Source of the DNA: Rhodospirillaceae bacterium
GTDB lineage: Bacteria > Pseudomonadota > Alphaproteobacteria > GCA-2731375
Assembly: GCA_018667855.1 (NCBI GenBank)
Contig: JABIRL010000229.1
Span: 1-35,884 of the forward strand
Direction of reading: 5' to 3'
DNA length: 35,884 nucleotides
Below the pieces are notes generated by a model. The model was not told where the DNA came from. It saw only the letters and a program-made list of their open reading frames with translations, and made no database searches. The position numbers were made by a program, and so were the translations under genes. Shown here in pieces: positions 1 to 35,884 of the stretch (positions are counted from its first letter, which is position 1; every line of letters begins with the position of its first letter).

Positions 1-683
1 ATAAGATTTCCGGCGGCGGCATCATTTCCATGGAAGGCTATGCGGACCAGCGCCATTTGATCACCCGGCGGGCCAGCAATATTCAACGGGTTGAACATGA
101 CGTCACCAACGAGAACCGGCAACACCGCAATGGCCACAAAGGCGCCGTCCTGTGGTTTACCGGCCTGTCGGGGGCCGGAAAATCCACCGTCGCCGTGGCG
201 GTGGAGCGGCGGTTGTTCAATCTGGGCTACCAGACCTATGTCCTGGATGGGGACAATGTGCGCCATGGCCTGAATGCGGATCTGGGTTTTTCGCCGGAAG
301 ATCGCGCAGAAAATATCCGCCGGGTCGGCGAAGTAGCCGGCCTGATCTCCCGCGCCGGCATGATATGTATTACCGCCTTCATCTCGCCCTATCGATCCGA
401 CCGTGACCGCGCCCGGCGGGCGGGCGGTGACCAATTCGCCGAAATCTACATCGAGGCTGATTTGGCGACCTGCGAACAGCGTGATCCAAAGGGCCTGTAC
501 AAAAAGGCCCGGGCCGGGGAAATTCCGGATTTCACTGGTATTTCCGCACCCTATGAAGCACCGGATGACCCCGAACTCGTAGTTGATACCTCCAACCTGT
601 CAGTTGACGAAGCGGTCGAGCGGGTGGTCGCTTACATCCAGGAACGCTTCGTAATTGATACTAGGATGCCAAACCCGAAATAG
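1..683 (+). CDS. cysNC: Adenylylsulfate (APS) kinase domain, 3' end of a CysN/C-type fusion gene (5' partial)
   Basis: APS kinase phosphorylates adenylylsulfate to PAPS in sulfate assimilation. The translation has the P-loop GLSGAGKS, the [11 protein letters not shown] substrate motif and the [12 protein letters not shown] segment carrying the family's phospho-serine position. The frame is open from base 3 to the window edge and reads [19 protein letters not shown] ahead of the kinase core. That is the linker I expect after an ATP-sulfurylase large subunit (CysN) domain, so the ATG at position 30 is probably internal and the gene a bifunctional cysNC whose CysN part lies outside the window. 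If the ATG at 30 were used, the product would be a 217-residue stand-alone CysC with an unusually long N-terminus. The 3' end overlaps the convergent ThiE-like gene by 23 bp. The kinase identity is certain; the fusion is inferred. Confidence 0.9.
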
Positions 684-1281
684 CGGCGATGCCGGCAGCC
701 CCGCTATGGAGCAACCGGTTGCCATTGGCTGCGGAAATACCGCCCAGGCCATAGACCGGCAACGGCGCCCCTCTGACCCAATTGGCAAACCGTACTGTTC
801 CCAGCTCCACCGCGCCGGGGTGTGATGCGGTGGCGAACACCGGGGAAAGCAATGCGGCATCAACATCTTGCCGCGCCGCGCGGCGTACGGCGGCGGGGGA
901 GTGGGCCGCGGCGGTGATCAGCCAACCGGGTTTGCGTTTCAGCGGCGGCGGCCGCCGAACCTGCCATTCGGGCAGATGGATACCATGGGCATTTAGTTTC
1001 CACGCCAATCGCCAGTCCCCGGCGATCAAAAGGCGTAATCCATTTTGACGGCACAACGCCATCAATGCGCGGGCCAAAGCTTCCCGCCCCGGGCAGTCAT
1101 AATGGCGTAGAATAATGGCGCTGCCCCGCGGCAGGGCGGCCGCCGATGGCAATGGATCAGGCAATCGGACCTCGTCCGTGATCAGAATGGTTCCCGGCAG
1201 GGCCCGGGAACATCCAGTTGCGGAAAATCCAGCTGCCCGATTGAGGCGCAGGGATAGCTTTGCTAGGGTCGCGGCAGACAT
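661..1281 (-). CDS. Thiamine phosphate synthase / TenI superfamily protein (ThiE-like)
   Basis: A 206-residue protein with the ThiE/TenI beta-alpha barrel pattern: an N-terminal ITDE strand, the AHGIHLPE segment (equivalent to the family's ADGVHLGQ), [14 protein letters not shown], the [17 protein letters not shown] phosphate/pyrimidine loop and the C-terminal [20 protein letters not shown] phosphate-binding strand. ThiE joins HMP-pyrophosphate and thiazole phosphate. The loop lacks the usual PTxTK lysine (it reads ATASHPG), so a TenI-like or diverged role is possible and I give no gene symbol. The frame stays open back through the opposite-strand gene to 1938, but homology begins near ATG 1281. 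That start leaves only 15 bp to the divergent yggS start at 1297. The gene's 3' end overlaps the cysNC end. Confidence 0.78.
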
Positions 1282-1296
1282 GAGGATGACAATGCC

Positions 1297-1998
1297 ATGA
1301 GCTTGAACAAGGAACCAGCGGCGCTTGATGTGGATGTGGCCGCCAATCTGGCCCAGGTCAACGGCGCCATCGCGGCGGCGGCGAAAGCGGCGGGCCGGGG
1401 CGTGGATGACGCGGCCCTGGTGGCGGTCTCGAAAACCCAGCCGGCGACGGCGATCGAGCCAGCGATCCAGGCCGGTCAAAGGATTTTTGGCGAGAATCGC
1501 GTGCAGGAGGCCCAGGGCAAATGGCCGGATCTGAAGGCGGCCCATGGCGATGTGCGTCTGCACCTGATCGGGCCGTTGCAGACCAACAAGGTGCGCGACG
1601 CCGTTGCGCTGTTTGACGTGATCGAAACCGTGGATCGCCCGAAACTGGCCCGTGCCCTGGCCCGGGAAATGGAAAAACAGGATCGCAAACTTGGCTGTTT
1701 CATCCAGGTTAATACGGGCGAGGAGCCGCAAAAGGCCGGCATCATGCCGGAAGAGACCGATGCATTTGTCACCCTGGTCCGTGACGAGCTGGGCCTGAAC
1801 CTGCGCGGCCTGATGTGCATACCTCCCGTGGAGGAGGACTGCAGCCTGCATTTTGCCCTGTTGCGCCAGATCGCGCGCCGCAATGGCCTGAGCGAATTGT
1901 CCATGGGGATGAGCGCCGATTACGAGGTCGCGATCCAATTCGGCGCCACCCTGGTTCGGGTCGGCACGGCTATTTTCGGCGCGCGCAGACCGCTTTAA
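1297..1998 (+). CDS. yggS: YggS/PROSC family pyridoxal-5'-phosphate homeostasis protein
   Basis: A 233-residue PLP-binding barrel protein of the YggS/PLPBP family, which buffers intracellular PLP and has no known catalytic reaction. Visible family signatures are LVAVSKTQPATAIEPAI with the PLP lysine at residue 46, the RIFGENRVQEAQGKWP block, LHLIGPLQTNKVRDAV, FIQVNTGEEPQKAGI and the terminal LSMGMSADYEVAIQFGATLVRVGTAIFGAR phosphate-binding block. Length and motif order are normal. A GAGGA ribosome-binding site lies about 10 bases upstream of the ATG. The gene diverges from the ThiE-like gene with 15 bp between start codons, so each promoter must lie inside the other's coding region or in that gap. 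An inverted-repeat element follows at 2020-2117. Confidence 0.95.
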   Translation: MSLNKEPAALDVDVAANLAQVNGAIAAAAKAAGRGVDDAALVAVSKTQPATAIEPAIQAGQRIFGENRVQEAQGKWPDLKAAHGDVRLHLIGPLQTNKVRDAVALFDVIETVDRPKLARALAREMEKQDRKLGCFIQVNTGEEPQKAGIMPEETDAFVTLVRDELGLNLRGLMCIPPVEEDCSLHFALLRQIARRNGLSELSMGMSADYEVAIQFGATLVRVGTAIFGARRPL

Positions 1999-2019
1999 CT
2001 ATTTTCGGCATTGACCTAC

Positions 2020-2117
2020 CCGCCCGCTCCCCCTGCCCGTCCACCCACGCCCGTCCACCCACGCCCGTCCACCCACAGGGTACCATTAATGGGTAGTCGG
2101 GCAGGGGGAGCGGGCGG
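2020..2117. repeat. Perfect 20-bp inverted repeat enclosing three tandem 14-bp units
   Basis: The arms at 2020-2039 and 2098-2117 are perfect reverse complements (20 of 20). Pairing continues inward with a few mismatches to about 2047/2090. Three copies of a 14-bp unit, CCCGTCCACCCACG, at 2036-2049, 2050-2063 and 2064-2077 (last base differs in copy 3), overlap the inner end of the left arm and fill the loop. The element sits between convergent genes (yggS ending at 1998 and the minus-strand gene ending at 2147), so it may act as a bidirectional terminator. There is no T-tract, however, and the long loop is unusual for one. A small dispersed palindromic element is the alternative. Confidence 0.7.
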
Positions 2118-2146
2118 CTCGGATGTTCGATGAATATCGAAAAGGC

Positions 2147-2959
2147 TTAGCTACCGGTTCGAATGGCCTTCCAGTATTTCGAGTTCAGGCCCTTGATCAG
2201 CTTATCATGCTGGCCCTGCATGCAGCCGCGCATATCGCCCCTGACCACGCGGTCGGAAAAATAACGGCATAGTTCATAGGCATTTTCGGCATAGCGGGCC
2301 GCCATGGGGCTTAATCCGTTCTTTCGGGCCACGGCGACAATATTGCGCCATTTCCGGGTGGTGGCCACCGTATCGCCGTCAAAGAGCGGCAGGCTATTGA
2401 CCAGACGCATGGTCAATCTCGCCGCCACCATGCCCTCGACATCCTTGTCAACGATCTGGCTGCCCGCCGGGCGCAGGGCCGCTTCCACCATGGCCAATTC
2501 GCCGTCGCTGATGGGATTGTCGTCACCGGCCACGGCCTCCGGCGTCAGGGTGACATGCTGCGCCAGGGTCAGGAAAACCGATTGCAGGCCCAGACGCTGC
2601 TTCAGGCCGGGCGCTAGGCTGACCCCGATGGCCATGTGCCCGCGCAGGGATTGAAAGCGCAGGCTGTCCCGCGGGGCCAGGGAAATCTCGCGCCCGTCCT
2701 CGGTAATCGCGCTGACCTTGATATGGCTGTTCGTCGACATCTTGTATGCGGTGCCGGGACTAGGCGAAATCCGTTCCGGCTGCAGGCAAAAGGCGGAAAA
2801 CTGGGCGCCGCAATTGGCCCCGTCACAGGCCAGCTGTATGGGTTCGTTGGCGGCGACCAGGGCCAGCGCCTGGGGTGCGGCGTGTCCAACCGTGGCCATC
2901 ATCGAAAAACCCAGAATTGTCAAACTTGCTGTGAGAAACCCAAACCTTCGACCATTCAT
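2147..2959 (-). CDS. Secreted protein of unknown function
   Basis: A 270-residue protein that I do not recognise. The N-terminus MNGRRFGFLTASLTILGFSM is a basic, then hydrophobic signal-peptide pattern ending at VGHAAPQ, with likely cleavage after residue 28, so the product is probably periplasmic. A cysteine cluster follows (ACDGANCGAQFSAFC), and two further cysteines near the C-terminus (ELCRYFSD and RGCMQGQ) suggest disulfides. The middle contains DNPISDGELAMVEAALRPAG and RLTMRLVNSLPLFDGDTVATT, which look folded and not repetitive. No catalytic motif, transmembrane anchor or lipobox is evident. It is monocistronic and converges with yggS. The 244 bp between its start and the YCII gene at 3204 would hold its promoter. 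Confidence 0.75.
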   Translation of the reverse strand: MNGRRFGFLTASLTILGFSMMATVGHAAPQALALVAANEPIQLACDGANCGAQFSAFCLQPERISPSPGTAYKMSTNSHIKVSAITEDGREISLAPRDSLRFQSLRGHMAIGVSLAPGLKQRLGLQSVFLTLAQHVTLTPEAVAGDDNPISDGELAMVEAALRPAGSQIVDKDVEGMVAARLTMRLVNSLPLFDGDTVATTRKWRNIVAVARKNGLSPMAARYAENAYELCRYFSDRVVRGDMRGCMQGQHDKLIKGLNSKYWKAIRTGS

Positions 2960-3203
2960 GATAAGCGTCTCCTCTGGCTGCGCGCAGCCGGACGCTATAA
3001 TGCCGCAATGTGACCCGGAGTGGCCCGGCGCCCGGCCTCATGATTATGGTAAACTATATCAGCGGAAAGTGCGATAACCGTTCCGTGAAGGGTTAGGCGA
3101 GACGCCGTTGAAATATTTTTTTGCCGGTTGTCGATATCCGCCGGCGCCGTTCGTTCCTATGGTGTCGACGCCAATCGTGAGCGTCCAACATGGAGAAACC
3201 CCT

Positions 3204-3554
3204 ATGCAGTACATGCTGATGATTTACAGCGAGGATGGCAGTGGCCCGCAACCGGAAACTCCGGAATTCGGCGAAATGATGCAAGGCTATGGCGCTTTTA
3301 CGGAAGAGGTGCGCGGCAACGGCGTTATGCTGCACGGCGATCCCTTGCAACCGGTTTCGACAGCGACGACCGTGCGGGTTCGTGACGGTGCCGTTCATAC
3401 CACCGACGGCCCCTTCGCCGAGACCAAGGAAACCCTGGGCGGGTTTTATATCCTGGAATGCGAGAACCTGGACGAGGCCATTGCATATGCCGGCAAGATT
3501 CCCGGCGCCAAACACGGCTCGATAGAAGTTCGCCCGATCATGGTTTTCGAATAA
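3204..3554 (+). CDS. YCII-related DGPF-domain protein, ECF42 partner
   Basis: A 116-residue protein starting MQYMLMIYSEDG with the family hallmark TTDGPFAETKETLGGFYILE and a C-terminal GSIEVRPIMVFE. These dimeric alpha/beta-barrel (YCII-like) proteins are encoded next to ECF42-type sigma factors and are thought to belong to the same regulatory module; their biochemical activity is not established. The ATG at 3204 has GGAGA nine bases upstream and matches the usual N-terminus; the open frame to 3108 adds an unlikely extension. The sigma gene follows directly, with its ribosome-binding site starting four bases after this stop codon, so the two genes are almost certainly co-transcribed. Confidence 0.92.
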   Translation: MQYMLMIYSEDGSGPQPETPEFGEMMQGYGAFTEEVRGNGVMLHGDPLQPVSTATTVRVRDGAVHTTDGPFAETKETLGGFYILECENLDEAIAYAGKIPGAKHGSIEVRPIMVFE

Positions 3555-3570
3555 GCCGGAGGCCTGACCA

Positions 3571-4851
3571 ACGCAAACACCTGAAGCCAAAACCGGAGCG
3601 ACCGGCGCGACGATCGAGCATATTGTTCGTGCGGAATGGGGCCGTGTGCTGGCGGCCATGATGGGAGCGGTGCGCGACCTGGCCCTGGCGGAAGATGTTT
3701 TGCAGGACGCCTGCCTGGCGGCGTTGCAACATTGGCCGGCCGACGGAATTCCCGAACAGCCGCGCGCCTGGTTGCTGCGAACGGCCCGTAACAGGGCCAT
3801 CGATCATTTTCGCCGGGATGCGAATTTCAGGCTCAAACAGTCCGAACTCGCAGTGCTGACGGCGCTGCAAAATCAGGCCGGACCTGACGAAATGGACCAT
3901 GAAATTGAAGACGACCGCCTGCGAATGGTTTTCACGTGCTGCCATCCGGCATTGTCGGAACCGGCCCGGGTCGCACTGACACTACGTACAATCGGGGGCC
4001 TGACCACGTTCGAAATCGCCCGCGCCTTTCTGGTGCCGGAGACGACGATGGCGCAGCGTCTGGTCCGCGCCAAACGCAAGATCAAGGCCGCCAAAATTCC
4101 CTATCGGGTGCCACCGCCGCACCTGTGGGCGGCGCGTCTGAATGCGGTGCTGGCGGTAATTTACCTGGTTTTCAACGAGGGCTATGCGGCGACGTCCGGT
4201 TCCGAACCCCTGCGCGCATCTCTGTGTGACGAGGCGATCCGGTTGGGTGGGATTCTGGCTGATCTTGTGCCCCATGACGGGGAAGTCCTGGGCTTGGTGG
4301 CGTTGATGTTGCTGCATGATTCCCGCCGCGAGGCCCGCATGGATGAAGCCGGGCGGCTTGTCACATTGGAAAACCAGGATCGGGGCAGGTGGAACAGCGA
4401 TCGAATTGAGGCCGGTGTCCGGGCGCTGACCCAGGCCGCTCTGTTGGGCCCGCCCGGGCCCTATCAGATCCAGGCCGCGATCAGCGCGGTACACGCGCGG
4501 GCGCAGAATTATGACGCCACCGATTGGGCCGAAATCGTTGCCTTGTATGACCAGCTGCTTGCCCTGAACCCCACGCCGGTCGTCGCGCTCAATAGAGCCG
4601 TGGCTGTGTCATTCGCCGACGGCGCCGGGGCCGGCCTGGCGGCGTTGCGGGGCCTTAACGAAGACGGCGCCATGGACCAATATCAGCCTTTTCATGCCGC
4701 CCATGCGGATCTTCTGCGCCGCACGGGTCATGGTGCCGCCGCCGCCGATGCCTACCGCCAAGCGTTGGCACATACCAACAACGACGCGGAACAGGAATTT
4801 CTGCGGGCCCGGCTGGAGGCGCTTACCCGGAATAGTCAATCCTCAAACTAG
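3571..4851 (+). CDS. ECF42-type RNA polymerase sigma factor with C-terminal extension, apparent ACG start
   Basis: A sigma-70 family factor of the ECF42 type. It has region 2 (EDVLQDACLAALQHWPADGIPEQPRAWLLRTARNRAIDHFRR), region 4 (FTCCHPALSEPARVALTLRTIGGLTTFEIARAFLVPETTMAQRLVRAKRKI) and the long helical, TPR-like C-terminal extension typical of this group. Conserved N-terminal sequence (TIEHIVRAEWGRVLAAM) lies upstream of the first GTG at 3646. The frame is open back to a TGA at 3565-3567 and contains no ATG, GTG or TTG. A strong GGAGG at 3558-3562 sits eight bases before an in-frame ACG at 3571, giving 426 residues, so I place the start there. The alternatives are a shortened GTG product of 401 residues or a T-to-C change in an ATG. 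The stop shares the bases CTAG with the convergent gene's stop. Confidence 0.9.
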   Translation, partial: TQTPEAKTGATGATIEHIVRAEWGRVLAAMMGAVRDLALAEDVLQDACLAALQHWPADGIPEQPRAWLLRTARNRAIDHFRRDANFRLKQSELAVLTALQNQAGPDEMDHEIEDDRLRMVFTCCHPALSEPARVALTLRTIGGLTTFEIARAFLVPETTMAQRLVRAKRKIKAAKIPYRVPPPHLWAARLNAVLAVIYLVFNEGYAATSGSEPLRASLCDEAIRLGGILADLVPHDGEVLGLVALMLLHDSRREARMDEAGRLVTLENQDRGRWNSDRIEAGVRALTQAALLGPPGPYQIQAAISAVHARAQNYDATDWAEIVALYDQLLALNPTPVVALNRAVAVSFADGAGAGLAALRGLNEDGAMDQYQPFHAAHADLLRRTGHGAAAADAYRQALAHTNNDAEQEFLRARLEALTRNSQSSN

Positions 4852-5297
4852 CCGTAGCGTACGTCAATTATGGTCCAGCCAGCGAAGAATATAATCCCGA
4901 AGGCCAGGGCTAGCAGGGCGGCGATACCGAGCATGTAACGAAACTCTCCCAGGGCATTTTTCTTGAAGACGGTCGGCGGCATCGCGGCCCGGCGGTCTTC
5001 ATCCTGTTGTTGCTCCCAATGGGCCAATCTTTGGCGCAGGTCCTTAAGGTCCTTCACCTTACCAGCCCCCATGTCGTCGGGGTTCAGCAGACTCTGCAAT
5101 CGTGCCAGGGCGATAAAGGCAAGAATAGAGCCGCCGCCAACCGACAAAACAAAATAAAACACCAGAACGGAAAAGTCGTGGTGCTGCGGGACCGACCATA
5201 GGATCAAAGGCGTAATGACGGTAACAAGGCCCAACAGCGTCAAGACGACTTCGATAAATCGAAAGCTAAAACTCGCGCGTGGTTTCGTGTATATCAT
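4848..5297 (-). CDS. Small inner-membrane protein of unknown function
   Basis: A 149-residue protein with three likely membrane segments: about residues 13-35 (FRFIEVVLTLLGLVTVITPLI), 45-67 (FSVLVFYFVLSVGGGSILAFI) and 120-142 (LGIAALLALAFGIIFFAGWTI). Between the second and third lies a charged, probably cytoplasmic stretch (KVKDLKDLRQRLAHWEQQQDEDRR) that could form a short coiled coil. I do not recognise a family. The gene converges with the ECF42 gene and the two stop codons share the tetranucleotide CTAG. The palindromic element 5307-5428 lies directly upstream of its start, where its promoter or leader should be. Confidence 0.7.
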   Translation of the reverse strand: MIYTKPRASFSFRFIEVVLTLLGLVTVITPLILWSVPQHHDFSVLVFYFVLSVGGGSILAFIALARLQSLLNPDDMGAGKVKDLKDLRQRLAHWEQQQDEDRRAAMPPTVFKKNALGEFRYMLGIAALLALAFGIIFFAGWTIIDVRYG

Positions 5298-5306
5298 TGC
5301 CGGCTC

Positions 5307-5428
5307 CTAGTGGTCCGATCCTCACGGATGGTACTCATCCGTGAGGATCGAAAGACCACTAGACTCTAAAGAATCGTGGTGCGCAAGACACAAACAGAAG
5401 GACTCTTCTGTTTGGTTCACACCACTAG
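5307..5428. repeat. Compound palindromic element: two hairpins bounded by CTAGTGGT/ACCACTAG
   Basis: Hairpin 1 pairs 5307-5330 with 5336-5362. It is 24 bp, perfect except for a three-base AAA bulge at 5351-5353, with a five-base loop. Hairpin 2 pairs 5392-5400 with 5405-5413 (nine bp, loop GACT) and has an outer stem of GTGGTG (5376-5381) with CACCAC (5420-5425). The 122-bp unit begins with CTAGTGGT and ends with ACCACTAG, and the same octamer also closes hairpin 1 at 5355-5362. It lies between soeC and the membrane-protein gene, both on the minus strand. The symmetry looks like a REPIN/MITE-type mobile palindrome more than a terminator, since no T-tract follows on either strand. Confidence 0.75.
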
Positions 5429-5539
5429 AAAGGGGCTGATTGATCAAATAACTGCGACTCCAGCCGCGGAAATACTGCGCCAACATTTCCGCATTATCCA
5501 TGTTTGTCGGGGCGATGACCAGTCGGTTGCGTGCCGCCG

Positions 5540-6487
5540 TTATATCCGGTCCGCGCCGTAATACAGCATCACCTTGTGCTGGGCTTCGGCGAAAAACAGC
5601 CAGCGTTCAATGACCACGCCGAAGCTGATGGCGATCGCCGCCAGGGCGGCGGCGGCCAGGCTGGCCGGGCCGGATGTGGCGGTCTGGATAATGATCAGGA
5701 CCAGGGGTGCGAGAAAGGCCAGCAGATGGGTCAGGCGTCTTAGTTTGGCGCTGTGTTTGCGGGCTACCACATAGCCCATTTCCTTCAGCAGATAATTGTC
5801 CTGCACGTGGGGTGGGTCCAGGGGACGTACCTGGCCAAAGCCCGTCAAGCCGGTCGCCGAGGCGGAGCTGCTGTCTCCTACTGCCGAGTCAATGGCCCGC
5901 CAGTAGGCGATCTTTACCAGCCAGGCGGCGGCCAGGGCGGCGAAACAGACGGCTTGAAGAACTTCGTTGCCGGGCGCGAAGGGCATCAGCATCGCGTTCA
6001 ACCAGACCGCACCGGTGGCCAGGGCCATGAGTAGGTAAACGGGGGCCACCAAGGGGTGATGCCAGCGGGGAATGGCCGCCAGGGAACGATAGATCATGGA
6101 CGTGCTGTAGACGGTGGCGACGGAGAAGCCGGCTGCGGCCCATCCCGCCAGGGGCCACAGGCCATCATTTCGCTGCAGGATAAGCCAGCTCAACGCGAAC
6201 AGCAGGGCGGGACCATATGTCACGACGGCCAGGACGCCTTCCCGGGACAGCCACGATGAACGCCATTGAGAGAAGGCCCGCCAGCTTCGCTCCGGCCGGC
6301 CCAGATGGGCTGTCGAAACCAACAGCCCGGCGGTGATCAGCGCCAATGCCAGACCCAGAACAATCACGCCAAACGTGCGGTCGTGGGGCAGATGGTCAAT
6401 GGCGCGCAAGACACCCAATAAAGCCAGCAGGCCGTAGCCGGCGCCGGTGGCGGTGGTCAGAAAGATGACGGAATAAGCTGGATGCAT
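5540..6487 (-). CDS. soeC: DmsC/NrfD-like membrane anchor subunit, probably SoeC of sulfite dehydrogenase
   Basis: A 315-residue integral membrane protein with about eight hydrophobic helices, starting MHPAYSVIFLTTATGAGYG, a typical opening of DmsC-type anchors (HPAxSVIxFT). Further family-like stretches are RPERSWRAFSQWRSSWLSRE and YLLKEMGYVVARKHSAKLRR. Such subunits anchor the cytoplasmic molybdenum and iron-sulfur subunits and pass electrons to the quinone pool. The longer frame to 6580 starts with low-complexity basic sequence. ATG 6487 has an AGGAGG-type site upstream and a 16-bp gap after soeB, so I chose it. It is the last gene of the soeABC run. The Soe rather than Dms assignment comes from the relatedness of the A subunit to sulfite dehydrogenases. 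Confidence 0.8.
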   Translation of the reverse strand: MHPAYSVIFLTTATGAGYGLLALLGVLRAIDHLPHDRTFGVIVLGLALALITAGLLVSTAHLGRPERSWRAFSQWRSSWLSREGVLAVVTYGPALLFALSWLILQRNDGLWPLAGWAAAGFSVATVYSTSMIYRSLAAIPRWHHPLVAPVYLLMALATGAVWLNAMLMPFAPGNEVLQAVCFAALAAAWLVKIAYWRAIDSAVGDSSSASATGLTGFGQVRPLDPPHVQDNYLLKEMGYVVARKHSAKLRRLTHLLAFLAPLVLIIIQTATSGPASLAAAALAAIAISFGVVIERWLFFAEAQHKVMLYYGADRI

Positions 6488-6503
6488 CTTGGAAACCCGC
6501 CTC

Positions 6504-7259
6504 CTAGCGGGACAGGGTCCGGTCGATCCAGCCCAGAAAACCGCCGCCCGTCGTCGGGGCGTCGTCCAGGCTGGCGCCATCGGCCATGGCGCCCACCGTG
6601 GCGGCGGGCCGTGGCGGCAGGTAGCGGTTGGTGGGTTTCAGGCCAAGTTCCGGCATCAGTTCCACGCCGCCGCGCGCCGCGGTCAGTTTCGCGACCGCAG
6701 AGTTCGGATCGTTAAAATCGCCAAAATGCCGGGCCCGGGCCGGGCAGGCATTGACGCAGGCCGGCTGACGCTCGTCCGCATCCAGGTTTTCGTTGTAGAT
6801 ACGATCGATGCACAAGGTGCATTTTTTCATCACGCCGCCATCGCTGTCGAATTCCCGGGCGCCGTAGGGGCAGGCCCAGGAACACAGCTTGCAGCCAATG
6901 CATTTGTCCTCTTCCACCAGCACAATGCCGTCTTCGGTGCGTTTATAGGATGCGCCGGTGGGGCAGACGGTGACACAGGGCGCATCCTCGCAATGCAGAC
7001 ATGAGCGCGGAAAATAGACGGTGCGCCCGTCCTTGTTGTTACCGCCCGTATCGCCAGTGGTTTCGAAACCATGTACCCGGTTCAGCCAGACGCCATCCAC
7101 GTCCTTGCCGTAAGGGTCCGTGTCGGGCAGGGGCGCGTGATAGCCGGCGGTGTTCCATTCCTTGCAATTCACGGCGCAGGCATGGCAGCCGACGCAGGTG
7201 TCCAGGTCGATGACCAGGCCCAGGCGTTTGGGCGACGGCGACTTCGGCAGCGAGGTCAT
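6504..7259 (-). CDS. soeB: Four-cluster [4Fe-4S] electron-transfer subunit, probably SoeB
   Basis: A 251-residue DmsB/PsrB-type ferredoxin. Sixteen cysteines fall in four groups: CVGCHACAVNC, CLHCEDAPCVTVC, CIGCKLCSWAC and CTLC paired with the later CVNAC, enough for four [4Fe-4S] clusters. It wires the molybdenum subunit to the membrane anchor. There is no signal peptide or twin-arginine motif, so the complex faces the cytoplasm, as reported for SoeABC. The C-terminal tail after NRYLPPRP is a variable extension. Its start codon overlaps the soeA stop region at 7259 (ATGA-type junction), indicating translational coupling. Confidence 0.88.
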   Translation of the reverse strand: MTSLPKSPSPKRLGLVIDLDTCVGCHACAVNCKEWNTAGYHAPLPDTDPYGKDVDGVWLNRVHGFETTGDTGGNNKDGRTVYFPRSCLHCEDAPCVTVCPTGASYKRTEDGIVLVEEDKCIGCKLCSWACPYGAREFDSDGGVMKKCTLCIDRIYNENLDADERQPACVNACPARARHFGDFNDPNSAVAKLTAARGGVELMPELGLKPTNRYLPPRPAATVGAMADGASLDDAPTTGGGFLGWIDRTLSR

Positions 7260-10162
7260 CAGCGATCCTCCCCGAACCGGGCGCCATAGCGCAGAATTGT
7301 GGGTCGCGGCCGCACGCCGGGCGGCAGGGGCAGAGTTTTGAACTCAGGCTCGGTTATAGCGGCATCAGCTGGCGCCTTGGAAATCCGCACCCGCAGGTCG
7401 AACCAGGCGGCCTGCCCGGTGATGGGGTCGGCATTGGCCAGCCGGCCGCCGCCGTTCTGACTGTCGGGGGGCAACAGATCCTCGATCAGATGGTTCAGCA
7501 GAAAGCCCTTTTGCGCCTCCGGTGCATCCGCCGCCAAATTCCAGGCACCGGACCGTTTGCCGATGGCATTCCAGGTCCAGACCGTATGGTCGTTGACGCC
7601 GGCCATGATGCGCACCTGGGCCTTGATGCGGCCATGGCGGCTTTCCAGATAGGCCCAGCCGTCGTCCTCGATGCCCTGTTCCTTGGCCACGGCCTCGGAA
7701 ATATACAGGCGGTTGGCGGTATGGATCTGCCGCAGCCAGGCGTTTTGCGAGCCCCAGGAATGATACATCGCCGCCGGCCGCTGGCTGATGGCATGCAGGG
7801 GATAGTCCTCCGCCGCGGTACCGTCGACGGCGCTGGGCGGGTACCAGATCGGCAGGGGATCGAAAAACCGTTCGATCCGCTTGCGATGTTTATCGGGCGG
7901 TTGCAGCTCGCCCACACCGCGGGCGGCCAGGCGAAAGCGCTGCAGCGCCTCGGTATAAAGCTGCAGTACGATGGGGTCGCCATGGCCGATGAAACCCATT
8001 TTAACGGCGTAATCCAGATAGGCCCGGTTGCCGTGTTTGAAATAGCGCGCCTCGGGCGCCAGTTCGTCATACCAGAAGCATTCGTTTTCGATATAGCGGT
8101 CCAGCTGGTTCGGGTTCGGCGCGCCCGTGCCGTGGTCCTCGCCGTCCGCGCCGCGCCAGCCGGCCAGGGAGCCGACACCGGGTGCGCGTTCGTGATTGGC
8201 CAGATAATCGGGATAGCCGCCCGGATAACGCGCCGCGCCCGTATCGTCGACCAGTCCCGGCAGACCCAGGCGGACGCCCAGATCCAGCAGCACATCCTGG
8301 AACGGGCGCACATCGCGCAGGGTTTCCAGCACCGGCTGGCGGATCGCGTCCGCCGGCCCATCGGCGTTGGAGATCGGGCGGTCCAGCATGGAGACGCAGT
8401 CCCAGCGTTCCAGATAGGTGGTATCGGGAAAGATCAAGTCGGCATAGGCCACGGTCTCGGAATAGAAGGCATCCGCATAGATGATATGGGGGATTTTGTA
8501 TTCACCGCTGTCGGGATCCTTGTCCGTCAGCATGGCCATGGTTTCCGTCGTGTTCATGGACGAATTCCAGGCCATGTTGGCCATGTACATGAACAGGGTA
8601 TCGACCGGATAGGGATCGCCCCGGTGCGCATTGGCAATCACCGTGTGCATCATGCCGTGGGCCGACATGGGCGCTTCCCAGCTAAACGCATGGTCGATGC
8701 GGCAGGGGCCGCCATCCGCCTCCACCAACAAATCTTCCGGCCCTTGGGGAAAACCAAGCGGCGGGCCGCCCAGGGGCGTGCCGGGCACAACGTCGCCCGG
8801 CTTGCCGGCGGGTTTCAGGCCGGGCGGCGCTGGTTTCGGAAACGGCGGCTTGTAGCGGAAGCCGCCCGGTACATCGATGCTGCCCAGCAGCATTTGCAGC
8901 AAATGCAGACTGCGGCAGGTCTGAAAGCCGTTGGCATGGGCCGAGATGCCGCGCATGGCGTGAATGGCCACGGGCCGGCCGATCATTTGTTCCTGGCGCC
9001 GCCCGGCCCAATCGGTCCAGGGTATGTCCAGCACAACCTCTTCCTCAAAGGCGGCATGGGCCAGTTCGGCCGCGATGGTGCGAATGGTCTCCGCCGACAG
9101 GCCGGTCTGGTCGGCGACGGCGTCGGGGCCGTACTGACCATCCAGATAACGCTCCGCCAACAGATGGAACACGGGTACGCCGGCGCGGCCGTCGGGCAGG
9201 GTGACGCGGTCCTTCAGGCTGGGCGCGATGTCGGCTTCCAGTGCGTTGACCGCCGCGTTCCGGGTCGAATCCCAGCACAGGGGATTGCCGTCCCCATCGC
9301 GGGCGAACAGGCCGTCATCATCGGCGCCGGGATCCTCGATCACCAGCCAGGGTGCGTTGGTGTAACGGGCCAGATAATCCAGATCGACCTTGCCGGCGCG
9401 CAGCAATTCGTGCACCAGGGCCAGCACCAGCAAACCGTCGCTGCCCGGCGTTACGGCCAACCATTGATCGGCGATGGCGGCATAGCCCGTGCGTACCGGA
9501 TTGACCGCGACATATTTGGCGCCGTTTTCTTTCAGCTTGGCCAGGCCGGTCTTTATGGGGTTCGAATCATGATCCTCCGCCACCCCGAACATCATGAAAT
9601 AACGGCAATGCTCCCAATCAGGTTCGCCGAATTCCCAGAACGAGCCGCCGATGGAATATAACCCCGCCGCCGCCATGTTGACGGAACAGAAACCGCCGTG
9701 GGCCGCATGATTGGGCGTGCCGAACTGGCTGGCCCACCATCCCGTCAGCGCCTGACTTTGATCCCGGCCAGTGAAAAACGCCAACTTGCGTGGATCTTCG
9801 GCCCTGATTGGCGCCAGCCAGGATATGGCCAGCTCCAGCGCCTCCTCCCACTCAATGGCCTTGAACTCACCGCTGCCTCGCTCGCCCACGCGCAACAGGG
9901 GCTGTGACAATCGCGCGGGCGAATGATGCTGCATGATGCCGGCCGAACCTTTGGCACACAGCACGCCGCGATTGACGGGGTGGTTCTTGTTGCCCTCGAT
10001 ATAGCGCAACTCGCCATCGCGCAAATGCACCTTGATGCCGCAACGGCAGGCGCACATGTAGCAAGTGGTGTATTTAATTTCGTCCGAGACTTCCGGCGAC
10101 AAATCTACCCGCTCGGCATCCTTGGCCGCATCCGCTCCCGCGGCATCTTCCGCAATCGTCAT
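7259..10162 (-). CDS. soeA: Molybdopterin oxidoreductase catalytic subunit, probably sulfite dehydrogenase SoeA
   Basis: A 967-residue complex iron-sulfur molybdoenzyme subunit. The N-terminal [4Fe-4S] site is C34-x2-C37-x3-C41 ... C69 in TTCYMCACRCGIKVHLRDG and NRGVLCAKGSAG. The block TGRDQSQALTGWWASQFGTP followed by HGGFCSVNM puts Cys159 at the expected molybdenum-ligand position. Bis-MGD-binding blocks include FGVAEDHDSNPIKTGLAKL, IHAMRGISAHANGFQTCR and the C-terminal molydop-binding barrel. There is no Tat signal, so the protein is cytoplasmic. The overall pattern matches the alphaproteobacterial SoeA group, which oxidises sulfite from organosulfonate or thiosulfate metabolism. A DMSO, polysulfide or thiosulfate reductase relative remains possible. 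GGGAG lies nine bases upstream of the ATG. First gene of soeABC. Confidence 0.88.
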   Translation of the reverse strand: MTIAEDAAGADAAKDAERVDLSPEVSDEIKYTTCYMCACRCGIKVHLRDGELRYIEGNKNHPVNRGVLCAKGSAGIMQHHSPARLSQPLLRVGERGSGEFKAIEWEEALELAISWLAPIRAEDPRKLAFFTGRDQSQALTGWWASQFGTPNHAAHGGFCSVNMAAAGLYSIGGSFWEFGEPDWEHCRYFMMFGVAEDHDSNPIKTGLAKLKENGAKYVAVNPVRTGYAAIADQWLAVTPGSDGLLVLALVHELLRAGKVDLDYLARYTNAPWLVIEDPGADDDGLFARDGDGNPLCWDSTRNAAVNALEADIAPSLKDRVTLPDGRAGVPVFHLLAERYLDGQYGPDAVADQTGLSAETIRTIAAELAHAAFEEEVVLDIPWTDWAGRRQEQMIGRPVAIHAMRGISAHANGFQTCRSLHLLQMLLGSIDVPGGFRYKPPFPKPAPPGLKPAGKPGDVVPGTPLGGPPLGFPQGPEDLLVEADGGPCRIDHAFSWEAPMSAHGMMHTVIANAHRGDPYPVDTLFMYMANMAWNSSMNTTETMAMLTDKDPDSGEYKIPHIIYADAFYSETVAYADLIFPDTTYLERWDCVSMLDRPISNADGPADAIRQPVLETLRDVRPFQDVLLDLGVRLGLPGLVDDTGAARYPGGYPDYLANHERAPGVGSLAGWRGADGEDHGTGAPNPNQLDRYIENECFWYDELAPEARYFKHGNRAYLDYAVKMGFIGHGDPIVLQLYTEALQRFRLAARGVGELQPPDKHRKRIERFFDPLPIWYPPSAVDGTAAEDYPLHAISQRPAAMYHSWGSQNAWLRQIHTANRLYISEAVAKEQGIEDDGWAYLESRHGRIKAQVRIMAGVNDHTVWTWNAIGKRSGAWNLAADAPEAQKGFLLNHLIEDLLPPDSQNGGGRLANADPITGQAAWFDLRVRISKAPADAAITEPEFKTLPLPPGVRPRPTILRYGARFGEDR

Positions 10163-10293
10163 TCAGGTGGGCTCCCACGCGCCGCACCCGGGCGGCATCA
10201 ACTTTGATCGATTATAATTGACTGTGGGCAAGTGTACAATTGGCTGATCAAGGTCAAACAGGCAAGATCAGAATTTAAGGGCCTTCTGGCCAG

Positions 10294-10476
10294 TTATGGG
10301 CGGCGTTTACCCGCGTCAGTCAGACCGCGACCGGCCTCCAGGCGGGCTTCGATATGAACGCACGAGACCTCGGCCGAGCGAAAGGCCATGAGCTTGTCGA
10401 ACAGGGTTTCGACCTTGCCGATATCCCTGCGGTCTTTCAGGCGGTCGCGGTAGGGTTTTGCCTTATGATCGGTCAT
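10294..10476 (-). CDS. Small hypothetical protein (60 aa)
   Basis: A short ORF starting MTDHKAKPYRDRLKDRRDIG, highly charged at the N-terminus, with no membrane segment or known motif. A purine-rich GAAGGGA ribosome-binding site lies about six bases upstream of the ATG. The gene diverges from the GNAT gene at 10544 with 67 bp between starts, a reasonable shared promoter space. I do not recognise a family. The good ribosome-binding site and the lack of a competing gene support it. It could still be a chance ORF. Confidence 0.5.
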   Translation of the reverse strand: MTDHKAKPYRDRLKDRRDIGKVETLFDKLMAFRSAEVSCVHIEARLEAGRGLTDAGKRRP

Positions 10477-10543
10477 GGCGGTTTCCCTTCATGCGTCACC
10501 GTAGCCTATTATCGGCCAAGCGTTGAGGGCAAAGGAGCATTTC

Positions 10544-11056
10544 ATGGACCAGGCATCAATCCGGCCCGCCCGTACGGAAGACGCCGGCGCGATACAGGCG
10601 ATTTATCGGCCTGTCGTGGTGGAGACGGCCATTTCGTTTGAGATGGAACCGCCCACGGTGGTTGAAATGGCCCAGAGGATCGCCAATGTCAGCGAAAGCC
10701 ATGCCTGGCTGGTGGCGGAGGTGGACGGCAGGGTTGCCGGTTACGCCTATGGTACGCCGCACCGTCCGCGCGCCGCCTATGGGCATTCGGTCGAGACCTC
10801 GGCCTATATGGACGACGACTATCGCGGCCGCGGGATCGCGGGTCGGCTTTATGACAGATTATTCGTGGAATTGGCGGAAAAGGGCTATTTCCACGCCTTC
10901 GCCGGCATCACCCTGCCCAACGCGGCCAGCGTGGCGTTGCATAAATCCGTTGGTTTCACGGCCATCGGCAGTTTTCCCAGCGTGGGTTTCAAATTAGGCG
11001 CCTGGCACGATGTGTCCTGGTGGTACTGCAAAATTCAGGATGGCATACCCGTTTAG
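10544..11056 (+). CDS. GNAT-family N-acetyltransferase (phosphinothricin acetyltransferase-like)
   Basis: A 170-residue GCN5-related acetyltransferase that moves acetyl from acetyl-CoA to an amine. The layout matches the Pat/Bar subfamily: SIRPARTEDAGAIQAIYRPVV at the start, the FEMEPPTVVEMAQRI substrate region, VAGYAYGTPHRPRAAY, VETSAYMDDDYRGRGIAGRLYDRL with the acetyl-CoA pyrophosphate loop (RGRGIA), and VALHKSVGFTAIGSFPSVGFKLGAWHDVSWW. The substrate cannot be read from sequence; methionine sulfoximine or phosphinothricin-like amino acids are typical. ATG 10544 is preceded by AAAGGAG at good spacing; an upstream in-frame start at 10523 has none. Confidence 0.88.
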   Translation: MDQASIRPARTEDAGAIQAIYRPVVVETAISFEMEPPTVVEMAQRIANVSESHAWLVAEVDGRVAGYAYGTPHRPRAAYGHSVETSAYMDDDYRGRGIAGRLYDRLFVELAEKGYFHAFAGITLPNAASVALHKSVGFTAIGSFPSVGFKLGAWHDVSWWYCKIQDGIPV

Positions 11057-11401
11057 GGTCTTGGACCAATTGCCTGGAAATTTTTTTTAGACTTTCCGCG
11101 CAGGTCGGCTGAAGCGCTGATTTCATTAACTATTGTCGCGAGCAAACGCCCAAGAATTTGGCCGTGGAGGCGCCTCGGCGATCTCAATTCAACTTTACGT
11201 AATATAAAATTAACAAAAGACGTCGATTATGTTGTTTCGATTACAAATCAACTGGGGCGTCCGGACGTTATGAAGCCGGGCTGATGCGGGGAAATCACGG
11301 ACATTTAATCACCAACGTTCAATTTGCCACCGCAATCAAGTTCACCAAAGAACGCGTCATCACAAGAAATGAACCAGATCTTGCAAACGAGGACACACGC
11401 C
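11057..11401. other. Non-coding, AT-rich upstream region of the chemoreceptor gene
   Basis: This 345-bp stretch is AT-rich compared with its surroundings, notably the run TAATATAAAATTAAC near 11205-11215, and should contain the chemoreceptor promoter. A T8 run at 11091-11098 follows the GNAT gene without a convincing stem before it. A ten-base palindrome, CGTCCGGACG, is at 11258-11267. An in-frame TTG at 11324 and ATG at 11369 extend the chemoreceptor frame into the region but lack clear ribosome-binding sites. I see no RNA gene or riboswitch. Confidence 0.5.
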
Positions 11402-13234
11402 ATGAACCAAGAAACCAATGCGGAAATGCCGTCCCACGAAGCTGATATTGACGACGGCACGGAATTGACCGACGACGTGAAGCAATCAAGCTTCAGCCTG
11501 TCGGTCGGCCAGAAGCTGATGGGGGTGGTATCGATCTGCCTCATGTTGCTGGTGGCGACGGCGGGCAGCGGCCTTTACCAGTTGAACAACATCGGCGGCG
11601 AGATCGAGGCAATTGCCGAACAGGATATGCCGCTGACCGAGATAATCACCAAAATCACCGTGCACCAGCTGGAACAGGCGATCTCGTTCGAGCGCGCCAT
11701 CCGTTTCGGCGAAGAGATGCAAGGGGATGAGGCGAAGGGCGCGGACTTCAAGAAATCCGTGACGAAATTCAATAATTTGAGCGCCAAAACAACAGAAGAG
11801 ATCAAGCAGGGCGAAGCGTTGGCCGAGACGGTAATCTCGGCCGCCCACAGCGAGGAAGAAAAAGCCGAGTTCGTGGCGGTGCTGGGTCAGCTCGAAGCGA
11901 TTGAACATGCCCATGACGGTTATGAGAAACACGCGCGAGAGGTCTTCTCCGCCTTCGTCGCGCATGACAAAAAACATGCTCTCGAATTAGCGCACAAGAC
12001 CGAGGCGGAAGAAGATAAACTCAACCACCAGCTCGAAGCCTTGCTGACTGAGATCGAGGTCTTTACCGAGACCGCCCTGCTGCGGGCCGAGGAACACGAA
12101 AAGCAGGCCATTAAACTGATGGCTATTCTGGCCGTAACCGCGACCTTGGGCGGGCTGATCCTGACCTTTTGGGTTGTACGCTCTTTCATCGTAGGGCCGC
12201 TGACCGAGGTTGTCGCGGCTCTCAACGCGTTGGCCGCCGGTGATACCAGCGCCGACGTCAAACTTCGGGCCGACGACGAGATCGGCCAGGTGGTCCGGGC
12301 CTTCATAACATTCCGGGCCCAGAGCGTGGAAAATCAACGCCTCAAGGTCGAGGCCGAGGAGCGCGAAAAACAAATCGCCGAGGAGCGCCGTCAAACATTG
12401 CTGCAAATGGCCGACAATATGGAATCCAGCGTCAAGAGCATCGTCGACAACGTTGCCTCCCAGGCCACCGAGATGGAGGCGTCAGCCGGTTCTCTTTCGG
12501 CGACGGCGGAGCAAACGACCCGGCAGTCGGCGAACGCTGCCGCCGCCTCCAATCAGGCAAGCTCCAACGTTCAGACCGTGGCCGCCGCCTCGGAGGAGCT
12601 CTCAAGCTCGATTTCCGAGATCTCGCAGCAAGTCAGTAAATCGGCTGATATCTCAAGCTCCGCGGCCGGCAATGCCGAGCAGGCAACGGGGCAGATCGAG
12701 GGTCTGGCCGACGCTTCGCAGAAAATTGGCGACGTTGTGAATTTGATCAACGATATTGCCTCGCAGACAAATCTGCTGGCCCTGAACGCGACGATCGAAG
12801 CGGCCCGCGCCGGTGAGGCTGGCAAAGGTTTTGCCGTGGTTGCTTCCGAAGTCAAGAATTTGGCCAACCAGACAGCCAAGGCGACGGAAGAAATCGCCGG
12901 GCAGGTCAATGGCATCCAGGGCGCCACGAACGAAGCGGTTCAGGCGGTTGGTGGTATTGCCAAGACGATCATGGATATCAATGAAATTGCCGGATCGATC
13001 GCCGCCGCCGTGGAAGAGCAAGGTGCCGCAACCAGTGAAATCAGCCGCAATGCGCAAGAGGCGGCATCCGGTACCGAGCAGGTCAATTCCAACATCGAGG
13101 GCGTCAGTCAAGCCGCCAACGAAACCGGACGGGCCGCCGGCGAGATGCTGCAGGGTGCGAAGGATCTTTCGCATCAGGCGGAGCAGCTCAGCAATGAAGT
13201 CGATAATTTCCTGGCCGAGGTGCGTGCCGCCTGA
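11402..13234 (+). CDS. Methyl-accepting chemotaxis protein (transmembrane chemoreceptor)
   Basis: A 610-residue chemoreceptor. The order is a short cytoplasmic N-terminus, TM1 (about residues 40-60, [17 protein letters not shown]), a periplasmic helical sensor domain of about 175 residues rich in E/K/A, TM2 ([19 protein letters not shown]), HAMP ([32 protein letters not shown]) and a signalling domain with the hairpin-tip sequence [42 protein letters not shown]. It signals through CheA/CheW. No C-terminal CheR/CheB-tethering pentapeptide is present (the end reads NFLAEVRAA). The ligand is unknown. ATG 11402 was chosen because GAGGA lies about nine bases upstream; TTG 11324 would give 636 residues. 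The gene stands alone, followed by a clear terminator. Confidence 0.93.
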
Positions 13235-13262
13235 CTGCTGGCCTTACGTCTATCAAACAATT

Positions 13263-13299
13263 GGGGGTGGCGCATTTGGGCGCCACTCCCTCTTTTTTT
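13263..13299 (+). terminator. Rho-independent terminator after the chemoreceptor gene
   Basis: An 11-bp stem, 13263-13273 with 13280-13290 (GGGGGTGGCGC with GCGCCACTCCC, one G-U pair), with a six-base loop. It is followed by TCTTTTTTT at 13291-13299. It begins 28 bases after the chemoreceptor stop and sits between convergent genes. Confidence 0.88.
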
Positions 13300-13331
13300 G
13301 GGTGGCCCGGAAACTACGTGGGTCGTTCAAT

Positions 13332-14588
13332 TCAGAAAGTAGATTTGCGCCTTCGAAAATGCGGCCAGACCAAAGCGGCGACAGCCAGGGCGGCCAGGCC
13401 TTCGACGGCGATGATGCCGACGGCCATGGCGCCGCCGAACCAATCCGCCAGTAGGCCCACCTGCAGAATTCCCGATGGGCTGACGCCGATACAGACCGCA
13501 AGAACTCCCATCAGGCGGCCGCGCATTTCAGGTGGGGCGGCGGTGAAAATGATGGTGCTTTGCATGGCGGCAAACCCGGCCACGCCCAGGCCTGCCAGGA
13601 ACAGCAGACCCAGGGACAAGGCGTAGTCCCGGGAGAAAGAAAAGGCGACAAGGGCGCCGAGAAAAAAGATCGAGCCATAAAAATAGATGCTTGAATAATG
13701 CCTTGGCCGGGCCAAATTCGCTATGAAAAGAGCGCCGAGCAGTCCGCCCGCCGCATCCGCCGACAATAACAATCCCGTGGCCACCGCGCCCTGGCCCAGC
13801 ACCTGGCCGCCGATCACCGGCACCATGGCGCCATAGGGAAAACCGCAGATGTTCATCACCATCGTCACGTACAGCGTACCCATGAGCACCGGATTGGTGC
13901 GGATATAGCTTAACCCCTCGATGATCTGGCCCAGGATGCGCGGCGCGCCCGTGCCGTGATGGGGGGCATGATATTCCGCTGTCCAGACTAGAATGAAGCC
14001 GAGGCCAAACAGCACCACGCCCAGCACATAAACCCCGGGCAGGCCGAACTGGGTCAGCACCAGGCCGCCCAGGGCCGGGCCGATCAGGCGCATGCAATGG
14101 TTGGTGGCGCTGTCCAGGGTCAGGGCCACGCCGGCCCCGGCAGTGCCGGCTTCCGTCGAGGCGATAATACCCAGCATGGCCCGGCGCACGGGAAATTCCA
14201 GGGTGCCGTACAGGCCGGAAATGAACATGCCCAGGGCCACATGCCACAGTTCGATTTGATCCGTGATGGCCAGAACGGCAAGGACGGCGGAGGTCAACGC
14301 CAGGGTCGCCATGCCCACCAGCAGCATCACCCGGCGGTCGAAGCCATCGGCGATGGCGCCCGTGAAGGCGCCCAGCAACAGCATGGGCACGGTCCGCGCC
14401 ATGGTGATCAGCGCCACCATGAGGGCCGATTGCGTCACTTCGAAGGTGAACACCCCGATGGCCAGCATTTCCAGCCAGCGCATCATCCAGCCCAGGGCGC
14501 CGGCAATCCAGATGCGGCGGAAGTTACCGTCCCGGATCAACGTCAGCGGCGTGACGGTAACTTCCGCTCTGGTCCCGGTGTCTGACAA
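13332..14588 (-). CDS. Major facilitator superfamily transporter (MFS_3/EntS-like exporter)
   Basis: A 418-residue protein with about 12 hydrophobic helices in two halves. The opening DGNFRRIWIAGALGWMMRWLEMLAIGVF and the loop AFTGAIADGFDRRVMLLVGM (the MFS motif-A position) are typical of the EntS-like MFS_3 group, which contains siderophore and drug exporters. A second-half counterpart reads GALFIANLARPRHYSSIYFYG, and AAPPEMRGRLMGVLAVCIGVSP is the usual MFS_3 signature near TM11. The substrate cannot be told. It starts 10 bp after the selenoprotein gene ends and closes the five-gene minus-strand run. It converges with the chemoreceptor gene, with the terminator between them. Confidence 0.88.
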   Translation of the reverse strand: MSDTGTRAEVTVTPLTLIRDGNFRRIWIAGALGWMMRWLEMLAIGVFTFEVTQSALMVALITMARTVPMLLLGAFTGAIADGFDRRVMLLVGMATLALTSAVLAVLAITDQIELWHVALGMFISGLYGTLEFPVRRAMLGIIASTEAGTAGAGVALTLDSATNHCMRLIGPALGGLVLTQFGLPGVYVLGVVLFGLGFILVWTAEYHAPHHGTGAPRILGQIIEGLSYIRTNPVLMGTLYVTMVMNICGFPYGAMVPVIGGQVLGQGAVATGLLLSADAAGGLLGALFIANLARPRHYSSIYFYGSIFFLGALVAFSFSRDYALSLGLLFLAGLGVAGFAAMQSTIIFTAAPPEMRGRLMGVLAVCIGVSPSGILQVGLLADWFGGAMAVGIIAVEGLAALAVAALVWPHFRRRKSTF

Positions 14589-14598
14589 AACTCCTGTC

Positions 14599-15483
14599 TT
14601 AGTCGCCCGCCGCCGCCATCGCCGCCTCGGCCAGCTGCCGGTCCGCCTCTAGCTGATAGCGCGGGGTCAAATCACGTGGCTGGCGCGCATCGTCGGCGCC
14701 GTCATCCGATGCCGCGTCTTTCCAGCCTTCGCCCCCGGGCCATTTCTGATCCAGATGGATAAGTCCGCCCGGCTCTTGGATGCGGTCGAAAGCGGTGAAG
14801 GCTTCCCGCGCGATGGCAAGCTGGCTGGCTGGGTCAAACGCCGGGCCGCCGCCATGGCCCAGGGGAACGTCCATGAACACGGCGCGGGGCGGCCAGCCGT
14901 ATTTGACGATATCCAGGGCCGTGCCCATCACCAGGGTGGGGATGCCGCGTTCTTCCAGGTAACGTGCGATCAGACACACGGTCTGATGACACACCGGTCA
15001 CAACGGTACCAGATAGGCGACCTCGACGCCCTCCCGGGCGAAGGCCTCGTACATGGCCGGGGCCAGTTCCTCGTCCACCCGGCGTTTGGAATAGACCGCG
15101 CCCATGCAGGAAAACACATTGTCCGCCACGCTGCCGATCACGCCTTCATCGGCCAGCGTGCGCAGGGGCTCCAGGGGGAAGGCGCAATTGGGGTCGCGCC
15201 GGGCGTCGGGCAGATAATTTTCCGTCAGATGGGAAAACCGCAGACCCTCCATCGGCGTCGCCGACGGGATGATCCGGTGGGAGGTATCATCCTTGTAAAA
15301 ATAAGCTTCCTGCCCCGCCACATAAGTTCCGGCGGTGGACATCATGCCGATTTTGCAATCCGACAGCGGTTTCGCCAATGGCGTCCAGGGCGGTGAATCC
15401 TCCGCCTTGTGCCAGCCGTAGGGGTCATAGCCAAGCTTGCTATACTTCTCCCGAATTGTCTTCATATATTCAACTGTGCTCAC
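14599..15483 (-). CDS. GrdB-family (glycine/betaine/sarcosine/proline reductase type) selenoprotein with in-frame UGA read as selenocysteine
   Basis: Two adjacent open frames, 14998-15483 and 14599-14997, are in the same phase and are separated only by TGA at 14998-15000. Read through, they give one 294-residue protein. The N-terminal half (DCKIGMMSTAGTYV, DDTSHRIIPSATP, DPNCAFPLEPLRTLADEGVIG) and C-terminal half (VCHQTVCLIARYLEERGIPT, GWPPRAVFMDVPLGHGGGPA) are both recognisable GrdB-family (Pfam GRDB) segments. The junction reads YLVPL-U-PVCHQT, placing Sec162 in a U-x-x-C redox motif where relatives carry Sec or Cys. A SECIS-like hairpin follows the UGA, and no other stop interrupts the frame. 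The reaction is unknown; the classic GrdB partners are absent. It lies between an acyl-CoA dehydrogenase and an MFS gene. A nonsense mutation is the alternative. Confidence 0.85.
14963..14993 (-). promoter_or_regulatory. Putative bacterial SECIS element just downstream of the UGA codon
   Basis: Counting the U of UGA as mRNA base 1, bases 14-20 (AUCAGAC) pair perfectly with bases 26-32 (GUCUGAU), leaving the five-base loop CGUGU at 21-25, with G at 22 and U at 23. After one C-C mismatch the stem extends outward through GC, AU and wobble pairs to bases 8 and 38. A small apical loop with an early G about 18 bases after the UGA fits the known bacterial SECIS pattern. It lies within the coding sequence, as bacterial SECIS elements do. 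Confidence 0.75.
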
Positions 15484-15516
15484 GTCGATACTCCCGTTGC
15501 CGCTTTGCCTGTCAGT

Positions 15517-16644
15517 CTACGCCAGGGACCGCGAGATGACAATTTTCTGGATATCATTGGTGCCTTCATAGATGCGGTAAACGCGCACGTCGCGCAGGAT
15601 CTTGGCGACCGGGAAGTCTTCCAGATAACCGTAGCCGCCGAAGGTTTGCAGGGCATCGGAGGCCACTTTTTCGGCCATGTCGGAAGCAAACAGTTTGGCC
15701 ATGGAAGCTTCCTTCAGGCTGGGCGCGCCGCTGTCGTGGATCTGGGCGGCATGCAGATACAGCCGCCGCCCGGCCTCGATCTGGGTTGCCATATCGGCCA
15801 GGCGAAAGGCCACGGCCTGGTGTTCGAAGATCGGCTTGCCAAAGGCTTCCCGTTCCTGGGCGTAAGCGAGAGCGGCCTCGAAGGCGGCCCGGGCTCCGCC
15901 CACGGCCTGGGCCGCGACGCCGATGCGGCCGGCGGAAAGGTTGGCCAGGGCGATGCCCAGGCCCCGGCCTTCCGCGCCCAACAGATCGCTGGCCGGCACC
16001 ACCATATCCTCGAAGGCCAGGGCGCAGGTGTCGTTGGTGCGGTGGCCCAGCTTGGCTTCCTCGGCCAACACCTGGTAGCCGGGATTGTCGGTGGGCGTCA
16101 GAAAGGTCGAGATGCCCCTTTTGCCGGCTTCGGGATCGGTGACCGCGACGATCATGACAACCCCGGCGCGGCGCCCGGCGGTGATGAACTGTTTGCGGCC
16201 GTTCAGGACGAAATGATCGCCCCGCCGCTCCGCCCGGGTGGTGATGGCGGCGGCATCCGAGCCCGTATGCGGTTCCGTCAAGGCGATGCAGCCGATCATC
16301 TCGCCGCTGGTCAGGCCGGGGAAGAAGCGTTCCTTCTGGCCCTGGCTGCCATGGTCGTGCAGGGCCGCCAGGACCGGAGAATTATTCGCCGCCATCAGAT
16401 TGGCAATGCCCCCGTCGGCGGCGGAAATCTCCTCCATGGCCAGCACGTAGGAGACAAAATCGGCCCCCGCCCCGCCCCATTCGGGATCGATGCAGATACC
16501 CATCAGGCCGGCCTGGCCCATCTTGGCCAGCAATTCCGCCGGCGCGCCGGTTTCCTCGTATTGTTTCAGATTGGGCAGAATTTCCCTTTGCGCGAAACGG
16601 CGCGCCGTGTCCTGGATCATTTGCTGTTGTTCGTTGAGGATCAT
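15517..16644 (-). CDS. Acyl-CoA dehydrogenase family protein
   Basis: A 375-residue FAD-dependent acyl-CoA dehydrogenase that introduces an alpha-beta double bond and passes electrons to ETF. Standard blocks are present: MGICIDPEWGGAGADFVSYVLAMEEIS, ALTEPHTGSDAAAITTRAER (flavin site), KQFITAGRRAGVVMIVAVTD, REAFGKPIFEHQAVAFRLADMA, and the C-terminal LQTFGGYGYLEDFPVAKILRDVRVYRIYEGTNDIQ. The glutamate of YEGTNDIQ is at the catalytic-base position of short- and medium-chain enzymes. Length and motif order are normal. The substrate is not evident. It is the third gene of the minus-strand run, with five bp to the upstream EamA gene and 33 bp to the selenoprotein gene. Confidence 0.94.
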   Translation of the reverse strand: MILNEQQQMIQDTARRFAQREILPNLKQYEETGAPAELLAKMGQAGLMGICIDPEWGGAGADFVSYVLAMEEISAADGGIANLMAANNSPVLAALHDHGSQGQKERFFPGLTSGEMIGCIALTEPHTGSDAAAITTRAERRGDHFVLNGRKQFITAGRRAGVVMIVAVTDPEAGKRGISTFLTPTDNPGYQVLAEEAKLGHRTNDTCALAFEDMVVPASDLLGAEGRGLGIALANLSAGRIGVAAQAVGGARAAFEAALAYAQEREAFGKPIFEHQAVAFRLADMATQIEAGRRLYLHAAQIHDSGAPSLKEASMAKLFASDMAEKVASDALQTFGGYGYLEDFPVAKILRDVRVYRIYEGTNDIQKIVISRSLA

Positions 16645-16649
16645 TCAAA

Positions 16650-17522
16650 CTACCTGCCTACCGCGATCAAGATCACACCCGCCACCACCATGACCACCAT
16701 GGTGACCTGCCGCCAGGTGATGGCCTCCTTGTGGAACAATACCAGGCCCAGCAGCAAGGTGAACAGGGGCGTGGTGGACACCAGGGGCACGACGATGCTA
16801 ACCGGCGTCGTGGCCAGGGCCGCATTCATCACCCAAACCGCCAGGCCGTGCACGATACCGGCGGCGACGAACCACAACAGGCCCGGATTGGCCCAGTTGA
16901 CCCGCCGCAGCTCGCCCCGCCAGCCCTGCACCGCCAAGGCCATCAGGCAGGAAACGCTATAGGCCACTAGGCCGGCGAACAAGGGTTCCGGCGCAAAGGC
17001 CAAGCCCATGCGGATCAGGACATGGGCGATAGAGCGCAGGCCGGCCGCGCCAAGGGGAAATACCAGGGCCCAGATCGGCCAGGGTCGTGCCGCCTTGCCC
17101 CCCGCCGTCGGCAGGGCCGTGCCCAAGACCACGGCGACGGTGCCCAGTACGATGGCCATGGTGACACTCTCGCCCAGCAACAATATGCCAAAGACCGCCG
17201 CGAATAACGGTGTGGTGGACGTCAGGGTAGAGGTCAGCGTGGGACCCAACCGCCGCACCGCCTCCAACGCCAGGTTGGCGGATATCACAGGCCGGAACAG
17301 GCCCACGGCGACAAAAATCAGGAACCCGGCGGAGGTGAAATACTCGGTTTTCAGAAACAGCGGCGACAACAGCCAATAAAAGGCCGCGGTGGTGGCGATA
17401 TCGATCAGGGTGCCGGTGCGGGCATCCCCATGGCGCAGACCGAGGCTAAGAAACTGGATACCCAGGGCGAAGAACAACGACGCGCCCAGGGATTGGGCCA
17501 CGGCCAGCCATGCAACATCCAC
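16650..17522 (-). CDS. EamA/DMT-superfamily transporter
   Basis: A 290-residue protein with ten predicted helices in two EamA repeats (about residues 5-140 and 150-290). Each ends in a typical pattern: SLGLRHGDARTGTLIDIATTAAFYW and STTPLFAAVFGILLLGESVTMAIVLGT in the first, STTPLFTLLLGLVLFHKEAITWRQVTMVVMVVAGVILI in the second. Members export amino acids, nucleosides or other small metabolites. The substrate is unknown. It lies five bp upstream of the acyl-CoA dehydrogenase and 18 bp downstream of the DUF427 gene, so it is probably part of the same transcript. Confidence 0.88.
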   Translation of the reverse strand: MDVAWLAVAQSLGASLFFALGIQFLSLGLRHGDARTGTLIDIATTAAFYWLLSPLFLKTEYFTSAGFLIFVAVGLFRPVISANLALEAVRRLGPTLTSTLTSTTPLFAAVFGILLLGESVTMAIVLGTVAVVLGTALPTAGGKAARPWPIWALVFPLGAAGLRSIAHVLIRMGLAFAPEPLFAGLVAYSVSCLMALAVQGWRGELRRVNWANPGLLWFVAAGIVHGLAVWVMNAALATTPVSIVVPLVSTTPLFTLLLGLVLFHKEAITWRQVTMVVMVVAGVILIAVGR

Positions 17523-17540
17523 CCGTCATCAACCGCCGTG

Positions 17541-18341
17541 TTACTTCGGGGACCATTTGGTGACGGGACGTTCGGTTTCTTCACCATCCACATGGATCGC
17601 CTCGACCCGTTCGTTGAAGAAACACAGATAGTCCTTGATGCGGGCTGCCTCGGCCACCGGGTCTGGATAACTCCAGACCAGATCCTCGAAACATTCATCG
17701 CCCAGGTTCAGATGCCAATAGTCCGCCGTGCCCTTGTAGGGGCAATCGCTGTGCCGATCCGAGGGTTGCAGCAGATCGCTACGCACATCCTCTTTCGGCA
17801 GGTAATAGCGCGTGGGCAAACCGGTTTCGAACAACATGCGCGCCCGGATGCTTTCCCCGACCATCTGGCCCGCGACGGTGATGCGCACGGGGCGCGAGCT
17901 ATCCAGGATATCCAGGCGCACCTTCGGGTCCCTGGGGTGGACGAAAACTTCCTCGTCCTCTTCGAACCAATGGTCCATGCGGTCCCAATAGAAGGCGACA
18001 TAGTTCTTCATCTCGGCCGTCTCGTCGTATGGCGTGGGGTAGTGCCAGACGGCGTTTTCCGCCTCCCGGTCACCCACCTTGACCGTCCAATAGGCGGCAT
18101 CTCCTTTAAAGGGGCAATGGGTGGAATGATCCGTCGCCACCAGGAATTCCCGGGCCACATCCGCCAGGGGAAAATAGAAAACCGGCAGGTGGTTGCTCTC
18201 CCGCAGATATTGCGCACGGGCGGTATCGGCGATGGTCTCGCCATTGAACATCACCCGCAGTCGTTTCGGGCAGGCCTCGAAATGTACATCGTAGCCGGGA
18301 TGCTTGTCATACAGAGATGGGCGTTGGCTGGTTTCGGTCAT
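17541..18341 (-). CDS. Two-domain DUF427 protein
   Basis: A 266-residue cytoplasmic protein with two tandem DUF427 domains. The first covers about residues 25-125 (RLRVMFNGETIADTARAQYLRESNHLPVFYFPLADV, THCPFKGDAAYWTV, NAVWHYPTPYDE) and the second about 145-245 (PVRITVAGQMVGESIRARMLFETGLPTRYYLPKEDV, SDCPYKGTADYWHL, DLVWSYPDPVAEA). The repeated CPxKG-x-A-x-YW and W-x-YP motifs define the family, whose function is unknown. It is the first gene of the five-gene minus-strand run and diverges from the amidohydrolase gene; the promoter should lie in 18342-18472. Confidence 0.93.
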   Translation of the reverse strand: MTETSQRPSLYDKHPGYDVHFEACPKRLRVMFNGETIADTARAQYLRESNHLPVFYFPLADVAREFLVATDHSTHCPFKGDAAYWTVKVGDREAENAVWHYPTPYDETAEMKNYVAFYWDRMDHWFEEDEEVFVHPRDPKVRLDILDSSRPVRITVAGQMVGESIRARMLFETGLPTRYYLPKEDVRSDLLQPSDRHSDCPYKGTADYWHLNLGDECFEDLVWSYPDPVAEAARIKDYLCFFNERVEAIHVDGEETERPVTKWSPK

Positions 18342-18472
18342 GATTTCTCCCCCTCATGGTGCCTCGCGCACCATGTCCCTTAAGAGTTCGACGCATCATC
18401 GCCTTGTTACGGTTTCGGTGCAATGGCGCTAAACTTGCCCGACCGGCTGGATGCATGAAAGGTATTGCGGCA

Positions 18473-19639
18473 ATGAAGAGACTCCTTTCCGCGATTATTG
18501 TGGGCGGCGGTTTGTCATTCTCGGCTGCCTCTGTTAGCGCGCAGAGCCCTCTGGCGGACGCCCATATCCATTACAGTCATGATGCCTGGGACATGCTGCC
18601 AGCAGAGGAGGCCATCAAGGTTTTGCGCCGGGCGGGATTGACGAAGGCTTTTGTCTCCTCGTCTTCCGATGAAGGTACACAGATGCTGTACAGGGCGGCG
18701 CCGGATCTGATCGTGCCCGTGCTGCGCCCCTACCGCCGCCGGGGCGAGACGGGCACCTGGTTTCGCGATGCTACCGTCGGCGATATGGTGGCCAAGCTGC
18801 TGGCCAGAAACAAATACGCCGGCATTGGCGAATTCCATCTGTTCGGGAAAGATGCCGACCTGCCGGTGCCCCGGCGCATCGTGTCGCTGGCAGCGCAATA
18901 CGGAATTTTCCTGCATGCTCATTCGGATGCCGAGGCGGTGGATCGAATATTTGCCCAGCACGCGGCGGCACGCGTGCTGTGGGCCCATTCCGGATTTGCC
19001 GCGCCCGAAGATGTCGCCGCCATGCTGGCCAAGCATAAAAACCTGTGGTCAGACCTGGCCTTTCGCTCGGAACACGCGGCGGGGGGCAAGGTCGACCCCC
19101 AATGGCGCAAGGTGTTTTTGGCGTTTCCCGACCGCTTCATGATCGGCACCGACACCTATGCGCCGGAACGCTGGTACTATGTCATTGATCATGCCGAGTG
19201 GTCGCGGCAATGGCTGGCCGACCTGCCCGGTGAAGTCGCCGAGAACATCGCCTACCGCAATGCCGAGACCCTGGCGCGGTGGGCCTTGGGTTCGCCTGAT
19301 TGCACCACCGGTGCGCCCGGCACGACGGTGGCGAAAGATGGCTACGGCCTGTCCTACCAACTGGAACCGGCGGCTATTCAGGTCGGGCAGCCGTTCGCGA
19401 TGAATATTTCGGTCTGCCAGGCGGGTGAAACACCGTTCGATGGCGGCCTGCGGGTGGATGCCATGATGCCGGCCCACAAACACGGCATGAACTACAAACC
19501 CAAGGTTCGAAAGGCCGGTCGGGGCAGCTTCAGGGCAGAGGGTCTGATGCTGCACATGCGGGGTGAATGGCGCTTCAATTTTGAACTAACGGCCGCGACC
19601 GGCGTCGTCCGCATGGGCGTCGATTACACACAACAATGA
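18473..19639 (+). CDS. Secreted amidohydrolase fused to a C-terminal YtkA-like domain
   Basis: A 388-residue exported protein. MKRLLSAIIVGGGLSFSAAS is a signal peptide, with likely cleavage near VSA-Q. Residues about 27-275 look like a metal-dependent TIM-barrel hydrolase: DAHIHY (H31, H33), GIGEFHLFG, FLHAHSD, VLWAHSGF and FMIGTDTY supply the expected metal ligands. The last 80 or so residues (FAMNISVC, VDAMMPAHKHGMNYKPKV, FRAEGLMLHMRGEWRFNFEL) match the YtkA/FixH-like beta-sandwich pattern, whose MPAHxHGM stretch may bind metal. ATG 18473 is chosen because it starts the signal peptide; the frame extends to 18356. The stop overlaps the next gene's ATG (ATGA), so the two are coupled. The substrate is unknown. 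Confidence 0.82.
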   Translation: MKRLLSAIIVGGGLSFSAASVSAQSPLADAHIHYSHDAWDMLPAEEAIKVLRRAGLTKAFVSSSSDEGTQMLYRAAPDLIVPVLRPYRRRGETGTWFRDATVGDMVAKLLARNKYAGIGEFHLFGKDADLPVPRRIVSLAAQYGIFLHAHSDAEAVDRIFAQHAAARVLWAHSGFAAPEDVAAMLAKHKNLWSDLAFRSEHAAGGKVDPQWRKVFLAFPDRFMIGTDTYAPERWYYVIDHAEWSRQWLADLPGEVAENIAYRNAETLARWALGSPDCTTGAPGTTVAKDGYGLSYQLEPAAIQVGQPFAMNISVCQAGETPFDGGLRVDAMMPAHKHGMNYKPKVRKAGRGSFRAEGLMLHMRGEWRFNFELTAATGVVRMGVDYTQQ

Positions 19640-20802
19640 GGGCTATGTTTGTTGCCCTATTGGTATGCCTGTCCATGGCGGCTTCGGCGGCTGAGATAAC
19701 CTTCAGCAGCGCGCAGCGCGCGACCATTTTGTCCCATGGTCCCTGGCCGCCCAGGATCGTGGCCGATCCTTCCAATCGGGTCTCGGGCAATGGCGCGGCC
19801 ATCGCCTTGGGAAAGCGCCTGTTTTCGGACCCGCGCCTGTCATCAACGGGCACGGTGTCCTGCGCCGGCTGCCATGACGAGGCGAAGGATTTTACCGACG
19901 GTCGGCGTCTGGCCCACGGTCTGATGCCGCTGGCGCGAAATACGCCGACCGTTTGGAATGTCCGCTTCAATCGCTGGTTCGGCTGGGCCGGCGCGGTCGA
20001 TACCTTGTGGGGGGCCAGCGTGCGGCCGATCCTGGCGGCTGACGAAATGGCGGCCACGGGCGCCCATGCGGTTGCATTGTTGCTGGGCGATGGCGAACTG
20101 ACCAATCTGTTCGTATCCGCGTTCGGGCGGCAACCAGGCGCCACTTTCAGCAACGAAACGGGCGGTGATGATACACTGGTCGCGGTCGGCAAAGCGCTGG
20201 CGGCCTATCAGGAAACATTGGTCACCAGGCGGACGCCGTTTGATGATTTTCGCGACGCCCTGGCCAGGGACAGCGACAATGGAGACGGCGCGGCCATGAA
20301 GCGGTATCCCGCCGCGGCGTTACGGGGCCTCAAGATTTTTGTCGGTCAGGGCCGGTGCAGCGTCTGTCACCTGGGGCCGCTCTTTACCAACGGCGAATTC
20401 GACGATGCCGGTATCTCTTATTTCACCGGGCCCGGAAAAGTGGACAAGGGCCGTTATGGCGGCATCGGACTGTTTCGCCTTTCTCCCTTCACCCGCCATG
20501 GTAAATATTCCGACCGGCCGGACGACGCCATGGCCCGATTGACCCAAGGCGTGGCGCTGCGGCATCGGGATTGGGGCGCCTTCAGGGTTCCCTCTCTCAG
20601 AAACGTGGCCCTGACCGGGCCTTATATGCACAACGGCAGCCTGGCGACCTTGCGCGATGTGGTCAGGCACTATTCCGAGATCGATGTGGAGCGTTTGCAT
20701 ACGGATGGCTCCGCCATTTTGCGGCCGCTCCATCTTTCACCCGAAGAAATTGACGATCTGTTGGCCTTTCTGGCCTCACTGAGCGACCGGACATCACGAT
20801 GA
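19636..20802 (+). CDS. Di-heme cytochrome c peroxidase / MauG-family protein
   Basis: A 388-residue periplasmic protein with a signal peptide (MRAMFVALLVCLSMAASA) and two c-type heme sites, C76-AG-C79-H80 and C241-SV-C244-H245. Family features include GKRLFSDPRLSSTGTVSCAGCH, the RNTPTVWNVRFNRWFGWAGAVDTLWGASVRPI block typical of the MauG/BCCP superfamily, and FRVPSLRNVALTGPYMHNGSLATL near the C-terminus. Members either reduce hydrogen peroxide or, as MauG and MbnH do, use high-valent heme to oxidise tryptophans in a partner protein. The four-base overlap with the amidohydrolase-YtkA gene suggests that protein is the partner; this is inference. The gene converges with the response regulator. 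Confidence 0.9.
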   Translation: MRAMFVALLVCLSMAASAAEITFSSAQRATILSHGPWPPRIVADPSNRVSGNGAAIALGKRLFSDPRLSSTGTVSCAGCHDEAKDFTDGRRLAHGLMPLARNTPTVWNVRFNRWFGWAGAVDTLWGASVRPILAADEMAATGAHAVALLLGDGELTNLFVSAFGRQPGATFSNETGGDDTLVAVGKALAAYQETLVTRRTPFDDFRDALARDSDNGDGAAMKRYPAAALRGLKIFVGQGRCSVCHLGPLFTNGEFDDAGISYFTGPGKVDKGRYGGIGLFRLSPFTRHGKYSDRPDDAMARLTQGVALRHRDWGAFRVPSLRNVALTGPYMHNGSLATLRDVVRHYSEIDVERLHTDGSAILRPLHLSPEEIDDLLAFLASLSDRTSR

Positions 20803-20842
20803 CCGCGGAGTTTAGGTCCACTTGTAACCCGGCGGCTTTGGT

Positions 20843-21226
20843 TCACGCGCTTTTCAGCGCGGCTTCCAGTTCATCAATGCCGACCGGTTTCAACAAGGTC
20901 TGAGTCTTGAATTGGGAGGCCGCGTCGGCCAGATGTTGGGCGATGGTGACATAGTTGGGCGCGAAGCCGGTGGCCAGTATAAGCCGGCCGGCGAAGCCTT
21001 GCGCGATCAGCCATTGGGTCAACTCCACGCCTTCGATTTCCGGCATCACAATATCCATGACGACCGTGGTCGGCTGGAACAATGTATAGGTGGTCATGAA
21101 ATCCCGGCCGTTATGGGCGATTTCCACCGTATATCCCAGGTTTTCGGCAACACCCAGAACAAAGCGGCAGAATGCCGGCTCATCATCGACCACCAGCAAC
21201 CGGCGTGTCGATTGGCTTTCAATCAT
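20843..21226 (-). CDS. Single-domain response regulator (CheY-like receiver)
   Basis: A 127-residue stand-alone receiver domain. The acidic pair D14-D15 is in LLVVDDEPAF, the phosphoacceptor is D58 in VVMDIVMPEIEG, the switch residue is in ILATGF and the conserved lysine is K113 in LLKPVG. No output domain follows, so it acts through protein contacts or as a phosphate sink. Its start overlaps the end of the hybrid kinase gene by eight bases, so the two are translationally coupled and most likely partners. Confidence 0.93.
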   Translation of the reverse strand: MIESQSTRRLLVVDDEPAFCRFVLGVAENLGYTVEIAHNGRDFMTTYTLFQPTTVVMDIVMPEIEGVELTQWLIAQGFAGRLILATGFAPNYVTIAQHLADAASQFKTQTLLKPVGIDELEAALKSA

Positions 21227-24200
21227 CGATCAATACCCTTTCCACCGCCTCGGCCAAATCATGAATACTATACGGCTTGGCGATAAACCCTAACGCGGCG
21301 GTTCCCTGCCGCGGTATTATTTCGGTTTCCTGAGGATAGCCGGAACACAGCAGAACCGGGATCTTCTCGGCCCCGGCAATACGCGTCAGGTCTTGTCCGC
21401 TGATAGCGCCCGGTAAAATGACATCGGTGAACAGCAAATCTACGGTTGCATCGTCCAGTACAGCCTTGGCCTTGGCACCGTCGTTCGCTTCCAACACCGC
21501 AAAACCAAAACTTTCCATTGCCGCCACGCCGACCAAGCGCAGTTCGTCGTCGTCCTCGACGATAAGAACGGTTCGGTCCATCCCAACGGCGGCGCGTTTG
21601 AGAGGAATTTCGACGGGCCCGGTGTTGGTTGTCTTTGGTGCCGGTATTGAAGGTAAATATAGGCGTAGGGAGGTGCCGCTCCCCTCGACGCTGCTAAGTT
21701 CAACATGGCCGCCTGATTGATTGACAAAGCCATGCACCATACTCAGACCCAGGCCGCTGCCCCGACCAAAGGGTTTGGTCGTGAAAAAGGGATCGAACAC
21801 GCGTCCCATGGTGTCGTCATCCATGCCGATGCCCGTGTCACTAACGGTTATTGATTGGAAGCGCCCTGCTTCGGCCGGCTCGTCAAGACCGAGCTGGCCG
21901 CTGTTAAGGTGATCCACCGATGTTTCGATGCGCAGCTCACCCCCCTGGGGCATGGCGTCACGGGCGTTTAAAACCAAATTCAGGATGGCATTTTCAAGCT
22001 GCCGGGAATCGACCCTGGCATAGCCGCCATCGGCGTCCAGGGATACCTTCATGGCGATATTCTCGCTGATTGTCCGGCGCAACATATCTTCCATGCCGCC
22101 GACAATACCGCCGATGTCGCTGGGCAGAGGCTGCAGCGGTTGCTGCCTGGCAAAGGCCAACAGGCGGTGGGTCAACGCTGCCGCGCGGTTCACCGCGTCC
22201 AGGCTGTCGGTAAGATAGCCCTGTTTACGATTGTCCAGGACCTGATCACGCTGCAACAGTTCCAGATTGCCCTGTACAATGCCCAGCAGATTATTGAAAT
22301 CGTGTGCGACGCCGCCGGTCAATTGACCGATCGCCTCCATCTTTTGCGCCTGATGCAGATGATTTTCCAATTGCTTGAATTCAGTCAGATCAACAACCGA
22401 ACCGAAAAAGGTCCGCCCGCCGGCATCTTCGATCGCGCTGACGGCGATGTGCATGGGGAATTCCTCGCCATTCTTGCGCCGTCCCATGACTTCCCTGCCG
22501 GTGCCGACAATCCTGCTCTCGGCACCTGACAGATAGCCCTTTAAATAGTCGTCGTGATGTTCGGCATCGGGGCCAGGCATCAGCATCGAAACGTTGCGGC
22601 CGATCACTTCACTGTTCTGATAACCGAAGGTCACCGAGGCCGCCTTATTGAAATCGACGATGACGGCGTCGTCGTTTATGACAACGTTGCAAGTCTGGGC
22701 ATTTTCGAAGAAGGCCCGGAAACGCGTTTCGCTGTGTTCCACGGCCAGCTCAGCCCGTTTGCGCTCGGTAATATCGATGATGGTTGCCTGGATCGCGGCT
22801 TCGCCCTGCCATTGGATGGCCCGCCTGAAGGTTTCGAACCAAATGACACCGCCGTCGGCGCGCCTTCCTTTGAACTCGGCGATATCCGATATTTCACCGC
22901 CGGCGTCTCTTTGGGCCACGCGGCCTTCCACTCTTGGGACATCATCCCCATGGGCAAGTACACTAATCGACGGAATTTGCAGAAACTGTTCCAGACTTTC
23001 GTAGGCGAACATGTCCACCAGGGCATCGTTGGCATACAGCGGTTTAAGATTTCGGTGCACCAGAATGCCTTGCAACGATCCCTCCACCAGATCCCGGTAA
23101 AGCGCCTCGGTTTTCTGCAGGGTTTCATGGGCTGATTCGAACTCGGTGATGTCGTGGCTGATATTAATCGTCGAGCCGTCGGCGACACGATGTTCATAGA
23201 CCCTGAATGTCACGCCGTCATGGCGATGGTACAAGATCGGGCCCGCCGGATTCCGATGCGAGGCAAGGCGGGCTTCCAGCCATTCCTGCTCCTGGCCAAT
23301 CGCGTCCAGAATCTGGCCCTCGGCAACCACTTCGTTGATCAATTGTTTAAACGTCAGGCCATACCGGGGGGTCGAGGTACCTTTTCCGCGCGGCGGAAAC
23401 AACGCCCGGTTGGCGAAAACCAGTCGATCGTCCGGGTCGAAGATGACGACATTATCAGGAATATTTTCCAGAACCGAAAAAAACCGCTGATTAACACCCT
23501 TTACCCTTTCGATCTCGCTGATGTCCTGGGCAATCGAGATTACGCCGGTCATTTCGCCGTCACCATCGCGAACCGGCACCAGATTGGAAAGCAGACGTAA
23601 ATCGGGGAATTTGTCCGGACTATAAATGTGATCATGAATCGGTTCGCCGCTGTCGATGACCTGCTGAACCAAATTCTCGCTACTAATTCCATGATCTGGG
23701 CCAAATAGCTCCGCAATTGACTTTCCAACGAAATCCCCGGCGGAACGGCCATAGTTATTTGCGGCGTGTTTGTTGACGAAATAATACTCATTCTTCGTGT
23801 TTCGATAAGAAATACTCGCGGGGACATTATCCAGGACCGTTTGCAATAACTGCGTGGTTTCCAGCAACTCGGCGGCAACTTTCCGGCGTTGGGTAATGTC
23901 CCGGCTGACGCCGCGATAGCCGCGAAAAGTACCGTCGTCATCGAATATGGGCACGCCACTGGATTCGGTCCACCAGACCCGACCGTCCGGTAATACGCGT
24001 GACGACGCGACATCGCGAAAAGCTTCCCTGTTTGCCAGAAGTCGTTGATGCGCCTCCGGCCTTTCAAGCGTGCGCCCGGCTTCATTGTGGTTCAGCCCGA
24101 TGCGAGAGCCCGGTGGATCTCCGCTGAGCCGATAAAACCCTTCAGACAAATACGACAATCGACCGTTTTCATCCCGTTCCCACAGCCAGTCGCCGGCGTG

Positions 24201-25403
24201 TTCCAAAAATCCTTGCAGCCGAGCCTGGTTTTCGCGCAGGGCGGATTCGGTTCGCCTCAGTTCCGTGATGTCCTGTGAAACCAGAACCACGCCTGTCATT
24301 CGCCCCAGTTCGTCCCGCGCCGGAATGAAATTGGCCAAAAGCTCTCGTCGATGGGTCGAATCATCTTGCTCGCCTTGGCGCAAATAGGAATAGGTGCGGT
24401 CGCGGATCGGCTCGCCCGCTGCTATGGCGCGTTGCACATAGGGTTCCGATCCGAAGCCATGATCGGGCCCAAATAACTCTGCCATGGATTTGCCAATGAA
24501 CGCCTCAGTCGGCCTACCAAGTTGGCGAGCGCCCTCTTGGTTGACGAAAATGAATTTACCATCCATATCGCGGAAGGAAATCGACACCGGCACATTATCC
24601 AGAACCGTCTGCAACAAACGTGTGGTTTCCTGCAACTCATCGGCGATTTTCTTGTTTTCCGTAAAGTCCCGGCTGACGCCGCTGAAACCTCGAAAATTAC
24701 CGTCTTCGTCGAAATTGGGCGTGCCACTGGTCTGTATCCAGAATTGGCGACCGTCATGTAGTATGCGCATAATCAGAAGGTCGCGGAAGGCTTCCCGGTT
24801 GGCGATCGCCCGCGTGAATTCATCTTCCGAACTGCGAGTGCCGGACGCTTGCCAAATTTCCTCTAAATCATGTCCGACCACGGTCTCCGCGGAAAGACCG
24901 GTAATGCGAAAATAGGCGTCCGATGCGTAGGTTACGACCCCGGTTTCATCCATCTCCCAGATCCAGTCAGCGGCCTGGTCCAGAAACCCTTGCAGATGAT
25001 CTTGGTTTTCCTGCAATGCCGTTTCGGTGCGCAGGCGTTCCGTGATGTCTTCGACAACGCCGCTGACGGCAATGATTTCCCCCGCATCGTCCAGAACAGG
25101 GACATAGTTGTGATTGTAGGTTTTTTCGTCGGCCGAACCCGCTCCCGACCGCACCGCAATCCGTACATCGATGGCGGGATCACCTGTTTTGATGACCTGG
25201 GTCAGTATGGTGTCCACATCCGGTGAAAATGCCGGCAGCACTTCGCCGAAGGTTTTTCCGATAAGGTTTTCCGTCGCCAGGCCGCTTAACCCGGCCAGCC
25301 AGGCATTGGCCTCCAGAAGCCTCAAATCGAGGTCAAAGCAGCACAGTCCAATGGGAAGGTCTTGATAAATTCGCCGTTGATCCAGAATGGACTGAAGGGA
25401 CAT
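21219..25403 (-). CDS. Large multi-PAS hybrid sensor histidine kinase
   Basis: A 1394-residue soluble hybrid kinase with no obvious membrane segment. Eight PAS-type domains occupy roughly residues 11-121, 134-251, 261-381, 391-504, 511-631, 634-745, 768-875 and 885-1005. They are followed by a HisKA domain with H1034 in GGVAHDFNNLLG, an HATPase domain (NLVLNARDAMP near 1141, DTGIGMDDD near 1188, GRGSGLGLSMV near 1221) and a receiver domain (LIVEDDDE near 1278, phosphoacceptor in LLFTDVILPG near 1324, IAKPYS). The pairs PAS2-PAS3 and PAS4-PAS5 are internal duplicates of each other. PAS8 is FixL-like in pattern, but its heme histidine cannot be asserted. The signal is unknown. The response regulator gene overlaps its end by eight bases. 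Confidence 0.93.
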   Translation of the reverse strand: MSLQSILDQRRIYQDLPIGLCCFDLDLRLLEANAWLAGLSGLATENLIGKTFGEVLPAFSPDVDTILTQVIKTGDPAIDVRIAVRSGAGSADEKTYNHNYVPVLDDAGEIIAVSGVVEDITERLRTETALQENQDHLQGFLDQAADWIWEMDETGVVTYASDAYFRITGLSAETVVGHDLEEIWQASGTRSSEDEFTRAIANREAFRDLLIMRILHDGRQFWIQTSGTPNFDEDGNFRGFSGVSRDFTENKKIADELQETTRLLQTVLDNVPVSISFRDMDGKFIFVNQEGARQLGRPTEAFIGKSMAELFGPDHGFGSEPYVQRAIAAGEPIRDRTYSYLRQGEQDDSTHRRELLANFIPARDELGRMTGVVLVSQDITELRRTESALRENQARLQGFLEHAGDWLWERDENGRLSYLSEGFYRLSGDPPGSRIGLNHNEAGRTLERPEAHQRLLANREAFRDVASSRVLPDGRVWWTESSGVPIFDDDGTFRGYRGVSRDITQRRKVAAELLETTQLLQTVLDNVPASISYRNTKNEYYFVNKHAANNYGRSAGDFVGKSIAELFGPDHGISSENLVQQVIDSGEPIHDHIYSPDKFPDLRLLSNLVPVRDGDGEMTGVISIAQDISEIERVKGVNQRFFSVLENIPDNVVIFDPDDRLVFANRALFPPRGKGTSTPRYGLTFKQLINEVVAEGQILDAIGQEQEWLEARLASHRNPAGPILYHRHDGVTFRVYEHRVADGSTINISHDITEFESAHETLQKTEALYRDLVEGSLQGILVHRNLKPLYANDALVDMFAYESLEQFLQIPSISVLAHGDDVPRVEGRVAQRDAGGEISDIAEFKGRRADGGVIWFETFRRAIQWQGEAAIQATIIDITERKRAELAVEHSETRFRAFFENAQTCNVVINDDAVIVDFNKAASVTFGYQNSEVIGRNVSMLMPGPDAEHHDDYLKGYLSGAESRIVGTGREVMGRRKNGEEFPMHIAVSAIEDAGGRTFFGSVVDLTEFKQLENHLHQAQKMEAIGQLTGGVAHDFNNLLGIVQGNLELLQRDQVLDNRKQGYLTDSLDAVNRAAALTHRLLAFARQQPLQPLPSDIGGIVGGMEDMLRRTISENIAMKVSLDADGGYARVDSRQLENAILNLVLNARDAMPQGGELRIETSVDHLNSGQLGLDEPAEAGRFQSITVSDTGIGMDDDTMGRVFDPFFTTKPFGRGSGLGLSMVHGFVNQSGGHVELSSVEGSGTSLRLYLPSIPAPKTTNTGPVEIPLKRAAVGMDRTVLIVEDDDELRLVGVAAMESFGFAVLEANDGAKAKAVLDDATVDLLFTDVILPGAISGQDLTRIAGAEKIPVLLCSGYPQETEIIPRQGTAALGFIAKPYSIHDLAEAVERVLIDD

Positions 25404-25481
25404 CGGGTCCGATCCTCACTCACACAATATTGTCGACATCATTATCAGCGACTCGACCATTGTAGGGATGGGACCGTCTGA

Positions 25482-26582
25482 TCATGTCTCTATCGCGGCG
25501 ATGGTCTTTTCAATCAGCGGATTAAGTGCCGAGCCGTCCAGCCAGCGCGCTACCAAAACCAGCTTATACCTCGGATCTACTAAAATAGTGTTGCCGCCGG
25601 CGCCCACGGCTGCCACGGCGTCGGCGGATGCCGCCGGATGCCGGGCCCGGTCGGTGTTCAACCACCACAGATAGCCGTACTCCGGATTGATATCGCAGGG
25701 CGTCAGCATGGCCCGGACCCAGGCTTCCGACAATAGCTGCCGGCCGTCCCAGGCGCCCCGCTGCAGGATCAACTGCCCCAGCAAGGCCTGATCCCCGGCG
25801 CCGATCCACAGCCCGCCACCCCAGTGGGAGCCGCCGGGCACGGACGGCATCTGCACGCCATCTATGGTAACCGTCGCATTTCGGTAGGCATTCCAGGACC
25901 AACCGCCCGAGGCGCCAATGGGTTCCATGATGCGTTCGGACAGGACATCCGCCAACGGCCGGCGAAATAGTTGCAGTAACGACAGGCTTAAACGGTTGAC
26001 CCGAACGTCGTTGTATTCCCAATAGCCGCCGGGCGGGTTCAGGTCGCGGTGCTGGCCCTTGCGGGAATTGTCCGCCTCGGCGCCCAGTTGCCGGTGCCGG
26101 TCGATCAGGTCTGGCTTAGTCCACAAGGTGCCCTCCCATTCCGAGGTCTGTTGCAGCAAATGCCGCCAGGTGATGCCCCGGTTCTGCGTCGAGGTGAAAT
26201 GATCATCCAGGGCGGTCTTGGCCACAGGTTCGTCGACATGGGCGATCAAGCCGTCTCCAATCGCGATGCCGGTCAGGATGGCCAGATAGCTTTTGGCGAT
26301 GGAAAAGGTCATGTCGGCACGATCGGTATCACCCCAGCTGGCGGCGACCTTGCCATGGCGCATGATCAGCCCGGCGGGGCCGCCGCGCGGCGTGGTCGGA
26401 CCCAACACCTCGTTCCACGGCGGCGGCTCGAATTCTCCCTTGCCGAGCTGGTCGTTGATATCGCGGGACCAGTTGATTTCATGGGCCTGGGCGAAGGCCA
26501 CCGCGTCGTTCAGACGGGATGGCGAGAAACCGGCCGACGCCGGGTCGGCGTCCTGCGGTTTGATATCTATTGTTTCCGACAT
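25482..26582 (-). CDS. Serine hydrolase of the beta-lactamase (class C / esterase) family
   Basis: A 366-residue protein of the penicillin-binding transpeptidase fold used by class C beta-lactamases and related esterases. The S-x-x-K motif is S94-I-A-K97 in DMTFSIAKSYLAIL, the Y-x-N motif is in GYWEYNDVRVNRLSL, and the third-motif region is GGSHWGGGLWIG. There is no signal peptide, so a cytoplasmic esterase or amidase is more likely than a true beta-lactamase. In-frame starts also exist at 26606 and 26621 but add unlikely residues, and none of the starts has a strong ribosome-binding site. The gene diverges from the SLC13-type transporter gene. The 78 bp toward the kinase gene contain a ten-base palindrome at 25424-25433. 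Confidence 0.87.
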   Translation of the reverse strand: MSETIDIKPQDADPASAGFSPSRLNDAVAFAQAHEINWSRDINDQLGKGEFEPPPWNEVLGPTTPRGGPAGLIMRHGKVAASWGDTDRADMTFSIAKSYLAILTGIAIGDGLIAHVDEPVAKTALDDHFTSTQNRGITWRHLLQQTSEWEGTLWTKPDLIDRHRQLGAEADNSRKGQHRDLNPPGGYWEYNDVRVNRLSLSLLQLFRRPLADVLSERIMEPIGASGGWSWNAYRNATVTIDGVQMPSVPGGSHWGGGLWIGAGDQALLGQLILQRGAWDGRQLLSEAWVRAMLTPCDINPEYGYLWWLNTDRARHPAASADAVAAVGAGGNTILVDPRYKLVLVARWLDGSALNPLIEKTIAAIET

Positions 26583-26653
26583 GCGCCCAGTGTAGCACGA
26601 TGGCATTGCGTTTCGTTCCATTTCCCGCCAGCCAGGATACTAGGATCTAATCG

Positions 26654-28036
26654 ATGAAACTATCCCATTGGATCGCCGGACCGGTCCTGTTGGCAGCTTT
26701 GGCGCTGGCTTTTGTACCCATAGACGGTCTGGCGGTTGAAACCGCCCGGACCGGCGCCCTGGCCATGGCCACGGTGGTGCTGTTCGCCACCGGCGTCCTG
26801 CCGGAATTCATTACCTCCATTTTGTTCTTTGCCATCGCCATGCTGTTTGCCTTGGTCCCGGCGGATGTCGTCTTCGCCGGCTTTCAATCGGCCGGGTTTT
26901 GGATGGTGTTCGGCGGCCTTGTCATTGGCGCCGGCGTGCGCAGCACGGGCTTGGCGGAACGTCTGGCCTTTCATGTCCGGCGCCGTTTTGGCAACCGTTA
27001 TGGCGGCATCATCGCGGGCATCATTGTATTGGGGGTCGGCATGGCCTTTCTGATGCCGTCAACCCTGGGGCGGCTGATGATCCTGATGCCCATCGTGCTG
27101 GCCATGGCCGATGGTTTCGGATTTGGGCCGGGCAGGAATGGCCGTGCCGGCATGGTCCTGGCAATATCGTTCGGCACCATGATTCCGGGCTTCGCCATCA
27201 TGTCGGCGACGGTGCCGTCCATGGTAATCATAGGCGCGGCCGATACGCTGTATGACATCCGCCCGATTTACGGCACTTGGCTGTTATTGCATTTTCCGGT
27301 TTTGGGTTTTCTCAAGGCGGTGGCCATCGGCGCCTTGGTTATCTGGTTGTTTCCCGACCAGATCGACGACGCCAAACAAACCGAAGCCAAGCCGGAAACG
27401 CCGGCCGACATGGATCGGCGGGAAAAACTGATGGCGCTGCTGCTGTTGTTGGCCCTGGCATTGTGGATGACGGATTTTCTGCACCATATATCTCCCGCCT
27501 GGGTCGCCCTGGGCGCGGCGGGTTTGATCGTGCTGCCTTTTGCGGGCATCATCAGCGCACAGGAGTTCGAGGAAAAGATCGCCTTCGGATCGTTATTCTA
27601 TGTCGCCGGCGTGCTTGGCCTGGGCGCTCTGGTGGCCCATGGCGGGGTCGGCGATTTGCTGGCCGAATCCGTCATACCCCTGCTCAACCTCGCGCCTGGG
27701 GAAAACGCCTGGAACTTTGCCGCCGTGGCCGGCATGTCCAGTGCTCTGGCCATGTTTGCCACGCAGCCGGGCGTACCGGCGATCCTGGTGCCGCTGGCGG
27801 GCCACATGGCGTCGGTCGCCGATCTGCCGGTGGAAGCCGTGCTGATGCTGACCGTGGTTGGCTATACCACGGTGATTCTACCCTATCAGACCCCACCCCT
27901 GGTGATCGCCATGCAGCTGGGCAGCGTGCCCATGCGCCAGGGCAACAAATTATGCCTTTGCTTACTGGCGGTTACGGTTCTGGTGTTGCTGCCCCTGGAT
28001 TATCTTTGGTGGCGCCTGCTAGGCTGGCTGCCATGA
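26654..28036 (+). CDS. SLC13/DASS-type anion transporter
   Basis: A 460-residue membrane protein with about 12 helices in the divalent anion:sodium symporter (DASS) arrangement. Features include TARTGALAMATVVLFATGVLPEFITS, the first-repeat block MAFLMPSTLGRLMILMPIVLAMA and the second-repeat block MSSALAMFATQPGVPAILVPLA. The charged stretch KQTEAKPETPADMDRREK at mid-protein is a cytoplasmic loop joining the two halves. Substrates in the family are dicarboxylates, sulfate or citrate; the specificity here cannot be read. The stop codon overlaps the ATG of the DUF1489 gene by four bases. Confidence 0.85.
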   Translation: MKLSHWIAGPVLLAALALAFVPIDGLAVETARTGALAMATVVLFATGVLPEFITSILFFAIAMLFALVPADVVFAGFQSAGFWMVFGGLVIGAGVRSTGLAERLAFHVRRRFGNRYGGIIAGIIVLGVGMAFLMPSTLGRLMILMPIVLAMADGFGFGPGRNGRAGMVLAISFGTMIPGFAIMSATVPSMVIIGAADTLYDIRPIYGTWLLLHFPVLGFLKAVAIGALVIWLFPDQIDDAKQTEAKPETPADMDRREKLMALLLLLALALWMTDFLHHISPAWVALGAAGLIVLPFAGIISAQEFEEKIAFGSLFYVAGVLGLGALVAHGGVGDLLAESVIPLLNLAPGENAWNFAAVAGMSSALAMFATQPGVPAILVPLAGHMASVADLPVEAVLMLTVVGYTTVILPYQTPPLVIAMQLGSVPMRQGNKLCLCLLAVTVLVLLPLDYLWWRLLGWLP

Positions 28037-28491
28037 CCGTGCATATCGTCAAGCTATGTGTGGGGATAGATTCGATCGAGCAATTGGCCACCTTTCAGGC
28101 CAACCGCCGGGACCGGGCCAAGGCGCGGGGCGAACTGATCGAACATATTCACCGCACCCGCAATCGGCCCCGCCGCGACGGGGAGGTGCTGGACGGCGGC
28201 TCCCTCTATTGGATCATCAAGGGCTTTATCCGGGTCCGCCAGCCCATCATGCGCCTCGATGAGCTGTATGATGACGAAGGAGGCAAACGCTGCGGCTTTG
28301 TCCTGAGCCCGGAACTGGTCAGAACCGAATTGCACGCCCGCCGCCCGCATCAGGGCTGGCGCTACCTGGAAGCCAAGGATGCCGCCCCGGATCTGCCGGA
28401 ACATCAGCAAGCCGGCCACTGGGACCCGGATACCCACGACGGCCCGCCGCCCGAAATGGCGGCCGAATTACGGGCGCTGGGACTGCTTTAA
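28033..28491 (+). CDS. DUF1489 family protein
   Basis: A 152-residue cytoplasmic protein starting MTVHIVKLCVGIDSIEQLATFQ, with TRNRPRRDGEVLDGGSLYWIIKGFIRVRQPI and GKRCGFVLSPELVRTELHARRPHQGWRYLEAKDAAPDL. This pattern is that of the DUF1489 family, found mainly in Alphaproteobacteria and of unknown function. The ATG overlaps the transporter stop as ATGA. The same frame runs open far upstream through the transporter gene, but homology begins here. Confidence 0.92.
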   Translation: MTVHIVKLCVGIDSIEQLATFQANRRDRAKARGELIEHIHRTRNRPRRDGEVLDGGSLYWIIKGFIRVRQPIMRLDELYDDEGGKRCGFVLSPELVRTELHARRPHQGWRYLEAKDAAPDLPEHQQAGHWDPDTHDGPPPEMAAELRALGLL

Positions 28492-28517
28492 GGGTCGCAA
28501 TCTGAAACAATTGGTCT

Positions 28518-28544
28518 ATATTCAGATTTGGCAAATATGAATAT
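28518..28544 (+). promoter_or_regulatory. Palindromic operator upstream of parDE
   Basis: ATATTCA at 28518-28524 and TGAATAT at 28538-28544 are exact inverted copies separated by 13 bases. They sit just before the ribosome-binding site (GGAG at 28548-28551) of the antitoxin gene. ParD-type ribbon-helix-helix antitoxins usually repress their own operon through such a site. The region is AT-rich and probably also contains the promoter. Confidence 0.6.
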
Positions 28545-28559
28545 TTTGGAGCGGCCGCG

Positions 28560-28808
28560 ATGGCGACGACAAGTCTAAGCCTGGGCGAATATTGGGAAGG
28601 CTTCATAAAAGACGAAGTTGCAAGTGGCCGCTACGGGACCGCTAGTGAACTTGTTCGTGATGCCTTGCGCAATTTGGAAGAAAAGAAACAAAAGCTGGAC
28701 GCACTGCGCGCGCACCTCGGTGAAGGTGCGAGACAAGCTGGGGACGGCGAGTTCATCGACAACTATTCAATAGACGGGGTTATATCAGATCTTGATAACG
28801 CCAGATGA
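28560..28808 (+). CDS. parD: ParD-type ribbon-helix-helix antitoxin
   Basis: An 82-residue protein starting [20 protein letters not shown], followed by [34 protein letters not shown]. This is the CopG/ParD pattern: an N-terminal DNA-binding ribbon-helix-helix and a C-terminal toxin-neutralising tail (residues 50-82). It binds and inhibits the adjacent toxin and likely represses the operon at the palindrome 28518-28544. Its stop overlaps the toxin ATG by four bases (ATGA), the normal antitoxin-first arrangement. Confidence 0.93.
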
Positions 28809-29107
28809 ACAAACGCTATCGGGTTACGCCGCGGGCTTTCGGCGATCTCAGGAATATCGGGCGCTATAGTGCAGCAACATGGGGGAAGTCCCAACGGGAC
28901 AGATATTTGCGCGAAATTGACCGCCGGTTCGCCTGGCTTGCTGATAATCCGCGTCTCGGTACCCATCGTCCGGATATCAACGAGGGATATTTCTGTTTTC
29001 CCCAGGGTTCACACCTCGTCTTCTATCTGATCCGTGAAGATGGGATAGACATCATCGGTATCCCCCACAAAGAGATGGATATTCTAAATTATTTTGATGC
29101 TGACTAA
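28805..29107 (+). CDS. parE: ParE/RelE-superfamily toxin
   Basis: A 100-residue RelE/ParE-fold toxin with [85 protein letters not shown]. The pattern and the ParD partner point to a gyrase-poisoning ParE rather than an RNase RelE. The gene is full length with no break, so the module is probably functional. It converges with the small P-loop kinase gene, leaving 24 bp between them. Confidence 0.93.
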
Positions 29108-29131
29108 AGCTGATACCCGGCTGCGTAGCGG

Positions 29132-29641
29132 TTAAGGTTCAATTGATTCCAGCCAAACGTCCACGGATTGCCGGGTGTTGAGCCGCACCGCTTCGTGGCA
29201 GGTGATAGCGCGTTCGATCCTCGGATTGTTTTGCGCTCTGAAATTCCAAATGTAGCGCAGAAAGGCAATATTGAACCTTTCGGGGCAGCCGGGCGCCATG
29301 TCGTCCCGCACTCTGCCGTATGTCGTTAGGGTTCGACGCAGAATGCGCCAAAGACACTGCCAACGGGGCAGGTCGACGAAGACAATCAGATCCGCCGCTG
29401 CCGCCCTTTCGGGCAGGGTCGCGGCGTAGCTGCCCTCGATGATCCATCGTGGCTCGTTAATCAACGCGGTGTGCCGAGCCAGCCATGCCTCGGGGGGCTT
29501 GTCCTTCCAGCCTGGCTGCCAGAATTCCCGGTCAAGATGAATCAACGGCAGATCCGTTCGGGCCGCCAAGGCGCGGGCCAGGGTCGATTTGCCGCCGCCT
29601 GAACAGCCGACGATGGCGATGCGTTGAAAGAGCTCTGTCAT
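29132..29641 (-). CDS. P-loop NTPase of the adenylate-kinase-like / FlaR (topology modulation) type
   Basis: A 169-residue P-loop kinase-like protein: IAIVGCSGGGKSTLARALAARTDLPLIHLDREFWQPGW contains the Walker A motif and the HLD nucleotide-kinase strand, WIIEGSYAATLPERAAAADLIVFVDLP is the Walker B region, and the WRILRR segment resembles the lid. Proteins of this sort are often annotated as DNA topology modulation protein FlaR or adenylate kinase-like; the real substrate is not established. The gene lies eight bp downstream of the EamA gene, so co-transcription is likely. Confidence 0.85.
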   Translation of the reverse strand: MTELFQRIAIVGCSGGGKSTLARALAARTDLPLIHLDREFWQPGWKDKPPEAWLARHTALINEPRWIIEGSYAATLPERAAAADLIVFVDLPRWQCLWRILRRTLTTYGRVRDDMAPGCPERFNIAFLRYIWNFRAQNNPRIERAITCHEAVRLNTRQSVDVWLESIEP

Positions 29642-29648
29642 CCACGGT

Positions 29649-30569
29649 TTATCGCCTATTTACCGCCAGTTTCCAAAGTCGGCCGTCGATGGCGGCGAGG
29701 CCCAGGGCGATCAGAGCCATGCCCAGGAAGTGCTTGGCAGCCATTGATTCACCCAGAACCATTACGCCAAGCAGAATGGCGCTGACGGGGATCAGCAGCG
29801 TAACGAGAAGCAGATTAGTCGCCCCCGCCGTGGCCAGCAGGCGAAAATACAGGATATAGGCCAATGCCGTCGACAGCGCGGCGAGCCCGAACAGGGCGCT
29901 GACCGTCGCCGCGCTGGGCAGGGGCAATGTCCAGGGCTGATCCACGAACAGCATCACAGGCAACAAGATTAAGCTCGACGCGGTGACCTGGCCCGTGGCG
30001 GTGGCCATGGGTGTGACGCCCAGGGCTTGAAACCGGCGCCCGAACACACCGGCGAAGGCATAGGACGAAGCCGCGCCCAGAAAGGCGAGCTGGGCCAGAA
30101 CATCAACACCCAGGCTATCGACGGCCTGGCCGCCGATCATCACCGCGACGCCGATCAGTCCGGCCAACACCCCGAATATCCGTCCGCCGGTCATCTTCTC
30201 GTCACGGGTCAGGCCATGGGCGACCAGAACCGTAAACAGCGGCGCGGTGCCGTTCAGGATCGATGCCACGCCGGAGGCGACATGGGACTGCCCCCATACA
30301 ATCAGCGAAAACGGAATGGCGTTGTTCAACAAACCCATGGCAAGGAAGGCCGCCCAGATACGCCGGTCTGTCGGCATGCGCTGGCCAAGCATTCGCATCA
30401 CGGCCAGCAGGATTAACGCCGCCAGACCAACACGGCTGACAACGATTACGAAGGTGGGCAGTTCACGGACCGCGACGCCACCAAAGAAATAGGCCCCGCC
30501 CCACAATATGGAGAGGGCGATCAGCAGCAGCCACTCGAACGGCGACATGGTCTTATTGATTTTCGACAT
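29649..30569 (-). CDS. EamA/DMT-superfamily transporter
   Basis: A 306-residue ten-helix protein with two EamA repeats: LIALSILWGGAYFFGGVAVRELPTFVIVVSRVGLAALILL opens the first and GAASSYAFAGVFGRRFQALGVTPMATATGQVT the second. SILNGTAPLFTVLVAH and VTLLIPVSAILLGVMVLGE are the usual pre-terminal helices. It resembles the RhaT/YdcZ-type exporters of amino acids and metabolites; the substrate is unknown. ATG 30569 has GAGG seven bases upstream; the longer frame to 30602 begins inside the inverted repeat 30586-30623 and is less likely. Confidence 0.88.
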   Translation of the reverse strand: MSKINKTMSPFEWLLLIALSILWGGAYFFGGVAVRELPTFVIVVSRVGLAALILLAVMRMLGQRMPTDRRIWAAFLAMGLLNNAIPFSLIVWGQSHVASGVASILNGTAPLFTVLVAHGLTRDEKMTGGRIFGVLAGLIGVAVMIGGQAVDSLGVDVLAQLAFLGAASSYAFAGVFGRRFQALGVTPMATATGQVTASSLILLPVMLFVDQPWTLPLPSAATVSALFGLAALSTALAYILYFRLLATAGATNLLLVTLLIPVSAILLGVMVLGESMAAKHFLGMALIALGLAAIDGRLWKLAVNRR

Positions 30570-30585
30570 GGGGCAACCTCGGGTA

Positions 30586-30623
30586 CCGGAAACATGTTCC
30601 ACGGCAACAGATCATGTTTCCGG
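30586..30623. repeat. 11-bp inverted repeat in the leader of the EamA gene
   Basis: CCGGAAACATG at 30586-30596 and CATGTTTCCGG at 30613-30623 are exact reverse complements with a 16-base spacer. The repeat lies between the end of the DUF1127 gene and the ribosome-binding site of the EamA gene. It could be an operator or an mRNA hairpin. There is no T-tract on either side, so a terminator is less likely. Confidence 0.55.
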
Positions 30624-30670
30624 CCCCGGGGCGCTCCGATACTTGCGCTTAAACTCTGACCGACAAACGA

Positions 30671-30877
30671 TCAGGCACGCCAAAACGGCTTGGCGATCTC
30701 CCGCTCGATGGCGCTTTGGGGGACGTTGATGTCGGCCCGTTCGTAGGCGCTCATTTGCGCTAGGAACCGCCGATCACGGTCCCGTTGCCGCCAGACCTTC
30801 ACGGTCGCTTTCAGGCGCGGCCACAAGTGAGAGACGTCGAATTCCCTATGGGCGCGTGGCAGTGATACTTCGCTCAT
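30671..30877 (-). CDS. DUF1127 domain small protein
   Basis: A 68-residue basic protein whose second half (VWRQRDRDRRFLAQMSAYERADINVPQSAIEREIAKPFWRA) fits the DUF1127 pattern: an arginine-rich helix, a leucine/alanine helix, the D-I-N/G turn and a C-terminal E-x2-KPFW. Such small arginine-rich proteins in Alphaproteobacteria have been linked to RNA binding and to phosphate and small-RNA metabolism. AAAGGA lies seven bases upstream of the ATG. It follows the CmcJ-like gene by 18 bp and is probably on the same transcript. Confidence 0.87.
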   Translation of the reverse strand: MSEVSLPRAHREFDVSHLWPRLKATVKVWRQRDRDRRFLAQMSAYERADINVPQSAIEREIAKPFWRA

Positions 30878-30895
30878 GATGCTTTCCTTTTCAGC

Positions 30896-31768
30896 TCAGG
30901 TTGCCGGGTAAAAAATCAGGTAGGCGCGAACTTCGATACTTTCCCGCGGCGGGGCGGCAGGGTCCTGGTCGGGTAGGCTGAAGGCGCCGTGGGGCGTGAA
31001 CTGGGCCCGGCCATCGTCCAGGCTGTCCCAGCCCTTGATCAACAGAACCTCGTCCCGGTCCATTTCGGGCGCCCAATACCATTGTTGCGCGGGCCCATGG
31101 GCCAACTGGTAAATCTCGCCGATCCGGTCCGGGAAAATCTGATCCGTGGCGATCAATTCCTCTTGGGCAACGCTGGCCGCATCGGCCAAGGCCAGGGGCG
31201 TCCGCCGGACAGGGCCCGTGATGGGACGCCAGACATTGACCTGGGTGATACGCCCGCCCGTGGCCAGGATCTGGTCCACCTCCGCCTGGCCAAGGACATC
31301 CCGGGCCCGTTGTGGTCCGGACTTGGCGGTGTAATCCACATGTACCCGGCCGGCGGGGCCGCGCAGGCCATCGAGGTTGGCCGCGCCTTTCGGGCTATCC
31401 GCGCGGCGGGTTCTATCGAACACCGCGACACGGTCCGCGCCCGTCAATTCCCGCAGCAAATCCCCGATTTCCCCGTCATAAATCGCGGCGATCGCCCCAT
31501 CGTCATACAAATCCGTGACCGCCGTTTCGTGCCGGTGCAATTCGAAACCTTCCCGGTCCAGGGTGAAGTTTCCGGCGAAGGGCCGCATGTCGTGCACTGT
31601 CACGGCTTGATCATTGGTCTTGTGGTGTAATTTTGGTTGATTGCCGGTTATGGCCGCGCTTTCGAAATATGGCTTGCTGTCTTGATGCAGGCCGAAGGTG
31701 AGCGTGGCCTGAATATCGGCCTGCCCGAAAGCGGTGGATCCGATATCGGCGGATGCTGCGAGGGTCAT
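30896..31768 (-). CDS. CmcJ/NvfI-family oxidoreductase
   Basis: A 290-residue soluble protein of the CmcJ/NvfI (7-alpha-cephem-methoxylase P8 chain-related) family of putative non-heme iron/2-oxoglutarate-type enzymes. Typical blocks are VTVHDMRPFAGNFTLDREGFEL, RVHVDYTAKSGPQRARDVL with a possible H-x-D metal site, QVNVWRPITGPVRRTPLALADAASV, and the end KGWDSLDDGRAQFTPHGAF followed by RESIEVRAYLIF. CmcJ acts in cephamycin biosynthesis, but most homologues lack an assigned substrate and none is evident here. AAAGGA lies eight bases upstream of the ATG. The start overlaps the stop of a 38-codon ORF (31765-31881), and DUF1127 follows. Confidence 0.85.
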   Translation of the reverse strand: MTLAASADIGSTAFGQADIQATLTFGLHQDSKPYFESAAITGNQPKLHHKTNDQAVTVHDMRPFAGNFTLDREGFELHRHETAVTDLYDDGAIAAIYDGEIGDLLRELTGADRVAVFDRTRRADSPKGAANLDGLRGPAGRVHVDYTAKSGPQRARDVLGQAEVDQILATGGRITQVNVWRPITGPVRRTPLALADAASVAQEELIATDQIFPDRIGEIYQLAHGPAQQWYWAPEMDRDEVLLIKGWDSLDDGRAQFTPHGAFSLPDQDPAAPPRESIEVRAYLIFYPAT

Positions 31769-31881
31769 TGTTGTAATCCTTTGGCTTTTGGCGCGAACGC
31801 GCTCAACAAAAATGCCAGAGGATCAAAGCGCAGCCGAAGGCTCCGCCTGTATGCCATTTGGGAAAGAATTTCTATCGACAT
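31765..31881 (-). CDS. Small 38-residue ORF translationally coupled to the CmcJ-like gene
   Basis: The ORF begins ATG at 31881 and starts MSIEILSQMAYRRSLRLRF; after a short hydrophobic stretch (PLAFLLSAFA) it ends PKAKGLQQ. GGAGGA lies seven bases upstream of its ATG, and its TGA overlaps the ATG of the CmcJ-like gene as ATGA. Strong initiation signals at one end and a coupling overlap at the other are hard to explain by chance. It may be a leader peptide or a small membrane-associated protein. The sequence matches no family I know. An alternative ATG four bases upstream in another frame gives a 20-codon ORF. Confidence 0.5.
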   Translation of the reverse strand: MSIEILSQMAYRRSLRLRFDPLAFLLSAFAPKAKGLQQ

Positions 31882-31905
31882 TCATCTATCCTCCATGCTC
31901 CGAAA

Positions 31906-31923
31906 TGACGAGAGTTCTCGTCA
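31906..31923. promoter_or_regulatory. 18-base palindrome upstream of the sORF-CmcJ-DUF1127 operon
   Basis: TGACGAGA at 31906-31913 and TCTCGTCA at 31916-31923 are exact inverted copies around a two-base centre. The site lies about 13 bases upstream of the GGAGGA of the 38-codon ORF, where an operator or the +1 region would be. A binding site for a dimeric repressor is the likely role. No regulator gene is adjacent. Confidence 0.5.
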
Positions 31924-31985
31924 ATAACGTATAATGATAGAGGTTAAATGGGTTGCCGCGCCATTAGACGCAAACCGGAAATTCT

Positions 31986-32002
31986 TTTCTATAGTATAGA
32001 AA
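31986..32002. promoter_or_regulatory. 17-base AT-rich palindrome TTTCTATA-G-TATAGAAA
   Basis: Perfect eight-base arms flank a single central G. It lies in the 148-bp AT-rich gap between the ODC remnant and the 38-codon ORF. The overlapping decamer ATAGAAATTC (31996-32005) recurs inverted as GAATTTCTAT at 31866-31875. This could be an operator pair for the CmcJ operon or the ends of a small inserted element next to the ODC break. Basis is the symmetry only. Confidence 0.4.
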
Positions 32003-32029
32003 TTCTAATGCAAATAGTCATATCGGCCG

Positions 32030-32281
32030 CTAAATATAATAGGCCGGCGGCCTGGCGATGGCGCCATCCCATTGCTGGGGATCGCACTGTTGGGAGCCGA
32101 CGTGGAAGGCGAGGCCGTGGGGCGCCAGGCCCAGGTTTCGGGCTCTCGTCATCAAGTCGATTGCCATGGGGCTGTCGCAATCGAATTTCCGCGCCACGTG
32201 CCAGCGGGCGCCATTATTTACCACCAGAAACGGCGTTGCGGGATCGTGTTCGGCGATGACGGGTTCAATTTTTTTCGTCAC
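32030..32281 (-). pseudogene. Ornithine decarboxylase (group IV, PLP-dependent) remnant
   Basis: An 83-codon frame starting with GTG at 32281, which overlaps the speD stop (GTGA). Residues 1-21 (VTKKIEPVIAEHDPATPFLVV) resemble the start of alphaproteobacterial ODC. Residues 22-76 (ARWHVARKFDCDSPMAIDLM, then RARNLGLAPHGLAFHVGSQQ, QWDGAIA) match the middle of the same enzyme. Roughly 100 residues between them, including the PLP-lysine segment (YAVKANP in intact enzymes), are missing. Similarity stops near 32050, so the whole C-terminal half is also absent. The fragment cannot be active. The normal speD-ODC coupling is kept at its start. Lengths of the missing parts are recalled from the family and were not aligned. 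Confidence 0.8.
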
Positions 32282-32736
32282 CGGGCCTCCTCCGTCGCCG
32301 CGAAGGCCGGTAAAATGCCGCGCCGTTGTTCGGTCAGCTCGACCCGCTCCGGGCGCAAAGCCTCCCGCAGGGCCGTTGCCGCCAACGCCGGCTCGGCATC
32401 GCCACACATGAAAATATCGAACGCGGCGAAGCCATGTTCGGGCCAGGTATGGACGGAAATATGACTCTCCGCCAGTACGGCGACGCCCGAAACGCCGCCA
32501 ACGGGCGAAAAATGATGCAAATGTAAATGCAACAAGGTGGCCTCCGCCGCCCGGACGGCCGCCCGCAGGGCGAGGCTCAACCGGGCCGGGTCATCCAGAT
32601 GGCTCGCGCCCCACATGTCCAGCAGCAAATGGCTGCCGGCAAAGTGGACACCGTCCTGACATTTGAAGTGGTCGTTGGGGACCCCGTCTTCATTGGCGGC
32701 GCTAACCGCCATGGATTGAGGCTGAATGACCGCCAT
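32278..32736 (-). CDS. speD: S-adenosylmethionine decarboxylase proenzyme
   Basis: A 152-residue SpeD of the short prokaryotic class. The segment VAVLAESHISVHTWPEHGFAAFDIFMCGD contains the self-cleavage site: cleavage before Ser91 (AE-SHIS) creates the pyruvoyl cofactor. FAGSHLLLDMWGASHLDD is the usual N-terminal block. It makes decarboxylated SAM for spermidine synthesis. ATG 32736 has GGAGGA at good spacing; the frame from 32766 adds ten residues. Its natural partner, ornithine decarboxylase, overlaps its stop but is only a remnant, so putrescine must come from elsewhere. The N-terminal 25 residues before the conserved block are longer than in compact homologues. Confidence 0.93.
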   Translation of the reverse strand: MAVIQPQSMAVSAANEDGVPNDHFKCQDGVHFAGSHLLLDMWGASHLDDPARLSLALRAAVRAAEATLLHLHLHHFSPVGGVSGVAVLAESHISVHTWPEHGFAAFDIFMCGDAEPALAATALREALRPERVELTEQRRGILPAFAATEEAR

Positions 32737-33006
32737 GGGCGTGTCCTCCGAATCATCTGAAATCAACCCTCGATTTGGCCGGGCCGGGCCGCCTTCAGAC
32801 CATTACAGAGGTCGAAAGCGGAGGCAAGATAGGGCTTTTTTCCCACGATGCAAGCGGCAAATTTACCAAATATTCACTTCATACCCGGCATCGTTACCGG
32901 CTGCGGCAAAGCTGCTGCCAGGCTGCTGATTAAGCCTGATGACTTGCCATCGCAGGGTGCTTTAGACGATGATGGTGGCGCGCTAATAAAATTTGGGGGC
33001 GGGACG

Positions 33007-33393
33007 ATGCCTACAGAGTTGCGAAAAATTATCTTCTCGCATCGAGAGCTTCTCGAAGCGTTCGAAGACCGTCCTCCCAACCTGCCCGGCAATAGCGAAG
33101 TTGTGCCGCCCGGTACGGTCCGTGGCGTGCACGGTTTTCAAAAATTTGGCGGCGGCGTCAAGGTCTTGTTGGATATCGAGGACGCGAAGGAAGGCCGCCT
33201 GAAACGTTTTAATCTGAATGCGGAGTTTATCTCGGAAGTCCTGTTGCATTATTGCGCCGGGCTGAACATCCCCGTGGCCAAGGAAGCGGTCAAATATCTC
33301 GAAGTGATTGGCGACAACCTGGCTTTGAGCCAAAAGATCCGCGCCCAGGAAATCTTCGCCGAACAGGCGGCGGAACCGCCCCTGGATTATTAG
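33007..33393 (+). CDS. Conserved-looking protein of unknown function (128 aa)
   Basis: Starts MPTELRKIIFSHRELLEAFED and continues with PGTVRGVHGFQKFGGGVKVLLDIEDAKEGRLKRFNLNAEFISEVLLHYCAGLNIPVAKEAVKYLEVIGDNLALSQKIRA. It is soluble and mixed alpha/beta with an alternating charged helix at the end. I do not recognise the family. ATG 33007 has a GGGGCGGGA-type purine site just upstream; the frame is open to 32848, but that extension reads as low-quality sequence. It is monocistronic, diverging from speD across 270 bp in which I see no other gene. Two hairpins follow it. Confidence 0.72.
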   Translation: MPTELRKIIFSHRELLEAFEDRPPNLPGNSEVVPPGTVRGVHGFQKFGGGVKVLLDIEDAKEGRLKRFNLNAEFISEVLLHYCAGLNIPVAKEAVKYLEVIGDNLALSQKIRAQEIFAEQAAEPPLDY

Positions 33394-33431
33394 CGCAACC
33401 TGCGTTCATTTGAAGGCAGGCAAGTTGCGCT
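33392..33431 (+). repeat. Hairpin overlapping the 3' end of the unknown gene
   Basis: AGCGCAAC at 33392-33399 pairs perfectly with GTTGCGCT at 33424-33431; an inner CTGC/GCAG pairing extends the stem after a small asymmetric bulge. It includes the last bases of the stop codon. No T-tract follows directly, so it may protect the 3' end or work together with the terminator at 33458. Confidence 0.55.
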
Positions 33432-33457
33432 AACTCGTTGAATTCGATCAAATTATC

Positions 33458-33489
33458 AGCCGAAAAACGATTCCGTTTTTGGGCTTTTT
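33458..33489. terminator. Probable bidirectional terminator between convergent genes
   Basis: AGCCGAAAAACG at 33458-33469 pairs with CGTTTTTGGGCT at 33474-33485 (12 bp, one mismatch) around the loop ATTC. A five-T run covers 33485-33489 on the plus strand. The stem's own A5/T5 runs make it usable from either strand. It lies between the unknown gene (plus) and the DUF2062 gene (minus). Confidence 0.75.
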
Positions 33490-33492
33490 GAT

Positions 33493-34074
33493 CTAGCTCG
33501 GTTTTGAAGTTGGGGACGCCATTCCGCGCCGGCGATCACGGAAACGGCGGATCAGACGAAGGCTCCACCAATAGCCCAAGAATGCACCGGCGATGGACCA
33601 GGGCACCGAGCCCAGCAGCATCGGTACGCCCCAGGCCTCGAATATGCCGATGGCATAGATCCACAGCGATTCCACGAAGGTGGCGTCTGTTTCCAGCAAT
33701 TCGACCAGCCGGTCAGAGAACATGGCATAGCCCCCCGCCTCGCCCCAGCGGCCGAGCATGGCCTCGCCGGTCAGCAGGAAGGTGTAGTAGATGGGCGGCA
33801 CGGTGAAGACATTGGTCAGCCAGGTCCAAAGCATGCCCACCACCACATTGAAGTCCCAGGCCGGCCGCACCACCCTGACAACGGCCCAGATCCCCGCCAC
33901 GATGGCCATCTGAATTCCGACCGTTGGAGTTAACGCGACAAGCAGGCCAACAAACACCCCGCGCGCGGTGTAGTCGGCGGCATCGGGCGAACGCAATACC
34001 GGAATGATCAGACGCAGGCGCATCAAGCGGCAAAAGCGCTGCCAGGCGTTATGTTTTGCCCCGGCCAAGACCAA
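33493..34074 (-). CDS. DUF2062 family membrane protein
   Basis: A 193-residue protein with the DUF2062 layout: a basic amphipathic N-terminus (QRFCRLMRLRLIIPVLRS), TARGVFVGLLVALTPTVGIQMAIVAGIWAVVRVVRP as the first membrane region, then the signature VGMLWTWLTNVFTVPPIYYTFLLTGEAML and two more hydrophobic segments (SLWIYAIGIFEAWGVPMLLG and AGAFLGYWWSLRLI). The function of the family is unknown. The frame begins with TTG at 34074, immediately after the thioesterase TGA, and conserved sequence appears before the first internal ATG, so a TTG start (34074 or 34068) coupled to the upstream gene is the best reading. Confidence 0.85.
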   Translation of the reverse strand: MVLAGAKHNAWQRFCRLMRLRLIIPVLRSPDAADYTARGVFVGLLVALTPTVGIQMAIVAGIWAVVRVVRPAWDFNVVVGMLWTWLTNVFTVPPIYYTFLLTGEAMLGRWGEAGGYAMFSDRLVELLETDATFVESLWIYAIGIFEAWGVPMLLGSVPWSIAGAFLGYWWSLRLIRRFRDRRRGMASPTSKPS

Positions 34075-34515
34075 TCAACTTTTGTTCACGGCGCCGCGTT
34101 TGCCGACCCGCTTCATCACCGCGCTACAGACGAACAGAGTTTTATCGCCCACATGAATATGGCCGCGGACAAAGGCCATGCTGCCCGTGCGCCGAACCAG
34201 TTCGCCCCGCGCCTCGACCAGATCGCCGGCGAAACCGGCGGCGACGAATTCGGAATTGAAGGAGACGGTGACATAGGCGTCGTCCGGCTCTCCCTTGGCC
34301 GTGACAGCCATGGTCAGATCCGCCATGGTCATCATCAGACCGCCATGGATCACGCCGTGGGCATTGGAATGGCGTTCCTCGGTGGCCAGCACAAAATGAT
34401 GGCCGCCGTCTTCCAACAGGCGCCAATAGAAGGGGCCCGCATCGTTCTCGAACGGATCAACGGGGTCGTAGATGGTGTAGCCTTCAAGAGGCGGCGGCGG
34501 AATAATTTTTGACAT
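34075..34515 (-). CDS. PaaI-type hotdog-fold thioesterase
   Basis: A 146-residue hotdog protein with the family core RHSNAHGVIHGGLMMTMADLTMAVTAKGE (the HGG turn and a downstream acidic residue), YVTVSFNSEFVAAGFAGDLVEARGELVRRTGSMAFVRGHIHVGDKTLFVCSAVMKR. PaaI/YbgC-like enzymes hydrolyse acyl-CoA or phenylacetyl-CoA thioesters; the substrate is unknown. ATG 34515 starts MSKIIPPPPLEGYTIYDP; the longer frame to 34638 overlaps the GST gene and begins with low-complexity sequence. It lies 34 bp downstream of the GST gene and directly abuts the DUF2062 gene. Confidence 0.88.
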   Translation of the reverse strand: MSKIIPPPPLEGYTIYDPVDPFENDAGPFYWRLLEDGGHHFVLATEERHSNAHGVIHGGLMMTMADLTMAVTAKGEPDDAYVTVSFNSEFVAAGFAGDLVEARGELVRRTGSMAFVRGHIHVGDKTLFVCSAVMKRVGKRGAVNKS

Positions 34516-34549
34516 GGTGCCAATCAGACAATTGCGGGGGCATCTAAAT

Positions 34550-35215
34550 CTAAATAGAGGATTGGGCCCGGCTTTGCGAGGCCTTGAACTGATCCTTGCC
34601 AATGTTGGCGGCCCGTTCCACCGCCGGGCGGGCGCCAACCCGTTTGAACCAGGCCCGCAGATGCGCGAATTCGGTCAAATCAATGCCATAGGCCTTGTAG
34701 CCGCGTATCCAGGGCCAGCAGGCCATATCGGCGATGGAATAATCCTGGGCCAGGAAGTCGCGATCCGCCAGGCGGTCATTCATGACGTTGTACAGGCGGA
34801 TGACTTCATTGGTATAGCGTTCGACGGCGTAATCGATCTTGTCCGCCTTGTAATTGCGAAAATGTGCCGCCTGCCCGGCCATGGGCCCCAGGCCGGCCAT
34901 CTGCCAGAACAGCCATTGTTCCGCATCGCTGCGCCGGCGTTGATCGGCTGGATAAAATTGTCCGGTCTTGTTGCCCAGATATTGCAGGATGGCGCCGGAT
35001 TCAAAAATTGAAATTGGCGCGTTGTCCGGTCCATCCGGATCGACAATTGCCGGCATGCGACCGTTCGGTGACAGGGCCAGGAAGTTCGGTTCGAACTGCG
35101 CTTTTTGGGACAGGTCCACCAAACGTACTTCATATGGCAGGTCGCATTCTTCCAGCATGATGGCAATTTTCCAGCCATTGGGGGTGGGCCAGAAGTGAAG
35201 CTCGATAGGTGCCAT
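34550..35215 (-). CDS. Glutathione S-transferase family protein (YfcG/Nu-class-like)
   Basis: A 221-residue GST. The N-terminal thioredoxin-like domain reads MAPIELHFWPTPNGWKIAIM, with the TPNGWK motif of YfcG/YghU-type disulfide-bond oxidoreductases, then PNGRMPAIVD (cis-Pro) and ISIFESGAILQYLGNKTG (the glutathione gamma-Glu site ES). The C-terminal helical domain has QWLFWQMAGLGPMAGQAAHF and QDYSIADMACWPWIRGY (N-capping box). Nu-class enzymes reduce organic peroxides and disulfides with glutathione. ATG 35215 is the natural start; the frame runs on to 35299. First gene of a GST-thioesterase-DUF2062 run. Confidence 0.92.
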   Translation of the reverse strand: MAPIELHFWPTPNGWKIAIMLEECDLPYEVRLVDLSQKAQFEPNFLALSPNGRMPAIVDPDGPDNAPISIFESGAILQYLGNKTGQFYPADQRRRSDAEQWLFWQMAGLGPMAGQAAHFRNYKADKIDYAVERYTNEVIRLYNVMNDRLADRDFLAQDYSIADMACWPWIRGYKAYGIDLTEFAHLRAWFKRVGARPAVERAANIGKDQFKASQSRAQSSI

Positions 35216-35410
35216 GATGATATTTCCCAAACTGATTGCGCCGCCGCGCGGACACCGAATGCATGGTGTTGTTATGGTGGTATTCCGCATGATCCGCAAG
35301 ATGGTCCAGAACCAAACAAGTCTAGCGATGAAAGAAGATACCGTGTCTGAACACCTTGCTGGCCGGAAATCCGATGACGCTATAGTATGGCGGCAAAACG
35401 GGAGGAAGCC

Positions 35411-35884
35411 ATGGATCTTGGAGTCATATTACCACAGGCGCGGATAGACGCGTTGGTCAGCGTCGGCGCCTGGCCGGACAGAACCATCCTGGATTATCTG
35501 GGGGATGTTCTGGCCCGAGATCCCGAATTACCGGCGATCACCACCTATAATGGCGAAGTTGGCGGCGAAACTGGCGGCGAGGGTGGCGGCGAAACCATCA
35601 GTTACGGCGAACTGGACCGCCTCTCCCGCCGTCTGGCCCTGGCCTTGATAAATCTTGGCGTGAACAAAGGCGATGTGGTCTCGTTGCAATTGCCCAACTG
35701 GTGGCAGTTCACCGCCATGCATCTGGCCTGTGCCCGTATAGGCGCCATTACCAACCCCCTGATGCCGATCTTTCGGGAACGGGAATTGAGCTTCATGCTG
35801 GGTTTTGCGGAATCCAAGGTGGTCATCGCGCCACACGTCTTTCGCGGCTTTGAATACAAACCCATGATCGAAAGCCTGCGCGGC
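35411..35884 (+). CDS. AMP-forming acyl-CoA synthetase/ligase, N-terminal part (3' truncated by window end)
   Basis: 158 codons are visible and open to the edge. After MDLGVILPQARID the translation has ISYGELDRLSRRLALALINLGVNKGDVVSLQLPNWWQF, MHLACARIGAITNPLMPIFRERELSFML and AESKVVIAPHVFRGFEY, the usual N-terminal core of ANL-superfamily ligases of the cyclohexanecarboxylate/fatty-acid CoA ligase type. The AMP-binding P-loop would lie beyond the window. GGAGGA lies four bases upstream of the ATG. A glycine/glutamate-rich insert (GEVGGETGGEGGGE, residues about 50-63) is encoded by imperfect 12-base repeats. The gene diverges from the GST gene across 195 bp. Confidence 0.88.
   Translation, partial: MDLGVILPQARIDALVSVGAWPDRTILDYLGDVLARDPELPAITTYNGEVGGETGGEGGGETISYGELDRLSRRLALALINLGVNKGDVVSLQLPNWWQFTAMHLACARIGAITNPLMPIFRERELSFMLGFAESKVVIAPHVFRGFEYKPMIESLRG

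Follow-up and report, generated by a model that had tools for sequence, protein, structure and literature searches.

The first question raised by this locus is whether a TGA that divides two collinear reading frames ends a gene or encodes selenocysteine within one; the second is what kind of enzyme the undivided frame would specify. The locus lies on the minus strand of a 35,884-nucleotide stretch of DNA from an alphaproteobacterium (the window).

The reading frame and its UGA

Read from the GTG at 15483 to the TAA at 14601-14599, the frame is free of frameshifts and contains one internal stop only, the TGA at 15000-14998, as a first-pass annotation of this DNA had claimed when it described two frames of the same phase split by a lone TGA. 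Translation as a single chain (Table 1) places U162 within VPL-U-PVCHQT, which bears out the U-P-V-C redox motif proposed at the same time. The GTG start is backed by an aligned ATG in the orthologue L025 (MSTVEYM), and the plus strand of 14599-15483 does not encode the PrdB-like protein. Since 13 of the 31 window genes that we picked terminate in TGA, this codon is an ordinary stop elsewhere. The standard-code list of open reading frames gives a second frame from the GTG at 14994; standard annotation thus splits the gene, as had been anticipated.

Table 1. Features of the locus and its flanking genes
Feature	Position	Strand	Basis and remarks
Predicted PrdB-like selenoprotein gene	14599..15483	-	294 residues, GTG start, TAA stop; NCBIfam TIGR04483, E 1.8e-37; orthologues
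In-frame UGA, codon 162, predicted selenocysteine of U-P-V-C motif	14998..15000	-	Orthologues; aligned with Sec of PrdB
Candidate SECIS core hairpin	14969..14987	-	7 bp, loop CGUGU 14976-14980, G 14979, U 14978; folding, comparison
Core plus lower stem (positions 8-12 with 34-38)	14963..14993	-	Lower stem poorly kept in relatives
GGGAG, possible ribosome-binding site	15491..15495	-	7 nt before GTG; proposed from sequence
MFS transporter, next downstream in putative operon	13332..14588	-	Pfam; 8 of 11 genus or family loci
Acyl-CoA dehydrogenase, next upstream in putative operon	15517..16644	-	Pfam
EamA-type transporter	16650..17522	-	Pfam; 4 of 11 genus or family loci
DUF427 (NTP_transf_9), two matched stretches	17541..18341	-	Pfam; 8 of 11 genus or family loci, two partial

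We searched 96 genomes (the window's own, 10 of the same genus, four of the same family and 81 of the same class) and found homologues in 21. The window protein has one orthologue in each of the 10 genus relatives, at 76-86% identity, and all 11 genus orthologues, the window's included, contain exactly one internal TGA. Three further orthologues from outside the genus also carry the UGA. The aligned codon in a table of 110 loci was TGA in 39, TGC in 60, TGT in 11 and anything else in none. With 10 second copies bearing TGA set aside, the 100 distinct loci comprised 29 TGA, 60 TGC and 11 TGT, proportions that do not represent frequencies, as one of the six search patterns held Cys at this codon. 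The first-pass annotation had proposed such an alignment and had named close relatives with an ordinary non-Cys codon and other disabling mutations as a sign of a pseudogene; no codon other than TGA, TGC or TGT occurred among the 100 distinct loci. Position 162 never holds anything but Sec or Cys in 49 aligned proteins.

Purifying selection acts on both halves of the gene. Mean pN/pS was 0.22 before the UGA and 0.29 after it (55 pairs among 11 orthologues). When the window gene is compared with the orthologue L020, differences fall mostly in third codon positions on both sides (14, 12 and 50 at first, second and third positions before the UGA; 11, 5 and 45 after it).

In a fragmented MAG that yielded no selA, one might suspect a true stop in a decaying gene, or a sequencing or assembly error, but we regard this explanation as refuted and exceedingly improbable: the same UGA recurs in further families and in 10 other genomes of the genus, purifying selection acts on both halves, and there is no second stop or frameshift. 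No more credible are two separate polypeptides, the second begun at the GTG that lies 3 nt past a terminating UGA and from which the second frame is listed: the start codon is not conserved, since 12 of 14 orthologues have GTT, GTC or GTA there; homologues with Cys run as a single chain through the UGA site; and the UPVC motif straddles the break.

The downstream hairpin and the decoding genes

The mRNA can form a hairpin after the UGA in which positions 14-20 pair with 26-32 (counting the U of UGA as 1) and CGUGU occupies the loop at 21-25. Folding confirmed the five-base loop, with G and U at 22 and 23, that had been described in the first-pass annotation. The window hairpin has an energy of -17.5 kcal/mol (z = -2.14), and four of 200 shuffled sequences folded equally well or better. 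Fold energy by itself makes a weak case; comparison among relatives makes a strong one. A bacterial SECIS model described in PMC13188914 specifies a loop of 3-9 nt, a stem of 4-16 bp, a G among the first two loop bases, a distance of 16-37 nt from the UGA and an MFE of at most -7.5 kcal/mol. Checked by hand, the hairpin falls within all of the constraints given there, with a 5-nt loop, a 7-bp stem, G as the second loop base, a distance of 17 nt and -15.5 to -17.5 kcal/mol.

Among distinct sequences with HQT, all seven core pairs form in 31 of 37 that have Sec but in two of 65 that have Cys (Fisher p ~8e-18, relatedness ignored). Resampling of synonymous codons, with a null based on the codon usage of 14 window genes, yielded the full core in 5.5% of cases, and in 8% for the window sequence itself. 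Among sequences with Ser after the loop valine, its codon is AGT in 20 of 20 with Sec vs five of 58 with Cys; across 14 orthologues, 14 of the 216 Ser codons are AGT, the hairpin codon counted. A covariation table of 40 rows (37 distinct) revealed compensatory change at pair 15/31, which is C-G in 16 sequences, U-A in 16, U-G in four and unpaired in one, and at pair 18/28, which is A-U once. Six of the 37 distinct Sec sequences miss one or two of the seven core pairs, pair 14/32 being broken in six of the 37, and minimum-energy folding of the orthologues L025, L026 and L028 favours another fold. An Rfam search with 501 bases around the UGA returned no relevant match. Taken across relatives, the pairing indicates that the hairpin is kept by selection as RNA.

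The first-pass annotation had also proposed a search for the sel genes. Three of these, selB (361 bits), selC (tRNA-Sec, anticodon TCA, 68 bits) and selD (two matches above cut-off, L016 on G000:C289 and L017 on G000:C49), were found in the genome that the window comes from, a 94.2% complete MAG in 371 contigs; the fourth, selA, was not found in this assembly. Two further matches above the cut-off of the tRNA-Sec model are tRNA-Ser according to ARAGORN. We found selA in all 10 of the other genus genomes and in both same-family genomes included in the selA search, and at each of the 13 loci in relatives where selA is complete, selB directly adjoins it. In the window's genome, contig C34 ends within selB: the match extends up to its final base and is missing the first 27 model positions. 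Because selB is cut by the contig end and the relatives' selA lies beside selB, the window genome's selA was most likely lost at a contig edge. The same adjacency and truncated selB make a different Sec pathway lacking selA unlikely.

The decoding genes have some features of their own. The selD at L016 is itself a selenoprotein gene, with TGA in HGGGUGCK, and L017 sits in a 777-codon frame free of internal stops. The tRNA-Sec gene (L148:3011-3106) lies between other frames on a different contig from selB; in other Alphaproteobacteria, by contrast, a tRNA-Sec gene nested in selB has been described (PMC8124441).

Readthrough with an ordinary amino acid, through near-cognate suppression and independent of selenium, has nothing specific in its favour and is highly improbable: only Cys codons replace the UGA in the 100 distinct loci, most UGA sequences but few Cys sequences have the complete hairpin, and the Sec machinery (selB, selD, tRNA-Sec) is present. 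Given selection that maintains the UGA, conservation of the hairpin at the RNA level and the presence of decoding genes, the UGA is almost certainly a selenocysteine codon, as the first-pass annotation had inferred; the Cys homologues and the selA found beside selB in relatives also support this reading. The comparisons further indicate that one 294-residue selenoprotein is very probably translated from the gene.

Relation to PrdB, GrdB and paralogues

The gene had been assigned to the GrdB family. The best NCBIfam model is PrdB (TIGR04483) at 129 bits, which does not reach the equivalog cut-off of 300 bits; GrdB-type NCBIfam models score 22-31 bits, and Pfam GRDB (PF07355) scores 17.1 bits (E 0.0035), below its gathering score of 22. 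The Sec of Peptoclostridium PrdB aligns on the window UGA (UGTCH vs UPVCH). The window protein thus appears closest to PrdB and only weakly like GrdB: the earlier assignment is loose, PrdB being nearer and the Sec occupying the PrdB column. PDB searches gave chance matches only by sequence (E >= 0.16) and nothing at E <= 0.001 by fold.

Like the PrdB of Clostridia, to which it is ~30% identical, the window protein has Sec in the same column of U-x-x-C-H. It differs in a longer C-terminus, in other neighbours, in a score under the equivalog cut-off and in that no PrdA was found: a profile search detected PrdA in none of the 11 genus genomes, and the same model was positive on a Terrisporobacter plasmid control. 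Its likeness to protein B of glycine, betaine and sarcosine reductases (GrdB, GrdH, GrdF) is a weak match within residues 94-226. The window protein is shorter than these, GRDA had no match in nine genus genomes in a search run without a positive control, and the window motif is UxxC, whereas the published GrdB motif is UxxCxxC (PMC13188914). It is therefore very unlikely that the protein is a true D-proline reductase (PrdB of PrdAB) or a reductase of the glycine type, even though PrdB is the best family model and the Sec position agrees with it. The protein appears to be a PrdB relative that fails two defining features of D-proline reductase, and the known form of that enzyme is unlikely here because PrdA was not found in any of the 11 genus genomes.

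Homologues with Cys occur in Alphaproteobacteria; they are 32-41% identical and read CPVCHQT where the window protein has UPVCHQT. Two of them bear the RefSeq name 'glycine/sarcosine/betaine reductase selenoprotein B family protein'. These RefSeq proteins carry Cys in place of Sec, and no gene cluster in common with the window was seen. Selenoproteins labelled PrdB, with a UxxC motif, have been counted in marine data, 42 in the Sargasso Sea (PMC1088965) and 235 in GOS (PMC2398784). Going by the descriptions in those reports, they share with the window protein PrdB homology, Sec in UxxC, Cys homologues and a marine setting. Because such proteins have already been counted, the window gene belongs to a known marine PrdB-like selenoprotein family and adds to it, and the surprise implied by the first-pass annotation is smaller than it seemed, these selenoproteins having been in print since 2005 (PMC1088965, PMC2398784).

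The 11 genus genomes yielded 80 superfamily matches, 78 of them with an in-frame TGA (one also with TAG); the two without are fragments that stop short of the codon. Each genome has 6-10 UGA-bearing PrdB/GrdB-like matches, a count in which a gene split between contigs may figure twice. The 42 distinct Sec sequences comprise 29 with UPVCHQT, eight with UPLDHQT and five others such as UPNCTRA. We built a tree of 87 proteins, from which 32 mostly Bradyrhizobium Cys rows had been removed beforehand. The window protein falls in a clade of 14 rows, all Sec, with support 100/100. The tree requires four changes between Sec and Cys; several branches are long and the deep joins are unsure.

In the UPLDHQT paralogue clade (L033, L040-L047, L153:14846-14893, L165, L173 and L176), the UGA and hairpin are kept and the second Cys has become Asp. 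Its members would be Sec enzymes in which the usual resolving Cys is missing from that position, and the replacement of Cys165 by Asp in this clade weakens the case for an obligatory Sec/Cys pair in the wider family.

Relatives of the UPLCSRA or UPNCTRA type, from the same genomes or class, were seen at G000:C126, which reads UPLCSRA, and C94 (L163, L164), and at L171, L172, L038 and L039. Many lie in frames of 410-450 aa, nearer to GrdB in length. One tree member, L128, comes from a MAG record titled Bordetella parapertussis and pairs at 100/100 with a 'Betaproteobacteria bacterium' MAG; its species name looks doubtful.

Gene neighbourhood and possible chemistry

The selenoprotein gene lies in a one-strand series, DUF427, EamA, acyl-CoA dehydrogenase, selenoprotein and MFS, with gaps of 5-33 bases. 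We compared 11 genus or family loci (L065-L074, L147). The acyl-CoA dehydrogenase gene is at most 100 bases from the selenoprotein gene in six of them (L066, L069, L070, L072, L074 and L147). The distance grows to 0.8-0.9 kb in L065 and L068 and to 2.5 kb in L073, opposite-strand genes intervening in all three. The acyl-CoA dehydrogenase was not seen in L067 or L071, where the flanks extend only 0.8 and 1.4 kb, and the cluster is absent at two more distant loci, L145 and L146. The gene cluster with acyl-CoA dehydrogenase is real but variable. Clustering of the neighbourhoods of 83 loci, blurred by antisense frames in GC-rich DNA, gave no cluster common to Cys and Sec homologues but may have missed one. 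Paralogue neighbours (nine, picked by hand) included CoA-transferase III, acyl-CoA dehydrogenase, acyl-CoA synthetase, enoyl-CoA hydratase and amidohydrolase.

In the mechanism proposed for PrdB, proline is held on the PrdA pyruvoyl group and attacked at its alpha carbon by a selenolate, after which a Cys of PrdB resolves the intermediate (PMC3091704). In the window gene, SelB would deliver Sec-tRNA(UCA) to the UGA with the aid of the hairpin. By homology to PrdB, the product would be a reductase, and the selenolate of Sec162, located where a helix begins, would attack an electrophilic carbon or another electrophile. Cys165 would resolve the intermediate to a selenide-sulphide, which a thiol donor would recycle. 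The enzyme would act without the pyruvoyl subunit PrdA, its substrate being activated by other means, and would for that reason not be D-proline reductase as known. In a structure model (pLDDT 88.7), residue 162 lies immediately before helix 163-178, a placement that would favour the selenolate. We consider it likely that Sec162 is a redox-active nucleophile.

Two accounts of what this nucleophile does compete. It may belong to a Sec-based thiol or peroxide oxidoreductase, serving detoxification or redox repair, rather than to a reductase of carbon substrates. A UxxC motif is common to many redox selenoproteins (PMC2398784), and PMC3091704 cites a paper whose title concerns the peroxidase activity of GrdB. 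Against this account are the catabolic neighbours of the gene and of the picked paralogues (acyl-CoA dehydrogenase, CoA-transferase, acyl-CoA synthetase and amidohydrolase), for which there is no background rate, and the Asp that takes the place of the second Cys in one paralogue clade; we put its chances a little below even. Reductive cleavage of a C-X bond, as opposed to general thiol or peroxide chemistry, is likewise a tentative reading, which falls somewhat short of an even chance. The neighbouring acyl-CoA dehydrogenase and transporter genes hint that the substrate is a small organic acid or an acyl compound.

Analogy makes substrates other than amino acids plausible, because an operon of Cloacibacillus with GrdB-like proteins has been linked to the cleavage of fluoroacetate (PMC10838667). 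As reported there, that operon resembles the window in having a GrdB-type protein tied to a non-amino-acid substrate and a transporter in the operon; it differs in belonging to an anaerobic member of the Synergistota and in having two GrdB-related genes and a radical SAM partner.

As far as our searches go, the 6-10 UGA-bearing relatives per genome, the UxxD sub-clade and the gene cluster with acyl-CoA dehydrogenase are apparently new; in the open-licence literature we found no paper on this lineage, its many paralogues or the UxxD form. Selenoprotein-rich bacteria, with six or more such genes, are described as mostly Deltaproteobacteria, Clostridia and Synergistetes (PMC5029168). Here, all 11 genomes of one alphaproteobacterial genus hold 6-10 UGA-bearing members of a single superfamily, and the window's own genome additionally carries a Sec-type SelD. 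One speculative picture, which we regard as possible but on the whole unlikely in its entirety, is that a marine alphaproteobacterial lineage became rich in selenoproteins through multiplication of the PrdB/GrdB-like superfamily (6-10 genes, some UxxD), whose members, free of a pyruvoyl subunit and placed beside genes of acyl-CoA catabolism, would carry out substrate-specific C-X cleavage by selenolate, perhaps in low-oxygen water. The acyl-CoA dehydrogenase gene cluster offers a starting point toward the substrate. Since standard-code gene callers split the gene in two, such enzymes may be missed in marine genomes.

Other genes near these loci merit mention. The minus strand of the window at 5540-10162 encodes a respiratory molybdoenzyme trio, consisting of a PhsA/DmsA-like catalytic subunit, an Fe-S subunit and a DmsC-like anchor, and a gene for the molybdoenzyme catalytic subunit directly follows the selenoprotein cluster in L066, L067, L068 and L073. 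Pairs of small opposite-strand frames lie between the acyl-CoA dehydrogenase and selenoprotein genes in L065 (5184-5809) and L068 (5114-6000), and another such pair precedes the selenoprotein gene in L067 (59-648), also on the opposite strand; judged by eye, these look like toxin-antitoxin pairs.
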